Source: Desulfuromonadales bacterium
GTDB lineage: Bacteria > Desulfobacterota > Desulfuromonadia > Desulfuromonadales > BM103
Direction of reading: 5' to 3'
NCBI GenBank assembly: GCA_030145205.1
Contig: JAQYVZ010000003.1
Span: forward strand, 1-64,000
DNA: 64,000 bases
Notes under the pieces: generated by a model
What the model was told of the DNA's origin: nothing
Databases searched by the model: none
The model's input: the letters and a program-made list of their open reading frames with translations, nothing else
In this document: positions 1 to 64,000 of the stretch, one piece after another
Position numbering within the stretch: position 1 is the stretch's first letter
Layout: each line of letters begins with the position of its first letter
Made by a program: the position numbers and the translations under genes

Positions 1-2
1 TG

Positions 3-182
3 TAAGAATTTCGCATTTTGGCCAAGAATAGCGTCCCGAAGCAATGTAAGAATATAAATATGATTGACATACAAAATGATGGCCACCTGGATAAATTCCG
101 GGCGGCCATTTCTTATAGGTCAGGGGTAGTGATAATCTCGCATTTAAGCCAAATTCGACCTGATCAAACAATGTGAGAGCAA
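3..182. repeat. Diverged direct repeat at left edge
   Basis: Two roughly 50-base stretches, at about 3-52 and 129-178, resemble each other in the same orientation. Both contain an 'AAT.TCGCATTT' core followed by 'GCCAA' and, further on, 'CAATGT.AGA'. No open reading frame covers 1-260. The repeat could be the end of a decayed mobile element or a pair of protein-binding sites for a gene off the left edge. The similarity is visible by eye only and the function is unknown. Confidence 0.35.
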
Positions 183-258
183 TTGTGAGAAATTTTTGAG
201 ATGCGTCTGCTAAGATGCGCCGTCGGGGTCGGCTGATCTTAAATGTCAGGAGTTATAA

Positions 259-290
259 GAAAAGCCCCAACCAATAGCGGCTGGGGCTGA
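259..290 (-). terminator. Intrinsic terminator after the Pmp3-family gene
   Basis: On the minus strand AGCCCCA (282-288) pairs with TGGGGCT (263-269) around a 12-base loop, followed by TTTTCTTATAA. It lies 34 bases downstream of the small membrane-protein gene at 324-485 and probably ends that transcript. Confidence 0.75.
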
Positions 291-323
291 CTATCAAAAA
301 CCTGTCAACGTTCCTTGGTGATA

Positions 324-485
324 TTACTTGCTTTTTGCAATGACCCACACCGCATGTACTATCCCAGGAATATATCCAAGAATCGTTAATAGAATGTTGA
401 CCCAGAAGTGCTTACCAATACCAACTTGAAGAAATACTCCCAAGGGCGGCAAAAGAATAGCACAAATAATTTTCACAATCTCCAT
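324..485 (-). CDS. Pmp3/YqaE family small membrane protein
   Basis: This 53-residue protein begins MEIVKIICAILLPPLGV and has a second hydrophobic segment, NILLTILGYIPGIVHAVWVI. The 'ILLPPLGV' and 'LGYIPGIVHA' signatures are those of the Pmp3 (proteolipid membrane potential modulator, UPF0057) family. These are two-helix inner-membrane proteins linked to salt, cold or membrane stress in several organisms. The start at 485 is preceded by GGAGGGGTCAG, a strong ribosome binding site. The length matches the family (about 50-60 residues). A terminator follows at 259-290. Family assignment is confident; a specific role here is not known. Confidence 0.9.
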   Translation of the reverse strand: MEIVKIICAILLPPLGVFLQVGIGKHFWVNILLTILGYIPGIVHAVWVIAKSK

Positions 486-505
486 CTGACCCCTCCTTTA
501 CTAAA

Positions 506-682
506 TTATTTAAAGACACAGTGTTTGGTATAGTCAGCCGCTTCGCTAGCGGTCCAATCCCCTTTAGGTTTTTCTTTCATGTCTTCGCACCATTCCTTGC
601 TACCAACTTCAGGAGAACAAGCCGTTACTATCGAAAGTACAGAGATTGCTGCAATTAAGCATATGAACTTTGTTCTCACCAT
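506..682 (-). CDS. DUF3012-type small lipoprotein
   Basis: This 58-residue protein begins MVRTKFICLIAAISVLSIVTAC. A hydrophobic signal segment ends in the lipobox VTAC, so it should be lipidated on the Cys and anchored in the envelope. The mature part, with PEVGSKEWCEDMKEKPKGDW and a terminal AADYTKHCVF, matches my memory of the DUF3012 family: two conserved Cys and a W-T-A-.-E-A-A-D-Y stretch. I place the start at 682, not the upstream in-frame ATG at 721, because GGAGGATACAA sits directly in front of it. Function is unknown. It lies between two other small envelope-type genes on the same strand. Confidence 0.85.
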   Translation of the reverse strand: MVRTKFICLIAAISVLSIVTACSPEVGSKEWCEDMKEKPKGDWTASEAADYTKHCVFK

Positions 683-730
683 TTGTATCCTCCTTTTAAA
701 CAAATTAAACTTTATCATCAAGTATTTCTG

Positions 731-1186
731 CTATTTGTTTTTGCCCTTACCCTTACCTTTGTTTTTTTTCTTGCCTTTGTCTTTGCTGCTTCCTGTGTTG
801 CCATATAAGTCTTCGCCGTTTTTCAACGCATGGAATTCTGCTGATCCAGGCTTGATCCCCATGCTTTTGGCAAGAGCTCCCCAACCTTTGTCCTTTTCAG
901 AATTGTATTTCTCAATAACTTGATCAGTTGGTGTGGAAGACATCTCTCCCATACGAAATAACATGTATGCCTCAGCTGGATTTTTCGCAACATTAAGAAC
1001 ATCATTGATTGTAGCCTGCTCAACGTTGAAACGATCAGCGAGTCTTTTCTGGTAGCCTGTTGGGTCAGCTTGAGCAGTAGCGTTGAAAGTGTCCATCCAC
1101 CCGTATTCCGCTGCAAAGGATGCAGTCGCTGCTGTAGCTACCAACACGCTTATCAAGACTGCGCAAAACAGTTTGCTTATTCTCAT
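731..1186 (-). CDS. Secreted protein with Lys/Gly-rich tail, unknown function
   Basis: This 151-residue protein has a clear Sec signal peptide (hydrophobic residues 5-24, likely cut after ATASFA|A). The central part contains a helix-rich stretch with repeated acidic and polar residues (RLADRFNVEQATINDVLNVA, then EKDKGWGALAKSMGI). The last 20 or so residues are almost only Lys and Gly with a few Ser/Asp/Asn. Such a basic, low-complexity tail could bind polyanions such as nucleic acid or polysaccharide, or could be disordered. It probably acts in the periplasm or outside the cell. I do not recognise the family. The gene follows the same orientation as the two small genes downstream of it. Confidence 0.8.
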   Translation of the reverse strand: MRISKLFCAVLISVLVATAATASFAAEYGWMDTFNATAQADPTGYQKRLADRFNVEQATINDVLNVAKNPAEAYMLFRMGEMSSTPTDQVIEKYNSEKDKGWGALAKSMGIKPGSAEFHALKNGEDLYGNTGSSKDKGKKKNKGKGKGKNK

Positions 1187-1543
1187 TCTAGAGCCCTTTC
1201 TTGTCTTTGTATTGATTTGTACTGTTAAGCAAAGAAGATTACATTAGTTTTGTTTGCTGGTCAAACAGCGACGGGCGGGGAGCCAACTTCATTGGATGCC
1301 TTTAGAACCTCTGGGGCCTTTTTCTCATATGTCACCCTATTAAAGACACTTCCTTAAAGATCGTAAGCGTGTCTTAAATGTTGTTCCAAAAGTGTTTCTC
1401 AGATGACCTAAGGACTTTTGGGACACTATCAATCTATCGCTTTGACCGCCCCCCCCCCCAAAAAAGCCCCATAAAAAAAGGAGCGCCCCTAAGCAACGGC
1501 GTCGCTCCCTTTTTCTATCCGCCCTGGAAAGATCCCAAGCTTT
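1187..1543. other. Intergenic region with hairpins and a C-11 tract
   Basis: No gene is evident. The region holds a 7-bp inverted repeat AAGACAC/GTGTCTT near 1344-1375, an 8-bp one CCAAAAGT/ACTTTTGG near 1385-1420, and a run of eleven C at 1449-1459. An open frame at 1378-1563 crosses the C tract and the terminator and looks spurious. Upstream of 1186 on the minus strand is the likely promoter region for the secreted-protein gene, but no convincing -35/-10 pair stands out. Confidence 0.5.
1474..1516. terminator. Bidirectional intrinsic terminator after phosphofructokinase
   Basis: GGAGCG (1480-1485) pairs with CGCTCC (1503-1508), flanked by an A run on the left (1473-1479) and a T run on the right (1510-1514). 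Read on the minus strand it ends the phosphofructokinase transcript, whose stop codon is at 1544. Confidence 0.7.
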
Positions 1544-2743
1544 CTACAAATCACTTGTCATAATAAACAACGGCTGACGCTGGAACGACTCGTACTTCGG
1601 CCGCAACCGCTCAACCGAGTAATACTTATCGACATCCACCACCTTCTGATGGCCGGTGACCACATCGATTGGCACGCTGTCGTAGCAGCCGTTGTGCAGG
1701 CTGACCAGGCGACCGAAGCTCTTGTCGATTACCAGGTCGAGAGCCAGGTTGCCGAACGCCATCGGGACGATGGAATCCAGTGCGTCCGGGTCGCCGCTGC
1801 GCACCAGGTAGCCGAGCCTCTGACTGAGCACGTTGACCCGCCGGCCGCTGTTGAACTTCGGTGAGATGTCTTTCAACCCCTGGGCCACCTGATCGCCGAT
1901 GCCGCCCAGCTTCTTGTGGCCGTACTGGTCCGTCTCTTCACCCTCGAACAGCATGTCGTTGTGGTGGGTCATGGTGGCCCCTTCCGAAATCAACACCACC
2001 GAGTAGTTGCTCGGATGCTTGCGCCGATCGTAGCTGAGCAGTTCGGCCAGGCTCTCCAGTTCAAACGGGTGCTCCGGAATCACGCAACGATCGGCTGCGC
2101 CGGCCATGGCTGGCAGCAGGGCTGAAAAACCCGCGTAACGACCAAAGACCTCCAGAACCAGGAAACGCTCGTGCGAACCGGCGCTGGTGCGCAACCGATG
2201 GGTCAGCTCGATGGTTCGGGTGACGCAGGTGGAGAAGCCGATACAGTAGTCGGTCCCTGGTACATCGTTGTCCATGGTTTTCGGGATCGCCACCACGTTG
2301 ACTCCCTCCTCGTGCAGACGCTGACCATAGCTGAGGGTGTCGTCACCGCCGATCGGAATCAAATAGTCGATGCCGAGCCAGGCCAGGTTCTTGAGCACCT
2401 CGGGTGTCATGTCGTTGATCTGGTCGGTGTAGGTATCGCGCAGATGAATCGGCACGTTGGTGATCGGCAGATGACTCGGTCGGGTCCGCGAGGTGTGCAG
2501 GAAAGTCCCGCCGGTCCGCCCGGCCCGGTTGACGATCTCCTCGGTGAGGATCTGTACGCAGTTGCTGTTGTCCGCCTTGACGTCCCTGACCAGCTCCACC
2601 AGACCAGCCCATCCCCGCCGCAGCCCCAGAACGTTGTAGCCTTCGCGCAGGGCGCGTACTGTGACGGCACGGATCGCCGGGTTCAGCCCCGGAACATCGC
2701 CGCCCCCGGTCAGGATGCCGATGGTTCCTTTTGATTTCGCCAT
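1544..2743 (-). CDS. 6-phosphofructokinase, pyrophosphate-type active site
   Basis: This 399-residue protein phosphorylates fructose 6-phosphate to fructose 1,6-bisphosphate in glycolysis. N-terminal GGGDVPGLN (13-21) is the phosphoryl-donor loop. The catalytic TMDND is at 156-160. Two positions that separate ATP- from pyrophosphate-users are of the pyrophosphate kind: GGDD at 132-135 (ATP enzymes have GGDG) and PKTMDND at 154-160 with Lys (ATP enzymes have PGTIDND). From family knowledge this predicts use of pyrophosphate, a reversible reaction that could also serve gluconeogenesis. I start at the ATG at 2743 because AGGAGG lies eight bases upstream; an in-frame ATG at 2770 lacks such a site. 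A single-gene unit with a terminator at 1474-1516. Confidence 0.93.
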   Translation of the reverse strand: MAKSKGTIGILTGGGDVPGLNPAIRAVTVRALREGYNVLGLRRGWAGLVELVRDVKADNSNCVQILTEEIVNRAGRTGGTFLHTSRTRPSHLPITNVPIHLRDTYTDQINDMTPEVLKNLAWLGIDYLIPIGGDDTLSYGQRLHEEGVNVVAIPKTMDNDVPGTDYCIGFSTCVTRTIELTHRLRTSAGSHERFLVLEVFGRYAGFSALLPAMAGAADRCVIPEHPFELESLAELLSYDRRKHPSNYSVVLISEGATMTHHNDMLFEGEETDQYGHKKLGGIGDQVAQGLKDISPKFNSGRRVNVLSQRLGYLVRSGDPDALDSIVPMAFGNLALDLVIDKSFGRLVSLHNGCYDSVPIDVVTGHQKVVDVDKYYSVERLRPKYESFQRQPLFIMTSDL

Positions 2744-2854
2744 ATCTCTTCCTCCTGATTGTTGGTGCAAATCATAGTTTCACTGTTTTAAGGGTAGACG
2801 ATGATCGGCCAATGGCAACGCAATCACACATTTTTTCAAAACGGCGGAGCACTT

Positions 2855-2881
2855 TTGACACACAGCAAAAGCTGTTATGAT
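2855..2881 (+). promoter_or_regulatory. Candidate sigma-70 promoter for the 2914-6527 operon
   Basis: TTGACA at 2855-2860 and TATGAT at 2876-2881 flank a short 15-base spacer that contains the small palindrome CAGC-AAAA-GCTG. The start codon is 33 bases further on. The spacer is shorter than optimal, so the call is tentative. Confidence 0.45.
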
Positions 2882-2913
2882 GAAAAAAAGATGACCACCC
2901 AAAAGGACTGAGT

Positions 2914-3840
2914 ATGAACCGCAACAACCTGACCTGTATTGATCTGGACCAGCCCGGCCATGAGGGCTTTCGAGAATTCATCAGCTGCTGGCTGTATCGC
3001 GATGACGATCTCTGTTTTATCGTCGACCCCGGTCCGCTCTCAACCATCCCGCACCTGCTGCAGGAGTTAACAACCTGTGGTGTCGAGCGGCTCGATTTTA
3101 TCCTGCTGACCCACATTCACATCGATCATGCCGGCGGCACCGGCGCGCTGCTTGAACACTTTCCCAAGGCACAGGTCATCTGCCACCCGGAGGGGGTCCG
3201 TCACATGATTGCCCCGGAGAAGCTCTGGCTGGGCTCCCTTAAAGTGCTCGGCAGCCTGGCGGAAACCTTCGGCGAGATCATCCCGGTCCCTGCGAACCGG
3301 ATCGGCGCCGGCGAACGCCTGACAGGCTCCGGCATCGACCTGTTCCTGACGCCCGGCCACGCTCCGCACCATGTCTGCTACCGGCTGGATGACCTGCTGG
3401 TCGGCGGTGAGGTTGCCGGTGTGCGGGCTGACATTGCCCGTGGCATCTACATGCGGCCAGCCACGCCACCGCGCTTCATGCTGGAGGTCGCCCTCGACTC
3501 GCTCGACCGGATGATCGCTCTGGCCCCCCATTTTCTGATCATCGCTCACCATGGGTTGGTTGAACCGGCCGTTGAGTATCTGCAAATTGCCCGACGCCAA
3601 CTGCCGCTCTGGGTTCGCGGCGTGCTTGAGACTTCCGGAGATGAAGGTGACGCCAGAAAGCAGGTGCTGTTCGACTGGCTACTGAAGCGTGACCCGAACT
3701 TTGCCAATTTCGATCAGCTGGCAACCGACATCCAGGCGAGGGAGCGGCACTTTTTCGGCAACACCCTGCGCGGCATGCAGGAGTATGCCGATCAGCTGGC
3801 ACCTGAGCAGAAACAGTCTCTCCTGACAGGAACGTCATGA
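2914..3840 (+). CDS. Metallo-beta-lactamase-fold hydrolase
   Basis: This 308-residue cytoplasmic protein has no signal peptide. The metal-binding motif THIHIDHAGGTG places H67, H69, D71 and H72 in the classical HxHxDH arrangement. Further ligands are likely at GHAPHH (about 146-150) and IIAHHG (about 210). The C-terminal 80 residues are helical and polar, as in the glyoxalase II-like and RNase Z-neighbouring branches. The substrate cannot be read from sequence. The next gene starts inside its stop codon (ATGA), and this overlap continues into a two-component system, which suggests a shared signalling or detoxification task. A promoter-like sequence lies at 2855-2881. Confidence 0.88.
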   Translation: MNRNNLTCIDLDQPGHEGFREFISCWLYRDDDLCFIVDPGPLSTIPHLLQELTTCGVERLDFILLTHIHIDHAGGTGALLEHFPKAQVICHPEGVRHMIAPEKLWLGSLKVLGSLAETFGEIIPVPANRIGAGERLTGSGIDLFLTPGHAPHHVCYRLDDLLVGGEVAGVRADIARGIYMRPATPPRFMLEVALDSLDRMIALAPHFLIIAHHGLVEPAVEYLQIARRQLPLWVRGVLETSGDEGDARKQVLFDWLLKRDPNFANFDQLATDIQARERHFFGNTLRGMQEYADQLAPEQKQSLLTGTS

Positions 3841-4049
3841 ACTGTACAAGCAACGATCCTGAACAATCACCATGGCTTTGCCATGTGTGTGATAAAAAAA
3901 GCCGGGGTAAAAGTACGGCGTGCGAACTCTGCTATCGCACCACCTGTGCCGAACACCTGACCCCGGTGTCGCTTCGCGACACTCAGAGCGGCCTTTATCT
4001 CCTGAAACGAATCTGCGTCGCTTGTGCCTTGGAGCACGCCAGTCCCTGA
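3837..4049 (+). CDS. Small Cys-rich zinc-finger-like protein
   Basis: This 70-residue protein has Cys pairs at WLCHVCD, ACELCYRTTC and ICVACALEH plus a His in CAEHL. The CxxC-CxxC-Cx(n)CxxC arrangement resembles a B-box or double zinc-ribbon binding one or two zinc ions. It begins in the ATGA overlap with the hydrolase upstream and ends 10 bases before the histidine kinase start, so translational coupling is likely. Codon use matches the neighbours, and I judge it a real gene despite its size. Possible jobs are a partner of the hydrolase or a small redox/metal sensor; neither is shown by the sequence. Confidence 0.75.
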   Translation: MNCTSNDPEQSPWLCHVCDKKSRGKSTACELCYRTTCAEHLTPVSLRDTQSGLYLLKRICVACALEHASP

Positions 4050-4059
4050 GGAGTTTGAC

Positions 4060-5160
4060 ATGCAGACCGGTCGCAAGCGTCGGATCATCACCATTCTGCT
4101 GTTGACGGCAGGGATCACCACCCTGCACTACTCCACGACCGTCCACGCCGACCATTACCACGACATCTACCGGCGTCTCTACTACATCCCGATCGTGCTG
4201 GGCGGCCTCTGGTACGGCCTGCGCGGTGGCATTGCTACTGCCGTCGGCGTATCGCTGCTGTACGCGCCACATGTCCTGTTGCAGTGGGGGCACCACGTCG
4301 GCGTGCCTCTGGAACAGTACCTGGAAATGATCCTCTACAATGTCATCGGCTGCCTGACAGGCTTCCTCTCCGGCAAAGAACAGCACCAGCGCCGCAAGTA
4401 CCAGGAGACCGCCCGCGACCTGGAAGAAAGCTACGCCAAGCTGCACCAGCAGACCGACCTGCTGCTGAAAACCGAAGAACGCATCCAGAGCGCCGCCCGC
4501 CTGGCGACCCTGGGCGAACTGTCCGCCGGCCTGGCACACGAAATCCGCAACCCGCTCGCCTCGATCCGCCTGGTGTCCGACAACCTGAGGGACATCATGG
4601 AGGAATGCAAGGACGGCGGGGAGTATCTTGACATCCTGCGCAAAGAAGTGGACCGCCTGAACCAGGTTGTGGAACAGTACCTTTCGATGGCCCGGTCGCA
4701 AAGAACCCGACACAAGGATGTCGATGTCAACCAGGCGATCCGCGATATGCTGCTGCTGGTACGTCAGCCGGCGCAGAAACAGCAGGTTTCCCTCGAGTTC
4801 GACGCTGGCGAGATCCCACTGATCGAGGGTGAGCAAGTCCAACTGCAGCAGGCCTTTTTGAACCTCGCTTTGAATGCGATCCAGGCGATGCCCGATGGCG
4901 GCGCACTGCAGATTGTCACTGCAATTGACCAGAGCTGTCTGCTTATCACCTTCACCGACACCGGCCCCGGGCTGCAGGAGATCGACCCCGAACAGATTTT
5001 CACGCCTTTTTACACCACGCGGGAGAAAGGCACCGGGCTCGGCCTGGCGATCACCCGGCGCATTATCGAATCCCACTCCGGGACCATCCACGCCCTCGCC
5101 GCCGAACCGGCAGGGACCACCTTTTCGATCCAGATCCCCTGTGAGGACAACCTTTCATGA
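4060..5160 (+). CDS. Membrane sensor histidine kinase
   Basis: This 366-residue protein begins with three or four membrane helices (about 10-28, 42-60, 62-80, 88-104). The short loops contain His (HADHYHDIYRRLYY), a type seen in many deltaproteobacterial kinases. A coiled-coil linker (105-145) leads to HisKA with the phospho-accepting H160 in GLAHEIRNPLASIR, then HATPase with the N-box NLALNAIQAMP, DTGPGL and the GTGLGLAI G-box. There is no periplasmic sensor domain, so it probably senses a membrane or intracellular state. The start at 4060 is preceded by GAGGAG. Its stop overlaps the start of the regulator (ATGA), so the two form a cognate pair. Confidence 0.92.
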   Translation: MQTGRKRRIITILLLTAGITTLHYSTTVHADHYHDIYRRLYYIPIVLGGLWYGLRGGIATAVGVSLLYAPHVLLQWGHHVGVPLEQYLEMILYNVIGCLTGFLSGKEQHQRRKYQETARDLEESYAKLHQQTDLLLKTEERIQSAARLATLGELSAGLAHEIRNPLASIRLVSDNLRDIMEECKDGGEYLDILRKEVDRLNQVVEQYLSMARSQRTRHKDVDVNQAIRDMLLLVRQPAQKQQVSLEFDAGEIPLIEGEQVQLQQAFLNLALNAIQAMPDGGALQIVTAIDQSCLLITFTDTGPGLQEIDPEQIFTPFYTTREKGTGLGLAITRRIIESHSGTIHALAAEPAGTTFSIQIPCEDNLS

Positions 5161-6527
5161 CACATCCTTTGATCCTGATTATTGATGATGATGATTCTTT
5201 GCGGCGTGTGATGGAACTAAGCCTGCTCGGTGCCGGCTACAGCGTGGCCACGGCCGAAAACGGCCGGCAGGGGCTGGAGCTCTTCGAACAGCTCAACCCC
5301 GACGTGGTCGTTACCGATGTACAGATGCCGGAGCTCACCGGCTATGAAGTTCTGGAACAGATCAAGCAGAAGAAACCGGAGACCCTGGTGATCGTCATCA
5401 CCGCCTTTGGCTCCATTGACAAAGCGGTCAAAGCGATGAAATTGGGTGCCTACGACTATATCACCAAGCCGTTCGGCCGGGACGTGCTGCGTCTGGTGCT
5501 CGGCAAAGCCCTGGAGTATCGCGACCGACGGACCACCCGCAGCAGCGGTGTTCGGGAAACCAGTAGTGACAATCTGATCGTTGGCCAGAGCCCGCAGATC
5601 AAGAACCTGCTGGAGATGGTGACACGCGTCGCCGCAACCGATGCCACGGTTCTGTTGACCGGCGAAAGCGGAACGGGCAAGGAGGTCTTCGCCCGGGAGA
5701 TCCACCGCCTCAGCACACGCCAAGACAAGCCTTTCGTCGCCGTCAATTGCGCCGCCATTCCGTCTGAACTTCTGGAAAGTGAGCTGTTCGGCCATATCAA
5801 GGGTGCTTTTACCGGCGCGGTACGGAACCGTGAAGGCCACTTTCAGCAGGCACATGGCGGCACCCTTTTTCTCGATGAAATCGGCGAACTCCCTCTGGCA
5901 CTGCAGCCGAAGCTGTTGCGCGCCCTGCAGGAGAAACAGATCGAGCCGGTGGGCGGCATTACCCAGGATGTTGATGTCCGGGTCGTCGCGGCAACCAACC
6001 GTGACCTGGAACAGGCCTTGCGCGACCAGAGCTTTCGAGAGGACCTTTACTACCGCCTGGCCGTGGTGACGCTCGATCTGCCCACCCTGCGCGAACGGCA
6101 GGAGGATATCCCACTGTTTGTCGACCACTTCCTTAAAAACTTCGACGCGACCGGCGTAACCCTGGCGGAGGATGTCATGCCTCTGCTGATGCGCTACCCC
6201 TGGCCAGGCAACATCCGGGAATTGGCCAACGCCGTTGAACGGATGACCGTGCTGCACACCGGGGAGCAGATCGGCGTCGACGATCTGCCGGCCAAGATTC
6301 TCCAGAACCGCCAGGAGAAATTCGACACCTCCATCCGCTTGCCGCAACAGGGCTACTCACTGGCTGAACTGGAGAAACAGGCGGTCGTCGATGCTTTGCA
6401 GAAAAACAACTGGAACCAGTCACGGGCCGCGGCTTTTCTGCATATTCCCCGCCACACCCTGATCTACCGGATGGAGAAATACGATATCCCACGCAAGAAG
6501 CCGGAGACAGAGGCAAAAGAAAAATAA
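5157..6527 (+). CDS. NtrC-family sigma-54-dependent response regulator
   Basis: This 456-residue protein has three domains in order: receiver (phospho-acceptor D54 in VVVTDVQMP), AAA+ ATPase (Walker A GESGTGKE 169-176, sigma-54 contact loop GAFTGA 216-221, Walker B GGTLFLDE 234-241) and a C-terminal Fis-type helix-turn-helix (NNWNQSRAAAFLHIPRHTLIYRM with flanks). It activates sigma-54 promoters when phosphorylated, presumably by the kinase whose gene it overlaps by four bases. The targets are unknown. I saw no convincing -24/-12 element in this window, although the copper-efflux operon 0.5 kb downstream is an obvious candidate to test. Confidence 0.95.
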   Translation: MTHPLILIIDDDDSLRRVMELSLLGAGYSVATAENGRQGLELFEQLNPDVVVTDVQMPELTGYEVLEQIKQKKPETLVIVITAFGSIDKAVKAMKLGAYDYITKPFGRDVLRLVLGKALEYRDRRTTRSSGVRETSSDNLIVGQSPQIKNLLEMVTRVAATDATVLLTGESGTGKEVFAREIHRLSTRQDKPFVAVNCAAIPSELLESELFGHIKGAFTGAVRNREGHFQQAHGGTLFLDEIGELPLALQPKLLRALQEKQIEPVGGITQDVDVRVVAATNRDLEQALRDQSFREDLYYRLAVVTLDLPTLRERQEDIPLFVDHFLKNFDATGVTLAEDVMPLLMRYPWPGNIRELANAVERMTVLHTGEQIGVDDLPAKILQNRQEKFDTSIRLPQQGYSLAELEKQAVVDALQKNNWNQSRAAAFLHIPRHTLIYRMEKYDIPRKKPETEAKEK

Positions 6528-7049
6528 CGTTGAGAATATAGTTTGAGATTGTTACTACAAGTCTGTAGGTGATTTAAGAAACGGTTGCGAGAGGGTTTAT
6601 TCGAAGATAATCACGAGAATCCTGAAAGTCCCTATTTGTTGTGCAATATAAAAACGGTAGAAAGCCCCCCTCACCCTGACCCTCTCCCGCCAGGGGAGAG
6701 GGAACTTGCTTCGCATACTTTGTGGTTTACTCCCTCTCCCTTGACGGGAGAGGGTCAGGGTGAGGGTGACCAACCATGATTATCTTTGATTTTTGACTCT
6801 CCTCCCGTTGCGACGCAACCCCGGTTAAAAATCTGAGCATGTACCAGTGTGTACCCAAACTGTCGACTATTCTACAGCCCTTGAAGAATAATCGACAGAA
6901 TCTCCTCACCTGCACATCACATCACACACCTAACCTCTTGAAATAAAAACATTTCCAACCTTGGCATAACTCGTGATTACTAAATAGACCAGAACACGAT
7001 TCTGGCCCCGAACGGGGCGTCAATCTACAACGTGGAGATCGACGTGGGA
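6528..7049. other. Half-kilobase intergenic region before the efflux operon
   Basis: No gene is supported; an open frame over 6585-6779 lies on the palindromic repeat and is not protein-like. The stretch contains the 6668-6766 palindromic element and, just before the efflux operon, two adjacent hairpins: CCAGAA/TTCTGG (6989-6994, 7000-7005) and GCCCC-GAAC-GGGGC (7005-7018). Without a T run these are more likely a leader or operator structure than a terminator. Confidence 0.5.
6668..6766. repeat. 99-bp palindromic intergenic element
   Basis: The outer arms at 6668-6689 and 6745-6766 are exact reverse complements over 22 bases (CCCTCACCCTGAC then CCTCTCCCG). Each arm also forms its own inner hairpin: CCCTCTCCC with GGGAGAGGG at 6681-6702, and again at 6732-6754. 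This is the layout of REP/BIME-type extragenic palindromes. A related CCCCTCTCCCTC hairpin occurs after rng at 32715-32750. No protein is encoded in it. Confidence 0.8.
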
Positions 7050-8345
7050 ATGAAGCACCTGTGTATGGCCCTGCTGGGTCTGTTGCTCTGCCTCAACAGT
7101 TTGTTGCCGTCTGCAAGTCTGGCGGAAACAACCGAGTTGCAGCGTCTGATCCAGACGGCCCTCCAGAACAATCCATCCCTGCTGGCCGCTGAGGCCGAGT
7201 GGCAACGCTCGACCCACAGCATTTTGCCGGCAAACAGTCTGGACGATCCAGTCCTCTCCCTCGCTCTGCTCAACCTCCCCGTCGATTCTCCACGTTTCGA
7301 CCGAACCCCAATGACCGGCGTCGAGATCCGTCTCTCCCAGAAGCTGCCCTTCCCCGGCAAACTGGCGTTGCGCGGCAAGGTCCAGGAGCAGAAGGCCGTC
7401 TGGCAGAAAGGTCTGTATGGCGAGAAACAGTTGCAGGTCGCTCGTCAGGTAAAGGATGCCTACTACCGCTACCAGCTGCAGTTGGAGACTCTGAAGATCC
7501 TGGCCGAGAACCGTAACCTTTTGAATGCCTTGGTCAAAACCCTTGAGGCGCAATATGCAACAGGACGCGCCTCACAACGCCAGGTCCTGCAGGCTCAGCA
7601 GCAGTTGACCCGGCTGCTGGACCGCATCCTAGTGGAACAGCAGAAGCAGGCCAGCCTTTCTGCCGAACTTGAAACCTTGACCGCTTCGGCGACGCTGCCG
7701 CTCGAGGAGGCGGCGCCCCTGCCCAGTCTCCTGTCGGAACTGCCCGATGCCGAGACCGCTCACCAGCTGGTCGAAAAAAACCGGCCCATGCTCACGGCCT
7801 ATCAGGCCTTGATCCAACAGAACCACCACGAAAAACAGCTGGCGGTTCTGGACGAGAAATCGGATTTCACTCTCTGGGCCGGTTACCGCTTCCGCGATGG
7901 CGGCGATATGGATGCTGTCGATGGTGCCGACTTTATCAGCGCCGGCGTCAGCTTCAATCTGCCATTCAATCAGAAGAAACGTCGGGCCGGTCAGGCCGTA
8001 GCCGACGCCGGTCTTCGCCAGGCGACCAGCGCTCGAGACAATTATCTCAATCAGTTGCGCTTCAATCTCGGCGAAGCCTTGCGCCGCATGACGCGCTCAC
8101 AGCAACAGCAGCAATTGTACGCAACGACACTGCTTCCCCAGTCCCGCCAGACCTGGCAAGCCGCAATCAATGACCTCCAGGTCGGCCAGGGAGATTATCG
8201 CACCACCCTGGATCTGCTGCTGCAACTCACGGACTACGAACTGGCCTACGCCACGCTGAAGACCGACTATTTGCGCAACCAAGCCTGGTATGAGTATGAA
8301 ACCGGGCAATGGCCGCTGCCGGATCAAAAGGAGAAGGTCAACTGA
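7050..8345 (+). CDS. TolC-family outer-membrane efflux protein (CusC/CzcC-like)
   Basis: This 431-residue protein has a Sec signal peptide (MKHLCMALLGLLLCLNSLLP, cut near ASLA|E) and two outer-membrane-efflux-protein repeats rich in heptad coiled coil. From family knowledge it forms the trimeric outer-membrane duct of a tripartite metal exporter. It is first in the order outer-membrane factor - adaptor - RND pump typical of cus/czc operons. I favour the ATG at 7050, which starts cleanly with the signal peptide; an in-frame GTG at 7032 adds six residues. Its stop overlaps the adaptor's start (TGATG), implying coupled translation. The metal is inferred from the pump. Confidence 0.9.
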   Translation: MKHLCMALLGLLLCLNSLLPSASLAETTELQRLIQTALQNNPSLLAAEAEWQRSTHSILPANSLDDPVLSLALLNLPVDSPRFDRTPMTGVEIRLSQKLPFPGKLALRGKVQEQKAVWQKGLYGEKQLQVARQVKDAYYRYQLQLETLKILAENRNLLNALVKTLEAQYATGRASQRQVLQAQQQLTRLLDRILVEQQKQASLSAELETLTASATLPLEEAAPLPSLLSELPDAETAHQLVEKNRPMLTAYQALIQQNHHEKQLAVLDEKSDFTLWAGYRFRDGGDMDAVDGADFISAGVSFNLPFNQKKRRAGQAVADAGLRQATSARDNYLNQLRFNLGEALRRMTRSQQQQQLYATTLLPQSRQTWQAAINDLQVGQGDYRTTLDLLLQLTDYELAYATLKTDYLRNQAWYEYETGQWPLPDQKEKVN

Positions 8346-9784
8346 TGAAACGGACCATGATGTTGCGGATTTTGATGCTGATTCTGTTGGCAGGCACCTT
8401 CTACGGTGGTTGGCTGCTCGGTCATCAGCCCTCGTCCGGGGCGCCGGCCGACACATCTTCCGCAGCCGCAGAGCACGCAGCGCACGCGGATGACGAGCTG
8501 CTCCAGTACACCTGCGGCATGCACCCCTGGGTCATCCTTGATGAACCGGGCATCTGTCCGATCTGCCAGATGGACCTGACCCCGTTGAGCAAAACAACCA
8601 GCTCCGGAGAAAAGCGGATCAAGCACTGGGTTGCCCCAATGGACCCAACCTATATTCGCGATGAACCGGGCAAGTCACCCATGGGTATGGACCTGGTTCC
8701 GGTTTACGAAAACGATTCTTCCGAATCTGCAATTTCGATCGACCCGGTCACAGCACAGAACATGGGCGTGCGCATCGCCCCGGTCGAGCAACGCGACCTG
8801 GTTAAAAGCATTCGCACTGTCGGCCTGGTTGACTATGAAGAACCGACCCAATACTCCGTCAACGCCAAAACCGATGGCTGGATTGAGCGTCTACACATCA
8901 ACGAGACCGGCATCTTCGTCAAGAAGCACCAGCCGCTACTGGAGATTTACAGCCCGGCGCTGGTCGCCGCCCAGGAAGAATACCTGCTCGCCCTGGACAA
9001 TCGCGAAACTTTAGCAAACAGTTCCTACCCGGAGATTCGGGACGGCGCGGAGCGGATGCTGCAGGCATCACAACGCCGTCTCAAGCTCTGGGATATTTCC
9101 GATCGCCAGATCGCCAGCCTGGAACAGACCCGCAAGGTTCGGAAGAGTCTGACGCTGTTCTCTCCCTATGCTGGCGTCATCACACATAAAAGCGCCACCG
9201 AGGGCATGTTCGTGAAGAGCGGTATGGAGCTGTTTCAGATCGCCGACCTGCGCAAGGTCTGGGTGCTTGCCGACATCTATGAATCGGAACTGGGGCTCGT
9301 CAAGATCGGACAGACCGCCGACATCATCCTGCCGTTTGTTGATGGTAAGACCGTGCAGGGCACTATTTCGCTGATCTACCCCTACGTCGAGCCAAAAACT
9401 CGCACGGTCAAGGCCCGTATCAATCTTGATAACCCCGACCTGGAACTCAAGCCGGACATGTACGTCAATGTCCGCCTGAAGACCGAACCGGCCCGCGACG
9501 TCCTGGCGATTCCGGCGGAAGCCATTCTGAATTCCGGGGAAGTACAGTCCGTGTTTGTCAGCCTCGGCGAGGGCAAATTCGAACCGCGCCGGGTGCAGAC
9601 CGGCCTCTACAGCGACGACGGTTATGTCGAAATTCGCGAGGGGCTGAGTGCTGATGAGCAGGTGGTGGTTTCGGCGCAGTTTATGCTCGATTCCGAAAGC
9701 CAGCTGCAGGAAGTGATCCGCAAGATGATGGCGGTTGATAATCCTGACGCTGCCGACGAAAAAGATCTCGAGGACCTGTTCTAA
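8345..9784 (+). CDS. RND efflux periplasmic adaptor with heavy-metal-binding domains (CusB-like)
   Basis: This 479-residue protein has one N-terminal membrane anchor or uncleaved signal (7-26). Two heavy-metal-binding (YHS-like) motifs follow: YTCGMHPWVILDEPGICPIC at 55-74, and a second at 95-121 containing APMDPTYIRDEPG and SPMGMDLVPVY. Next come barrel-sandwich, beta-barrel and membrane-proximal domains of the HlyD/CusB type. The first motif has the Cys/His/Met set (CGMH, CPIC, MD), while the second has lost its Cys and keeps only Met/Asp. The adaptor would pass periplasmic Cu(I)/Ag(I) to the pump. AAGGAG precedes the ATG at 8345, which overlaps the stop of the upstream gene. Confidence 0.92.
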   Translation: MKRTMMLRILMLILLAGTFYGGWLLGHQPSSGAPADTSSAAAEHAAHADDELLQYTCGMHPWVILDEPGICPICQMDLTPLSKTTSSGEKRIKHWVAPMDPTYIRDEPGKSPMGMDLVPVYENDSSESAISIDPVTAQNMGVRIAPVEQRDLVKSIRTVGLVDYEEPTQYSVNAKTDGWIERLHINETGIFVKKHQPLLEIYSPALVAAQEEYLLALDNRETLANSSYPEIRDGAERMLQASQRRLKLWDISDRQIASLEQTRKVRKSLTLFSPYAGVITHKSATEGMFVKSGMELFQIADLRKVWVLADIYESELGLVKIGQTADIILPFVDGKTVQGTISLIYPYVEPKTRTVKARINLDNPDLELKPDMYVNVRLKTEPARDVLAIPAEAILNSGEVQSVFVSLGEGKFEPRRVQTGLYSDDGYVEIREGLSADEQVVVSAQFMLDSESQLQEVIRKMMAVDNPDAADEKDLEDLF

Positions 9785-9811
9785 TGACGCACGCCTCTGA
9801 AGGGACACAAC

Positions 9812-12800
9812 ATGCTTGAAAAAATCATCAGCTGGTCGATCAAAAATCGATACCTGGTGATCGCCCTGACGGCCGTCGCCATTGCGCTGGGGCTCTATGC
9901 CCTCGAGCGTACGCCGATCGATGCGATTCCCGACCTGTCCGATGTCCAGGTGATCATCTTCACCGACTACCCAGGGCAGGCGCCGCAGGTGGTTGAAGAC
10001 CAGGTCACCTACCCGCTGACCACGCAGATGCTGGCGGTCCCCCATGCCAAGGTGGTGCGGGGCTACTCCTTCTTCGGCATGTCCTTCGTCTACATCATCT
10101 TCGAAGACGGCACCGACCTCTACTGGGCGCGTTCGCGCGTACTCGAATATCTCAACTACGCCTCGCGCAGCCTGCCGCCAGGCGTCTCGCCAAGCCTTGG
10201 TCCCGATGCCACCGGCGTCGGCTGGATCTACGAATATGTGCTGGAGAGCGATCGTCATGACTTGCAGCAGCTGCGCTCCATCCAGGACTGGTACCTCAAG
10301 TACGAGCTGACCGCCGTGGACGGTGTGTCTGAAGTCGCCAGCATCGGCGGCTACGTCAAGCAGTACCAGATCGAGATTGATCCGGACCGGCTGCTCGCCT
10401 ACCACCTGCCGCTCTCTGCGGTCAAAAAGGCGGTGCAGCGCAGCAACAGTGACGTCGGCGGCCGTCTGATCGAACTGGCGGAAACCGAGTACATGGTGCG
10501 TGGCCTCGGCTACATCCAATCGACGGCCGATCTGGAACAGGTCGTGGTCGGCACTGACGGCCGCGGCACGCCGATCTTGCTGCGCGACATCGGCCGGGTC
10601 TCGATCGGTCCGGAACTGCGGCGTGGTTTGGCAGACCTGGACGGCCGCGGTGAAGCGGCCGGCGGTATCATCGTCATGCGCTTCGGTGAGAACGCCCTGG
10701 AGACAATCGAGAACGTCAAAACCAAACTGGCGGAACTGCAAACCGGCCTGCCTGAAGGGGTCAGCATCACGCCGGTCTACGACCGCTCTGGCCTGATCCA
10801 CCGCGCCGTGTCTACCCTGAAGGAGAAGTTACTCGAAGAGAGCTTGGTGGTGGCACTGGTGACTGCCCTCTTCCTGTTCCACCTGCCGAGCTCACTGGTG
10901 GCAATTTTGACCCTGCCGGTAGCGATCCTGATGGCCTTTGTGATCATGGCGGCCCAGGGGATCAACGCCAACATCATGAGCCTGGGCGGCATTGCCATCG
11001 CCATCGGTGCGATGATCGACGCCGCCATCATCATGATCGAGAACGCCCACAAACATATCGAACGGGACGGCGGCAAAAAACCGCACTGGGATATCATCCG
11101 CGACGCATCAAAGGAAGTCGGTCCGACCCTGTTTTATTCGCTGCTGGTGATCACCATCTCATTTGTACCGGTGTTCGCCCTGCAGGAGCAGTCCGGCCGG
11201 CTGTTCAAGCCGCTGGCCTACACTAAGACCTACTCCATGGCCGCCGCCGCCCTGCTGTCGATCACCCTGGTGCCGGTACTGATGGGCTGGTTCGTACGCG
11301 GCAGGATCAAACCAGAGCACGCCAATCCAATCAACCGCATCCTGATCCGCGCCTACCATCCGCTGGTCGATATGGTACTGCGCTGGCGCAAGACCACCCT
11401 GCTGGTCGCCCTGTTGCTGGTTCTGTCGGCCGCCTGGCCACTGTCGAAGATGGGCTCTGAATTCATGCCGCCCCTCTACGAAGGGGACCTGCTCTACATG
11501 CCGACCACTCTGCCCGGCATCTCGGTCACCAAAGCGAAAGAACTGCTGCAGCAGACCGACCGCATCATTGCCACTTTCCCGGAAGTGGAGCGAGTCTTCG
11601 GCAAAGCAGGCCGCGCTGAAACGGCCACTGACCCGGCGCCGCTCTCCATGCTGGAAACCACCATCATGCTGAAACCGGAGGATGAGTGGCGTAAGGTCCC
11701 GGCCAGCCGCTTCTATTCCGACTGGCCGGATTCGCTGGAATGGGCCAAAGGGCTGCTGCGCAAAGTCATTCCGGAAGAAAAAGTGATCTCGCCGGATGAG
11801 CTGATCACCGAGCTCGATCAGGCAATCCAGTTTCCGGGGCTAACCAACGCCTGGACGATGCCGATCAAGACCCGCATCGACATGCTTTCGACCGGCATCA
11901 AGACGCCGGTCGGCATCAAGGTGATGGGCGATGACCTCGAAACCCTCAGCGACATCGGCGAACGGATCGAAGCCCTGATCCGCACCCTGCCCGGCACATT
12001 GAGCGCCTTCTCCGAGCGGGTCACCGGCGGCAACTATCTCGACTTTAAGGTCAAGCGGAACGAAGCGGCCCGTTACGGCCTGACTGTCGGCGACATTCAG
12101 GACGTGATCCAGTCCGCCATCGGCGGGATGAACGTCAGTCAGACGGTAGAAGGGCTGGAGCGCTACCCGATCAACATCCGCTACATGCGCGACTACCGCA
12201 ATAACCTGGAGGCCCTCGGCCGCGTTCTGGTGCCGCTGCCGAACGGCAAACACATCCCGGTCTCGCAAGTGGCCGACATCAGCTTCAGCAAAGGGCCGCC
12301 CGGCATCAAGAGCGAGAACGCCCGGCAGACAGCTTGGGTTTACGTGGACATCAAGGACATCGATGTCGGCACCTACGTTAAACAGGCCCGCGCGGCCGTC
12401 GCCGAACAGATCGACATTCCGATCGGCTACAGCATTGCCTGGAGCGGTCAGTACGAGTACATGGAATCCGCCCGCAAGCGGTTTACGCTGATCATTCCGC
12501 TGACTCTGCTGATCATCCTGCTGATCATCTACCTGAACACCCGGTCGATGATCAAGACCGGCATCGTGCTGCTGGCCGTGCCTTTCTCACTGGTCGGCGC
12601 CTTCTGGCTGATCTACTGGCTCGGCTACAACACCTCGGTGGCGGTCTGGGTCGGGGTGATCGCCCTGGCCGGACTGGATGCCGAGACCGGCGTGGTCATG
12701 CTGCTCTACCTCGACCTGGCCTACGACAAGTGGCGCAACAGCGGCCGCATGCTGACCCGCGGTGACCTGGTGCAGGCGATCCACCACGGTGCGGTCAAAC

Positions 12801-13090
12801 GCATCCGCCCGAAGGTGATGACCATCGCCGTGATCATTGCCGGCCTGCTGCCGATCATGTGGAGCCACGGCGCCGGGGCCGACGTCATGAAGCGGATTGC
12901 CGCCCCGATGGTCGGCGGTGTGGTCACTTCGGGCATCATGGAACTTTTAGTCTATCCCGTCATTTTCTTCCTCTGGCGGGGCAGACACCTCAAGAACACT
13001 GACGAACCCACAGCAACCTCGGAACCAGAAGAGGTCGGAACCAACCCAACCGGTCGCCTGGAAGCGGCCATCGAAAGGAGTACACCATGA
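9812..13090 (+). CDS. Cu/Ag-type heavy-metal RND efflux pump (CusA/SilA-like)
   Basis: This 1092-residue inner-membrane pump follows the HME-RND plan: a first helix at 13-32, a large periplasmic loop, helices around 335-500, a second loop and helices around 870-1045. The charged segment in the fourth helix, GAMIDAAIIMIENAHKHIE, fits the copper/silver subgroup; Zn/Co pumps have DFGxxVDGAVVMVEN-like sequence there. It exports monovalent copper or silver from periplasm or cytoplasm through the TolC-like duct using proton motive force. It lies 27 bases after the adaptor and overlaps the next gene by four bases (ATGA). The length is typical (1040-1100). Confidence 0.94.
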   Translation: MLEKIISWSIKNRYLVIALTAVAIALGLYALERTPIDAIPDLSDVQVIIFTDYPGQAPQVVEDQVTYPLTTQMLAVPHAKVVRGYSFFGMSFVYIIFEDGTDLYWARSRVLEYLNYASRSLPPGVSPSLGPDATGVGWIYEYVLESDRHDLQQLRSIQDWYLKYELTAVDGVSEVASIGGYVKQYQIEIDPDRLLAYHLPLSAVKKAVQRSNSDVGGRLIELAETEYMVRGLGYIQSTADLEQVVVGTDGRGTPILLRDIGRVSIGPELRRGLADLDGRGEAAGGIIVMRFGENALETIENVKTKLAELQTGLPEGVSITPVYDRSGLIHRAVSTLKEKLLEESLVVALVTALFLFHLPSSLVAILTLPVAILMAFVIMAAQGINANIMSLGGIAIAIGAMIDAAIIMIENAHKHIERDGGKKPHWDIIRDASKEVGPTLFYSLLVITISFVPVFALQEQSGRLFKPLAYTKTYSMAAAALLSITLVPVLMGWFVRGRIKPEHANPINRILIRAYHPLVDMVLRWRKTTLLVALLLVLSAAWPLSKMGSEFMPPLYEGDLLYMPTTLPGISVTKAKELLQQTDRIIATFPEVERVFGKAGRAETATDPAPLSMLETTIMLKPEDEWRKVPASRFYSDWPDSLEWAKGLLRKVIPEEKVISPDELITELDQAIQFPGLTNAWTMPIKTRIDMLSTGIKTPVGIKVMGDDLETLSDIGERIEALIRTLPGTLSAFSERVTGGNYLDFKVKRNEAARYGLTVGDIQDVIQSAIGGMNVSQTVEGLERYPINIRYMRDYRNNLEALGRVLVPLPNGKHIPVSQVADISFSKGPPGIKSENARQTAWVYVDIKDIDVGTYVKQARAAVAEQIDIPIGYSIAWSGQYEYMESARKRFTLIIPLTLLIILLIIYLNTRSMIKTGIVLLAVPFSLVGAFWLIYWLGYNTSVAVWVGVIALAGLDAETGVVMLLYLDLAYDKWRNSGRMLTRGDLVQAIHHGAVKRIRPKVMTIAVIIAGLLPIMWSHGAGADVMKRIAAPMVGGVVTSGIMELLVYPVIFFLWRGRHLKNTDEPTATSEPEEVGTNPTGRLEAAIERSTP

Positions 13091-13629
13091 AACGGATTAT
13101 TAAGACAGGATTGATGGCGGTCATGTTGGTCGCTGCAGGTAGCATGGCCCTCGCCTCGAACTGCCATGATGAGCCTAAAGGGCACGATATGAGTGCCACG
13201 GACGATGCCCATAAAGACCACAAGATGGAGAGCGGAAAACATGGCGACATGAACAAGAGCCACGACGGCATGGCGGCCAAAGGTGTCATGATGATGCTGG
13301 AGAACGCGACAGTCGATGGCGTAACCGGCATGGTTCACGTGAAGGATGTCAGTGCCGCAATGGCAAAGATGGGCATGGAAATCACTCACCACATCATGGT
13401 CAAGCTGGTCGATGAGAAAACCGGCGAACCGATCGAGACGGGTGCTGCCGCCGTTAAAATCAAGGGACCTGATGGCGAAAGTAGCGATGCCGTTAAAATG
13501 ATGCCGATGAGCGGCCAGTTCGGTGCAGACGTCACCCTTGCCCAGAAAGGTGTCAACACCTTTATCATGGGGACCAAACTGCCGGATGGTAAGAAGCGAA
13601 CCTTCGAGTTCAGCTTTGAGAACAAGTAA
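13087..13629 (+). CDS. Met/His-rich periplasmic protein of the Cu/Ag efflux operon
   Basis: This 180-residue protein has a Sec signal peptide (MKRIIKTGLMAVMLVAAGSMALA|S). Residues 25-65 are crowded with His, Met, Asp and Lys (HDMSATDDAHKDHKM, HGDMNKSHDGM, VMMML), a composition suited to periplasmic Cu(I)/Ag(I) binding. The second half is beta-rich (VKLVDEKTGEP, AAVKIKGPDGES), like a small immunoglobulin-type or YtkA-like domain. Position as the last, translationally coupled gene of the efflux operon makes a metallochaperone or metal-buffer role likely; this is inference. A strong terminator follows at 13641-13671. Confidence 0.85.
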   Translation: MKRIIKTGLMAVMLVAAGSMALASNCHDEPKGHDMSATDDAHKDHKMESGKHGDMNKSHDGMAAKGVMMMLENATVDGVTGMVHVKDVSAAMAKMGMEITHHIMVKLVDEKTGEPIETGAAAVKIKGPDGESSDAVKMMPMSGQFGADVTLAQKGVNTFIMGTKLPDGKKRTFEFSFENK

Positions 13630-13640
13630 AAATTAAAACC

Positions 13641-13671
13641 AAAGCGGGCCAGAATCTGGCCCGCTTTTTTA
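13641..13671 (+). terminator. Intrinsic terminator of the Cu/Ag efflux operon
   Basis: AAAGCGGGCCAGA (13641-13653) pairs with TCTGGCCCGCTTT, followed by six T. It lies twelve bases after the last gene of the operon. Confidence 0.92.
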
Positions 13672-13998
13672 ATGGTTTCTCTCGTACGATTTTCTTTATC
13701 GAAACATTCCCACCAAATGTCACGCCTTCACCTTTATACGCGGATTCCGTCTCAACAGATGGCGGGCTCTTCTCCCTCTTGCGGACCCATAGCGTGAAGT
13801 CCACACAGCCTGCCTACGGTTACCAAAGGAGAGGCAGAGCGTTGAATTATCGTAGGAAATTGACATCCTGGCTTTATGAGATAAGGTGTTCTTAACGTTA
13901 CTGCGCATATGTTCAGAGAAGCTAATCTGTTGAAATTGAGAAAGCCACGGGTCAGGCTATGTCGCCCTGAAAAGATCGTCGGACAGAAGGAGGAAAAT
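13672..13998. other. Intergenic region with promoter for the small secreted-protein genes
   Basis: No gene is supported here. A good sigma-70 promoter is visible: TTGACA at 13860-13865, a 16-base spacer and TAAGGT at 13882-13887. The stretch 13740-13850 has several short GC-rich complementary pieces but no fold that I can assign to a known RNA family. Confidence 0.5.
13860..13887 (+). promoter_or_regulatory. Sigma-70 promoter
   Basis: TTGACA (13860-13865), 16-base spacer, TAAGGT (13882-13887). It would start transcription about 100 bases before the gene at 13999. Confidence 0.55.
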
Positions 13999-14343
13999 AT
14001 GAGAATTCTCAAGCAAACCACGGCCCTTCTTTCGATCCTTTTATTCCTGCTCTGTTTTGCAAATACGACATTTGGATTCAATCCCCAGCCCGAACCACCT
14101 GGGGCACTCGCTAACCCCCAGCAACAGGTAAACCCGACCGCGCAGGAACCACTCGACAAACAAGCGCCCATGAGCCTGCAACAGCAGGTCGCACCTGGTG
14201 CTGAAAAAATGGATGATGAAGAAGATCCTCCTGTTCAGACGAAAGGTGACAAGCTTCAACGTCTGCCAGGGGCAAGGAAAATGATTGATCCTGGAGAAGA
14301 TGGCAAAAAGTTTTTGCCGACCACAAGCCCCCTGCAGCAATAA
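13999..14343 (+). CDS. Small secreted Pro/Gln-rich protein, unknown function
   Basis: This 114-residue protein has a Sec signal peptide (MRILKQTTALLSILLFLLCF, cut near TTFG|F). The mature part starts FNPQPEPPG and is rich in Pro, Gln, Asp and Lys with no predicted fold; it is probably disordered. The short FNPQPEPP motif at the mature N-terminus is one I associate with small exported proteins of Geobacter relatives, without a known job. AGGAGG precedes the ATG at 13999; a longer frame starting at 13909 has no ribosome site and a non-signal N-terminus. It sits 125 bases before another small secreted protein. Confidence 0.75.
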   Translation: MRILKQTTALLSILLFLLCFANTTFGFNPQPEPPGALANPQQQVNPTAQEPLDKQAPMSLQQQVAPGAEKMDDEEDPPVQTKGDKLQRLPGARKMIDPGEDGKKFLPTTSPLQQ

Positions 14344-14467
14344 CTGCCGAGGAACTTGATTGATCGCTATTTTCTCAAGCACTGCTTAACCGGCGTTTCC
14401 AGAACAAGCCATTACGGGAAACGTGGGTATTCTACCGCACAGATTTCAATCTTGAAGGGATTGCCCT

Positions 14468-14923
14468 ATGCGTTTTAAAAAATGCACCTGTTTGCTGTTG
14501 GCATTGTTATTGTGCCTGCCGGTTTTGGTATCTGCTCAAGGGCTGAATATCAAACAGTTCAGGAAGCCGGTTACGGCCCCGCTTACAGTTCAAATCAACA
14601 ATATCCTCAAAGACAAAATTGAAATACAGTTTCGGGTAAATTGCAGGGCAGAGATAAGATGGTATGGGGCTCCAAAAACTTACGGGACAGTCTGGCTCAG
14701 CGTCTGCAAACCGGATAAGAAAATCTGTGGTGGAGGTTTTCCAGTCAGAAATGCCGGGGCCTACAGCGAATTCAGGCCGACCCAATCCATGACCGGTCAG
14801 GATTGGGTCATCAAAGTTTCTACCGAAGACAAGAAGTATAATGGATTCAGCAATACCTTCTTTGTTGATGGCATGCTGCCTCCCTGCTGTGCCGATGGAT
14901 GGCTACTTCCCCCTTGCCCTTAG
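14468..14923 (+). CDS. Secreted protein of unknown function, Cys-containing
   Basis: This 151-residue protein has a Sec signal peptide (MRFKKCTCLLLALLLCLPVLVSA|Q). The mature part has beta-type alternation and five or more Cys (VNCRAEIRW, SVCKPDKKICGGG, MLPPCCADGW, PPCP at the end), consistent with disulfides in the periplasm or outside. I do not recognise a domain. The ribosome site GAAGGG lies upstream. A hairpin made of CGTTTCC/GGAAACG lies in the leader (14393-14425). A terminator follows at 14981-15013. It is probably expressed with, or in parallel to, the Pro-rich protein upstream. Confidence 0.78.
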   Translation: MRFKKCTCLLLALLLCLPVLVSAQGLNIKQFRKPVTAPLTVQINNILKDKIEIQFRVNCRAEIRWYGAPKTYGTVWLSVCKPDKKICGGGFPVRNAGAYSEFRPTQSMTGQDWVIKVSTEDKKYNGFSNTFFVDGMLPPCCADGWLLPPCP

Positions 14924-14980
14924 CATCTCTCCCCGGGATTGCCCTTCGAGGGTGGCTGTCTCTGAACACGCCAAACAAAC

Positions 14981-15013
14981 AAAAAGAGCTGATGGCACCC
15001 ATCAGCTCTTTTC
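14981..15013. terminator. Bidirectional intrinsic terminator between convergent genes
   Basis: AAAAGAGCTGATGG pairs with CCATCAGCTCTTTT, with A and T runs on the two sides. It separates the plus-strand secreted-protein gene from the minus-strand glutamate synthase operon. Confidence 0.88.
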
Positions 15014-15111
15014 TTCCAATTTTCCAGCATTTCAGTCCAACATCAATCTGTGTCGTGAACGGCACGGCATGAACGCTGTCATCCCGCCAACAATCATGCG
15101 CTCTGAATCTC

Positions 15112-17427
15112 CTAAACCTTGAGTTCCATTGCCCAGACCCCGCAGGGGCAGATCCCGGCGCACACGCCGCAGCCGATACAATCCGCATCATCCGAGACGT
15201 AATCGAAACTGCCGTCCTCGTTCTCGATGCGCTGGATCGCTCCTTCCGGGCAGGCTTCGAGACACATGGTGCAGTCCCGACAGGTGCCGCAGGAGATGCA
15301 GCGGATAGTTTCGTCCTTGGCGTCAGTGATGCAGAACTTGCCACGGTTACGCGGCTTGAACAGCTCTTTGGAGAGACAGCTCTGGTTGATCATCTCCGGC
15401 TTGATGATCGGTACCAGTTCCTTGCCTGCCAGGAGATCATCAATCTGTAAAGCCGCTTCCTGGCCGGCACCGATGGCGTGCGTCAACAGACCCGGCTCGA
15501 CCGTGTCACCGATGGCAAACACGCCTGGCGCATTGGCCACCTGGCCGCAGGCGTCAACATCCATCATGCCACGCACCGTCAACCAGTCACGCGGGACGAA
15601 AGAGAGGTCAGGGCGCTCCCCGACTGAAATGATCACTGTATCGGCTTCAAGCAGTTCACCATCCTTGGTCCACACGCCTTCTTCCGTGACCTTTTCGGTA
15701 AACACCGGCCAACGGATCTCGCCGCCGAGCGCCTTGACGCCGTCGATCTCGTGCTTGTAGGCCGCCGGCCGCTGGATATCGATCGCCAGCACTGATTTGG
15801 CGCCCATGGCGTAGGCCCCGAGGCAGACGTCCATACCGGCGTTGCCGGCGCCGAGGACCACGACGCGCTCACCGACCTTCGGCCGGCCGCCGTCATTGAT
15901 CTGCTTCAGGAAATCAAGACCCTTGATCAAGCGTTCATGTCCCGGGAAAGGAATCACGACCGCGTTGTGAGCACCGGACGCGATCACCACAGCATCACTC
16001 TGTTGGTGCAAGGTCTCGAACAGTTTCGCGTCTACTTTGGTGCCGCTCTTGACGTCGATGCCGACATCCTTGATGCGCTGAATTTCAGAAGTCAGGGAGT
16101 TTTCAGGCAACCGTTCAGTCGGAATGACCTGGCGCAACTTGCCGCCGACCTCTTTATCCGCTTCATATACCGTCACCTGGTGACCGAGCAGACGCAGCTG
16201 CCAGGCAGCGGACAGACCACCGGGGCCACCACCGATCACGACAACCTGTTTGCCTGTGTCAGGCTTGCATTTCGGCGCCGGCACATCACGCGACAGACGT
16301 CCCAACTCCTTCATGGTCACCGGCTTGTCGACAAAGCGTCGGCTGCAGGCATCCATACAGGGATTCGGGCAGACCTCTCCACAGACGCTGGCCGGGAACG
16401 GCGAATATTTCAGGACCAGCGCCAGCGCCTCTTCATACTTACCTTGCCGCAGCAGATTGATGCGGTCCTGGGTCGGAATGTTGGAGGGGCAGGCGACCTG
16501 ACAGGGCGCGCCGAAGCGCTTGTCCTGCCAATGCGGGATCTGCAGCCGATCGTCACCGGTATTGACCAGTCCAGCCACATGATTGTAATCATCCGTGACC
16601 AGACCGCCAAAAATACCGCCATCGGCGACCCAGTGGTCATTGCGAAATTCCCGCATGGTGATCCGGGAATGAACGTTACGCTCCTCGTAGCTTTTCGCGA
16701 CGACCTTCTTCCACTGCGAAAAATCAGTCAGTTTCTCGAGCAGGTTCGTGCGTTCAACCTTCTCCAGAAACACCGGCATGTTCTCGGTCAAGAACTGCTG
16801 ATCGGCTTCATCCAGATCGAGCAGCCAGACTTCCTCGGAGAGGTTTCTGACCGGGCCGCGCACGTAAATGGTGCCACCGACCATTCCGACGCAGGCGCGG
16901 TCGCCAAGAACCGATTCGAATTCTTCGCTGTCGTAGCCGCAGACAACACCGATGCCGCCCCCCATGAACTCGAAGGGGAAGGAGCCGGTGTTCTTCAATA
17001 CCCAGAACTGTGGGGCCTCATACTTCGGGTCATGCTTCATCAGCGACCCGGAGCGTGTGCCGACCCGCCCGGCCACGTAGATCTGGCCGCTCGCCGCGCA
17101 ATGGGCCGTGGTATCGCCGCCATCGCCAAGGATAGTCAGAGTCGCACCGGCATTCAGCCAGCCAGCATCGGCCGGGGCCGAACCGTGCACCACGATCTCG
17201 GTGCCGTCCAGTCCGAATGAACCGACCCGCTGGCCAGGGTTGCGAACATCGAAACGCAACGGCTTGCCATCTTCGGTCCAGAGCGGCCCACCGATGTTGT
17301 GATGTCCCGAAGAAAGAATTTCGAAAGACGTCTGCCCATTTTCCAACTCTGCATAGATCTGCTGCAAAAGCTGCTGCGTGGACACGCGCTGGTTGTTCTG
17401 GTCAAATGCTGAAATTTTCGCGGACAT
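15112..17427 (-). CDS. Glutamate synthase GXGXG domain fused to GltD-type oxidoreductase and ferredoxin
   Basis: This 771-residue fusion has four parts. Residues 1-240 are the GXGXG beta-helix that ends normal GltB. Next is the GltD-type N-terminal Fe-S region (CQVACPSNIP, CGEVCPNPCMDAC). The FAD/NAD(P)-binding oxidoreductase has VVVIGGGPGG and VVVLGAGNAG. A C-terminal double [4Fe-4S] ferredoxin has CISCGTCRDCTMC and CIGCGVCAGIC. It would feed electrons from NAD(P)H or ferredoxin to the FMN subunit for glutamate synthesis from glutamine and 2-oxoglutarate. This is the last gene of a three-gene operon that splits glutamate synthase as in archaea. The C-terminal ferredoxin suggests ferredoxin as a possible partner. 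Confidence 0.93.
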   Translation of the reverse strand: MSAKISAFDQNNQRVSTQQLLQQIYAELENGQTSFEILSSGHHNIGGPLWTEDGKPLRFDVRNPGQRVGSFGLDGTEIVVHGSAPADAGWLNAGATLTILGDGGDTTAHCAASGQIYVAGRVGTRSGSLMKHDPKYEAPQFWVLKNTGSFPFEFMGGGIGVVCGYDSEEFESVLGDRACVGMVGGTIYVRGPVRNLSEEVWLLDLDEADQQFLTENMPVFLEKVERTNLLEKLTDFSQWKKVVAKSYEERNVHSRITMREFRNDHWVADGGIFGGLVTDDYNHVAGLVNTGDDRLQIPHWQDKRFGAPCQVACPSNIPTQDRINLLRQGKYEEALALVLKYSPFPASVCGEVCPNPCMDACSRRFVDKPVTMKELGRLSRDVPAPKCKPDTGKQVVVIGGGPGGLSAAWQLRLLGHQVTVYEADKEVGGKLRQVIPTERLPENSLTSEIQRIKDVGIDVKSGTKVDAKLFETLHQQSDAVVIASGAHNAVVIPFPGHERLIKGLDFLKQINDGGRPKVGERVVVLGAGNAGMDVCLGAYAMGAKSVLAIDIQRPAAYKHEIDGVKALGGEIRWPVFTEKVTEEGVWTKDGELLEADTVIISVGERPDLSFVPRDWLTVRGMMDVDACGQVANAPGVFAIGDTVEPGLLTHAIGAGQEAALQIDDLLAGKELVPIIKPEMINQSCLSKELFKPRNRGKFCITDAKDETIRCISCGTCRDCTMCLEACPEGAIQRIENEDGSFDYVSDDADCIGCGVCAGICPCGVWAMELKV

Positions 17428-17470
17428 ATTTTAAACCTCAAAAAACGGAACGCGTTCCTCGTTCCTGAAG

Positions 17471-19114
17471 TTAACAGACGTACTGAATCTGCAATTTCTC
17501 GGCGACACCTCGATCAGTTGCAACCAAGGCATCGGAGCGACCGACTGGCAGCGACGAGTTGCCGATCGGTGCCATCAGTTTTTTCAGTTCAGTGTCCATC
17601 GCCAGGTAGTAGTTGACGATATTCTGGGCCACTCGGTCCACATCCAGCCGGTGTACCAGCTGCGGCTCTTGAGTGGTGATACCGACCGGGCACTTACCCG
17701 TGTTGCAGGCATTGCAGCGGCCCATGTCGTTGCCGACACACCCCGCCATCTGCAGGATCAGTTTACCGGTGAACACCCCGTTGGCTCCCAAAGCCATCAT
17801 CTTGAAGGCGTCAGCCGCCAGGTCGCCGGTCTTGCCGAGGCCGCCGGCCGCCCAGAGCGGAATCTGACCCTGCCGGCCCTGGGCCACTGCTGCCATGTAG
17901 CAATCACGCAGCTTGGACACAATCGGGTGACCGGTGTGGTCAAGCGAAACCTCGTGGGCCGCACCAGTACCACCGTCAATGCCGTCCAGGAAAAACCCAC
18001 CGACGATGTTGTAGGGGTCGCGAACCAGGTTATTGAACACCGAAACGCTGGTCGCCGAAGCGGCCACCTTGATGGCAACCGGCACCCGGAACTTGAAGGC
18101 CGCGTTGAAGGAGAGAAACATCTTCTGCACGCTCTCTTCGATTGAGTAGAGGCCCTGATGGTTCGGCGGGGAGAGCAGATCCGCTTTCGGTACACCGCGG
18201 ATCGCCTGGATATGGTCGGCCACCTTGCCCGCCTGCAGCAAGCCGCCGTCGCCAGGTTTGGCGCCCTGACCGATCTTGATCAAGACCCCGGCCGGGTCCT
18301 CCACCATGTCAGGCATCGCCTTGACGATCCGATTCCAGCCAAAATGACCGGAAGCAATCTGAAGGATCATGTACTTGAGGTACCTGCTGCGCAGCAGGCG
18401 CGACGGCACCCCGCCTTCGCCGGAGCACATCCGCACCGGCATGCCACACTGTTCGTTCAGATAGGCGACCGCCATAGCGACCGCTTCCCACATCCGCCAG
18501 GAGAGCGCGCCGATCGACATATCGCCAATCACCACCGGGTATATCCATTGTACCGGCGGCATTTTTGTATCGCTCTGCAACTTACCCTGGGGATCGACGC
18601 TGATCGGCAGTTTCTGAGCCGGCAGAATCCGGCCGAACGGTGCCAGCAGGTCAAAGGTGTGGCGCTGTGCATCCAGGCTCGGGTCGGTCATCTGCGAGAT
18701 GCGGCCCACCCGGATTTTGTCCAGGGTTCGTGCGGTCGATTCCAAATTCTTGCGGCCGCCCCGCTTGATCGACTCGCCGCCGAGGCAGCGGGTCAGGATC
18801 GGGTGCCGGGTATCCATATTCCGATCCGGGCCGATCGCGTCATTGGGGCAGACTTTTTCGCAAATGCCACAGCCACGGCAGTAATGGGTCACCGACTGGA
18901 CTTGGCGAATCACCGGCACGGCAGAGAAGCGTTGCTTTGGTTCAGGGAATTCCCCTTCGGAAAACACCATGCGGCGCCGTTCGATCTTTGGCGAGATGGC
19001 ACCAAAGGAGCAGGCCGATACGCAGGAACCGCACAGCGTGCAACGACTCGCATCGTAGCGAATCTTCCAGGGCATGTCGTTCGGCGTAACACTCTGGACT
19101 TTTATTGCTTCCAT
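17471..19114 (-). CDS. Glutamate synthase FMN (central) subunit with ferredoxin domain
   Basis: This 547-residue protein starts with two [4Fe-4S] ferredoxin motifs (CTLCGSCVSAC near 25, CRGCGICEKVC near 79). The FMN-binding TIM barrel of glutamate synthase follows (VVIGDMSIGALSW, GGVPSRLL, IKIGQGAKPGDGG, FFLDGIDGGTGAA, LWAAGGLGKTGD). Cys residues for the 3Fe-4S cluster are in CVGNDMGRCNACNTGKCP. It condenses ammonia with 2-oxoglutarate and reduces the product to glutamate. It overlaps the amidotransferase gene upstream by 13 bases and precedes the oxidoreductase gene by 43 bases, so one operon is evident. Confidence 0.94.
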   Translation of the reverse strand: MEAIKVQSVTPNDMPWKIRYDASRCTLCGSCVSACSFGAISPKIERRRMVFSEGEFPEPKQRFSAVPVIRQVQSVTHYCRGCGICEKVCPNDAIGPDRNMDTRHPILTRCLGGESIKRGGRKNLESTARTLDKIRVGRISQMTDPSLDAQRHTFDLLAPFGRILPAQKLPISVDPQGKLQSDTKMPPVQWIYPVVIGDMSIGALSWRMWEAVAMAVAYLNEQCGMPVRMCSGEGGVPSRLLRSRYLKYMILQIASGHFGWNRIVKAMPDMVEDPAGVLIKIGQGAKPGDGGLLQAGKVADHIQAIRGVPKADLLSPPNHQGLYSIEESVQKMFLSFNAAFKFRVPVAIKVAASATSVSVFNNLVRDPYNIVGGFFLDGIDGGTGAAHEVSLDHTGHPIVSKLRDCYMAAVAQGRQGQIPLWAAGGLGKTGDLAADAFKMMALGANGVFTGKLILQMAGCVGNDMGRCNACNTGKCPVGITTQEPQLVHRLDVDRVAQNIVNYYLAMDTELKKLMAPIGNSSLPVGRSDALVATDRGVAEKLQIQYVC

Positions 19115-20211
19115 CTCTGCACCTCCAGATCGTTGGAAATCGCCACAACTTCCCGTTCATTTGGATAGATATCCGTTTCCCAGTTGCGATCGGGCAGGAT
19201 CTCATTGATCCCGCAGACTTCGGAAGAGATCACAACGGTGTCTTCGGACCGACCGATCACCACCGGACGCAGTTTCTTGGCATCGCAGCAGGTAAACATG
19301 GAGTTGTCAGGCAGGACGCCAATAATCGTATTGGGACCGTTGATCTCCAAATGCGCCAGCGACTGACGAATCGCCAGCAGTTGCTCCCGGTCACTGTGGC
19401 GCTCGATATCCTGAAACGGCAGTGGTGTGATCACGTGCTTGAAGTAAGAGAGCGGCCAGTTCAGCTCGCGGTGGACATAATGCAGGCTGTAAAGAAAGCA
19501 TTGCGAGTCCGACTCGAAACCGATATAGCCGCGATGCAGCTTGCTCTGGAACTCGACGTTCTTCAGGTAGAAGGTATTCTCGCCGTTGGCCAAAGCCGTA
19601 TAACCCTGTAAGAAAAAGGGATGCGCTGCATAGCGCACGATGTCGTAGTTGGTGTTCTGGCGACACTGCGCAGTAATCACTTTTGCGGTAAAGCGATCGT
19701 CCGCTTCCCAGAGATTGAAGTAAGTACCGATGTCGCGCGGGTCGCCGATCTCCTTGAGGGTCACCACATCGGGCCAGAAAGAGTAGACGAAGCCCTGCTC
19801 GTCCTTTTCTAGAGCCGCGCGCAGCTGGAGACGGATATCGAGCAGCAACTCTTCCTTCTCTTTCTGGTCTGCACTCCGTTTATAGGCCTTGGGGTAATCG
19901 AAGGTCTCGAAGACGTAGTTAGGCATGGCAATGATGTCCAGGCCAGGCTGTGGATTGGTCTCGGGGACCCACTGCATGACACGCTGGAAACCGGCTGCAT
20001 GCAGGATATCTTCGGCCAGTTTGAGCCCTTCATCAGTGCAAGCCATGGACAGGGTCGGCAAATGCTTATAGCTTTCGAAAATGCCGCCTAGGTCATGCAT
20101 GATCATGGCGAACCCGGAATTGTCATGCCCTTTCTGCTGAGACTGCATTAACAATAGGGCCTGGCTGGGATGCGTATAGTTCAGGCTTTTGATCGCGCCA
20201 ATTCGGCACAT
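19102..20211 (-). CDS. Glutamate synthase glutamine amidotransferase subunit (class II)
   Basis: This 369-residue protein begins Met-Cys-Arg (MCRIGAIKS). The Cys2 nucleophile, exposed after Met removal, and SQQKGHDNSGFAM mark an Ntn-hydrolase class II glutaminase. It corresponds to the N-terminal domain of ordinary GltB and releases ammonia from glutamine for the FMN subunit. GGAGG lies just before the start. It is first in the three-gene operon. The C-terminal 100 residues are typical for stand-alone archaeal-type versions. Confidence 0.9.
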   Translation of the reverse strand: MCRIGAIKSLNYTHPSQALLLMQSQQKGHDNSGFAMIMHDLGGIFESYKHLPTLSMACTDEGLKLAEDILHAAGFQRVMQWVPETNPQPGLDIIAMPNYVFETFDYPKAYKRSADQKEKEELLLDIRLQLRAALEKDEQGFVYSFWPDVVTLKEIGDPRDIGTYFNLWEADDRFTAKVITAQCRQNTNYDIVRYAAHPFFLQGYTALANGENTFYLKNVEFQSKLHRGYIGFESDSQCFLYSLHYVHRELNWPLSYFKHVITPLPFQDIERHSDREQLLAIRQSLAHLEINGPNTIIGVLPDNSMFTCCDAKKLRPVVIGRSEDTVVISSEVCGINEILPDRNWETDIYPNEREVVAISNDLEVQRWKQ

Positions 20212-20524
20212 GGGAACCTCCAGTCGTAATGTTGCAATTGTACTCGCACAATGGCGAGCTCAGTATAAATGGCAAATTACGTACCAGAATCACAGCAAGG
20301 ATTAAAAAAACCCTTTCAACTTCGGTAACCACTGGGAATAAAACGAATCTTAAGGTAGAGAACTGAACAATAAAGCGACACTCAGGGTTGGCCGCCGACA
20401 GGACAGGCAGGAGATAGACTAAAAAATAAACACGAACTGAGCACTTTATAAACACGAAAACGCCCCAGAGAAACTCTGGGGCGCCATCCGATCCACTACC
20501 TATTTAAAGCGAAGCGTGCTCTCC
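20212..20524. other. Intergenic region between ilvE and the glutamate synthase operon
   Basis: No gene is evident. The left end carries the ilvE terminator (20456-20483). The remainder, AT-rich near 20230-20460, should contain the promoter of the minus-strand glutamate synthase operon, but no strong -35/-10 pair is obvious. Confidence 0.5.
20456..20483 (-). terminator. Intrinsic terminator after ilvE
   Basis: On the minus strand CGCCCCAGAG pairs with CTCTGGGGCG around a TTT loop, followed by TTTTCGTG. It lies about 40 bases past the ilvE stop codon. Confidence 0.8.
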
Positions 20525-21592
20525 CTAGAGCAGTTCCACCCAGCCGTGCGTATCAGGCAGCCGACCATACTGAATCCCGGTCAGCGTATCATAGAACTTC
20601 TGCGTCCAGGGGCCGGTTGTCTGACCGTCACCGATCTTGGCGGTCCGGTCTTTGTAGGTCAACTGGCCGATAGGCGAAACAACCACCGCCGTCCCGACAC
20701 CAAAAGCTTCGGTCAGGCGACCATCATCCGCCGCCGCGAAAATTTCGTCGACCGCCAAGGCACGCTCTTCGATCTCAAGCCCCTGCTCCTGTGCCAGGGT
20801 CAAGATCGACCGCCGGGTAATGCCGTCCAGAATCGTTCCGCTGAGCGGCGAGGTCACCAGTCGACCATCAAGAACGAAACAGACATTCATACTACCGACC
20901 TCTTCGATAAACCGCTTCTCCTCGGCGTCAAGCCACAGGACCTGGTCATACCCCTGCTCAGCCGCCTGGCGGGCAGCATACAGGCTGGCAGCATAGTTAC
21001 CGCCGGTCTTGACTTCTCCGGTGCCGCCGTGCGCGGCGCGCACATAGTGATCAGACATCCAGATCTTGACCGGCGCCAGGCCACCTTTGTAATAGGCTCC
21101 AACCGGGCAGACAATTACGTAACAGAGATATTCGTCAGCCGGGCGAACCCCGAGCATCGGCTCGCTGGCAATCATCGCCGGCCGAATATACAGGCTGGTC
21201 CCTTCCGTGTGCGGCACCCAATCTGCCTCAAGCCGAACCAGCTCCTTGATCGATTCGAGCATAAACTCCGCATCAATCTCCGGCATACACATCCGCTCGG
21301 CACTGCGGTTGAAGCGGTGCATATTGTCCAGGGGACGGAACAGGGCGATCTGACCGTCAGGGCGACGGAACGCCTTCATCCCCTCAAAAATTTCCTGAGC
21401 GTAATGTAGAACCATTGCCGCCGGATCGAGGACAAAAGGCTGGTAAGGCTGAATACGCGCTGAATGCCAGCCCTGACCGCGCTGATAGTCCATGACAAAC
21501 ATGCGGTCCGAGAACTGCTTGCCGAAAACCAGTTGCGTCTCATCTTCGATCCGCGGCTTCAGATGTTCAATCGGTTGGATTTCAAGTTTCAT
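20525..21592 (-). CDS. ilvE: Branched-chain amino-acid aminotransferase
   Basis: This 355-residue fold-type IV PLP enzyme interconverts Val, Leu or Ile with their 2-oxo acids using glutamate/2-oxoglutarate. The Schiff-base Lys is K195 in GEVKTGGNYAAS. EIFEGMKAFRRPDG, EEVGSMNVCFV and AFGVGTAVVVSPIG are family signatures, and the length fits the larger eukaryote/actinobacterial-like IlvE subgroup (about 355). I start at the ATG at 21592 with GGGGAG upstream; a further in-frame ATG at 21619 adds nine residues. It lies downstream of nothing obvious and ends in its own terminator, so it is probably monocistronic. Confidence 0.94.
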   Translation of the reverse strand: MKLEIQPIEHLKPRIEDETQLVFGKQFSDRMFVMDYQRGQGWHSARIQPYQPFVLDPAAMVLHYAQEIFEGMKAFRRPDGQIALFRPLDNMHRFNRSAERMCMPEIDAEFMLESIKELVRLEADWVPHTEGTSLYIRPAMIASEPMLGVRPADEYLCYVIVCPVGAYYKGGLAPVKIWMSDHYVRAAHGGTGEVKTGGNYAASLYAARQAAEQGYDQVLWLDAEEKRFIEEVGSMNVCFVLDGRLVTSPLSGTILDGITRRSILTLAQEQGLEIEERALAVDEIFAAADDGRLTEAFGVGTAVVVSPIGQLTYKDRTAKIGDGQTTGPWTQKFYDTLTGIQYGRLPDTHGWVELL

Positions 21593-21907
21593 ACGACTCG
21601 CTCTCCCCTTGGGTGTCATTATTCTGCACGAGACAGATTGTTCCTCGAATCAGAAAACACAACCTGAGCGCAAAAGGACTCACGTCCCCCACAATAGCAG
21701 GCATCCAATCCAAGCTCTTAATCTGAATGATCTTTCGGAAAAACTGAACCGGACCAACAAACCGGACGGTGTTTTCCATAAGACTCAGGGGGGCTGCGGC
21801 TTGCACTTTCTGCCTAAGCTGGGTTCACTGATTCAGCTTTATTAGCATAAAGTCCGCAGAGGGCGCAAGAAATCTAGAAATGAAGCTACCGGAAAGATCT
21901 CTGAACG
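21593..21907. other. Intergenic region upstream of ilvE
   Basis: No gene is supported. Near 21850-21872 there is a stretch AAGTCCGCAGAGGGCGCAAG that belongs to the degenerate 'CTCTGCG/CTTTGCG' repeat class seen elsewhere in this window. The promoter of ilvE should lie at about 21620-21700 on the minus strand, but is not clear. Confidence 0.4.
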
Positions 21908-22084
21908 TCACTTTTTCTCTTTCTCACCAGACGTCCCAAACTGTTTTCCGTCGTACAGCAGGTCCTTCTCCCGGCGAGCCGCTTCATTCTCGTTAAACCT
22001 GGACAGAAAACGATGATACTCGACCAGATCGTCCAGATCCTGCAAAGGTACACCTGAATCACTCACACGCCATAAATCCTGCAC
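21908..22084 (-). CDS. Small charged protein, unknown function
   Basis: Starting at the GTG at 22084 (GAGAGGAG seven bases upstream) gives 58 residues, with LQDLDDLVEYHRFLSRFNEN, then EAARREKDLLYDGKQFG and a terminal GEKEKK. It is short, charged and probably helical, with no signal peptide. The frame extends upstream to an ATG at 22135 that lacks a ribosome site. I do not recognise the family, but the strong ribosome site and helix periodicity argue that it is translated. Confidence 0.55.
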   Translation of the reverse strand: MQDLWRVSDSGVPLQDLDDLVEYHRFLSRFNENEAARREKDLLYDGKQFGTSGEKEKK

Positions 22085-22319
22085 GGCCAACTCCTCTCTC
22101 CACCCGCGTAATATACAGACAGCGGGCCGGTTCACGACAACAGATCACAGCATAGCACTTTCCGTCAGAGAATCAAGGTACAAATTACACGATGTGGTAT
22201 TTTCATCGGCCCCGTCTTTTCCTTGAACAACGCCTTCCTTTTCTGGTTTACTGAGGTCTTCGGGGGAACTTGTCTCACACCTTTCACATAATCAGCCAAC
22301 CGCCACCAAGGAGCAGAAG

Positions 22320-22619
22320 ATGACATACCGGGCGCTCAAGAAAGCCCTTGAAGTCTTTGGATTGGGCGAGCGCGCCACCTTGCGCCAGATCAAAAGCCGG
22401 CATCGCCAACTGGTCAAAGCCCACCACCCGGACCGGGGTGACAGTCAGGACCCGGCGCTGATCGCACGCATCAACGCGGCCCATGAAATCCTTATGGATT
22501 ACTGTGAAAACTACCGGTTCAGTTTCTCTGAGGAGGAATTTCTGGAGCAGCAGCCCGAGGAACGGATCAAGCGCCAGTTCGGCTGGGATCCGGTGTGGAG
22601 TGGAGAGAAAGAGGAATAG
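22320..22619 (+). CDS. Small J-domain (DnaJ-type) protein
   Basis: This 99-residue protein has an almost complete J domain: helix II basic residues (QIKSRHRQLVKAHH), the essential HPD at 36-38, and helix III (LIARINAAHEILMDYCENY). The rest is a short acidic C-terminus, with no zinc or substrate-binding domains. From family knowledge it should stimulate the ATPase of an Hsp70 (DnaK-type) partner at a specific site in the cell. AAGGAGCAGAAG lies directly in front of the ATG. The neighbouring genes give no clue to its client. Confidence 0.85.
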   Translation: MTYRALKKALEVFGLGERATLRQIKSRHRQLVKAHHPDRGDSQDPALIARINAAHEILMDYCENYRFSFSEEEFLEQQPEERIKRQFGWDPVWSGEKEE

Positions 22620-22672
22620 TACTTGAAACCGGGCTTCGTGAGAACCTTTACCACCCGCTCGCAATGCTCGCT

Positions 22673-22758
22673 GGAGATACGGAGACCACGGAGAAAGCTT
22701 TTTTGTTATGGTTTAAACTTCAGGCCCGTTACTTTCTCTATGCCCCTGTGGTGAATGC
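22673..22758. repeat. Imperfect palindromic intergenic element
   Basis: The left arm at 22673-22698 (GGAGATACGGAGACCACGGAG...) and the right arm at 22731-22758 (ACTTTCTCTATGCCCCTGTGG...) are related in inverted orientation. Both are built of 8-10-base units of the CTCTGTG/CTCCGTG type. Similar arms are found at other intergenic sites in the window. Confidence 0.5.
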
Positions 22759-22772
22759 TTACGAATGAACCC

Positions 22773-23399
22773 TTACCCTTCCACCAATTCAAACAGCTTG
22801 GTCTGGTCGTTAAAGTTGAAGACTTCCCCCGTTTCGATGATGTAATACCAGCCCAACAGACTCAGTTTACCGTTATCGAAGCGCTCCCGGATGTAGGGAT
22901 AGCTGAGCAGGTTGCGCATCTGCACCAGAATATTGATCTGCTCCGTCAACCATTCGCGCTCTTCCGGCGTCCCCTCCACCATTTGTCGCTCAACACGCCC
23001 CTGCACTTCACTTGAGATATCCAGCCAACGCCGGACGTTCGGGGTGTTGACAAACGCTTCGGCCGGCTGATTGATTGCGGCACACCCACCACAATTGGAG
23101 TGCCCGCAGACAACGATCGTGCCGACCTCAAGCTCCTGAACAGCATATTCGATGGCGGAGGTGGTCCCGACATATTCCTCGGTCACCCGGTAAGGCGGAA
23201 CAATATTGGCAACATTGCGGACAATAAAAAGTTCGCCCGGCAGGCTGCCGGTGATCAGGTTCGGGTCAATGCGGGAATCGGAACAGGAGATGAACAAGGT
23301 ATGCGGCTTCTGCTGGCGCCCCAACTCCTGAAAAAGTTCACGGTGGGACTCGAAATCTTCCCGGCGAAACCTCGCCACGCCCGTAAATAGTTTCTTCAT
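22773..23399 (-). CDS. Beta-class carbonic anhydrase
   Basis: This 208-residue cytoplasmic enzyme hydrates CO2 to bicarbonate. Zinc ligands are C39 (ISCSDSR, with the catalytic Asp41-Arg43 dyad), H100 and C103 (GHSNCGGC). The length and the YPYIRERFDNGKLSLLGWYY region are typical. It begins MKKLFTGVARFRRE and has an ordinary ribosome site (AGGAG about 7 bases upstream). It likely supplies bicarbonate for carboxylations or helps CO2 balance in an organism that oxidises acetate to CO2. It lies between a J-domain gene and a LysR gene with no operon partner. Confidence 0.95.
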   Translation of the reverse strand: MKKLFTGVARFRREDFESHRELFQELGRQQKPHTLFISCSDSRIDPNLITGSLPGELFIVRNVANIVPPYRVTEEYVGTTSAIEYAVQELEVGTIVVCGHSNCGGCAAINQPAEAFVNTPNVRRWLDISSEVQGRVERQMVEGTPEEREWLTEQINILVQMRNLLSYPYIRERFDNGKLSLLGWYYIIETGEVFNFNDQTKLFELVEG

Positions 23400-23525
23400 A
23401 TCTAACTCCTGTTACTTCGAAAGATCACTCCGTCACACATTAACGAAATTTTGAAGCCGACACCCTCTGTCCAACAGCTTAAATTATGGATAGTTGGAAA
23501 TTAATGCCGCAGGAATATGTGGCTG

Positions 23526-24461
23526 TCAAGCAAGGGCCGTAATCAGCTGAGGCCTCCAGAGCGGAGAAACCACCCGGAAGATACACTCAAGCAGTTCTGT
23601 CAGAAGCGGGTCTTCACGCCGGTGCGGCAGTACAGCGACACAGCGCCCACGGGAATGCACGAAATCCTTGACCCGAACCCCGACCAGACGGCCTGACTCG
23701 AGATAGCTGTTGACGATGGCCGTTGAAACATAAGCAATACCACCACCGTCAAGGACCGAGTTAATCGTGAAATGCAGGTCATCCGAGACCACCATCCCCT
23801 CGAATTCCTCAAAATCAGTACCCCGGTTGACCAGGTTGCGCCGTAGCATCTCCTTGGAACTGCAACCATCGCGTCGAGCGAACAGACGGTATTTCAGTAA
23901 ATCCTGCATATCAGCATAGCCGTCGACCACTTTCAACCCGGACTGGGGCGGCAGCACAAACAGCAATTCGTCATCCGGCAACGGAAAACGCTCAAAACCC
24001 TCGAACGACTGATCAACGCAATGTTCAATGACGGCAAGATCGAAGTCCTCGCTACGTAGCCCTTGCAAACCCTCCTCAGGCTGCAGAAAAACAAATTTCA
24101 GATCATTGAGATCGGAATTGCCGCGAATAAAGTCACTGAGAATTTGCGGCAAGTAAGCCATTCCGAACGTCGGCGTACAGCATAAAGACAAGCGTTTTTC
24201 ATCGGTTACCCGCTTCAAACGATCGAGCAGCTCACGCTCTTTCTCAAGGATTTCCCGAGACTTGGTCAAGACCAGCAATCCCGCTGGCGTCGGTTCCAGA
24301 ATCGCACCGGAGCGATCGACCAATTGATGGCCATACTGCTCTTCGAGGAACTTGACCCGCTGCGACACAGCCGACTGCGTAATGTGCAAAGTCTCTGCCG
24401 CCTTGGAGAAAGACCCCCTCTCGAGCACTTCAACCAGTGTTTTTAAGTAGCGAGTTTCCAT
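23526..24461 (-). CDS. LysR-family transcriptional regulator
   Basis: This 311-residue protein has an N-terminal winged helix-turn-helix (METRYLKTLVEVLERGSFSK, then AAETLHITQSAVSQRVKFLE). A two-lobed substrate-binding domain follows, with CTPTFGMAYLPQIL and the turn VVSDDLHFTINSVLDGGGIAYV. It is divergent from the decahaem cytochrome/porin operon 260 bases away, the usual arrangement for a LysR regulator and its target. The start at 24461 has GGAG five bases upstream; an in-frame ATG at 24509 lacks one. The ligand is unknown. The CysB/CbbR-like branch is suggested by the overall sequence. Confidence 0.9.
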   Translation of the reverse strand: METRYLKTLVEVLERGSFSKAAETLHITQSAVSQRVKFLEEQYGHQLVDRSGAILEPTPAGLLVLTKSREILEKERELLDRLKRVTDEKRLSLCCTPTFGMAYLPQILSDFIRGNSDLNDLKFVFLQPEEGLQGLRSEDFDLAVIEHCVDQSFEGFERFPLPDDELLFVLPPQSGLKVVDGYADMQDLLKYRLFARRDGCSSKEMLRRNLVNRGTDFEEFEGMVVSDDLHFTINSVLDGGGIAYVSTAIVNSYLESGRLVGVRVKDFVHSRGRCVAVLPHRREDPLLTELLECIFRVVSPLWRPQLITALA

Positions 24462-24500
24462 CGCGCTCCATCTATATTTCCATATATTTGGCTGAAAAAT

Positions 24501-24517
24501 TATAACCAAGGCTTATA
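24501..24517. promoter_or_regulatory. Candidate LysR-type operator
   Basis: TATAACCAAGGCTTATA is an interrupted dyad (TATAA and TTATA around seven bases) in the divergent spacer between the LysR gene and the cytochrome operon, close to the regulator's own start. LysR-type proteins often bind such dyads. Support is weak because no second copy is seen. Confidence 0.3.
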
Positions 24518-24721
24518 TCGTCATAAATAACTTTCGTTTTACCCTATCATTATTGCCTATTAGTATACAACCGCTTGGGATAGAAAACCCGATGACTCAT
24601 AGATAGAATTAATAAGCAAATCCGTAGAGAGAGGAGAGGAGGAAAGCACCAGAGCCTCAAGAACCGTTAACACACTGTTTGTTTTTATTTGTCGAGGCAT
24701 TTCGTACTGAAAGGAGAACCC

Positions 24722-25927
24722 ATGTTAAGGAAGGTATCGCTAACCAAAGCACCTTGGTTGGTCAAGCTCCTTCCCCTGGCACTGATCCTGGGCGCATGCG
24801 CCACAGGAGCTATCAGGGAGAAGCAGTTGACTCTGCCAACAATCGAAGGTGCGGAAGCAGTCGGACAGGAAACCTGTCTGGAGTGCCATGAGGACTACGC
24901 GGAGAGTTTCGCCGCCAGCGCTCATGGTCGCATCGCTGATTTCGAACTGATGGGCGCAGCCGGCGGCTGTGAGGCCTGTCACGGTAACGGTGGTCTTCAC
25001 GCTGATGAAGGCGACACCGACAAAATTTTGCAATTTGGTGAGATGCTGCCGGAAGAATCCGCAGCCGTCTGCGCCAAATGTCACTCCGACGGCAGCCTGA
25101 TGGATTGGACACACGGCGAGCACGCGCTGGCTGACGTGTCCTGTACTGACTGTCACTCCGTCCATGGTGGCGGCAAAGCTGCGCTCAAGCAGGACGACCC
25201 CGAGCTTTGCTACTCCTGTCACCAGGAGCAGATGGCTCAGGCCAACTTCCCTTCCCATCACCCGATCAAGGAAGGCAAGATGACCTGCAGCGACTGCCAC
25301 AACCCGCACGGTGAATTGAACACCCACGAGCGCACTAACGACCTGTGCCTCGATTGCCACTCCCGTTATCAGGGTCCGTTCGTGTTCGGCCATGCTCCGG
25401 TCGAGGATGACTGCACCATCTGTCACAATCCTCACGGCTCCGTTGCCAACAACCTGCTGGCCCAGAACGAGCCGTTCCTCTGCCTGCAGTGTCATGAAGG
25501 TCACTTCCACATGCTGCGCAAGGGCTTCGATCCGTATGCAGATGGAGCAAAATTCAACTCTGCTGCCGACCTGACCGAAGGTGAAATGGACGCCCTCCTG
25601 GCGGCTTCGGGCATCTCCGGCGACATCATCGTCAAGGGCACGCACGGAGCTACCGGCTACTTCGACACTGCAAAGGACGCGAAAGACTTCGCAAGCTACC
25701 TCAACACCAACACCGATGGTCACCGTTACTTTGTCAACACTGAATACGATGACCAGTACACGGTGTGGCAGCGCTCCACCAGCGAAGCTAGCGCGACAGC
25801 AGCCAACCCCCACGGGGAGGAAGGCTGGCAGATGTCGTTCGGCACCAAGTGTACGACCTGTCACCAGGTTGTCCATGGCAGTGATCTCCCGTCTCAACCG
25901 CTCGGCGGTGGCGGCCTGACCCGTTAA
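24722..25927 (+). CDS. Decahaem c-type cytochrome lipoprotein (MtrA/DmsE family)
   Basis: This 401-residue exported protein has a hydrophobic signal ending in LGAC, a lipobox, so it should be a lipoprotein. Ten CXXCH haem sites are visible in order: CLECH, CEACH, CAKCH, CTDCH, CYSCH, CSDCH, CLDCH, CTICH, CLQCH, CTTCH. This count and spacing, with NPHG and VHGG after several sites, are those of the MtrA/DmsE/PioA family that conducts electrons through an outer-membrane porin. AAGGAG precedes the ATG. The porin partner follows 17 bases later. Unlike periplasmic MtrA it seems lipidated. No outer-surface cytochrome (MtrC type) is next to it, as in MtoAB/PioAB or DmsEF conduits. Confidence 0.93.
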   Translation: MLRKVSLTKAPWLVKLLPLALILGACATGAIREKQLTLPTIEGAEAVGQETCLECHEDYAESFAASAHGRIADFELMGAAGGCEACHGNGGLHADEGDTDKILQFGEMLPEESAAVCAKCHSDGSLMDWTHGEHALADVSCTDCHSVHGGGKAALKQDDPELCYSCHQEQMAQANFPSHHPIKEGKMTCSDCHNPHGELNTHERTNDLCLDCHSRYQGPFVFGHAPVEDDCTICHNPHGSVANNLLAQNEPFLCLQCHEGHFHMLRKGFDPYADGAKFNSAADLTEGEMDALLAASGISGDIIVKGTHGATGYFDTAKDAKDFASYLNTNTDGHRYFVNTEYDDQYTVWQRSTSEASATAANPHGEEGWQMSFGTKCTTCHQVVHGSDLPSQPLGGGGLTR

Positions 25928-25944
25928 CTTAGGAGGCAATTACA

Positions 25945-28266
25945 ATGAAGCAACGTTATTTTCTAGTTGCAGTATTGTCCATCCTGATCCTGGCGGCGAC
26001 CTCCACGCTGGTGATGGCGGAAGAAGATTCCGCGCATCTCAGTGGTAACTGGGAGGTTGGCGTTACGGGTGTGGACCTTGAGGACAATCCTGCACGTGTC
26101 AACGAATATGGAACCAACCGGACCGACAAGGACGGTGTAAACCTTGCGACCGAAGTGAACCTTGAGTACATCAACAAGGGGTTCATGATGGAACTCGAGA
26201 GTGATATCAACGGTGCTGATGATCAACAGCATGCTCTCGAACTCGATTTCAATCGAGTCTTCAAGTTCGACTTCGAGACCAGCAAGTTCAATCACTGGAA
26301 AGATCAGGACACCCTCGAGCACCTCGGTGCCACGATGCAGGGTGACATCGACGGCGACCAGCCACGTATCTTCACCAACCAGACGTGGGCCAAAGGCGAC
26401 AAGGAACAGTTTGCGTGGGAACAGAGCCAGGACTACTTTGTGACTCGCAAAGAGAGCGAAGCCGGTGCTGAGCTGCAGCTGCCTGCCCTGCCGAACGTGA
26501 CCTTCCACGCTGGCGTCCGCATCGAAGAGCGTGAAGGCATGGAGCAAGCGATTGCCCTGAGCAAGTGCTCGGCCTGCCATGTCGAAGCCAACCCGAAGGT
26601 GATTGACGAGCGCACCGAGGAATTCACCCTCGGCGCCACCGGCAAATTCGGCCTGTTGACGGTTGAATACGAGTACCTGTCGCGTGATTTCGAAGATCGC
26701 GGCGAGCTGCCGACTTACCAATACTGGAACAGCGGCAAGATTCGCTTCGGCAGCACTGACCCTGACCAACTGCTCTACATCAACGAAGAGCTGGAGTACA
26801 ACCAGACTCCCGAGTCTGAAAAAGACAGCCACCTGCTGACGGCCCGTCTCGACCTGCCGAACAACACGGTCCTCTCTGGTAGCTACGTCAACGCCGACAT
26901 CGACAGCGCCAAGGAAGGCGAAGAAGGCACCTACACGTTTGTCGGCAGTGACACGCTCACCAGCGCCTTCGAGTCGTTTGCCTTGAAAGGTGCAACCCGC
27001 ATCGGCGGCCTGCGTCTCTCGATGCACGGTTCGTCCTACGAGATCGACGGCCCGGACTACACCCTGTCCTTCCCGGACCGCGTCGACAATGTTGATTGGG
27101 ACCATGACGGTGTCATGGAAGCCAGCAACAACACCTACGACAACCCGGCACACTACGAGTCGGCGGAGAGCCGCGACGTGACCGAGTTCGGTCTGGATGC
27201 TGTTTACCGCCTCGCTCGTGGCACCACCCTGCGCCTCGGCTATGACTACGAAGATGTCGAGCGTGAGCATGAAGAGCTTGGCGAAACCGAGACCTCAACC
27301 TACAAGCTGTCGTTGCACAGCCGCCTGGCCAAGGGTCTCAATGCCCGCTTCAGCTATACCTATCAGGACATTGACGATCCTTTCGGCGCTGACCATGCTA
27401 CCGGCATCGCCCAGGGTCACGAGGATGCCATCGTGGACGGCACCCTGTCCTACCTGCTGACGAATGACTACAAACTGTCGGCACCTGATTTTGTCAATGT
27501 CGATGACGATCCGCTGGCAGAAGGCAACACTGTTGCAGCTTATTACTGGAACACAGTCTATCCTGCGCGTGGCCTCACTGCCACCGACCAACCGGACGAA
27601 GTTCAGGAGCTTAAAGCCAGCACCACTTGGTCCCCAGCTGCCAACATGTCCGTGACTGCCTACATACGTGCCCGCTTCGAAGAGAACAGCGACGTCAAGT
27701 ACGAAGAGAACACCTACGTGCCTGGCATCACCTTCTGGTATGCACCGAACGGCAAGATGAACCTAGTCATGGCGTACAACTTTAACAAGCAGGAAACCGA
27801 AAACCAGATGTGCGTTGGTTGGTACCATGGCTGAGCGAACACGGTCTCGTCGGTCCAGTTTGGATCGATCTGCAGTGTTGCTGAAACCGAAACCGACGTC
27901 CACACTCTTTCCCTGAGCGCAGATTATCAGGCAACCGAAAAACTACAACTTGAAGCCAGCGTGGTCTACAACAAGGCAGACTACTCCTGGGATTGGGATT
28001 TTGAAGAGCGTCCGAGCCTCACCTGGGGCGGCGCCGACAAGACTAATTTTGACACTTGGGATATTAACGACGACATCGACACCTACTCCGACCTGTCTTA
28101 CGAGGAGTATCAGTTCACCGTCGGCGGTACCTACAACTTCACCCCGACCTGCTACACCACCGCACAGCTGACTTACGATGTGTTTGAGAGTGATGAGCAG
28201 TATGTCTACGGTGACGAAGACGGTAGCGCCTACTACGGCTACCTCGGCTTCGGGTATCGCTTCTGA
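25945..28266 (+). CDS. MtrB/PioB-like outer-membrane porin, frame crossed by one in-frame UGA
   Basis: The reading frame gives 773 residues if the TGA at 27832-27834 (codon 630) is decoded as an amino acid. The protein has a Sec signal peptide (MKQRYFLVAVLSILILAATS, cut near LVMA|E) and long alternating beta strands. It ends YLGFGYRF, the aromatic terminal strand recognised by the BAM machinery. A single haem motif, CSACH, lies at residues 208-212. With normal termination the product would be 629 residues, lacking about six strands and the terminal signal. The frame after the TGA keeps neighbour-like codon use for 144 codons. Alternatives are selenocysteine, a recent nonsense mutation or a base error. 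It lies 17 bases after the decahaem gene, with a terminator at 28306-28335. Confidence 0.85.
27832..27879 (+). other. In-frame UGA with SECIS-like hairpin
   Basis: The UGA codon at 27832-27834 is followed by a stem of nine pairs (27849-27857 with 27861-27869, two of them G-U) capped by the three-base loop GUU (27858-27860). An outer five-pair stem AACAC/GUGUU (27838-27842 with 27875-27879) encloses it. In bacterial selenoprotein genes the signal is a stem just after the UGA, with a small apical loop starting with G, roughly 16-37 bases away; here the loop starts 24 bases after the UGA. The fit is by inspection only. Confidence 0.5.
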
Positions 28267-28305
28267 TCCCAACGTCAATCAAGACTTGCCTCTTTTATTA
28301 ACACT

Positions 28306-28335
28306 TGCCCGGCTGTTTCCAGCCGGGCATTTTTT
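28306..28335 (+). terminator. Intrinsic terminator after the porin gene
   Basis: GCCCGGCTG pairs with CAGCCGGGC around TTTC, followed by ATTTTTTAT. It lies 40 bases after the TAA/TGA-closed porin frame and supports 28266 as the true end of the gene. Confidence 0.9.
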
Positions 28336-28342
28336 ATTTCTT

Positions 28343-28467
28343 AGCGCTGAGATACCCGGACGTTGAGCGTAAAAACCTTAAATCAGAAGCTACTGGCTCT
28401 CCAACGATGGCGGTGGCAGTCTTTCTGTCTAGAAGAGGGGTTCTCAGCGTCCCGGCGCCTCAGCGTT
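28343..28467. repeat. Imperfect long inverted repeat between porin and radical SAM gene
   Basis: Arms at 28343-28369 (AGCGCTGAGATACCCGGACG...) and 28441-28467 match as reverse complements at 19 of 27 positions. Both are made of CGCTGAG-type units with about 14-base periodicity. The element fills most of the space between the terminator and the next gene. Confidence 0.5.
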
Positions 28468-28517
28468 AAATTGATTCTTCCGCTCGCAATTCAATTGTTT
28501 GTTCTCTAAGTGCAGAC

Positions 28518-31073
28518 ATGCTATTTTACTTTGTTATGCAAAGAAATCAACAATCACAATACACACCCCAGATTTCCGACCTGCTCCAGCTCGACAAACC
28601 GGCCCGCTACCTGGGTGGCGAACTGGGCAGCATTCGAAAAGACTGGAATAAAGTCGACATCACCTTCGCCCTGGCCTTTCCAGATGTGTATGAAGTCGGC
28701 ATGAGCCATCTCGGCTCGGCCATCCTCTATCAGACCCTGAATGATGTTGACTGGATTGCGGCGGAACGCAGCTATGCCCCCTGGCCTGATCGGGAGGAGC
28801 AACTGCTCGCCAGCAGCACGCCTCTGACAACTCTGGAATCGGGCCGCTCCCTGGCCGACTTCGACCTGGTCGGGTTTTCCCTGCAGTACGAGCTGAGCTG
28901 CACCAACGTGCTGACCATGCTGACGCTGGCCGGGATCCCATGGCACGCCAGTGAGCGCAGCCTGGACGACCCGCTGATCGTGGTAGGCGGCCCCTGCGCC
29001 TTCAACCCTGAACCATTGGCCGACTTCATTGACTGTGCCCTGATCGGTGATGCGGAAGAAGCCGTGATTGAGCTTTGTGCCGCCGTGCGGGACAGCAAGG
29101 CCGCCGGAGAAGACCGTCAGGAACTGTTGCTGCGCCTGGCCAGGATCGAGGGGATCTACGTTCCGGCCCATTTTGCAGTGGACTACCAGAACGACGGCCG
29201 CATTGCCGGCATCACAGCGCTCAACCCCGAGCGCCCGCAAGTGCGACGCCGCGTGCTGGCCGACCTCGACACAGCACCCTTTCCGACCCGCCCGATCGTT
29301 CCCTTCCTGACGACCATCCACGACCGCGTCGCCGTTGAAGTTGCCCGCGGCTGCACCCGCGGCTGCCGTTTCTGCCAGGCCGGCTACATCTACCGGCCGG
29401 TGCGTGAACGTCAACCGGAAACCATTAGCAACCTGATCGCTGAAAGCCTGCGCCATTCCGGCTATGACGAAGTCTCTCTGTTGTCGCTCTCGACCGGCGA
29501 CTACACGTACATCGAATCGCTGGTTCAACACCTGATGAGCTGCTACGCCGCACAGCGGGTAGCCGTATCACTGCCCAGCCTGCGAGTCGGTTCCCTGACT
29601 CAGGAGCTGATGGAAGAGATCCGCAAGGTTCGCAAAACCGGTTTCACCCTGGCCCCGGAAGCAGGCAGCGAACGGCTGCGCCAGGTGATTAATAAAGGTA
29701 TCACCGAGCAAGACTTGATTGACGGCGCCCATCAGGCCTTTTCACTGGGTTGGCGCATCATCAAGCTCTACTTCATGATCGGCCTGCCGACGGAAACCGA
29801 CGAGGACCTGGACGCCCTGGTCGACCTGTCGGCTCGTGTCAAACGCTCTGGAAAAGGGACTGAGGGCGGCGGCGCTGTCAATGTCTCGGCGTCAACCTTT
29901 GTCCCCAAGGCACATACCCCGTTCCAGTGGGAAGAGCAGCTCAGCATCGAGGAAACCGTACGTCGCCAGAACAAACTGCGCGACGCCCTGACCCGGAAGA
30001 AACTCAAGCTGAAGTGGCATGACGCCCGCACCTCCTTCATGGAGGGCGTACTGGCCCGCGGCGATCGCCGCCTCGGCGCGGTTCTCGCAGAAGCGGTCAA
30101 GCAAGGCTGCCGTTTCGACGGCTGGCGGGAACATTTCAACTGGGACTTATGGATGGCCGCCTTTGACAGCGTTGGCCTGGACCCACAATGGTACTTGCGC
30201 CAACGCCGGCCCAGCGAAATCTTCCCCTGGGAACATATCGATGCCGGGGTTTCGAAAGATTTCCTGCTACGGGAACGACAAGCGGCTCTCCTGCAGAAAG
30301 AGACCCCCGATTGCCGCAACGGCTCCTGTTCAGCCTGCGGTCTGTGCGACTTTGACACAGTCCGCCCACGCAAGGCACAGATTCCTCTCGAGGCAAAGTC
30401 TCCGGTCGAAGAAGTTGAACCGGAGCAGAGTAAGGCGCCTCAGGAGTTCTGTAAAATCCGCTTGACGCTACGCAAAAGCGGCCGCACCACAGCCATCAGT
30501 CATCTCGAATTCATGACTTTGCTGCATCGTGCGGTCCAGAGGGCCAAACTGCCCATCCGGTTTTCCGCAGGGTTTCACCCAGCGCCGCGCATCAGCTTCG
30601 GTGACGCCCTGCCGATCGGTGTCGCCAGCGAAGTCGAGCTGGTCGACCTGGAGTTGACGTCGCCACAGTCCCCCGCCGTGCTCCTGGATAAACTCAATCT
30701 GGAGATGCCTGAAGACATCCGGATATTGTCCGCCGAAGACTGGCCGCTGAAAGGCCCCTCGCCCGGCGCGAGTCTGGCGACTGCAACCTACCGGGTTCCT
30801 CTGCCGGACAACCGGCCCGCGGACCTCGAACAACGGCTGACAGAATTTCTGGCAGCAGAGAAAGTAACCACGACACGGCTGAAGAAAAACCGGCCAACTG
30901 AAGTCGACCTGCGGCCATGGGTTGAGACTCTCGCCTGCGATGACACGGCTCTGCTGCTGACGATGCGCTCGGGCAGCCCGATTGTCCTCTCAAGCTATCT
31001 GCTGGACATCGACCCGGAATCAGTTCGTAGCCTGGAAGTCTGCAAAACACATGTGACATTGAAAGAGTTATAG
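28518..31073 (+). CDS. B12-binding-type radical SAM protein fused to a DUF2344 domain
   Basis: This 851-residue protein has an N-terminal cobalamin-binding-like region (about 60-230). The radical SAM core follows, with the cluster motif CTRGCRFC at about 279-286 in VEVARGCTRGCRFCQAGYIYRP. The C-terminal part (about 640-851) is the radical-SAM-associated DUF2344 domain, FCKIRLTLRKSGRTTAISHL onward. A Cys cluster, CRNGSCSACGLC, lies between them. From family knowledge such fusions occur next to rng and L21/L27 genes in deltaproteobacteria and cyanobacteria; the modified substrate, perhaps RNA or a ribosomal component, is unknown. The start is uncertain: ATG at 28518 or 28536, neither with a strong ribosome site. 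Confidence 0.9.
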   Translation: MLFYFVMQRNQQSQYTPQISDLLQLDKPARYLGGELGSIRKDWNKVDITFALAFPDVYEVGMSHLGSAILYQTLNDVDWIAAERSYAPWPDREEQLLASSTPLTTLESGRSLADFDLVGFSLQYELSCTNVLTMLTLAGIPWHASERSLDDPLIVVGGPCAFNPEPLADFIDCALIGDAEEAVIELCAAVRDSKAAGEDRQELLLRLARIEGIYVPAHFAVDYQNDGRIAGITALNPERPQVRRRVLADLDTAPFPTRPIVPFLTTIHDRVAVEVARGCTRGCRFCQAGYIYRPVRERQPETISNLIAESLRHSGYDEVSLLSLSTGDYTYIESLVQHLMSCYAAQRVAVSLPSLRVGSLTQELMEEIRKVRKTGFTLAPEAGSERLRQVINKGITEQDLIDGAHQAFSLGWRIIKLYFMIGLPTETDEDLDALVDLSARVKRSGKGTEGGGAVNVSASTFVPKAHTPFQWEEQLSIEETVRRQNKLRDALTRKKLKLKWHDARTSFMEGVLARGDRRLGAVLAEAVKQGCRFDGWREHFNWDLWMAAFDSVGLDPQWYLRQRRPSEIFPWEHIDAGVSKDFLLRERQAALLQKETPDCRNGSCSACGLCDFDTVRPRKAQIPLEAKSPVEEVEPEQSKAPQEFCKIRLTLRKSGRTTAISHLEFMTLLHRAVQRAKLPIRFSAGFHPAPRISFGDALPIGVASEVELVDLELTSPQSPAVLLDKLNLEMPEDIRILSAEDWPLKGPSPGASLATATYRVPLPDNRPADLEQRLTEFLAAEKVTTTRLKKNRPTEVDLRPWVETLACDDTALLLTMRSGSPIVLSSYLLDIDPESVRSLEVCKTHVTLKEL

Positions 31074-31192
31074 ATATTTATTTTTAAATTTTCTTGGCCT
31101 CTTTCTTTAATCCTTGGAGTCTTTGCGTTATATTTTAAAACTCACTAAAAATATCGTTATTTTTCATATATATATTGCGAAGGAGAACCATT

Positions 31193-32701
31193 ATGACCAA
31201 AGAACTGGTCATCAACATCACGTCACACGAAACCCGTGTGGCCCTGCTGGAGAGCGGCCATATCGCCGAGCTCTACATTGAACGCAGTCGGGAGATGGGC
31301 ATCGTCGGCAACATGTACCGCGGCAAGGTCATCCGGGTTCTGCCGGGGATGCAGGCGGCATTTGTCGATATCGGTCTCGAGAAAGCGGCCTTCCTCTACG
31401 TTGCTGATGTCCTCGACGAAATTGAGGCGGTCGAACGCTTTATCGAAGGCAGCAACGGACACCATGAGCCGGGCGAAGAACCGGAAGAACGCCCGCCGCT
31501 GCCACCAATTGAAGATTTATTGCAGGAAGGTCAGGAGATTCTGGTGCAGGTTTCCAAGGAGCCGATCGGCACCAAGGGTGCCCGCATCACCTCCCATATC
31601 TCCCTGCCGGGGCGCAACCTGGTCTACATGCCCACCGTCGACCATGTGGGAATTTCGCGCCGCATCGAAAATGAGGACGAACGCACCCGCCTACGTCATC
31701 TGGTCGACATCATGCGCCCGGCCGGCACCGGCTTTATTGTCCGGACTGCAGCAGAAAGCAAGCAGGCCGACGAGTTCAAGGCCGACATGGACTACCTGGT
31801 CGCGCTCTGGGAACAGATCAGCCACCGCAATACTGACAAGGGAGCGCCTTGTCTGATCCACTCCGACCTGGACGTCACCAGCAAGGTGCTTCGTGACATC
31901 CTGACCGAAGATGTCGCCAGAATTATTGTCGATTCCGCCGAAGGACATCGTCAGATCGTTGACTTTCTCGACACCTTCATGCCCGGCCACACCTTCCAGA
32001 CGGAACTCTACAAAGAGGACGAACCCGTCTTTGACGCTTTCGGCCTGGAGGTGGAAATCTCTCGAGCTCTGGGACGCAAAGTCTGGCTGAAGAGCGGTGG
32101 CTATATCATCATCGAGCAGACAGAAGCACTCACTGCCATCGACGTCAACACCGGCCGGTTTGTCGGCAAGCACAACCTCGAGGACACCATCCTCAAGACC
32201 AACCTGGAAGCGGTCAAGGAGGTGGCGTTCCAACTGCGGCTGCGCAACATCGGCGGGCTGATCATCATCGACTTCATCGACATGGAGAAAGAGGCGCATC
32301 GTGAAAAGGTTCACGCCGCGCTCGAAGAAACTCTGAAGATCGACAAGTCGAAGACCAACATTCTGAAGATTTCCGAACTCGGCCTGGTCGAAATGACCCG
32401 CAAGCGGGTTCGGGAAAGCATCGGCCGGACCTTGTGCGAGCCTTGTCCCTACTGCGAAGGCAAAGGGTACATCAAGAGCAAAACCACAACGGTTTACGAG
32501 ATTTTCAGAGAGTTACAAAAGGAGATGCACAACGCCCCGGGCTACCGCATGACCCTCAACGTTCACCCGGACATTGCCGACCTGCTCTACGATGAGGAGC
32601 GCCCCGGCATCGAGGAACTCGAGGAGCGTTACGAAAAGCAGGTCACTATTCATGCCCGGCCCGGCTTTCATATTGAACAGTTCAACATTATTGTCGGCTG
32701 A
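31193..32701 (+). CDS. rng: Ribonuclease G (RNase E/G family)
   Basis: This 502-residue endoribonuclease cuts single-stranded AU-rich RNA in 5S/16S rRNA maturation and mRNA decay. The S1-like domain (about 37-130) carries an acidic Glu/Pro insertion after residue 90. The catalytic DNase I-like part has the two metal-binding Asp motifs AIDVNTGRF and IIIDFIDM. CEPCPYCEGKG is the zinc-link. There is no long C-terminal degradosome scaffold, so it is of RNase G rather than RNase E type. AAGGAGAACC precedes the ATG at 31193. It lies 120 bases after the radical SAM gene. Confidence 0.94.
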   Translation: MTKELVINITSHETRVALLESGHIAELYIERSREMGIVGNMYRGKVIRVLPGMQAAFVDIGLEKAAFLYVADVLDEIEAVERFIEGSNGHHEPGEEPEERPPLPPIEDLLQEGQEILVQVSKEPIGTKGARITSHISLPGRNLVYMPTVDHVGISRRIENEDERTRLRHLVDIMRPAGTGFIVRTAAESKQADEFKADMDYLVALWEQISHRNTDKGAPCLIHSDLDVTSKVLRDILTEDVARIIVDSAEGHRQIVDFLDTFMPGHTFQTELYKEDEPVFDAFGLEVEISRALGRKVWLKSGGYIIIEQTEALTAIDVNTGRFVGKHNLEDTILKTNLEAVKEVAFQLRLRNIGGLIIIDFIDMEKEAHREKVHAALEETLKIDKSKTNILKISELGLVEMTRKRVRESIGRTLCEPCPYCEGKGYIKSKTTTVYEIFRELQKEMHNAPGYRMTLNVHPDIADLLYDEERPGIEELEERYEKQVTIHARPGFHIEQFNIIVG

Positions 32702-32713
32702 GTTCTGAGCTAC

Positions 32714-32752
32714 GAGCCCCCCTCTCCCTCAGAGGGAGAGGGGGGGGGCTTT
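32714..32752 (+). terminator. Terminator-like hairpin after rng
   Basis: AGCCCCCCTCTCCCTC (32715-32730) pairs with GAGGGAGAGG followed by a G run and CT (32732-32750), followed by a short TTTCTG. It resembles the arms of the 6668-6766 palindrome, so it could be a mobile palindrome that now acts as terminator. Confidence 0.6.
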
Positions 32753-32783
32753 CTGCTGTCCCCTGAAAAAATACGATTTTCCC

Positions 32784-32813
32784 TTGACATACACATATTG
32801 AACAACATATAAG
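32784..32813 (+). promoter_or_regulatory. Strong sigma-70 promoter of rplU-rpmA
   Basis: A consensus TTGACA (32784-32789), an 18-base spacer and TATAAG (32808-32813), 65 bases before the rplU start. Confidence 0.75.
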
Positions 32814-32878
32814 GTAGAGTTCCTGAGCGGCCCTTCGAGGGTCAAATCGGCTCAAGGTTGAAAGTGAGGTGATCTGGT

Positions 32879-33187
32879 ATGTACGCGGTGATCAGAACCG
32901 GAGGAAAACAATACAAAGTGTCCGAGGGTGACCTGGTAAAGGTCGAGAAACTGGCCGGCGAGGTGGGTGATACCATCGAACTGGATGAAGTCCTCATGGT
33001 TGGCGGAGAAGAGGTAAAGATCGGCACACCTCTCTTGCCCGAAGCGAAAGTCACGGCGAAGATTGTAGAGCAGGGTAAAGACAAAAAGATCCTGGTCTTC
33101 AAATCGAAGCGTCGTAAGAACTATCGCAAAAAAAACGGACACCGACAGCCTATCACCCGCCTGCAAGTTACGGCGATACAAGCTTAA
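32879..33187 (+). CDS. rplU: 50S ribosomal protein L21
   Basis: This 102-residue protein begins [18 protein letters not shown]. The GGKQYKV N-terminus, the [17 protein letters not shown] basic segment and the closing [10 protein letters not shown] are L21 hallmarks. It binds 23S rRNA and L20 in the large subunit. GAGGTGATCTGGT precedes the start. The gene is followed 24 bases later by L27, the normal order. Confidence 0.98.
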
Positions 33188-33211
33188 GTTTAAGGTTAAG
33201 GAGGCAGATCC

Positions 33212-33466
33212 ATGGCTCATAAAAAAGGTGTTGGTAGTACACGCAACGGCCGCGACAGCATCGGCAAGCGCCTCGGCGTCAAGCGTTATGCCGGGCAGGA
33301 GGTCTCTGCCGGCTCGATTCTCGTACGGCAGCGTGGTACTACGATCCATGCAGGTAATAACGTCGGCTGCGGCAAGGACTATACCCTGTTCGCCCTGATC
33401 GACGGTGTCGTCAAGTTTGAACGTCTGGACAAAACCAGGAAGAAAGTCAGCGTTTACGCTGCCTGA
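33212..33466 (+). CDS. rpmA: 50S ribosomal protein L27
   Basis: This 84-residue protein starts [16 protein letters not shown] and contains SKRLGVKRY-type sequence and [10 protein letters not shown]. The basic N-terminus reaches the peptidyl-transferase centre of the 50S subunit. The N-terminus begins directly with AHKKG, without the cleaved extension found in some Firmicutes. AAGGAGGCAG precedes it. A terminator follows at 33493-33528, before obgE. Confidence 0.98.
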
Positions 33467-33492
33467 TTCCCGGCCACGACATTAATATGTCA

Positions 33493-33528
33493 AAAGCCCG
33501 AGGTTCCTAGGAGCTTCGGGCTTTTTTT
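33493..33528 (+). terminator. Intrinsic terminator between rpmA and obgE
   Basis: AAAAGCCCGA (33493-33502) pairs with TCGGGCTTTT around a loop containing the palindrome TTCCTAGGAGC, followed by seven T. It sits only 12 bases before the obgE start, so obgE either uses read-through or a promoter overlapping this hairpin. Confidence 0.88.
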
Positions 33529-33540
33529 GGTAAAGAACTT

Positions 33541-34581
33541 ATGAAGTTTGTCGATGAAGTCAAATTCCACATCAAAGCCGGTGACGGCGGCAAGGGTTGT
33601 CTGTCGTTCCGCAGGGAGAAGTTTGTCCCGCGCGGCGGTCCGGACGGCGGCGACGGTGGCCACGGCGGCGATGTCCTGTTCGAGGTTGATTCCGGGGTCA
33701 ACACCCTGCTCGACCTGCGCTACCGAGCCCATTACAAAGCCGGCAACGGCGCGCCCGGCATGGGGAAAACCCGGCATGGCAAAAATGGCGACCATCTGGT
33801 GATCAAGGTCCCGCCCGGAACCCTGGTTTACGATGACGAGACGGACGAACTTCTGGGGGACTTGACTGAAACCGGCACCCAGACCTGTCTGCTGCGCGGC
33901 GGCCAGGGCGGCCGCGGTAACGCCCGCTTCACCACGTCAACCAACCGGGCTCCACGCCACACTCAACCTGGCATACCCGGCGAAGAACGGATCTTGCGTT
34001 TGCAGCTGAAGCTGCTGGCAGATGTCGGTCTGGTCGGCTTGCCGAATGCCGGCAAGTCAACTCTGATCTCCAGCGTTTCTGCCGCCAGGCCGAAGATCGC
34101 CGACTACCCGTTTACAACCCTGGTGCCGAACCTGGGTGTGGTCCGCTATGGCGACTTTGGTTCCTTTGTGATGGCCGACATTCCGGGACTGATTGCCGGC
34201 GCTAGCTCAGGCCAGGGTTTGGGAACCCGCTTTCTGCGCCACATTGAACGCACCGACCTGTTCCTTCACCTGGTCGATCTGTCCGGCATGCAGGAGGGCG
34301 AACCGTGCGACAATTTTGCGACCATCAATGCGGAGCTTGAAACCTACAACCCTGCCCTGTTGGAACGCCCGATGTTGGTCGTTTTCACCAAGTCCGACAT
34401 TACGGAGGTCCGGGAGGAGATTGAGACACTGCGGCCCTTCTTCGAGAGCAAGGGCTACAAAACCTTTGCCATTTCAGCCGTAACTGGTGACGGTCTACCA
34501 GAACTGGTCCAGGCGACAGGCCGGGAGCTGGCCCGAATCCGCAGCACAGAAGCACTTGACAGCCCACACTGGGAAGAGTAA
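33541..34581 (+). CDS. obgE: Obg/CgtA GTPase
   Basis: This 346-residue essential GTPase acts in 50S subunit maturation and stress signalling. The glycine-rich Obg fold fills residues 1-158 (CLSFRREKFVPRGGPDGGDG at about 20-39). The G domain has GLPNAGKST (G1), TTLVPNLGVV (G2), DIPGLIAGAS (G3), VFTKSD (G4) and ISAVTG (G5). There is no C-terminal OCT/TGS extension. No strong ribosome site lies before the ATG, and the rpmA terminator is immediately upstream, which suggests reduced expression compared with the ribosomal proteins. Confidence 0.97.
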   Translation: MKFVDEVKFHIKAGDGGKGCLSFRREKFVPRGGPDGGDGGHGGDVLFEVDSGVNTLLDLRYRAHYKAGNGAPGMGKTRHGKNGDHLVIKVPPGTLVYDDETDELLGDLTETGTQTCLLRGGQGGRGNARFTTSTNRAPRHTQPGIPGEERILRLQLKLLADVGLVGLPNAGKSTLISSVSAARPKIADYPFTTLVPNLGVVRYGDFGSFVMADIPGLIAGASSGQGLGTRFLRHIERTDLFLHLVDLSGMQEGEPCDNFATINAELETYNPALLERPMLVVFTKSDITEVREEIETLRPFFESKGYKTFAISAVTGDGLPELVQATGRELARIRSTEALDSPHWEE

Positions 34582-34624
34582 AGTTTTCTAATTATTTCAA
34601 CCCTTTCTGACATTTTTCAGTAAA

Positions 34625-35755
34625 ATGCGAACCAAACTTCTGGCACATGTAAAACGAGTGGTCATCAAGATCGGCAGCGGGGTCATTTCGGACGAACACG
34701 GCCTCGATACCGACAAGATTACCAACATTTGCGACGACGTCGAGCAGCTCCGCCAGCGCGGCTTCGAGGTAGTACTGGTTTCGTCCGCCGCCATTGCCGC
34801 CGGCAAACATGTGCTCGGCATCAAGGGGCGCCCCCAGACAATTCCCCTGAAACAAGCGGCCGCGGCCATTGGTCAAAGCCGCCTGATGCGCGAGTTCAAG
34901 GACGGGTTCCATCAACATAATCTGCAGGCGGCTCAGGTCCTGCTCACCCGGGACGACCTGGCCAATCGCCGCCGCTATCTGAACGCCCGCAACACCTTGA
35001 TGACCCTGCTCGAATACGGCGTCATTCCGATTATCAATGAGAATGACACCGTGGTCGTTGACGAACTCCGCTTCGGCGACAACGACAACCTGTCTTCCAT
35101 GGTCACCAACCTGGTTGAGGCGCACTTGCTCGTCATTCTGTCCGATGTCGACGGTCTTTACGATCAGGATCCCCGCCAGAATCCCGATGCACAGCTTATT
35201 TCCAATGTTGTCCGCATCACGCCGGAGATTGAAAAAATGGCCGGCGATGAAGGCAGTTCGCTCGGCACCGGCGGCATGTTCACCAAACTCAAAGCCGCCA
35301 AGCGCGCGACCCTGTATGGCGCCGGCACGGCGATCATCAACGGCAGGAATTCTCACAACCTGCTGCACCTGTTTGACGGACACGAGCTGGGGACCTATTT
35401 CCTGCCGGCGCGCGACCCGATGGCCGCCCGCAAGCACTGGATTGCCTTTACCAAGAAGCCTCGCGGCAAACTCTTCCTCGATGACGGTGCTCATAAAGCA
35501 GTAGCTGAAAAGGGCAAGAGCCTGCTGCCATCCGGTATCAGTCGTATCGAGGGCAGCTTTGAACGAGGGGACGCCGTCCGTCTTTGTGATCTTGACGGCG
35601 TCGAATTCGCCAAAGGCGTCACCAACTACACCTCCTCCGAGCTGTTGCGCATCCAAGGAAAGCGCACCAGCGATATCAGCACTATTCTGGGCTACCAGTA
35701 TGGTGATGAAATCATCCATCGGGACAACCTGGTCAAGCTGGGAACCGAGAACTAG
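34625..35755 (+). CDS. proB: Glutamate 5-kinase
   Basis: This 376-residue protein catalyses the first step of proline synthesis, phosphorylating glutamate to glutamyl 5-phosphate. The amino-acid kinase domain (1-255) has VVIKIGSGVIS, the glycine-rich VLVSSAAIAAG, ENDTVVVDE and GTGGMFTKLKAA. A C-terminal PUA domain starts near GKLFLDDGA. Feedback inhibition by proline is usual for this family. The downstream gene 69 bases away is proA, the next enzyme. Confidence 0.97.
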   Translation: MRTKLLAHVKRVVIKIGSGVISDEHGLDTDKITNICDDVEQLRQRGFEVVLVSSAAIAAGKHVLGIKGRPQTIPLKQAAAAIGQSRLMREFKDGFHQHNLQAAQVLLTRDDLANRRRYLNARNTLMTLLEYGVIPIINENDTVVVDELRFGDNDNLSSMVTNLVEAHLLVILSDVDGLYDQDPRQNPDAQLISNVVRITPEIEKMAGDEGSSLGTGGMFTKLKAAKRATLYGAGTAIINGRNSHNLLHLFDGHELGTYFLPARDPMAARKHWIAFTKKPRGKLFLDDGAHKAVAEKGKSLLPSGISRIEGSFERGDAVRLCDLDGVEFAKGVTNYTSSELLRIQGKRTSDISTILGYQYGDEIIHRDNLVKLGTEN

Positions 35756-35824
35756 CCAATGTCCGTGACAGAACACACCCTCTCAGGCGTGTGGTGATCT
35801 GATTTTACCCAGGGGAGATGAACA

Positions 35825-37081
35825 ATGACCGTAACTGAACAGATTCTGCAGATTGCTTCCGATGCCCGCTCCGCAGCACAAGTCCTGGGCAGCCTTTCCG
35901 CAGCGGTCAAGAATGAGCTTCTGCAGAAAATGGCGGACAGTTTGCTCAACAACAGCGAACAGTTGGCCACAGAGAATGAAAAAGACCTGATCGCAGCGCG
36001 TGAGGCAGGCCTAGCGCCGGCGATGATCGACCGCCTGGTGCTGGACGGCCCTCGCGTCCGGGCCATGGCTGACGGCCTGCGCGAAGTCGCGGAACTACCT
36101 GATCCGGTCGGCGAAGTCACCGGCATGCGTCGGCGCCCCAACGGGCTCCAGGTCGGTCGCATGCGCATCCCCCTCGGCGTGATCGGAATCATTTACGAGT
36201 CGCGCCCGAACGTAACCGCCGATGCTGCCGGACTTTGCCTGAAAAGCGGCAATGCGGTAATTTTGCGCGGCGGCAAAGAGGCAATCCATTCCAATCTCGC
36301 CATCGGCGCCATTCTGCGCAACGAGTTGGAGCGCATGGGGCTACCTGCGGCCTGCGTGCAGGTCATGGCAACCACGGACCGGGACGCCGTCCTCGAACTC
36401 CTGAAATGTGAAGACGACATCGATCTGATTATCCCGCGCGGCGGCGAAGGCCTGATCCGCTTTGTCAGTGAGCACTCCCGCATTCCGGTGATCAAGCATT
36501 ATAAAGGTGTCTGCCACACCTACGTCGATGCCTCGGCCGATTTTGATCTGGCGGAAAAAGTTTGTCTCAACGCCAAGGTCCAGCGCCCCGGGGTCTGCAA
36601 TGCCATGGAAACCCTGCTGATCCACAAAGACATTGCAGCGACGTTCATCCCGCGCATAGCAGCAGCCATGCGCACCCAGGGTGTTGAATTACGCGGTTGC
36701 GCTGCCACCCGGGCCTTCGCTCCCGAAGCACTTGAAGCGACCGAAGAGGACTGGTACGCCGAGTATCTTGACCTGACGCTGGCGGTGCGCGTCGTCGAGA
36801 ACCTTGATGAAGCAATTGCCCATATCCGTCAGTACGGCTCCCTGCACACCGAGGTGATCGTCACCAGGGATTATGATCATGCACAGCGGTTCCTGAGTGA
36901 AGTCAACTCCAGCGTTGTCATGGTTAACGCCTCCTCCCGTTTCTCGGACGGCAACCAGCTCGGCCTGGGTGCGGAAATCGGCATCTCGACCACCAAGCTG
37001 CACTCCTTCGGCCCCATGGGTCTGGAAGATTTGACGACACGCAAGTTCATCATTTACGGCGACGGACAGATTCGAACCTGA
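35825..37081 (+). CDS. proA: Glutamate-5-semialdehyde dehydrogenase (gamma-glutamyl phosphate reductase)
   Basis: This 418-residue protein performs NADPH-dependent reduction of glutamyl 5-phosphate to glutamate semialdehyde, step two of proline synthesis. The catalytic Cys lies in [30 protein letters not shown] and the terminal [20 protein letters not shown] are ProA signatures. GGGGAGATGAACA precedes the start. It belongs to the same unit as proB and nadD. Confidence 0.97.
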
Positions 37082-37104
37082 ACCTTAAGTTTAGTGCTGA
37101 TTTT

Positions 37105-37764
37105 ATGAAACTTGGTATCCTCGGCGGCACCTTCAACCCGATCCACCTGGCACACCTGCAGATTGCCCGGGATGTCCTGACGTCTTGCCGCCTGGACCGA
37201 GTCCTGTTCATCCCCGCAGCCGATCCGCCTCACAAACCTGTGGCCAACGACATCCTGTTTGACCATCGCCTGACGATGGTCAATGCCGCCATCGCCGGCA
37301 ACCCGGCGTTTGCATCGAGCGACCTTGAAGCCCGGCGTCAGGGGAAAAGTTTTTCCGTCGAAACCCTCGAGCTGCTGAAACAGGAGGATCCCACCGGAGA
37401 GCGCTACTTCATTATCGGCCTCGATTCCTATCGCGACATCGCCAGCTGGAAGGATTACCCACGCCTGTTCGAGCTGGCCAACCTCGTTGTGGCGATCCGG
37501 CCTGGCATCGAGATCGGCAATCCGCTCCAGGTGCTGCCCGTTGCGATGCACCCGGAGTTCTGTTATGATGAGAACCTGAAAAAAATGCGCCACAAGTCAG
37601 GCAATTGCGTGATTTTTCTTGAGGAAACTCAACAGGATATTTCATCGACAAACATTCGTCGCAGAGTCGCCGACGGCCAGTCCATCCGTCACCTCGTGCC
37701 CTCTGCCGTAGCTGACTATATTGATCAACACGCCCTGTACCGACAGACAGAGCAAGGGAGCTGA
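37105..37764 (+). CDS. nadD: Nicotinate-nucleotide adenylyltransferase
   Basis: This 219-residue protein couples nicotinate mononucleotide with ATP to make deamido-NAD. The nucleotidyl-transferase motif GGTFNPIHLAHL lies at 7-18, and ISSTNIRRRV near 185 is the second ATP-binding motif. The gene begins 23 bases after proA and is followed 4 bases later by rsfS, the conserved nadD-rsfS-rlmH order. Confidence 0.96.
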   Translation: MKLGILGGTFNPIHLAHLQIARDVLTSCRLDRVLFIPAADPPHKPVANDILFDHRLTMVNAAIAGNPAFASSDLEARRQGKSFSVETLELLKQEDPTGERYFIIGLDSYRDIASWKDYPRLFELANLVVAIRPGIEIGNPLQVLPVAMHPEFCYDENLKKMRHKSGNCVIFLEETQQDISSTNIRRRVADGQSIRHLVPSAVADYIDQHALYRQTEQGS

Positions 37765-37768
37765 TAAT

Positions 37769-38146
37769 TTGCATTCGAAGGAAAAAGCGCTTTTCTGCGC
37801 TTCGCAGGTGCTTGATAAAAAGACAATCAACGTTCGCATTCTCGATGTTCGCAACCTCTCATCACTCACGGATTTTCTGGTCCTTGCCTCAGGCGGGTCC
37901 GACCGCCAGGTCCAGGCCGCCGCGGACGCAGTCCAACAAGAGCTGAAGAAACAGCATGACACACGGCCACTCGGTATTGAGGGTATGAAAGAGGGCCGCT
38001 GGGTCCTGATCGACTATGGTGATGTCATGGTGCACGTCTTCCATGAACCGACCCGACAATATTACGATTTGGACGGTCTGTGGAGCGATGCTGAAGAGGT
38101 CCCGTTGCCGGAGGATGTCTCGCCGGCAGCCCAGGAGTTGCCGTGA
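37769..38146 (+). CDS. rsfS: Ribosomal silencing factor RsfS
   Basis: This 125-residue DUF143-family protein binds L14 and blocks subunit joining when nutrients fall. TDFLVLASGGSDRQVQA and the closing EGMKEGRWVLIDYGDVMVHV, then REYYDLDGLW-type sequence (here RQYYDLDGLW), are characteristic. I choose the TTG at 37769 with GGGAG upstream, because an in-frame ATG at 37721 lies deep in nadD and gives a non-homologous N-terminus. The stop overlaps the rlmH start. Confidence 0.92.
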   Translation: MHSKEKALFCASQVLDKKTINVRILDVRNLSSLTDFLVLASGGSDRQVQAAADAVQQELKKQHDTRPLGIEGMKEGRWVLIDYGDVMVHVFHEPTRQYYDLDGLWSDAEEVPLPEDVSPAAQELP

Positions 38147-38613
38147 AACTTCACATTCTGTGCGTCGGTCGTTTGAGTGAAGCCTATCTCAAAGACGGCT
38201 GCGCAGAGTTTGCGCAACGGCTGAAACATTACCTGACGTTGACTATCGATGAACTGAAAGAACACAAAACGGGCAAAAAGCCGGACATCCCCCGCATTCT
38301 TGAGAATGAAGGGAGCCGGCAGTTACAACGCATTCCAGATGGCGCTTATGTCATCGCCCTCGATGAACGGGGCGCCTCAATCGACACGCGCCAGCTGGCC
38401 GAAAGGCTGGATCGGCACATGCTGGAAGGCCGCAACTGCTGGGCGATCATCATCGGTGGCCCTTACGGACTGAGCGACAAGGTCAGGCAACGCGCCGACC
38501 TGGTGCTGTCACTATCGAAATTGACCCTGACACACCAGATGGCCAGACTGCTGCTTCTGGAGCAACTGTACCGAAGCTGCACCATCATCCGGAATGAACC
38601 CTATCATCATTGA
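38143..38613 (+). CDS. rlmH: 23S rRNA pseudouridine-1915 N3-methyltransferase RlmH
   Basis: This 156-residue SPOUT methyltransferase acts on helix 69 of assembled 70S ribosomes. The knot region IIIGGPYGLSDKVRQRADLVLSLS and the C-terminal LTHQMARLLLLEQLYRS, ending in IIRNEPYHH, are complete and typical. It starts at GTG (38143) inside the rsfS stop codon. It ends the block begun by obgE or proB; a weak five-pair hairpin with flanking T runs lies at 38665-38682. Confidence 0.96.
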   Translation: MKLHILCVGRLSEAYLKDGCAEFAQRLKHYLTLTIDELKEHKTGKKPDIPRILENEGSRQLQRIPDGAYVIALDERGASIDTRQLAERLDRHMLEGRNCWAIIIGGPYGLSDKVRQRADLVLSLSKLTLTHQMARLLLLEQLYRSCTIIRNEPYHH

Positions 38614-38736
38614 GGATGCGGGTTATTAACCACAATCGCAAGATCGGCAAAAGCCTGTTTTTTTCCATCAGAAGATGGTTTTCGTTGTAGAATTGTCACA
38701 AGAAGAAGGTCATAATACTGGCGAGGGGACGACAGC

Positions 38737-39087
38737 ATGACGAAAGACTTTGCAGAGGTAAAGAAACAACTGCTCGATGAGCGTCAGGCCTTGTTCAAAG
38801 AGGTGCAGGCCTCTTATGAGACCTGCCGCGAGCTGGGACAGGACGGCGTCCCTGACATTGGGGACATGTCCTCGGTGACCTACAGCCGCGATGTCCTCTT
38901 CAATCTAAGTGCAACCCAGAAACAGCGGATCAATGACATTGATGCCGCACTGGAACGGATTGACAAGGGAGAGTACGGGGTCTGCCTGGAATGCGAGGAA
39001 AAGATCTCACCACGTCGCATGGAAGTTCGTCCCTTTTCCCGCTACTGCATCGACTGTAAAACTGATATCGAGAAATCTGGCCAATAA
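38737..39087 (+). CDS. DksA/TraR-type C4 zinc-finger protein
   Basis: This 116-residue protein has an N-terminal coiled-coil hairpin (about 5-75) followed by the four-Cys zinc finger CLECEEKISPRRMEVRPFSR with YCIDC (about 88-112). From family knowledge such proteins enter the RNA polymerase secondary channel and alter transcription with or without ppGpp. The coiled-coil tip reads DGVPDIGDMSS rather than the DxxDxA of canonical DksA, so activity may differ. It is followed 45 bases later by a LapB-like gene. Confidence 0.88.
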   Translation: MTKDFAEVKKQLLDERQALFKEVQASYETCRELGQDGVPDIGDMSSVTYSRDVLFNLSATQKQRINDIDAALERIDKGEYGVCLECEEKISPRRMEVRPFSRYCIDCKTDIEKSGQ

Positions 39088-39132
39088 TATACCGACCCAA
39101 AGGGCATTGCGCGTGCCCCAAGGAGGATTACC

Positions 39133-40491
39133 ATGACCCTCATGGCTTTGTTGCTGTTATGCATTTTTCTCATCCTGTTCTTCCTTTACTTCTGGGGACT
39201 CAACCCACATCTGGTAACAGTCTACCTGTTGTCGGATCAGAGTGTCACCTACCCGGTCGCCTTCATCGTCATCGGCTGTGCTGTGGCCGGTCTCACCCTG
39301 GGTGTTGCCGCGTACCTTTACGGCTCGCTGACCAATCGCTGGAGTCGCTGGAGCAAAGACCGCTCCGAGAAAAAGCAGAAAGAAATCAACGCCATCTACC
39401 GTGAAGGCGTTGGGCGCCTGCTCTCGGGTGACCTGAAGAAGGCGCGTATGCTGCTGCAAAGAGCCCTCGACAAGGACCCGCGCAACGTCGAAACCTACAT
39501 CGCCATGGCAAGCCTGCACAGCCAGGAAGGCAACCCGGCTGACGGGCTGACCTTGCTCGGCAAAGCCAGGGACATCGACACAAAAAGCCGCGAGGTGCTA
39601 TTTAAAACCGCGTCCCTCCAGGAGGAGATGGGTCACGACGATGATGCCATGGACGCCTATATGGAACTGATTACATTGGAAAAGGACAACCGCAAGGCAC
39701 TGCGTAGCCTACGCGACCTGTATATCAAGCATGAGCGCTGGCAAGACGCCCTGGAGACCCAGAGGAAAGTCCTTAAAACCGGCCCGGGCGCCAACCGGAT
39801 GAGCGAAGAAAAAGAGAAGCTCCTCTTCCTGCGTTACGAAATGGCGCGCCAGTCAATCGCGGAGAACGACCTTGACAGCGCCAAGTCCGAGCTGAAAGAC
39901 ATTATCCGCCAGATGCCTGAATTCGCTCCGGCACGGGTGACTCTGGGAGATGCCTATGTCTCTCAGGAGCGCGGCAAAGAAGCGGCAAAGACATGGCAGG
40001 AAGGCTTTCTCAAGCTGAGCAAAGGTGTTTTCCTGGAGCGTCTCGAAGACTACTATCTCGAGCGGGAAGATCCCTCTTCCCTGCTGAGCTTCTTCCGCGA
40101 CACGGTCCTGAAGCGCGGTGACGATCTGGTGCTCCGTCTGTTCTACGGCAAACTCTGTCTGCGCCTCGAAATGGTTGATGAGGCCATGGAACAGCTGCAG
40201 GCAATCGAAAGTTCCGGCCTGGAAACGCCGCAGGTTCATACATTGCTGGCCGAAGCACACCGCCGCAGGAGCCGCCCGGACGAAGCGATCAGCGAATACC
40301 AAAAGGCCCTTGGCGTCGGTAGCCGTTTGCGGCTCAGCTATGTCTGCGAAGAGTGTCAGACCAAACAGCAGGAATGGAACAGCCGCTGCCCCTCCTGCGG
40401 AGCATGGGGAACGGTGGCTCTGGTTGACCGCAAAGTCATCCTTGAGGCAAAGCCGGTCGAGGCGATGGTCGTCCATCATGGTGAACGATAA
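39133..40491 (+). CDS. LapB/YciM-like TPR protein with C-terminal rubredoxin-type metal site
   Basis: This 452-residue protein has one or two N-terminal membrane helices (about 3-20 and 37-63), then about nine tetratricopeptide repeats with typical A-x4-A helices. It ends in a four-Cys site, YVCEECQTKQQEWNSRCPSC, followed by GAWG. The combination of an N-terminal anchor, TPRs and rubredoxin-like site matches LapB (YciM). That protein guides LpxC to FtsH and so sets lipopolysaccharide synthesis. The N-terminal part is longer (two helices) than in Escherichia coli. The stop abuts the gpmI start directly. Confidence 0.82.
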   Translation: MTLMALLLLCIFLILFFLYFWGLNPHLVTVYLLSDQSVTYPVAFIVIGCAVAGLTLGVAAYLYGSLTNRWSRWSKDRSEKKQKEINAIYREGVGRLLSGDLKKARMLLQRALDKDPRNVETYIAMASLHSQEGNPADGLTLLGKARDIDTKSREVLFKTASLQEEMGHDDDAMDAYMELITLEKDNRKALRSLRDLYIKHERWQDALETQRKVLKTGPGANRMSEEKEKLLFLRYEMARQSIAENDLDSAKSELKDIIRQMPEFAPARVTLGDAYVSQERGKEAAKTWQEGFLKLSKGVFLERLEDYYLEREDPSSLLSFFRDTVLKRGDDLVLRLFYGKLCLRLEMVDEAMEQLQAIESSGLETPQVHTLLAEAHRRRSRPDEAISEYQKALGVGSRLRLSYVCEECQTKQQEWNSRCPSCGAWGTVALVDRKVILEAKPVEAMVVHHGER

Positions 40492-42048
40492 ATGACGTCA
40501 CAGGTAAAATCCCCGGTCGCCCTGGTAATTCTGGACGGCTGGGGGATTAACCCCGATTGTAGCAACAACGCGGTCTGTCAGGCACAGACGCCACAACTGG
40601 ACAAACTGAGCACCACCTGTCCGACAACCACCCTGCAAACCTCCGGGATGAATGTCGGCCTCCCCGAAGGTCAGATGGGCAACTCCGAGGTCGGGCACCT
40701 CAACCTCGGCGCCGGCCGCATCATCTATCAGGAACTCACCAGGATCGGTCAGGAGATAAAAACCGGCCGTTTCTTCAGCAACACGGTTTTTCTCGAAGCT
40801 CTCCGCACGATTCGCCAATCCGGCGGCGCACTCCACCTGATGGGACTGCTTTCAGACGGCGGAATCCATTCACATCAATCGCATCTCTATGCCCTGATCG
40901 AGTTGGCCCAGCGGGAAGGGGTCGAGCAGATCTGCATCCATGCGTTTCTGGACGGACGTGACACCCCACCGCAGAGCGGCATCAATTACCTGGCTGAGCT
41001 GGAAGAGAAACTGGCCACCTTGGGCATCGGGCGGGTTGCGACTGTCATGGGCCGCTACTACGCCATGGACCGCGACAACCGCTGGGATCGGGTGGAACAG
41101 GCCTGGCAGGCGATCACCCTCGGGCAGGGGCAGTCTGCCGCGAACAGCGCCGCGGCAATCCGCGAAGCCTATGATGCCGGGCAGACCGACGAATTTGTCC
41201 TCCCCCGGGTCATCGGCGCACCGGACCAGACCTACTCCGGGATAGCTGATGGCGACAGCATCTTCTTCTTCAACTTTCGCGCCGACCGCGCCCGGGAGAT
41301 TACTCGCAGCTTCACGCAACCCGACTTTGCAGGGTTTGCCAGGCCACACGTTCCCACCCTGTCAACCTTTGTCTGCCTGACCGAATACGATGAGACCTTC
41401 ACGCTGCCGGTCGCCTATCCGCCGGACAGCTATACCAACATTCTCGGTGAGGTTGTGGCGAACGCCGGTCTGAAGCAGCTGCGCATTGCTGAAACGGAAA
41501 AATATGCGCATGTCACGTTTTTCTTCAACGGCGGTGTCGAGAGACCCTTTCCGAACGAGGAGCGGGTCCTGATCCCATCTCCACAGGACGTCGCTACTTA
41601 CGACCTGAAACCGGAAATGAGTGCGGTCGCCGTCACCGACGAAGTGATCCGCCGGATCGAGAGTGGCAGCTACGACCTGATCATCCTGAATTACGCCAAC
41701 CCGGACATGGTCGGCCATACCGGCATCCTGTCGGCCGCCGTGACCGCCATGGAGACGGTTGATGCCTGCGTCGGGCGGCTCATTGAAGCTCTGGAGACTG
41801 TCGGCGGCTGCGCGCTGATTACCGCTGACCACGGCAATTGCGAGCAAATGCTGGACCATACGGGAGCGCCACATACGGCACATACCACGAATCTGGTCCC
41901 GTTGATCCTTGTCGGGGCTGCGACTGCCGGTCTCAAACCGGGCATTCTGGCGGATGTTGCACCGACCCTGCTTGACCTGATGGCCCTGCCCATCCCGACA
42001 GAGATGACGGGACAGAGCCTGCTACAACGAGCGACTGTTGTAGCCTGA
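40492..42048 (+). CDS. gpmI: 2,3-bisphosphoglycerate-independent phosphoglycerate mutase
   Basis: This 518-residue Mn-dependent enzyme interconverts 3- and 2-phosphoglycerate. The phospho-Ser is S65 in [14 protein letters not shown]. Metal sites lie in the N-terminal [10 protein letters not shown] and the C-terminal ADHGNCE and TAHTTNLVP segments. The length is typical. It starts at the base after the LapB-like stop codon, so it is probably cotranscribed with it. Confidence 0.97.
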
Positions 42049-42082
42049 CACCATCCACGGACTGTTTTCAGGGAGGAGGGGG

Positions 42083-42817
42083 ATGTCCCTGTTATCTTGT
42101 CTGCACAATGACCTGCGGACCTGCGTCAACCTGTTGCTGCCAGCAGCCTGCCCTTGGTGCGGCGCACTGTTGACTGTCGGCAGTGACCCTGCCGACATCT
42201 GCGCAGACTGTCAGCAGGGGATACAGCCGTTACCAGCCAGTCATTGTCCATGCTGCGCGCAGCCTCATGCGACCCGCTCAAACACCCCTCACCACTGCGA
42301 AGACTGTCTGCGCTGTCCGCCACCTTTCAGCAAAGTGCATGCTGTCGGTCTGCATGCCGGCAGCCTCAAAGAAGCGGTTCACCGCTTCAAATACCGGGAC
42401 AACCCCGGCCTGAATATCTCGCTCGGGCGGTTGATGACCACGAGTCTGGCCCAAACCCTTGGCCCGTTTCAGCCTGACCTGGTGGCTCCGGTACCGCTAC
42501 ACCCCCGGCGCCTGAGAAGCAGAGGCTACCACCAGGCCCTGGAGCTGGCCCGACCGATTGCCAGGCAGCTCCGCGTACCGCTCGCCGCTCAGCTGCTGCA
42601 ACGGGTCAAAACGACCCCCCCGCAGCAGGGGCAGAACGCTGCAGACCGGCAACGCAACCTGCGCGATGCATTCGCGCCCGGTGCCCCGCTTGCAGGCGAG
42701 CAGATTCTCTTGATTGATGATGTCATGACCACGGCGACAACAGCGCGTGAATGTGCCCGAGTGCTGCGTGAACAGGGCGCTGGAAATGTCCAGATTGCTG
42801 TCCTGGGTCGCGCCTGA
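42083..42817 (+). CDS. ComF-family phosphoribosyltransferase-like protein
   Basis: This 244-residue protein has an N-terminal Cys-rich zinc-binding part (CPWCGALL, CADCQQG, CPCCAQP, CEDCLRC) and a C-terminal PRPP-binding fold with ILLIDDVMTTATTA. ComF (ComFC) proteins assist uptake or processing of single-stranded DNA in competent bacteria, but are also widespread in bacteria not known to take up DNA. GGGAGGAGGGGG lies before the ATG. No other competence genes are near. Confidence 0.9.
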   Translation: MSLLSCLHNDLRTCVNLLLPAACPWCGALLTVGSDPADICADCQQGIQPLPASHCPCCAQPHATRSNTPHHCEDCLRCPPPFSKVHAVGLHAGSLKEAVHRFKYRDNPGLNISLGRLMTTSLAQTLGPFQPDLVAPVPLHPRRLRSRGYHQALELARPIARQLRVPLAAQLLQRVKTTPPQQGQNAADRQRNLRDAFAPGAPLAGEQILLIDDVMTTATTARECARVLREQGAGNVQIAVLGRA

Positions 42818-42894
42818 CCGACGGATTATTCCTTGGTCTGCAGAGGGAAGTCTGATAACACTATAGAGCCGTCGTTTTCACCAGAGAGCCTTTT

Positions 42895-44403
42895 ATGTTG
42901 AGTTCGCACCCCCTGATGCAGCATTTACACCTCGATCAGGCCCTGGAAACCATCCCCAGCGGTCTTTTTGTCGTTGATCTTGACCTGAACATCCTCTACT
43001 GGAATCCTGCCGCGGAACGTATTACGGGGTTCTCCGCCGAAGAAGCTGTCGGCAGGCACTGTTCCTTCCTGGAAGGCATCCCCTGCGCTAGACGTTGCGG
43101 CCTGCTCGACCCTGACACACCCAAGCCGGTCATCGGCGTGCTCTGCTCCATTACAACCAAATCGGGCGAACGCATTACCATCATGAAGAACGTCGAGATG
43201 CTCTACGACGACACCGGCGAAGCAATCGGCGGCATCGAATCCTTCCACGATGTCTCACGTATGCGCCATCTCGAACGCAACCTGCGCAATGACGCCTTCG
43301 CCCTTGAGAGAAGAGTCAAGGAACGTACGGCAGAGCTTGAGAAGAGCGAGGCCCGTTTCCGGGCGATGCTTGACAATATGGACGATTTCGCCTACATCGC
43401 TTCCTGCGACTATCGACTCACCTTCATGAACAAGGCGATGATGGAGATATTCGGCGACCGGGTCGGCGAAGCCTGCCACACCGCCCTGCATGAACGGAAG
43501 ACGCCCTGTCAGGACTGTCCCATGGGAGAGGTCATTCAAAAAGGGACCTTTCGCGAGGAGCGCTCCTTCGGCAGACGCAACCGCATCTACGAAATCATCC
43601 ATTCCTGTCTCTCCTGCGACACCGATTCGCCGCAGAAACTTGCGGTCTGTCGTGATATCACCAAGCGCAAGCAGGCAACTGAAGAGCTGGCCGAAGCCAA
43701 CCGTGAGCTGGATGCCTTTGCCAACTCCATCTCCCACGACCTCCGCAACATCCTGTCGCCCGTCGTCACCTACATGGACTTTCTGCGCATGCAATATGGA
43801 GATGTGCTCGATGGCGAAGTCCACAAGGTCCTCGGCGAGGTCGAGCGTCAAAGCGAACGTGCCATCGCACTGCTCGACGATCTGCTTGATCTGGCCCAGG
43901 TCGGCCGGGTCGAGGCGGCAGATCAGCTGACCAGCGTTTCGGGGATCATCGACGAGATCACCCGGGAACATTCCTTCGAAGCGCATCAGCCAGACTATAA
44001 TATCCAGATCACCTCGGAGCTGCCGAGCACCTGGGTCCCCGAAGCGATGGTCTACCAGGTGTTCGCCAACCTGATCGGCAATGCGATCAATTACGCCGGT
44101 GACTCCAGCCAGCCGATTGAAATCGGCTGCCGCAAGGAGCAATCCCGGCTGGTCTATTTCGTGCGCGACTATGGCCCGGGGATCGCCGCGAAAGATCGTG
44201 AAACCGTTTTCGAAATCTTTGCCCGCGGCGCGACTTCGGCAGGAACGCGCGGCACCGGTGTCGGCTTGGCGATCGTCCGCAAGGTCGCGATGCGCTGTCA
44301 CGGCCAGGCCTGGGTCGAAGGGACCCCCGGCGGCGGCGCAACCTTCTGCCTCGCCCTCCCCTATCATCCCGTCTCACTGCACGAGACCAATATGCTGCCG
44401 TGA
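42895..44403 (+). CDS. PAS-domain sensor histidine kinase with Cys-rich second PAS
   Basis: This 502-residue cytoplasmic kinase has no membrane helix. Residues 10-125 are a PAS domain (IPSGLFVVDLDLNILYWN). A short coiled coil (130-155) leads to a second PAS at 158-260 with several Cys, including GEACH, TPCQDCPMGEV and HSCLSCD. HisKA follows, with the phospho-accepting His in NSISHDLRNILSP (about 281), then HATPase (NLIGNAINYAG, DYGPGIAAKD, GTGVGLAIVRK). The PxxxCxxCP pattern in the PAS domain suggests a redox- or metal-responsive element. Its stop overlaps the GTG start of the endonuclease-III-like gene; no response regulator is adjacent. Confidence 0.9.
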   Translation: MLSSHPLMQHLHLDQALETIPSGLFVVDLDLNILYWNPAAERITGFSAEEAVGRHCSFLEGIPCARRCGLLDPDTPKPVIGVLCSITTKSGERITIMKNVEMLYDDTGEAIGGIESFHDVSRMRHLERNLRNDAFALERRVKERTAELEKSEARFRAMLDNMDDFAYIASCDYRLTFMNKAMMEIFGDRVGEACHTALHERKTPCQDCPMGEVIQKGTFREERSFGRRNRIYEIIHSCLSCDTDSPQKLAVCRDITKRKQATEELAEANRELDAFANSISHDLRNILSPVVTYMDFLRMQYGDVLDGEVHKVLGEVERQSERAIALLDDLLDLAQVGRVEAADQLTSVSGIIDEITREHSFEAHQPDYNIQITSELPSTWVPEAMVYQVFANLIGNAINYAGDSSQPIEIGCRKEQSRLVYFVRDYGPGIAAKDRETVFEIFARGATSAGTRGTGVGLAIVRKVAMRCHGQAWVEGTPGGGATFCLALPYHPVSLHETNMLP

Positions 44404-45083
44404 CCTTCTCCAGTCCGGAGCCTCCCCTGCAGCGGCTGTTCCATCAGCTTGACCAGGCGTTTGGCGATCTCGACTGGTGGCCTGCCGACAGCGCCTACGA
44501 GGTGATTGTCGGCGCAATTCTCACCCAGAACACGGCCTGGACCAATGTGCAGATGGCCATGGTCAATCTAAAAACCGCGACTAAACTGTCACCACAAGCC
44601 GTCATGGCCCTGTCGCGGGATAAACTGGAAACACTCATCACACCCGCAGGCTTTTTTCGTCAAAAGGCCCGCTACCTGCACGGCATCACAGCCTACCTGC
44701 TCGACCACTGCGATGGCGACATCGCCCGCCTTTGCCACGGCCCTGTGGAAGACGCCCGCAAACGCCTGCTGACCCTGACAGGGGTCGGCCCGGAAACAGC
44801 CGACTCCATCCTGCTCTATGCCGCCAACCGCCCCTCCTTCGTAGTGGACGCCTACACCCGCCGCCTCCTGACCCGACTCGGCATACTGCAGGGGCGGGAA
44901 TCGTACGACACCATCCGCCAGAGCTTCATGGCAACCCTGCCTGCCGACGCCACCCTGTTCAACCAATACCACGCCCTGATCGTCGAACACGCCAAGACCT
45001 GTTGCCGCAAGCTGGCACCGCTCTGTGAGACCTGCCCACTGCTCTCCAGCTGCCCTCATGGACAGCAAGAGGTCACACTTTAA
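44400..45083 (+). CDS. Endonuclease III-related DNA glycosylase (HhH-GPD, Fe-S)
   Basis: This 227-residue protein has an HhH-GPD fold: IVGAILTQNTAWTNV (37-51), the helix-hairpin-helix LLTLTGVGPETAD (123-135), the catalytic Asp D150 in FVVDAYT, and a C-x6-C-x2-C-x5-C [4Fe-4S] loop (CRKLAPLCETCPLLSSC). The Lys that makes true endonuclease III a lyase (GVGRKTA) is Glu132 here (GVGPETA). It is therefore probably a monofunctional glycosylase of the COG2231/MagIII-like branch that removes alkylated bases. That conclusion is inference from the motif. The GTG start lies in the stop codon of the upstream kinase. Confidence 0.87.
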   Translation: MTFSSPEPPLQRLFHQLDQAFGDLDWWPADSAYEVIVGAILTQNTAWTNVQMAMVNLKTATKLSPQAVMALSRDKLETLITPAGFFRQKARYLHGITAYLLDHCDGDIARLCHGPVEDARKRLLTLTGVGPETADSILLYAANRPSFVVDAYTRRLLTRLGILQGRESYDTIRQSFMATLPADATLFNQYHALIVEHAKTCCRKLAPLCETCPLLSSCPHGQQEVTL

Positions 45084-45117
45084 ACCTGAAATAGCAACCT
45101 CATCACTTCAGGTTTAA
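45080..45117. repeat. Perfect 11-bp inverted repeat upstream of ileS
   Basis: TTAAACCTGAA (45080-45090) and TTCAGGTTTAA (45107-45117) are exact reverse complements with a 16-base loop. The left arm includes the stop codon of the upstream gene. A TTGACT follows at 45119, so the element may be an operator or a weak terminator at the ileS promoter. Confidence 0.5.
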
Positions 45118-45182
45118 CCTTGACTTCTTCAGCCGTTCTGATAGCTTACGGTGTTCACAACATTTCATACCGGAGCAGGACC

Positions 45183-47957
45183 ATGGACTACAAAGAGACA
45201 CTCAACCTTCCCAAAACCGACTTTCCGATGCGCGGCAACCTACCGCAGCGCGAACCGGAAATCCTGCAACGCTGGCAGCAGCTGGAACTCGACCGTAAGC
45301 TGAGTGAACCGGACGGTGACAAACCGAACTTCACCCTGCACGACGGCCCTCCCTATGCTAACGGCAATATTCATATCGGTCACGCCCTCAACAAGATTCT
45401 CAAGGACATCGTCGTCAAGAGCAAGCGCATGCAGGGTTATTACGCCCCCTACGTGCCGGGCTGGGACTGCCATGGCCTACCGATCGAACTGAAGGTTGAT
45501 CAAAAGCTGGGCAAGAAGAAACGTGAGATGACCAAGGCACAGATTCGCAAAGAATGCCGCGTTTACGCTGAGACATGGGTCAACACGCAGAGCGAGGAAT
45601 TTCAGCGCCTCGGCATCTTCGGCGACTGGAAGCATCCCTACTTGACCATGCACACCGCCTACGAAGCCGCGACGGCTCGTGAGCTGGCTCGCTTCGCTGA
45701 GCGGGGCGGTCTCTACAAGGGCAAGAAACCTGTCCACTGGTGCTCCTCCTGCGTGACGGCCCTGGCCGAGGCGGAAGTCGAGTATGACGACCACACCTCG
45801 CCCTCCATCTACGTCAAGTTTCCGTACGTCGATGACCTGCCGGAAGGCTGCGAGGCGATGGCCGGCAAGCCGGTTTCTTTTGTCATCTGGACGACGACCC
45901 CCTGGACGATTCCTGCCAACCTGGCAGTCTGCCTGCATCCGGAGCTCGATTACGTTGCGGTGCAGACCAGCGAGGAAATTCTGGTCCTGGCTGAAGGCCT
46001 CTATCAGCAGGTCCTGACAGAACTCGGCATCGAGGACGCAGAAGTCATCGCAACCTTCCAGGGCTCCCTGTTTGAAAAACGCAACTGCCAGCACCCCTTT
46101 TACGACCGGCCTTCGCTGATCGTGCTGGGCGACTATGTCACCCTTGAAGCGGGCACAGGCTGCGTCCACACTGCCCCCGGCCATGGCCAGGACGACTACC
46201 TGACCGGTCTCAGATACGGCCTGGAAATTTACAACCCGGTTGATGATTACGGCCGATATCATTCGGATCTGGAACTGTTCGGCGGCATGAAACTCAAAGA
46301 AGCTAACGCTGCCGTCACTGCAGAGTTGGCCGAGCGAGGTGCGCTGCTGCAGGAGTCCTCCATTTCCCATAGCTACCCGCATTGCTGGCGCTGCAAGAAG
46401 CCGATCATCTTCCGCGCCACTGAGCAGTGGTTCATCTCGATGGAAGCCAACGACCTGCGAAAGAAGGCGCTGGAGCATATCAACGACGTCCAGTGGATTC
46501 CGCACTGGGGCCGGGAACGCATCTACAACATGATCGAGAACCGCCCCGACTGGTGCATCAGCCGCCAGCGCAGCTGGGGCGTGCCGATTACTGTCTTTTA
46601 CTGCACCAGCTGCGGTGAATCTTTGGCGGACGGCAAGCTGATGCATCACGTAGCCGACCTGTTTGAGGAGACCGGCAGCGACCTCTGGTTCGAGAAAGAA
46701 GCGGCCGAGCTGTTGCCGGAGGGCACTGTCTGCCCGCACTGTGACGGCAATGACTTCCGCAAAGAGATGGACATCCTCGATGTCTGGTTCGATTCCGGTG
46801 TGTCCCACGCTGCAGTTCTTGAACAGCAGGATCATCTGCAGACCCCGGCCGACTTGTATCTCGAAGGCAGCGACCAGCACCGCGGCTGGTTTCACTCCAG
46901 CCTGCTCGCCTCGGTCGGCACCCGTGACACCGCACCCTACAAGGCCGTTTTGACCCACGGTTTCGTGCTCGATGAAAAAGGCCGCCCCATGTCGAAATCG
47001 GTCGGCAACGTGGTCGCGCCCGAGAAGGTCATCAAAAAATACGGCGCTGAAATCCTGCGGCTCTGGGTCGCCACCCAGGATTATCGCAACGATACCCGGG
47101 TCGGTGATCAGATCCTCAAGCAGGTCTCCGAAGCGTACCGTCGCATCCGCAACACGGCCCGTTACATCCTCGGCAACATTAACGACTTCGACCCGGCAAC
47201 CGACATGGTCGCCCCGGCCGATATGCTCGAGATCGACCGATGGGCGCTCTCCCGACTCGAAGGCCTGGCGCAACGAGTGTTCAAAGCTTACGACGCTTAC
47301 GAATTTCACGTTCTCCATCATGCCGTCCACAACTTCTGTGGAGTCGACATGAGCGCTTTCTACCTTGATGTCCTGAAAGACCGTCTGTACACCGCACCGG
47401 CTGGCAGCTTAGCCCGGCGCAGTGCACAGACCGCGATGTACCGTATCCTGGATACCCTGACTCGGGTCATGGCGCCGGTGCTGTCGTTCACCTCAGAGGA
47501 GATCTGGAGCTTTTTGCCGGGCGAGCGGGAAGAGAGCGTTCACCTGGCTGGCTTCCCGGAGTTCGAACAAGGCCTGGCAGACCCTGTTCTCGAAGCCAAG
47601 TACGAAAAACTGCTGGCCCTGCGCAGCGATGTCTCCAAGGTTCTGGAACAGGCCCGCGTCGAAAAACTGATCGGGCATTCCCTGGATGCATGCGTCGAAC
47701 TGTCAGCAGATGGCGACTTGGCGATCCTGCTTAACGAGATGGCGGATGAACTCGCCGCCCTGCTCATCGTGTCCCAGGTCACAGTAACCGAAGATCTCGA
47801 TGGAACCACCGGCGAGAAGCTGCCCGAGCTGAAGATCCGGGTCAGCAAGGCCGGTGGCGAGAAATGCAGCCGCTGCTGGAACTACGCCACTAGCGTTGGT
47901 CAGAACAGCGAGCATCCTGAAGTGTGTGAACGCTGCCTGCCGGCACTGCAAGGTTAA
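45183..47957 (+). CDS. ileS: Isoleucyl-tRNA synthetase
   Basis: This 924-residue class I synthetase charges tRNA-Ile. HIGH lies at 64-67 (GNIHIGHALNK), and the KMSKS loop PMSKSVGN at about 600. The CP1 editing domain contains WTTTPWTIPAN, and the anticodon-binding C-terminus ends in a zinc site CSRCWNYATS...CERC. The start at 45183 (MDYKETLNLPKTDFPMRG) is the conserved one; an in-frame upstream start at 45120 is not homologous. It is followed by a palindromic element and lspA, the common ileS-lspA order. Confidence 0.97.
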   Translation: MDYKETLNLPKTDFPMRGNLPQREPEILQRWQQLELDRKLSEPDGDKPNFTLHDGPPYANGNIHIGHALNKILKDIVVKSKRMQGYYAPYVPGWDCHGLPIELKVDQKLGKKKREMTKAQIRKECRVYAETWVNTQSEEFQRLGIFGDWKHPYLTMHTAYEAATARELARFAERGGLYKGKKPVHWCSSCVTALAEAEVEYDDHTSPSIYVKFPYVDDLPEGCEAMAGKPVSFVIWTTTPWTIPANLAVCLHPELDYVAVQTSEEILVLAEGLYQQVLTELGIEDAEVIATFQGSLFEKRNCQHPFYDRPSLIVLGDYVTLEAGTGCVHTAPGHGQDDYLTGLRYGLEIYNPVDDYGRYHSDLELFGGMKLKEANAAVTAELAERGALLQESSISHSYPHCWRCKKPIIFRATEQWFISMEANDLRKKALEHINDVQWIPHWGRERIYNMIENRPDWCISRQRSWGVPITVFYCTSCGESLADGKLMHHVADLFEETGSDLWFEKEAAELLPEGTVCPHCDGNDFRKEMDILDVWFDSGVSHAAVLEQQDHLQTPADLYLEGSDQHRGWFHSSLLASVGTRDTAPYKAVLTHGFVLDEKGRPMSKSVGNVVAPEKVIKKYGAEILRLWVATQDYRNDTRVGDQILKQVSEAYRRIRNTARYILGNINDFDPATDMVAPADMLEIDRWALSRLEGLAQRVFKAYDAYEFHVLHHAVHNFCGVDMSAFYLDVLKDRLYTAPAGSLARRSAQTAMYRILDTLTRVMAPVLSFTSEEIWSFLPGEREESVHLAGFPEFEQGLADPVLEAKYEKLLALRSDVSKVLEQARVEKLIGHSLDACVELSADGDLAILLNEMADELAALLIVSQVTVTEDLDGTTGEKLPELKIRVSKAGGEKCSRCWNYATSVGQNSEHPEVCERCLPALQG

Positions 47958-47970
47958 AAACAAAAGGCTC

Positions 47971-48110
47971 AATTGCCGCTGGTGCACGCTGATTTGCGCT
48001 GACAAAATCGGACAAAAAAGGCTTAGGGTTTAAAGCTTTCTAAATCCAAAAGGACTTATTGCCTTTGATTTTGACTTATCCGCGAGCATCTGCGTGCATC
48101 AGCGGCTAAT
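47971..48110. repeat. 140-bp imperfect palindrome between ileS and lspA
   Basis: Outer arms 47971-47999 and 48082-48110 match as reverse complements at 22 of 29 positions (core GCCGCTG.TGCACGC). Inner segments continue the pairing: CAAAATC (48003-48009) with GATTTTG (48067-48073), then AAGGC with GCCTT. The whole spacer could fold as one long hairpin. It belongs to the ATCTGCGTGCATC-type repeat class often seen in deltaproteobacterial intergenic DNA. Confidence 0.65.
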
Positions 48111-48136
48111 AGCTTTTTTTCACGTTTCGAGTATTT

Positions 48137-48631
48137 ATGTCACGATACAAGCTCTTCAGCATTGTCAGCATTCTCGTCGTGGTCTTCGATCAAGCGTCCA
48201 AGCTGCATATCGACTACCATTTCAAACTCTACGAATCGTATCCGCTCATTCCCGGACTTTTTTCGCTGACGTATATCCGTAACAAGGGTGCAGCCTTCGG
48301 CATTCTAGCCGACAGCAGCCTTCGCATCCCGTTCTTTATTCTTGTTTCCATCCTTGCCATTCTGGCGATTCTCTGGTTTCTTAGACAGAGACACGATGTG
48401 CAGCGTGTGGGAAATTTCGCGCTGGCCCTGGTTTTCTCGGGCGCGATCGGCAATTTGATTGACCGGGTCCGCATGGGCGAAGTGATCGACTTCATCGATG
48501 TTTACTGGCGCCAGTACCATTGGCCGGCATTCAATGTTGCGGATTCTGCCATCACGGTTGGTGTTGTCCTCCTGCTGTTAGAAATGTGGGCAGAGCGAGA
48601 CCGACCCGACAACGCATCCTCGTCCGCCTGA
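48137..48631 (+). CDS. lspA: Lipoprotein signal peptidase (SPase II)
   Basis: This 164-residue inner-membrane Asp protease removes signal peptides from lipoproteins, after diacylglycerol transfer to the lipobox Cys. Four helices are visible. The catalytic Asp pair is D118 (MGEVIDFIDV) and D136 (FNVADSAIT), with YIRNKGAAFGIL and GNLIDRV as further signatures. Potential substrates in this window include the DUF3012 lipoprotein and the decahaem cytochrome. Confidence 0.97.
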   Translation: MSRYKLFSIVSILVVVFDQASKLHIDYHFKLYESYPLIPGLFSLTYIRNKGAAFGILADSSLRIPFFILVSILAILAILWFLRQRHDVQRVGNFALALVFSGAIGNLIDRVRMGEVIDFIDVYWRQYHWPAFNVADSAITVGVVLLLLEMWAERDRPDNASSSA

Positions 48632-48679
48632 AGATCCGACCCGACCGACCCGTCGTCTGTTTTATGCTAGAGGGAAGAC

Positions 48680-49927
48680 ATGAGCCGTCCAGAACCTTTC
48701 GCACCTCATCCCTCCATACAGGATGCCCCACTTCTGTTCTGGCGCATTGATTTGCTCAAACGCAGCTTCGAACCCCTCAATGAGAGCGGACCAGGCCTTC
48801 TCGCCAAAGACAATTACCGCTTCTTTAAAGACAAGGCGTACCGCGAAGAGATGATCCTTTCACCGGACCATGTCGCCGTCAACAGTGCCATATCCGACGT
48901 CAAATTCCGGGTCCCGGTCAGCGCAATTTTCCGAATCCAGTCAGGTAATGTCATCCACTGGTTCAAACTGAGTGGCTGGCCGGTCGGTGGCCACAGGTAT
49001 TACGAAGGAACTGTTGAAGAGATTTCGGAGCATATGAGCCAACTGCAGGACATCTTTACTCAGCACGGCCGCCGACTCTACATGACCGACGAGGATGACT
49101 ATCCGGTCGCGGTTTTCCGCAAAAAAGACCGGCAACTGGTACGCTACAATGATGCCTTTGCTGAACTTGCCGGAATCTCGGTCTCCTCACAAAAGAAATA
49201 CCGACTCGACAACCTAGTTGCAGCCGAAATCAAGCTGCCCTTACTGGAAGAACGCCTGCTGCTGGAGCGCCGCCTGTCCGAAACACTTTTCCTGACACCC
49301 ACCAAGGGCCGCAAGACACAAGCCCTCTGCCTGCTTGAGTGCTTTATCTTTCAAGGCACAGACCTGATCCGTTTCAGTGTTGTTGATGTTCTGAACACCG
49401 TCGTCGATTCCGAAGAAGACCCGTCTGGACAAAAGAAGATCGTCGAAACGGAGACGGACGCCCTCTGCAATCAATTGAAAGAGTCTTCCTCAATCGTTGC
49501 GATGCTTGATGCCATCTATGCGCGCAAAGACTTGCTGCCTGGACTCGATGCCATCATGTACTCCGACATTCACGCCAGAAAAAACAGTGTTTTCGTCTAT
49601 GCCCGCGGCAACCTGTTTGGAACACTCGAGCCTGGCAGCCAGTATCCCTACAGCGGCACCATCGCCGAGAACATTGAGAAGGAAGAGCTCGAATACCTGA
49701 TCGTTGACGACACCCAGGCCAGCATTAAGGCGATCGACTGGGCGTTGTTTGTTCCTCACGGGGTGCGCTCCTACATTGCCAAAGCCCTGTACACACGCGG
49801 TGCCATGCGTACAGTCCTGATTTTCTGCTCGGCCACAAAGAGAGCTTTTCATGACGACCAGGTTGGCAAAGTCTCTAAAATTGCAACAACTTTCCATCGT
49901 CGGCTGAAGCAGATTAAGAATTCCTGA
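48680..49927 (+). CDS. PAS/GAF-like sensory protein of unknown output
   Basis: This 415-residue cytoplasmic protein has a PAS-like start (LLFWRIDLLKRSFEPLNESGPG), a second PAS-like stretch (YPVAVFRKKDRQLVRYNDAFAELAG, about 145-170) and a C-terminal GAF-like part (about 280-410, DAIYARKDLLPGLDAIMYSD, ... GTIAENIEKEELEYLIVDD). No kinase, cyclase or DNA-binding output follows. It may be a ligand-binding partner of another signalling protein. GAGGGAAGAC precedes the ATG. The family is not recognised. It lies alone between lspA and the GntR gene. Confidence 0.7.
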   Translation: MSRPEPFAPHPSIQDAPLLFWRIDLLKRSFEPLNESGPGLLAKDNYRFFKDKAYREEMILSPDHVAVNSAISDVKFRVPVSAIFRIQSGNVIHWFKLSGWPVGGHRYYEGTVEEISEHMSQLQDIFTQHGRRLYMTDEDDYPVAVFRKKDRQLVRYNDAFAELAGISVSSQKKYRLDNLVAAEIKLPLLEERLLLERRLSETLFLTPTKGRKTQALCLLECFIFQGTDLIRFSVVDVLNTVVDSEEDPSGQKKIVETETDALCNQLKESSSIVAMLDAIYARKDLLPGLDAIMYSDIHARKNSVFVYARGNLFGTLEPGSQYPYSGTIAENIEKEELEYLIVDDTQASIKAIDWALFVPHGVRSYIAKALYTRGAMRTVLIFCSATKRAFHDDQVGKVSKIATTFHRRLKQIKNS

Positions 49928-50152
49928 AAACTTCGACCTCCTGAGTTTTCATAACCTCGGTTCTGATATTACCCCCCTTCTGTTGCGAATTTCCTGGAAA
50001 CAGCCCCCAGCCCCCCCTACGAAACCCGAGTTAAGCTTGACGGCTGGGCTGGCCTCAGCATGTCACCAGCACCACCAAATCGAATAATTGGTTGCTCCAA
50101 CTCCTTATCATTTATGATATTTGATACAATAAAACGCAGTTTTAAAAAGTTC
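49928..50152. other. Intergenic region upstream of the GntR promoter
   Basis: No gene or clear RNA element is visible. The left half is C-rich (poly-C runs around 49972 and 50013-50020), the right half AT-rich and probably an UP-like region for the promoter at 50153. Confidence 0.4.
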
Positions 50153-50194
50153 TTGCCTTTAAGAACCTTTTCGGATATTAGTTGGTACTACCAA
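50153..50194 (+). promoter_or_regulatory. GntR-gene promoter with FadR-type operator
   Basis: TTGCCT (50153-50158), a 17-base spacer and TATTAG (50176-50181) form a promoter. Directly after it, TTGGTACTACCAA (50182-50194) is a perfect 13-base palindrome that matches the T.GT...AC.A consensus of FadR-subfamily GntR proteins. Lying at the transcription start and 27 bases before the regulator gene, it should give autorepression. Confidence 0.75.
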
Positions 50195-50220
50195 TCGGCA
50201 AAATCGTCCGAGGGGGGAAA

Positions 50221-50898
50221 ATGCCAGTCGTTGATCGTGTTTTAGAAAGAATCGAAGCCCTCTCTCTTGAGGAGGGCGAACGCCTCCCCTCGGAAAGATC
50301 CCTGGCCGAGAGCTGCGGCGTCAGTCGCACGAGCATACGCAACGCGCTCAAAGATCTGCAGTCCCGCAGGATCCTGAAAGTCAAGCAGGGCAGCGGCTAC
50401 TTCATGGCCTCTAAATTCGCTCTGGAGCAAGCCGTTGCTGGCCGGAACGACCACTGGGACGCTCGGCGCATCCACGACACGATGGAGGCCCGACGCCATG
50501 TCGAACCTCATGTCATTGCCATCAGTGCCAACGAGATCACTGAAGACAGCATCGGACAGCTTGAAGCCTGCCTCGTTGCTCTGGGCGAGGCAACCGTCGG
50601 CCACAACATCTCCGCAGCCGTACAACTACACCGCACCTTTCTAAAAATTATCCACAACCACTGCCCGAACCGTGAATTCATTCGCATACTGAGCGAAGTC
50701 CGTATCCCACACAACTATACGGTTAAGGTCCTTGAGGCTGCCCAGGACCACGAAAGAAGCGCGATTTTTTCAGACCACGTCAATCTGTTTCAGCACATCA
50801 AGCACCATGACACCAAACAAATTAAAGAGGCCTGCCTGCGCATCAACCGTCAGGCCATGGAATTGTTTGATAAATACGCAGAGACGATTGACTTCTAG
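50221..50898 (+). CDS. GntR-family (FadR subfamily) transcriptional regulator
   Basis: This 225-residue protein has an N-terminal winged helix (LSLEEGERLPSERSLAESCG, then VSRTSIRNALKDLQSR) and a C-terminal all-helical FCD ligand domain with its Asp/His metal-site residues (DTMEARRHVEPHV, HRTFLKIIHNHC, HVNLFQHIKHHD). FCD regulators usually respond to organic acids such as lactate, pyruvate, glycolate or gluconate. The start at 50221 has GAGGGGGG upstream, and the frame start at 50182 lies in the operator. It probably controls itself and the five downstream genes. Confidence 0.92.
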   Translation: MPVVDRVLERIEALSLEEGERLPSERSLAESCGVSRTSIRNALKDLQSRRILKVKQGSGYFMASKFALEQAVAGRNDHWDARRIHDTMEARRHVEPHVIAISANEITEDSIGQLEACLVALGEATVGHNISAAVQLHRTFLKIIHNHCPNREFIRILSEVRIPHNYTVKVLEAAQDHERSAIFSDHVNLFQHIKHHDTKQIKEACLRINRQAMELFDKYAETIDF

Positions 50899-50974
50899 CA
50901 AGCCGCCTGGTGCCTAGGGCGAGATGTATTGATTTCTTAATTTTCATGGCGCACACAGAAAGCGCCTTGCAATA

Positions 50975-51007
50975 ACAATTCGACTCTTTTCGCAAAGTTC
51001 GAATTGT
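50975..51007. repeat. 9-bp inverted repeat before the exported hydrolase gene
   Basis: ACAATTCGA (50975-50983) and TCGAATTGT (50999-51007) are exact reverse complements around 15 bases, 39 bases before the start codon at 51046. It may be an operator or an mRNA hairpin in the leader. A smaller hairpin GGCGC/GCGCC lies just upstream (50949-50966). Confidence 0.5.
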
Positions 51008-51045
51008 CACACATGCATCGAACCACCACAACGAAGGAGGCAGGT

Positions 51046-52110
51046 ATGAAAAGACGTAGTTTCCTGAAAGCCCTTGGCGCAACCGCAGCAGGAGTTAGCG
51101 CCGCAGCCACCCTGGGGACCCCCACGACGGCCCTCGCTCGCGGCAAGGAAGACATCGGCGAGTGCAAAAGCCTGAAGATTACGGTCCTGACCGAGACCAG
51201 CTGGTTCGACAATGCCCAGTTCAAAAAGGACATCGTCGATAACGGCGGAGCCAGCACCAGCCAGTATGATATTCCCTGGGACCCGAAAAATGCCGGCGGC
51301 TACGCCACCCTGCTCGAAATCGAGCAGCTCGACGGCACGGTCAACAAGCTGCTGCTGGACACTGGTTGGAGCAACGAGTGGATGGACTATGTCTTCAAGC
51401 GCCACGGCGTCGACAAGATGATCCAGAGTGGCGAGATCGACACTATGGTCATGAGCCACTGGCACCTTGACCACTTCTGGGGAATCGAGTCGACCCTCAA
51501 GCACAACGACAAGATCACTATCTACGGTCCTGAGACTATGTTCCCCGAGGACGAAACCATCCTCGCCGGTGGCAAGGTCGAGGCAAAGGGCGTTCTGCTG
51601 TCAAAAAACGACTACCCTCATAAAGGCAAACTGATCAAGACCAACCCGAAAGAATTCTACAAACTGATGCCCGGCGTTGCAGTCAAGGAATTTGATGTAC
51701 CAATCCTGCTGCGTGTCCGCGGCGAAAACATCATCTACGTCAACGTCAAGGACAAGGGCATCGTCACCGTAACCGGCTGCTGTCACCCCGGCCTGTTGAC
51801 CCTCTACTCGACAGCGCGGCGCCAGATCAAGGGCGGCGACAAGATCTACGGCTGCTACGGCGGCCTGCACATCTCCCTGTTCGAAAACTGGGACCCGAAG
51901 TTCGACGATATCATCAAGGGTGCCAAAGCCTTCAACCCGGTAAAAATGGGGTGCAACCATTGCACCGGCTGGATTTGGGCGGAGAATGCCGCCAAGGCGG
52001 GCCTGCCGATCGTTAAGGGCACCGACACCTTCAAGACCTATCCGCGTCAGTCGGCTGTCGCGAAAGACAGCAATGTCTTTCTGACCAATGGCGACACGGT
52101 CGTCTTCTGA
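51046..52110 (+). CDS. Tat-exported metallo-beta-lactamase-fold hydrolase
   Basis: This 354-residue protein begins MKRRSFLKALGATAAGVSAA, a twin-arginine signal (RRSFLK), so it is exported folded with its metals. The metal motif is SHWHLDHFWG with H138, H140, D142 and H143. A further His lies in GCCHPG (247) and in GGLHIS (about 282), followed by MGCNHCTGW near 305. The layout resembles the COG1237 branch (proteins like the 'dihydropterin/ribofuranosyl-aminobenzene phosphate synthase-like' hydrolases). The substrate is unknown. AAGGAGGCAGGT precedes the ATG. It is the first structural gene of the cluster ending at 54712. Confidence 0.88.
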   Translation: MKRRSFLKALGATAAGVSAAATLGTPTTALARGKEDIGECKSLKITVLTETSWFDNAQFKKDIVDNGGASTSQYDIPWDPKNAGGYATLLEIEQLDGTVNKLLLDTGWSNEWMDYVFKRHGVDKMIQSGEIDTMVMSHWHLDHFWGIESTLKHNDKITIYGPETMFPEDETILAGGKVEAKGVLLSKNDYPHKGKLIKTNPKEFYKLMPGVAVKEFDVPILLRVRGENIIYVNVKDKGIVTVTGCCHPGLLTLYSTARRQIKGGDKIYGCYGGLHISLFENWDPKFDDIIKGAKAFNPVKMGCNHCTGWIWAENAAKAGLPIVKGTDTFKTYPRQSAVAKDSNVFLTNGDTVVF

Positions 52111-52187
52111 TGTAGATATCAAGGCGCAATGCGGTTCGCCGCATTGCGCCCTGCCTGTCATTCGACATTTATCTGCGAGGTTTCGTA

Positions 52188-53384
52188 ATGACCACATCAA
52201 AAAACAATTACCTGTTTGGGCTGATTGCGTTTGTGGTAATGGTTGTCATCAATTTTGCCCTGTGGCGCCTGTTTTTTGCGCCTACCAACGGGGTCTTTAA
52301 ACTATTCACCCCGCTCTACGGCCTCTCTTTGGCGGCCATATTCCTGTACGCCGTCATCCTGTTAAGCGATGTGTTTGGCTACAAAAATCACAACAGCAGC
52401 ATAGGCAAAGGCATCGCCCTGCTGGCTGGCGCTGTGGCGTTCTTTTATGTTGTCTACTACCTGTTCTTCTGGAATATTCTGGGCAAACTCGGTATCACCT
52501 ATTTCAGCCCCCAGGCCCTGATCGACTCCGGCGGCACCGGCCTGGAAATCTGGAACGCACGGGAAAATTCGTCGCTGGCAATTCTCTATGTTGCTACAGC
52601 ATTTATCTGGGTATCCGATATCTGGAATGCCGGTATGGGTGACACGCCCTGGGAGGGCATCCCACGCTCGACTATCGGCATTAGCAAATTTTTCGGCACC
52701 GCTTTTTTCGGCACCATTGTCTACGCAATTTTCTTCCATCCGAATGTCACTGCGCTATTCGTCCCGAAGCAAATTTTTGCCGGCGTCCTGCCCTGGTGGG
52801 AAGAAACTGCAATGACTGCCAGCTCCTTTTACCATCTCGGCTGGATGTTCAGCGGTCTCTTTTTCATCATGTTTCTGACCAACTGCTTCGACGGCTTTCC
52901 ATTTAACCTGGTGCGCGGTAAAAAAAGCGGCTCACTCTGGGGCGGCCTGATCGCCTTGGTAATCTCGGTGGTTACCGGCTACCTCTTCATGTACACCGCC
53001 GAAGCAATCATGAATTATTACTGGTACGAACCATTTACCGGCGGAAACTACACCGATGATCCGCGCTTCCGTCACCTGCACACGGCAGAGATTGCGGCCT
53101 TCTTCATGCTCGCTCTGGCAATCATCAAGACTTTTTTCAATAACGTCATTCAGTCGTCCAACAGGCTGCTTAACTATGTGGCACGCCTTGTTGTGGTGCC
53201 AGCCACCGGCATGGCCCTCTATTATTTCTATTACAGCGAGACGCTTGGCCCGAAATTCGTTGATCGCGTTCCTGGTGTCGGCAGCATCGACGACACGTCT
53301 TTGTGCTGGACAATAATGTCTCTGGCCCTGATCTTCGTTTACGACAAATTCTTCAATGCCGTTCTGGTTCGCAAAAAAGCATGA
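52188..53384 (+). CDS. Ten-helix integral membrane protein, unknown family
   Basis: This 398-residue protein has about ten membrane helices (rough centres 20, 52, 85, 137, 175, 220, 258, 306, 337, 380). Notable features in or near helices are conserved-looking aromatic, His and Trp residues (WVSDIWNAGMGDTPWEG, FYHLGWMFSG, RFRHLHTAEIAAFF) that could bind haem, quinone or metal. No known transporter signature was recognised. It begins 77 bases after the hydrolase and overlaps the next gene by four bases. The cytochrome c at the end of the cluster suggests a membrane redox role, as inference only. Confidence 0.85.
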   Translation: MTTSKNNYLFGLIAFVVMVVINFALWRLFFAPTNGVFKLFTPLYGLSLAAIFLYAVILLSDVFGYKNHNSSIGKGIALLAGAVAFFYVVYYLFFWNILGKLGITYFSPQALIDSGGTGLEIWNARENSSLAILYVATAFIWVSDIWNAGMGDTPWEGIPRSTIGISKFFGTAFFGTIVYAIFFHPNVTALFVPKQIFAGVLPWWEETAMTASSFYHLGWMFSGLFFIMFLTNCFDGFPFNLVRGKKSGSLWGGLIALVISVVTGYLFMYTAEAIMNYYWYEPFTGGNYTDDPRFRHLHTAEIAAFFMLALAIIKTFFNNVIQSSNRLLNYVARLVVVPATGMALYYFYYSETLGPKFVDRVPGVGSIDDTSLCWTIMSLALIFVYDKFFNAVLVRKKA

Positions 53385-53677
53385 AACGGCGCCAGTTCTT
53401 CAGAGAGGCCCTCGGGGAAACCGTCCGGAGCGCCTATAAAGGGTTTGACAGCCTAAGGGAGACCTTCAGCGGGGTCAGCGACACGCTCCAAAACGCCATG
53501 GACGGCACGGGGGCCGCCTCGGGTGAATTTTTCGATTCCTACGAATTGAGCTATTCCCTGACCCTGGCCTACCCTAGGGAAATGTTTGAGCAAATGGCCC
53601 GCGATCAGGGGATGCCGTATGATGGCATCGAGACAATTGAACTCGCCCGCGAACTGAACAGAAGGGGCGTCATATGA
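53381..53677 (+). CDS. Small protein with twin-arginine-like N-terminus
   Basis: This 98-residue protein starts MKRRQFFREALGETV, which has the RRxFF core of a twin-arginine signal but lacks a following long hydrophobic stretch. Export is therefore doubtful; such motifs also occur in redox-partner or chaperone-bound proteins. The rest is helical and acidic. It starts within the stop codon of the membrane protein (ATGA) and overlaps the next gene in the same way, so it is translated as part of the cluster. The family is unknown to me. Confidence 0.75.
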   Translation: MKRRQFFREALGETVRSAYKGFDSLRETFSGVSDTLQNAMDGTGAASGEFFDSYELSYSLTLAYPREMFEQMARDQGMPYDGIETIELARELNRRGVI

Positions 53678-54399
53678 ACCGAATTGACGCGGTGACCGGC
53701 ACCCGAATGCTGATCGAGAACGCCTTCAGTCACCTCACCTGGCATGAAGACGCCTGCAAGCATCTTGGTTTCAAAGGGATCAGCCAGGTCTGGAAGGAAG
53801 AGCCGGCGTGGTATTTCTGGCTAAGCAAAACTCCAGGAGCTTTTTTGCTGCGCCTGCATGGCGAAGAGCCGGTTGCCGAAAGCCAGTACGTCAGCCTGGC
53901 GTTGCACTATTACCCCGCCTTGGAACAGGTCGAGACGCTGGCACTTTCACGAGGAGAAACCGATCTACGTAACGATGCCACCGTTTTTGATCAGCCAACC
54001 TGCACCCCCCGTTACGAGCAGTTTGAAGCCTGCCTCCCCCATTTCATCACAGCGGAAATCGGCTTGATGATCGGGGCTAACAACCAGCTTCAGGTTCTGG
54101 TGTTCAGCACCGGACAGGACCGTACTCATCCAGTGTTCGCGTTTATTGATTTATTGGTCAGCTCGTTGAATTTTGAGGCAAAAACGCACCACCTGGAGGC
54201 ATGTCACCTGGATGACGAAGCCACCAGCTCTCTACTGCTTGCTTATGACGCAAAGGCTTTTAAAACCTTTCAAAACACCTTCGGACTGGACGCAGCAGCC
54301 CTGGCCGAACCGCAAGACCCCGAGCATCTGGCCACATGGCGTCACTGTGCCCACATGGATATCAGTTGTTCTGTGAATGGTACATGCAGTTGCCACTAA
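53674..54399 (+). CDS. Soluble protein with Cys-rich C-terminus, unknown function
   Basis: This 241-residue protein has no signal peptide. The main body is alpha/beta and does not resemble a family I know. The end carries HCAHMDISCSVNGTCSCH, four Cys and two His within 18 residues, plus an earlier CHLDDE, which could bind a metal or Fe-S cluster. It is not a CXXCH haem site. It overlaps the preceding gene by four bases and ends 19 bases before the cytochrome gene. A cytoplasmic maturation or assembly factor for the exported components is one reading. Confidence 0.75.
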   Translation: MNRIDAVTGTRMLIENAFSHLTWHEDACKHLGFKGISQVWKEEPAWYFWLSKTPGAFLLRLHGEEPVAESQYVSLALHYYPALEQVETLALSRGETDLRNDATVFDQPTCTPRYEQFEACLPHFITAEIGLMIGANNQLQVLVFSTGQDRTHPVFAFIDLLVSSLNFEAKTHHLEACHLDDEATSSLLLAYDAKAFKTFQNTFGLDAAALAEPQDPEHLATWRHCAHMDISCSVNGTCSCH

Positions 54400-54418
54400 A
54401 CGGAGAAGGAGGTTCACG

Positions 54419-54712
54419 ATGAAAAGAGTTGTTGCCCTCACCCTGTGCCTGCTGTTCTTGCTTGCCTCGAGCAGCTTTGCCCTCAGCGCCAAGGAGCAGA
54501 TCAAAGGCTACTCGCTGAACAAGAAGTACTGCACAAGCTGCCACGATTCTACGGCCGACCCCGAGAAGGCGGGACACACCCGCGACACCTGGCATCTGAT
54601 CATTCAAATCATGCACAAAAACGGGATGGAAAAGATCCCAGCTGCCGATCTGGATAAATTGACTGATTATTTCTATTCAATTCGCAAAGGTATGGAGATG
54701 GAGGCCGGCTAG
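54419..54712 (+). CDS. Small monohaem cytochrome c
   Basis: This 97-residue protein has a Sec signal peptide (MKRVVALTLCLLFLLASSSFA|L) and one haem motif, CTSCH at 38-42. A likely distal Met lies in IIQIMHKNGMEKIP, typical of small class I cytochromes. It is a periplasmic electron carrier. AGGAGG lies before the ATG at 54419. Last gene of the cluster, it would connect the exported hydrolase and the membrane protein to the electron-transport chain. A terminator follows at 54779-54810. Confidence 0.88.
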   Translation: MKRVVALTLCLLFLLASSSFALSAKEQIKGYSLNKKYCTSCHDSTADPEKAGHTRDTWHLIIQIMHKNGMEKIPAADLDKLTDYFYSIRKGMEMEAG

Positions 54713-54778
54713 GCCCTGCTACTGAGTCACACTTGGTCGGAATGCCCCCCTCTCCTCTCTCGGTGTTCCGCGCCACAC

Positions 54779-54810
54779 AAAAGCCCCCGCTGCAAAGCGG
54801 GGGCTTTTGT
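54779..54810. terminator. Bidirectional intrinsic terminator between convergent operons
   Basis: AAAAGCCCCCGCT (54779-54791) pairs with AGCGGGGGCTTTT around GCAA, with A and T runs on both sides. It separates the cytochrome c cluster from the minus-strand chemoreceptor operon. Confidence 0.92.
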
Positions 54811-54852
54811 GATACCAGCACAGGTTCTTCCCCCCCATCATAAAAGAGGGTA

Positions 54853-56979
54853 CTAAACTTTGAACGCGCCGACCTCTTCCTCCAGCGCTGCCGACTGCCG
54901 GGTTAAAGCTTCCACGACTGCGTCAAGCTCTCCGGTTCTGGCAGAATTTTCCTCGGCGATCTCACGTATCTCGGCAAACAGGTCAAGGACTTGCCGACTA
55001 CGCTCCGACTGGCTTTGAGTGGCCCCGTTGATCTGCTCAATCATAGAGCGCACATTTTCCATATGATTACTGATTTGCCGACTGCCTTTTGCCTGCTCAG
55101 CCGTACTGTGTTTAACCATCGACGCAATGTCCCGCATCGCTTCAGCCGCCTCAGAGAGCTGGGTATTCCCCTTGGATTGCTGAGTCACCGAAACAAAGAT
55201 CTGCTCAAGCATCGTCGTAATCTGGTTGATGGCTGACGTGATCTGTTGACTGCCTTTCGATTGTTCCTGAGTCGCACGCATGATGCCACGCACCTGCTCT
55301 GCGGCGTCGACCGTACTGCCACGTATCTTTTCTAAAGCCCCCCGGGCTCCTTCTGAACGGCCCACTTCTTCATGGACCCGATCACGACCAGCCTGCATTG
55401 CGCTGACAGCGGTTTCTGTACCCATCTGGATACTGCCGATAATCTCCGATATTTCCTTGGTCGACGTGGCCGTACGGTCAGCAAGCTCGCGAATTTCATC
55501 AGCGACAACCGCAAACCCCTTGCCATGCTCGCCGGCCTGGGCGGCGATAATCGCCGCGTTGAGCGCCAACAGACTGGTCTGGTCGGCCACGTTATCGATC
55601 ACAGTCAGAATCTTGCCGACCTCGTCCGACTTCTGGCCCAGATCCATAATGGCACTGCTGGCATGATCGACCATATCGCGTACGGCATTGATTCCTTCAA
55701 TGGACGCACCGATAACTGCCATCCCCTGCTCGGCATCTTTGGAGGCAGCTTCCGACAACTCGTTGGTCTGGGCCGCATTTGCTTTGACTTCCTGAATGGA
55801 AACATCCATCTGGCTGATCGCCGAAGCGGTTTCATCTGCCGAGGCAGACAAGGCTTCGACGTTGCCAGTGATCTGCTGGCCGGTTGCGGCCATCTCCACG
55901 ATGGATGTGGACACCTCTTCAACTGTCGAAAAGAGTCGATCTACCTGCCCGACAATTTCATCAATAGTGGCACCCAGTTCCATGGTTGCTGCAGCGCTTT
56001 CCTCCGCAGAAGAAACCAGAGACTTGGTGCTTTCGGCAACATTACCCGAAGAGGCATCGATCTCCTGCAGCGCCTGAAAAGAGGTGCTCAATGCCTGGGT
56101 CTGCCGGGAAACACCACTACTGACGCCTTGGGAAGACACCTGAATCTTGTCAGCTCCTTCCACAATCCCGGAGGTTCCGGAACGTGTTCGCAAAACCATT
56201 TCCCGCAAGCGCTGGACGAACCGGTTGAACGCATCCGCCAAGGCACCAACCTCGTCACCGGACTGCACCTCAAACGTGCGCGTTAAATCGCCCCCTCCTT
56301 CGGCAATCTCTTTGGAGATACGGGTCATCTCATTGAGCGGGGCGGTCATCCTCCGGGTTCCGACCAGAGTCAGGATGGCCCCAACCAGAACCAGCAGAGC
56401 GGTAAAGAGAAGGGCTGAGAACATCCCTTCGCGCATCCGCCTTTCTAAAAGACTGCGGGTCAGGCCCATGCGAACAGCTCCAAGCTGTTGCGGCACAGCT
56501 GAGCTTTCCTCTTCACCGAACGAGAGACTTAAGGCATCCTGTTGTGGCAGGCTGAAAACCGGGACAACGATTTCATCAAATTCAACACCTCCAGAATGCG
56601 TCTTGAACTGCATGGATCCTTCATCGCCGGCAGTCGCTGAAAACTCCTCAGATAATGGCGGGATGTCAAAACCCTCCCCCCGCGTTTTCACGGCCAGTTC
56701 TTCCTGGGCCTGGTTCAGGATCACCATATAGGCCACGGCTTCTTCAGCAAATGCGCTGTCAACAAGCTGCTGCAACGCTTCACGATCTTCCACATAGAGA
56801 TCATATTCGCTGTTTTTCGCAACCATTTCGGCAAGGGAGGACCCATGCCTGACCAGGTCTTCGCCACTGGCAGCCGCTTCACGCCGCACCTGATAGATGG
56901 TGATAATCAAAGCCGTCACGAGGACCAGGACGATCGTGAACAAACTGAATTTCGCGGCGATACCCAACCCTTTTTTCAT
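54853..56979 (-). CDS. Methyl-accepting chemotaxis protein
   Basis: This 708-residue inner-membrane chemoreceptor has helix 1 at about 8-28, a periplasmic domain up to about 185, helix 2 at about 187-208, a HAMP domain ([20 protein letters not shown]) and a long cytoplasmic coiled coil. The conserved CheA/CheW tip is [20 protein letters not shown]. Its gene is 15 bases downstream of a periplasmic binding protein gene in the same operon, so the receptor probably reads the binding protein's ligand state. Under the c-di-GMP riboswitch at 60168-60256. Confidence 0.94.
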
Positions 56980-56994
56980 CGTATCAACAGCCTT

Positions 56995-57918
56995 TCAATA
57001 CAGTTTGATCGCACCATCAACTAATGGTTTCGCGAGTTGCACCTTCATTTGTTCGGCGGCCTTCATGTTGACGGAGTAAACGATTTTTCGCGGAGCCGCC
57101 GGAGCGACCTGGTCCCCCTTGATCAAGCGCAGCGCAACCTCACCGCACTGCGTGCCGATATCGGCATAATCCCGGTCAAGCGCATAGAGAGCGCCCGCCT
57201 TGACCCAGGCCTCTGACAGGCCCACAAACGGGATCCGGTTGCGAAAGGAAAAGAGCAGTATCTTTTGAGCGGTTTTCGAGGTCAGGACCACCTTATCAGC
57301 AACGCCAAGCAACACATCGACATTGTTGGCCAAGCTGTCCAGTGCCGACACCAGCTCTTTAGGCGACGAAACCGTTCGGCCTTCAAGCGTGAGACCTTTA
57401 GCACTGGCAGCGGTCTTCAACTGTTCAACCTTGGCCTCATTTTCTTTCGGGTTGTAGAGGACACCGATGCGCTTTGCCTCAGGAAGGAATTGCTGTAACC
57501 ACTCGAGCTGGACTTCAAACGGAATATCCAGAATTACCCCGGTGACTTGTCCCTGCCAGGGACTGAGGTCCATCACCATTCCAGCCATAATGGGTGTCCC
57601 CTTGATCGCACCAGTGGCCTTATCGACGGCCTGAGAGCCAAGAGCGACGACCAGGTCGGCGTTCAACTTGGAAACCTGGTCGATTACCGCGGCGTGTTTT
57701 GCCGGGTCTTTCGTCAAGGTAAACCTTTGGACGTCGACCCCACCCTGGGCTTTCAGAACCCCCTCCAGACTGTCGGCCGCCTTCAGAAACGCGCCTTGTT
57801 CAGTCGCCAACAAGACGGCAACCGGTTGCCCGGCGGCAGCCACGTGACCAACAGGCTGCAGCCAGGTAAAGAGCATTAGCAACAGAACACTTTTCAGCAA
57901 CCATTTTGGCAGCATCAT
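56995..57918 (-). CDS. ABC-type substrate-binding protein (COG2984 type)
   Basis: This 307-residue periplasmic protein has a Sec signal (MMLPKWLLKSVLLLMLFTWL, cut near HVAAA|G). The two-lobe fold carries ADLVVALGSQAVDKA, PIMAGMVMDLSPW and AKRIGVLYNPKEN, with the DVLLGVADKVVLTSKTAQKI segment of the TrpX/COG2984 binding-protein family. No ABC permease or ATPase is next to it; instead it lies between a TonB-dependent receptor and a chemoreceptor. A role as periplasmic sensor for the compound imported by the receptor is likely, but the ligand cannot be read. Confidence 0.87.
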   Translation of the reverse strand: MMLPKWLLKSVLLLMLFTWLQPVGHVAAAGQPVAVLLATEQGAFLKAADSLEGVLKAQGGVDVQRFTLTKDPAKHAAVIDQVSKLNADLVVALGSQAVDKATGAIKGTPIMAGMVMDLSPWQGQVTGVILDIPFEVQLEWLQQFLPEAKRIGVLYNPKENEAKVEQLKTAASAKGLTLEGRTVSSPKELVSALDSLANNVDVLLGVADKVVLTSKTAQKILLFSFRNRIPFVGLSEAWVKAGALYALDRDYADIGTQCGEVALRLIKGDQVAPAAPRKIVYSVNMKAAEQMKVQLAKPLVDGAIKLY

Positions 57919-57938
57919 TATGAAAATCTCCCTGACTA

Positions 57939-59978
57939 TCAGAACGCGTAGGTCAGCTTGAGACGGAAAGTCCGACCTTCTTGCTCAAGAGTGTCCTGGT
58001 AGTGTTCTGAGCTCCCAGGGTTGCCATACTCTTTATCAAACAAGTTGTACACACTGGCAGACAGCTCCAGACCGTCATACAGGCCGCTGCTGAACAGGGT
58101 GAGGTTGGTCACGGCATAGCTATCAGCCTTGCCACCGGAAAGTGTTTTGGCGCTGCTGACGTATTGCTCTTCAATGCCGCAGAACAGGCGCTCATTCCAA
58201 AGAGGAATCGTCAGGTTGGCCTTGACCAGGTGCTCAGGAGAATTGGAGAGGACCCGACCGGTCTCCTTGTCCTCGGTCTCCTGATAGGTGTAGCTGAGAC
58301 GACCTTTCAGCCCCGCCGGCAGCTTTCCTTCAAGTTCTGCCTCCACGCCCCAAGCTTCTACCTCACCGGCATTCTCGAAAATCCACAAGGGCTCGTCATA
58401 TTCATTCACCAGGGTTTCACTCTCGACCTGGGAGATCAGGTCTTCAATTTCATTATAGAAACCGGTTAAAACACCGCGCAGATTGTCGCTGAAGTACTGT
58501 TCCACAACAACCTCATACGAGGTGATCGTTTCCGGGTCCAGATCAGGGTTATCCGCCGAAGTGTAATAACCATCATGATAGAACATCTCGTAGTTATTGG
58601 GAGCGCGGAAAGCGGTTCCGTAAAGCAGCTTCACCGAGGTTTTGTCCGTCGGGGAATAGATCAGGGCCAACCGCGGGTTGGTCGTCCCGCCGAAGTTGGA
58701 ATAATTGTCGTGACGGACACCCGCATTCAGGATCAGGTTGTCACTCAGCTGAAATTCATCCTGCAGGTAGACTGCCCAATAATCTGAGGTTTCCTGGGAG
58801 TCGAGCAGAATCGATTCAGCATCATCACGATCATCCCAATAATACTGATCCTGTTTGAGATTGTCACGATACTCACTGCCCAACACGACAAGGTGTTTCT
58901 CTGCAATGAGTTTTGACAACTGCAGTTCGGCCCCCCACCAGTTCCCTTCGGCGGTATCTCTGCCGACATAGATGTCCGGTTCATCCCCTTCAGACCAGTC
59001 GTAAGGGAAAAGTCCCTCGTACTGGTAGTCATCATAATAGGTACGAGCATTCAGTTGCAGGTCGTTGTCGAAGGTATGATCATAGCTCAGATCGACATAA
59101 TAATGCTCTTCTGTCATCTCTGAGGGGGAATAGTTAAAGACTGTCTCCCAAGGCGCCGTCGGGTATTCCTTGGTCCGATCTGAGGCAAGGCCGGTGAGGG
59201 TCCAATCACCCTTAGAAAGCTTCATGTAGAGATTGTAGAAGTCTTCACCATCCAGGTCTTTGGCAACACCGTCGTTGCTCTCAGGATCATCAAACTCCTT
59301 GTAATACCACTCATCACCTTTGGCGTCGCCGATCGTTCCGGAGACCAGCATTTCAAAGCCGTTGGCAAACCGGTCGCCGTAGCTGAGTCGGCCCGTTGCA
59401 ACCTCCCGGGCCGTTTCGCCGGAGACAGAGACCTCGGTGCCCTGCAGGTCGCGACCACGCTTTGTCACGACATTCACGACTCCGAAAAAAGCACTGGTGC
59501 CATACAGAGAGGAACTGGGACCACGGATGACCTCGACGCGATCGATCAGGTCGACTTCCAACCCGAGCTCGTTGCCGAGGAAACCACTCTGATAGAGATT
59601 CTCATTCATGGTGTGGCCGTCGACCAGTACCAACAGACGACTATTGTAGTCGCCCGGACGACCAAAACCGCGAACCCCGGCATAATGGTAGGTCCGGTCA
59701 TTCGTAAGGTAAAACCCGCGGAGACTGTTGAGGACCTCTGCCAGGGTCCGGTAGCCATACTTGCGAATCTCAGACGCTGTGACAATGCTGATGGAGGATG
59801 GTGCTTCCGTGACCTTCTGCTCATACTTGGAGGCACCAAACACTGACGGAATTTCCTCGAACAGCGATAATTCGCCACCGAGCCCTCCATCAAGCTGAGC
59901 CTGGGCCGGAAGGACAAAGGCCAGAGACAGGCCCAGCAGACAACAGAAACCACGAAACACATCAACAGGATTTCTCAT
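57939..59978 (-). CDS. TonB-dependent outer-membrane receptor
   Basis: This 679-residue protein has a Sec signal peptide (cut near AQA|Q), a plug domain (SSISIVTASEIRKYGYRTLAEV, VRGFGRPGDYN, VEVIRGPSSSLYGTSAFFGVVNV) and a 22-strand barrel ending FRLKLTYAF. It imports a scarce compound (metal chelate, vitamin or organic ligand) with TonB energy. No TonB/ExbBD genes are near. AAGGAGTGCTGTA precedes the ATG. It is the first gene after the c-di-GMP riboswitch and heads the three-gene operon with the binding protein and chemoreceptor. Confidence 0.93.
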   Translation of the reverse strand: MRNPVDVFRGFCCLLGLSLAFVLPAQAQLDGGLGGELSLFEEIPSVFGASKYEQKVTEAPSSISIVTASEIRKYGYRTLAEVLNSLRGFYLTNDRTYHYAGVRGFGRPGDYNSRLLVLVDGHTMNENLYQSGFLGNELGLEVDLIDRVEVIRGPSSSLYGTSAFFGVVNVVTKRGRDLQGTEVSVSGETAREVATGRLSYGDRFANGFEMLVSGTIGDAKGDEWYYKEFDDPESNDGVAKDLDGEDFYNLYMKLSKGDWTLTGLASDRTKEYPTAPWETVFNYSPSEMTEEHYYVDLSYDHTFDNDLQLNARTYYDDYQYEGLFPYDWSEGDEPDIYVGRDTAEGNWWGAELQLSKLIAEKHLVVLGSEYRDNLKQDQYYWDDRDDAESILLDSQETSDYWAVYLQDEFQLSDNLILNAGVRHDNYSNFGGTTNPRLALIYSPTDKTSVKLLYGTAFRAPNNYEMFYHDGYYTSADNPDLDPETITSYEVVVEQYFSDNLRGVLTGFYNEIEDLISQVESETLVNEYDEPLWIFENAGEVEAWGVEAELEGKLPAGLKGRLSYTYQETEDKETGRVLSNSPEHLVKANLTIPLWNERLFCGIEEQYVSSAKTLSGGKADSYAVTNLTLFSSGLYDGLELSASVYNLFDKEYGNPGSSEHYQDTLEQEGRTFRLKLTYAF

Positions 59979-60090
59979 TACAGCACTCCTTCTTCAGAAA
60001 ATGAACATTCACACAAGAGAACGAAAGCAACTGAAGCTAAAATCAGCCAATCAACATCAAGAACTCAACATATGTAGATAGAACGGGAAT

Positions 60091-60127
60091 AAAAAAAACA
60101 GTCTTCTTTTCTGAAAGAAGGCTGTTT
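60091..60127 (-). terminator. Riboswitch-controlled terminator
   Basis: On the minus strand AAACAG...CTTCTTT pairs with AAAGAAG...CTGTTT around CAGA, followed by eight T in total. It stands between the c-di-GMP aptamer and the TonB receptor gene, so the aptamer can control read-through. Confidence 0.85.
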
Positions 60128-60167
60128 GAAGTTTTTAGAAACAGATCTCGGGTACAAACTTATAAAC

Positions 60168-60256
60168 CTCTCTCTTCGGCGACCTCGGCCATCCCCATGG
60201 GGGATCCGGTGGTTCTGCGTCCCTGCATTACTACAGGTTTGCTCTTATCGGAGAGT
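60168..60256 (-). ncRNA. Cyclic di-GMP-I (GEMM) riboswitch aptamer
   Basis: On the minus strand the core reads GAGCAAACC, then a stem CCUGUA-GUAA-UGCAGG with a GNRA tetraloop, GGGACGCAGAACCACCGG, and finally GGCCGAGGUCGCCGAA. The closing helix is CUCUC with GAGAG. These are the conserved parts of the GEMM-I motif (AAACC, GNRA loop, GGGACGCA-A-CC, GCCG.GGU.GCCGA) in the right order. One A of the usual GCAAAGCC is G here. A terminator lies 40 bases downstream and a promoter just upstream. Ligand binding would turn on or off the receptor - binding protein - chemoreceptor operon; the sign is not readable. Confidence 0.9.
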
Positions 60257-60266
60257 TACTTTGTAA

Positions 60267-60294
60267 TATTTACAAAAACACTACCTAAAGTCAA
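60267..60294 (-). promoter_or_regulatory. Promoter of the riboswitch operon
   Basis: On the minus strand TTGACT (60294-60289), a 16-base spacer and TAAATA (60272-60267). It starts transcription just before the aptamer. Confidence 0.6.
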
Positions 60295-60336
60295 GTACTT
60301 AACTAGGGTTTTTTATGTGAGTTTTCACCAAAAGTG

Positions 60337-60663
60337 TTACTGGAGAAAGATCCCGCCAATCCAAAACAGCCCCATCCCGACGAACACAGTCCCCCCCAGT
60401 GAACGCGTCTTCAGAGCGAACAACAGGGTCGGTATCGCCACCCAGAGATCGAGGCGAGTCAGGGTAATAACGGCGGGCTCGCCGGTCACGAACAGACCGG
60501 GAGCCACCAGCGCCGCCAGGATGGCAACAGGAATCTGCCCGAGCCAGTCGATCAGCCCTTGCGGCAATCGGCGTTGCGCCAGGGCCACCAGGGGGAGCAT
60601 GCGCGGCAGGTAGGTTACCAGCCCCATGCCGATCAACAGCAGCAGGTAGTCGGGATAAGTCAT
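60337..60663 (-). CDS. azlD: AzlD-type branched-chain amino acid exporter subunit
   Basis: This 108-residue membrane protein has four hydrophobic segments (about 5-24, 43-62, 70-86, 89-107), with YLPRMLPLVAL and WLGQIPVAILAALVAP as family signatures. It is the small subunit that works with AzlC in branched-chain amino acid export. It overlaps azlC by four bases (ATGA). The gene ends close to the promoter of the riboswitch operon with no clear terminator. Confidence 0.9.
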   Translation of the reverse strand: MTYPDYLLLLIGMGLVTYLPRMLPLVALAQRRLPQGLIDWLGQIPVAILAALVAPGLFVTGEPAVITLTRLDLWVAIPTLLFALKTRSLGGTVFVGMGLFWIGGIFLQ

Positions 60664-61379
60664 GCCGCTCCCTCCCGGTCAGAAGGCTTGCGGCGCTGCA
60701 GCATGTAGCCGATGCTGGCGGCGACAACCGCCGCGATGACGGCATGGCTGTCACCTGGCAGGTAGAGGACACAGAGAACACTCACCGCTGCGGCCAGTAT
60801 GGCCGTAATCACATGGATACGGCTCTGAAACTGAAGAACCAGCAGCGCCAGGAACATCGCCGGCAGGGCGAAGTCGATGCCGAAGGCGCCGGCAGGAATC
60901 AAACTGCCGACCAGGCAGCCGGTCACCGTCGCGATAAACCAGACGCCGTTGGCGCTGTGATGCACCACCAGGGCGCGCCAGCGATCCCAGCCACCGTCCC
61001 GAAAGCGAGCCATATTGACGGCAAAACTTTCGTCGGTGACACCGTAGGCGAACAGCACCAGGAAACGCTTACTGACCCCGTGCAAGTGGACGGCCAGGGC
61101 GGAACTCATCAAGACATGCCGGAAGTTGACGACGAAGGTGGTGGCAATGATTGCCCCGGGCGACGAACCGGCGGCCAGCATGGCCACCGCTATGAACTGG
61201 GCACTGCCGGCGAACACCAGCAGCGACATCAGGGCCATATCGAGCGGCGTCAACCCCGCCTGGCGCGCCAACACACCGAGCGCCATGCCGATCGGAAAGT
61301 AGCCGAGACAAATCGGCCAGGCGGCAGCAAAGCCGTCATAGAGAATCGGCTTGCATTCCTGAGAGCGTATGGGTGTCAT
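60660..61379 (-). CDS. azlC: AzlC-type branched-chain amino acid exporter subunit
   Basis: This 239-residue protein has seven or more helices. YDGFAAAWPICLGYFPIGMA at the N-terminus and LMSLLVFAGSAQFIAVAML are AzlC signatures. With AzlD it exports branched-chain amino acids or analogues. It overlaps the upstream DMT exporter gene by four bases and the downstream azlD by four bases, so all three form one operon. Confidence 0.93.
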   Translation of the reverse strand: MTPIRSQECKPILYDGFAAAWPICLGYFPIGMALGVLARQAGLTPLDMALMSLLVFAGSAQFIAVAMLAAGSSPGAIIATTFVVNFRHVLMSSALAVHLHGVSKRFLVLFAYGVTDESFAVNMARFRDGGWDRWRALVVHHSANGVWFIATVTGCLVGSLIPAGAFGIDFALPAMFLALLVLQFQSRIHVITAILAAAVSVLCVLYLPGDSHAVIAAVVAASIGYMLQRRKPSDREGAA

Positions 61380-62320
61380 GAGGTCACCCTCGCTTTACGG
61401 GAACTGCGATGCCCCCAGATTACACCACCCAGGATCAGGGCGGCACCCAGACCGATGCCCGTGGTCAGCTGCTCTCCCAGCAGCAGGACGCCGCCAGCCA
61501 CACCAACCAGAGGCAGGGCATAGAGCAGATTACACGTCACCGTAACGCCGAGCGCAGGAATCGCCTGATTCCAGAAATGATAGCCGAGCGCCGAGCAGAG
61601 CACACCAAGGAAGACAACACCGCCCCAGGCCGCCGCTGAAGGCCAATCATACGGGCTGAACACCATCTCACCGATTGCGCCCGGCAAAAAGGTCAACAGA
61701 CCGATCAGCATAATAATCTGAGTAACCTGCAGGTTCGGGTAGCGTCCGGACGTTTTTTCAACCAGGAAGGAGTAACAGACCCAGCTGACAACGGCGCCGA
61801 GCATCAACAGGTCGCCAAGCAGAGAAGCTTCGGCATCGGCGCCGGGACGAACCAGGACAAAAACACCCGCCAAAGCGACGCAGGCTGCGAGAACCGTCTG
61901 CCACGCCAGCCCCTGGCGTCGACGCCGGGCTGCAACCAACTCCGTACAGAGCGGAATGGTGGCGATGATCAAGGCTCCATGCGATGCTGTGGTATATTTG
62001 AGGCCGTAATTCTCAAACGCGAAATAGATGGTAACACCGGTCAGACCGAGTGCCAGCAAAGGCAGCCAATCCTGTCGGGCAATCGGTCGCCATTGGCTGC
62101 GCACAAACGGCCAGAGCAGAGCCGACGCCAGAACAAAACGAGAACACGCCAGGCTCATCGGCGGAATCTCCTGGACAGAAGCCCGGATCACGGCATAGGA
62201 CAACCCCCACACGATGATGCAGAACAAGGCCATACACAAAGGCCAGAGCTTTGAAGAGGAAACCACGCTGCTACCCAATTGTCGCTTTTCTGTTTCCATC
62301 CCGACAAAATACCTCATCAT
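61376..62320 (-). CDS. DMT-superfamily (EamA) exporter
   Basis: This 314-residue protein has ten membrane helices arranged as two EamA repeats (CIIVWGLSYAVIRASVQEIP in the first, LGAVVSWVCYSFLVEKTSG in the second). Members export small metabolites, often amino acids or their derivatives, consistent with the coupled AzlCD genes. The start is uncertain: ATG at 62320 or 62299, neither with a strong ribosome site. First gene of the operon with azlCD. Confidence 0.88.
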   Translation of the reverse strand: MMRYFVGMETEKRQLGSSVVSSSKLWPLCMALFCIIVWGLSYAVIRASVQEIPPMSLACSRFVLASALLWPFVRSQWRPIARQDWLPLLALGLTGVTIYFAFENYGLKYTTASHGALIIATIPLCTELVAARRRRQGLAWQTVLAACVALAGVFVLVRPGADAEASLLGDLLMLGAVVSWVCYSFLVEKTSGRYPNLQVTQIIMLIGLLTFLPGAIGEMVFSPYDWPSAAAWGGVVFLGVLCSALGYHFWNQAIPALGVTVTCNLLYALPLVGVAGGVLLLGEQLTTGIGLGAALILGGVIWGHRSSRKARVTS

Positions 62321-62580
62321 GCCGCAAACAGTGGCAAGCAGCTTAATATAGGCAACCTTTACAAAAAGCGACAGACACAGCCTGCCACTTAATCGTAAGT
62401 CACAGATACAGTTTAGAAAACTGGGCGGGCTTGCTTCTCAACCTGCCACCACCCGTTAAGACAAAAATATCCTTAAAGATGTCTCTGTACTCTCCGTGTC
62501 CTCCGTGATGCAACAAGCTTTTGAACCATAGAAAAAGGCGCCAGGAAGGCGCCTTTTAAATTCCGGAAACACGCTTTAAG
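62321..62580. other. Intergenic region between exporter and ABC transporter operons
   Basis: No gene is present. It contains a single-arm repeat of the CTCTGTA-CTCTCCGTGTCCTCCGTG type at 62481-62508 and the terminator of the ABC transporter operon (62532-62558). The promoter for the DMT-AzlCD operon should lie around 62340-62420, but is not obvious. Confidence 0.45.
62532..62558 (-). terminator. Intrinsic terminator of the amino-acid ABC transporter operon
   Basis: AAAAGGCGCC (62533-62542) pairs with GGCGCCTTTT around AGGAA; on the minus strand a T run follows. It lies 23 bases past the ATPase stop codon. Confidence 0.88.
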
Positions 62581-63315
62581 TTAGAGCACCTGGTTCAGGA
62601 ACAGTTTGGTGCGTTCTTCGCGCGGCTCAGTGAAAAAGTGCTCAGGCGTGCCCTCTTCGACCAGCTTGCCGTAATCCATAAACAGCACCCGGTCGGCGAC
62701 TTCGCGGGCAAAGCCCATCTCGTGAGTGACGACCACCATGGTCATGCCTTCGCGGGCCAGTTGCTTCATGACATCCAGGACCTCACCGACCATCTCCGGG
62801 TCGAGCGCACTGGTCGGTTCGTCGAAAAGCATGACTTTAGGATCCATGGCCAAAGCACGGGCAATCGCAACGCGCTGCTGCTGACCACCTGACAAACGGG
62901 ACGGATACTCATTTTCCTTTTCAGGAATCCCAACCTTCTGCAGCAGTAACCGCGCTTTTTCAGTCGCCTCATCGCCGCCCCGGCGCCGTACGATCCTTTG
63001 CGCCAGCGCGATGTTCTCCAGCACGCTCTTGTGCGGAAACAGGTTGAACTGCTGGAACACCATGCCGACCTCGGCCCGCACTTTATTCAGGTCGGTCTTG
63101 CGATTCGCCAGGTCTTTGCCGTCAATAACGACATGCCCGGAGTCGAAGATTTCCAGACCGTTCAGACAGCGCAGGAAAGTCGACTTACCAGAACCGGACG
63201 GGCCGATAATGACAACCACTTCGCCTTTGTCCACGGTGGTCGAGACATCATCCACGGCACGAACCACCTGGCCACGACCGGTAAACACTTTGACAACGTT
63301 GCGTGCATCAATCAC
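62581..63315 (-). CDS. Polar amino-acid ABC transporter ATP-binding protein (GlnQ-like)
   Basis: This 244-residue ATPase has Walker [10 protein letters not shown] near 37-45, Q-loop FQQFNLFPH, signature [15 protein letters not shown], Walker [13 protein letters not shown] and H-loop VVVTHEMG. This set and the length are typical for the GlnQ/HisP family that drives uptake of Gln, Glu, Asp or Arg. It overlaps the permease gene by eight bases. Last gene of its operon. Confidence 0.95.
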
Positions 63316-64000
63316 TGATCGAAAGCCTCCGTTCCATATAGAACACCAACTGCGACAGGACTGAGGTGATGATCAGGTACATCGCCGCAATCGTCAGCCA
63401 GATTTCGAAGGTGGCGAAGGTGCTTGTAATAATCTCGCGTCCCGATTTGGTCAGGTCGGTAATGGCGATAACCGAGACCAGCGAGGAATCCTTGATCAGG
63501 CTGATGAACTGTCCCGCCAGCGGCGGCAGGATCCGCTTAAAGGCCTGCGGCAGAATAATATACACCATCGCCTGGATCAGGTTCATTCCCAGTGAGCGGG
63601 CTGCCTCCATTTGCCCCCGGGAGATCGACTGGATCCCGGCGCGGACAATTTCTGCGACATAGGCCCCGGCAAAAATGGCCAGAGCACCCATACCGGCGAC
63701 ATTGCGGCTGAGATCGAAAACAGTGCCAATAAAGAAGTAGGCAATGAAGATTTGGACCAGCAGGGGCGTGCCGCGAATAAATTCAACGTAAATAGCGGCC
63801 ATCCCACGCAGGGTGTAATTCTTGGAGATACGGGCCAGCCCGGTTAACAGGCCGATGATCAGGGCAAGGACGCTCGCCCCGGCCGACAACCAGAGTGTCG
63901 TCCAGAGACCGGTCATCAGCGGACCGAGACTCCATTCGGTGGTAAAACCGATGGTATCGTCCTCGAACAGGTCTTCGCCTTCGCTGACCCGCAGAGTGTC
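63308..64000 (-). CDS. Polar amino-acid ABC transporter permease (GlnP-like), 5' end outside window
   Basis: The frame stays open from the ATG at 63916 to the right edge: the 28 codons in between read [20 protein letters not shown], then TEWSLGPL, without a stop. The gene is therefore partial here. The core has five helices and the EAA loop [20 protein letters not shown] of His/Glu/Gln-type permeases. It acts with the ATPase downstream; the binding protein is presumably upstream, beyond the window. Confidence 0.9.

Follow-up and report, generated by a model that had tools for sequence, protein, structure and literature searches.

The window, a stretch of 64,000 nucleotides of a Desulfuromonadales contig, contains a porin gene with a single in-frame UGA at codon 630, which is almost certainly read as selenocysteine (Sec). 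The data are best explained, with high confidence, by a full-length MtrB-type outer-membrane porin of the GSU2204 family whose codon UGA630 is translated as Sec by SelB and tRNA-Sec under the direction of a hairpin. The porin is a well-supported member of an already catalogued family of predicted selenoproteins and not a discovery. The present analysis adds the phylum-wide conservation of the site, the covariation within the SECIS hairpin and a single Cys clade among the Sec rows. The features of the region are the following:

23526–24509, minus strand: divergent regulator gene of the multiheme cytochrome-associated LysR family (NF041036, 404.4 bits against a cut-off of 210)
24689–25927, plus strand: gene of a decaheme c-type cytochrome of the GSU2203 family, DmsE/MtrA-like, the presumed conduit partner (NF041028, 453.7 bits, cut-off 325)
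25931–25936, plus strand: ribosome-binding site AGGAGG of the porin gene, read from the sequence
25945–28266, plus strand: gene of the MtrB/PioB-like outer-membrane porin, a predicted GSU2204 family selenoprotein of 773 residues with Sec at 630, assigned by profile and homologue comparison
26566–26580, plus strand: CXXCH motif of the porin (C208-S-A-C211-H212), a putative single haem site, conserved in relatives
27811–27813, plus strand: Cys623, seven residues before Sec, present in 50/50 order members and 27/39 Sec forms of the phylum sample
27832–27834, plus strand: UGA, predicted Sec630, from translation and homologue columns
27849–27869, plus strand: predicted SECIS hairpin, stems 27849–27857 and 27861–27869 with loop GUU at 27858–27860, from folding and covariation
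27871–27873, plus strand: Cys643, 13 residues after Sec, present in 50/50 order members and 1/39 Sec forms of the phylum sample
28307–28337, plus strand: intrinsic-terminator-like hairpin with a T run at the end of the two-gene unit, read by eye

Translation of the frame 25945–28266 confirmed the initial annotation in that the TGA at 27832–27834 (residue 630) is its sole internal stop. The normal stop of the gene is also a TGA (28264–28266) and follows the C-terminal residues YLGFGYRF, as had been described. The 143 codons 3' of the UGA are open and conserved, and the coding character is retained past the UGA as had been claimed, with a GC3 of 0.71 upstream and 0.69 downstream, the other two forward frames 3' of the UGA holding 2 and 11 stops. 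The terminator-like stem reported 3' of the porin was also seen, its distance from the porin stop being 41 bases by eye and not 40. Termination at the UGA would cost about five strands, the last strand of the barrel among them, so that readthrough would be needed for a complete barrel; the five strands, against about six in the initial annotation, were counted in a low-confidence model.

In the NCBIfam comparison the porin scored 589 bits (cut-off 350) with NF041027, "GSU2204 family CXXCH-containing (seleno)protein". The match included residues 13–629 of the porin and positions 2–580 of the 580 in the profile, with the UGA directly after. The porin also scored 58.1 bits with the Pfam family PF11854 (MtrB_PioB; gathering score 23), and with the MtrB/PioB subfamily TIGR03509 it stayed below the cut-off (51.5 against 240.05 bits). 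The AlphaFold2 model, constructed from an alignment of seven rows, was poor, with a mean pLDDT of 48 and about 26 around the Sec. Its best fold match in the PDB was 6r2q_B, chain B of the Mtr complex, which is presumably MtrB (E 1.1e-10, TM-scores only 0.36 and 0.40), and the next matches were TonB-dependent receptors. The sequence profile found nothing significant in the PDB (best E 0.068). The earlier description of the protein as an MtrB-like porin was thus upheld by PF11854 and the fold match, but not at the level of the TIGR03509 subfamily. In the same model of mean pLDDT 48, 26 strands of at least nine residues were counted, and the barrel may therefore have 26 strands, the number reported for MtrB in PMC7198977.

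Only 17 bases separate the end of the decaheme cytochrome frame from the porin frame. The cytochrome scored 234.1 bits with TIGR03508 (cut-off 192.2) and includes ten CXXCH motifs, the tenth far from the other nine. The sequence ILGAC near its N-terminus is lipobox-like, and the protein may be a lipoprotein. Of the 50 order loci, 45 have a homologue of the cytochrome; at the remaining five (L032, L033, L070, L071 and L093) the contig breaks off on the cytochrome side. Upstream of the cytochrome gene lies the LysR regulator, and 3' of the porin the terminator-like hairpin is followed by a radical SAM gene. No gene for an MtrC/OmcB-like surface multihaem cytochrome was found in the porin unit. 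Outside the window, another contig of the same genome (G000, C280:103663–104973, L095) carries a second MtrB-like porin with a frame of 727 residues and no internal stop, directly following a stretch 41% identical to the decaheme cytochrome of the window.

No feature was found that would set the porin apart from the NF041027 family, with which it shares a score over the cut-off, the CXXCH motif, the UGA right after the matched stretch, the MtrB/PioB-type barrel, the GSU2203 family decaheme neighbour and the NF041036 regulator. With PioB and with the MtrB of Shewanella MtrCAB (6R2Q) it has in common PF11854, the best PDB fold match, the decaheme MtrA/DmsE-like neighbour and, in the weak model, the 26 long strands reported for MtrB. 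It differs from MtrB and PioB in falling below the TIGR03509 cut-off and in having a CXXCH and a Sec of its own, and the unit differs from MtrCAB in having no MtrC-like surface cytochrome gene downstream. The porin and its decaheme partner probably form an electron conduit of the MtrAB/PioAB kind.

When 98 genomes were searched with the porin protein translated through the UGA, 50 genomes gave a match, and among the 30 best match rows 28 included exactly one TGA. Within the order, UGA was present at the site in 50 of the 51 orthologous copies examined that reach residue 630. The count leaves out duplicates of the same places (L050–L055, L056–L063) and the matches in G008 and G112, which stop short of residue 630, and some of the 50 UGA copies are partial or otherwise damaged (L036, L065, L072, L093). 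The 51st copy (G132, L092) is broken, with five TGA and three TAA codons within the match; in it the UGA is replaced by two sense codons.

The phylum sample consisted of 395 genomes, of which 51 had a match to the porin. Excluding the gene of the window itself, 48 rows spanned residue 630 (counted by hand) and all were fetched and aligned; L107 falls short of the site. The column at residue 630 had UGA in 39 of the 48 rows and Cys in two, and the remaining seven were porins without the residue. The UGA forms were found down to about 25% identity, which indicates that the Sec feature is old. An alignment of homologues at residue 630 had been proposed in the initial annotation as a check, and it gave UGA or Cys in related sequences.

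All six full-length paralogues of the order had Cys in the Sec column, encoded by TGT or TGC, and each of them occurs alongside a Sec form in its genome. In a tree of 75 rows constructed with a quick method, the seven Cys rows formed a single group with a support of 100. The nearest neighbour of the Cys group was a Sec row, and two changes accounted for all the labels. With the root drawn at the midpoint, the topology suggests that the direction of change was from Sec to Cys. L119 was omitted from the tree because its sequence was shortened by trimming at a stray TGA. This sequence, with Cys in the Sec column, has the stray in-frame TGA at codon 574, 90 codons before the column, probably as an error or a sign of a decaying gene.

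Profile searches of the genome detected selA, selB and selD together on contig C248, each above its cut-off. The best match for tRNA-Sec (selC) scored 76.8 bits against a cut-off of 47, and a second one just passed with 48.2 bits. All four genes for which the initial annotation had suggested a search were thus present. The selD gene (G000 contig C248:12346–13269, L048), adjoining selA and selB, itself holds an in-frame TGA, and SelD is probably a selenoprotein too; it is listed among the known kinds of selenoproteins in PMC13188914. Within the order, selA was over the cut-off in 48 of the 50 UGA genomes and in 66 of the 86 others (Fisher p 0.003). The two UGA genomes in which selA was not detected were 81 and 84% complete. 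Five genomes that are at least 99% complete (G010, G042, G055, G077 and G089) had no selA, and none of them belongs to the 50 UGA genomes.

The hairpin described in the initial annotation, with nine pairs, loop GUU and the placement of a bacterial SECIS element, was present, the spacing from the UGA to the loop being 23 nucleotides when counted by hand. The bacterial SECIS model given in PMC13188914 includes a loop of 3–9 nucleotides with a G in the first two loop positions, a stem of 4–16 bp, a spacing of 16–37 nucleotides and a minimum free energy of at most -7.5 kcal/mol. The porin hairpin agrees with this model in its loop of three nucleotides (GUU), nine base pairs, spacing of 23 nucleotides and energy of -10.5 kcal/mol. 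By itself the fold of 60 nucleotides was modest (z -1.90), with 7 of 200 shuffles folding at least as well. Among 5000 synonymous recodings that preserve the protein, none was as low as the hairpin of 21 nucleotides (-10.5 kcal/mol, the mean of the recodings being -2.2 kcal/mol), and 72 were as low as the fold of 54 nucleotides. No Rfam element reached its gathering score at 24000–30000.

The pairing within the stem was also followed across the Sec forms. Six of the 50 sequences were dropped from the pair counts and described by hand, four (L068, L070, L071 and L072) being one codon shorter and two (L021 and L075) having an insert of ten codons. In all 44 remaining sequences the wobble base of Gly codon +10 formed a Watson-Crick pair with the middle base of codon +7, the pairs being 29 C-G, 10 G-C and 5 U-A. 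Since this wobble base is silent, its pairing cannot be explained by coding, and it is the strongest evidence for the element. Among 40 distinct rows, none of 20,000 permutations was as good, in a control that ignores relatedness. The covariation score of the whole helix was 0.249 against 0.118 when shuffled (0/500), and it reached at most 0.089 when the partner strand was slid. Two of the five pair measures did not exceed the shuffles, namely pairs with both sides changed (2 against 3.0) and further pair types (6 against 8.8). The outermost pair was kept in 12 and the next pair in 31 of the 40 rows, so the conserved core of the hairpin consists of six to seven pairs; RNAalifold predicted six.

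The insert of L021 and L075 begins inside the hairpin and alters the local protein. L075 nevertheless forms nine pairs around a loop GUC, and in L021 ACUCA could, by eye, pair with UGAGU around GUC, its minimum-energy fold being different. The nucleotides 13–40 past the codon folded at -13.7 to -7.4 kcal/mol in the Sec forms (n = 50) and at -9.1 to -0.5 kcal/mol in the Cys forms (n = 8), so that the two ranges overlap slightly, L091 having the value -9.1. The hairpin was thus conserved across the homologues, a condition set in the initial annotation, and it covaried; on these sequence comparisons the predicted element at 27849–27869 is identified as a SECIS. It would direct SelB and tRNA-Sec to decode UGA630 as Sec.

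The initial annotation had named a nonsense mutation or a base error as the plain alternative to Sec, and a single draft assembly of 317 contigs alone would leave room for an error confined to one genome. This alternative is refuted by the conservation of the UGA, found in 50 of 51 order copies and 39 stretches of the phylum sample, together with the Cys of the paralogues in the same column and the open, conserved codons beyond; its probability is negligible. Hardly more credible is a genome-wide reassignment of UGA to a standard amino acid, or its suppression without a SECIS. The frame would be open whatever the residue at the UGA, but the porin gene itself terminates in TGA, on which ground reassignment was rejected; also tRNA-Sec and selB are present, the relatives have Cys and not Trp, and the hairpin covaries. 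The Sec reading is strongly supported by the conserved UGA/Cys column, the sel genes and the covarying hairpin, and Sec would on this basis be inserted in the cell.

The surroundings of the Sec bear on its role. Both Cys residues of the CXXCH were present in all 43 order members covering the motif and in all six Cys paralogues, and exactly one CXXCH was found in each of the 35 phylum Sec segments covering that part. Five shorter porins (L141–L145, frames of 612–669 residues) have one CXXCH, and the whole Sec loop is absent from them. As the motif is kept in these relatives, the haem motif is independent of Sec. Loop sides were assigned in the weak model by numbering the strands from the C-terminal end; if the tight turns are periplasmic and the long loops outside, both the Sec630 loop and the CXXCH loop would be extracellular.

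The initial annotation had placed the two Cys residues flanking the Sec eight residues before and 14 after it, the actual distances being 7 (Cys623) and 13 (Cys643), and had suggested them as its partners. A selenenylsulfide of Sec630 with one of them, shaping or gating the extracellular loop, agrees with the order, where all 50 Sec forms have both Cys and all six Cys paralogues have Ala and Tyr at the respective positions. It fits the phylum sample less well: of the 39 Sec forms there, 27 have the upstream and one the downstream Cys, and 12 have neither, so neither Cys can be a universal partner. An obligate bond with either was therefore rejected, and a fixed Sec–Cys bridge is rather unlikely. 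Somewhat likelier, if still tentative, is a role of Sec as a redox or metal-binding residue at the outer face, where, by a guess from the model, it would lie near the haem of the porin or serve as its ligand. The UGA could also act as a selenium-gated switch, so that without selenium a truncated porin would stay unassembled and the conduit would form only with selenium. Sec decoding competes with termination, and a stop at the UGA would leave the porin without its terminal strand. Another conduit cluster, with the porin ExtI and the predicted selenoprotein ExtKL, has been linked to selenite reduction (PMC5877670). A switch would still be compatible with a catalytic Sec, and a pure switch leaves unexplained why the copies without UGA keep Cys at the site; this reading is improbable. 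Of the readings of Sec as a redox or ligand residue, the boldest is that Sec630 and the CXXCH haem of the porin make up a terminal redox site at the cell surface within the barrel itself, in place of a separate MtrC-type cytochrome. This is unlikely, its probability being lowered by the CXXCH of the five relatives without the Sec loop.

The initial annotation had regarded a Sec in a conduit porin as new, which did not hold, as the GSU2204 family is already included in NCBIfam (NF041027) and in a 2026 review, where Table 1 gives it as a predicted selenoprotein of the MtrB/PioB type with one Sec and high confidence (PMC13188914). With the terms searched, nothing on the family was found in the main text of PMC2398784, which PMC13188914 cites for it as reference 61, or in PMC5029168, so that its first report was not located, and no study of the function of the family or its Sec was found in the open-licence literature. 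In Geobacter sulfurreducens, GSU2203, named omcK in PMC13194489, and GSU2204 were upregulated together on hematite (2.68 and 2.36 fold, respectively) and magnetite (1.65 and 1.53 fold), according to Table 2 of PMC4070692. The ExtI/ExtKL cluster of the same species likewise combines a cytochrome and a porin of the outer membrane and includes a predicted selenoprotein, but PMC5877670 places the predicted Sec in the cytochrome ExtKL and not in the porin ExtI. ExtI was rejected as the closest family on this ground and because NF041027 fits.

A barrel that presumably exports electrons is an uncommon location for selenium, and the Sec is kept there in relatives with as little as about 25% identity. 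Where a gene caller ends the frame at the UGA, the porin will be listed as truncated, which may mislead surveys of conduits. GSU2204 makes the Sec in the porin directly testable in Geobacter sulfurreducens. If the surface site formed by Sec630 and the CXXCH were real, it would pass electrons straight to an extracellular acceptor, for example a metal or metalloid.
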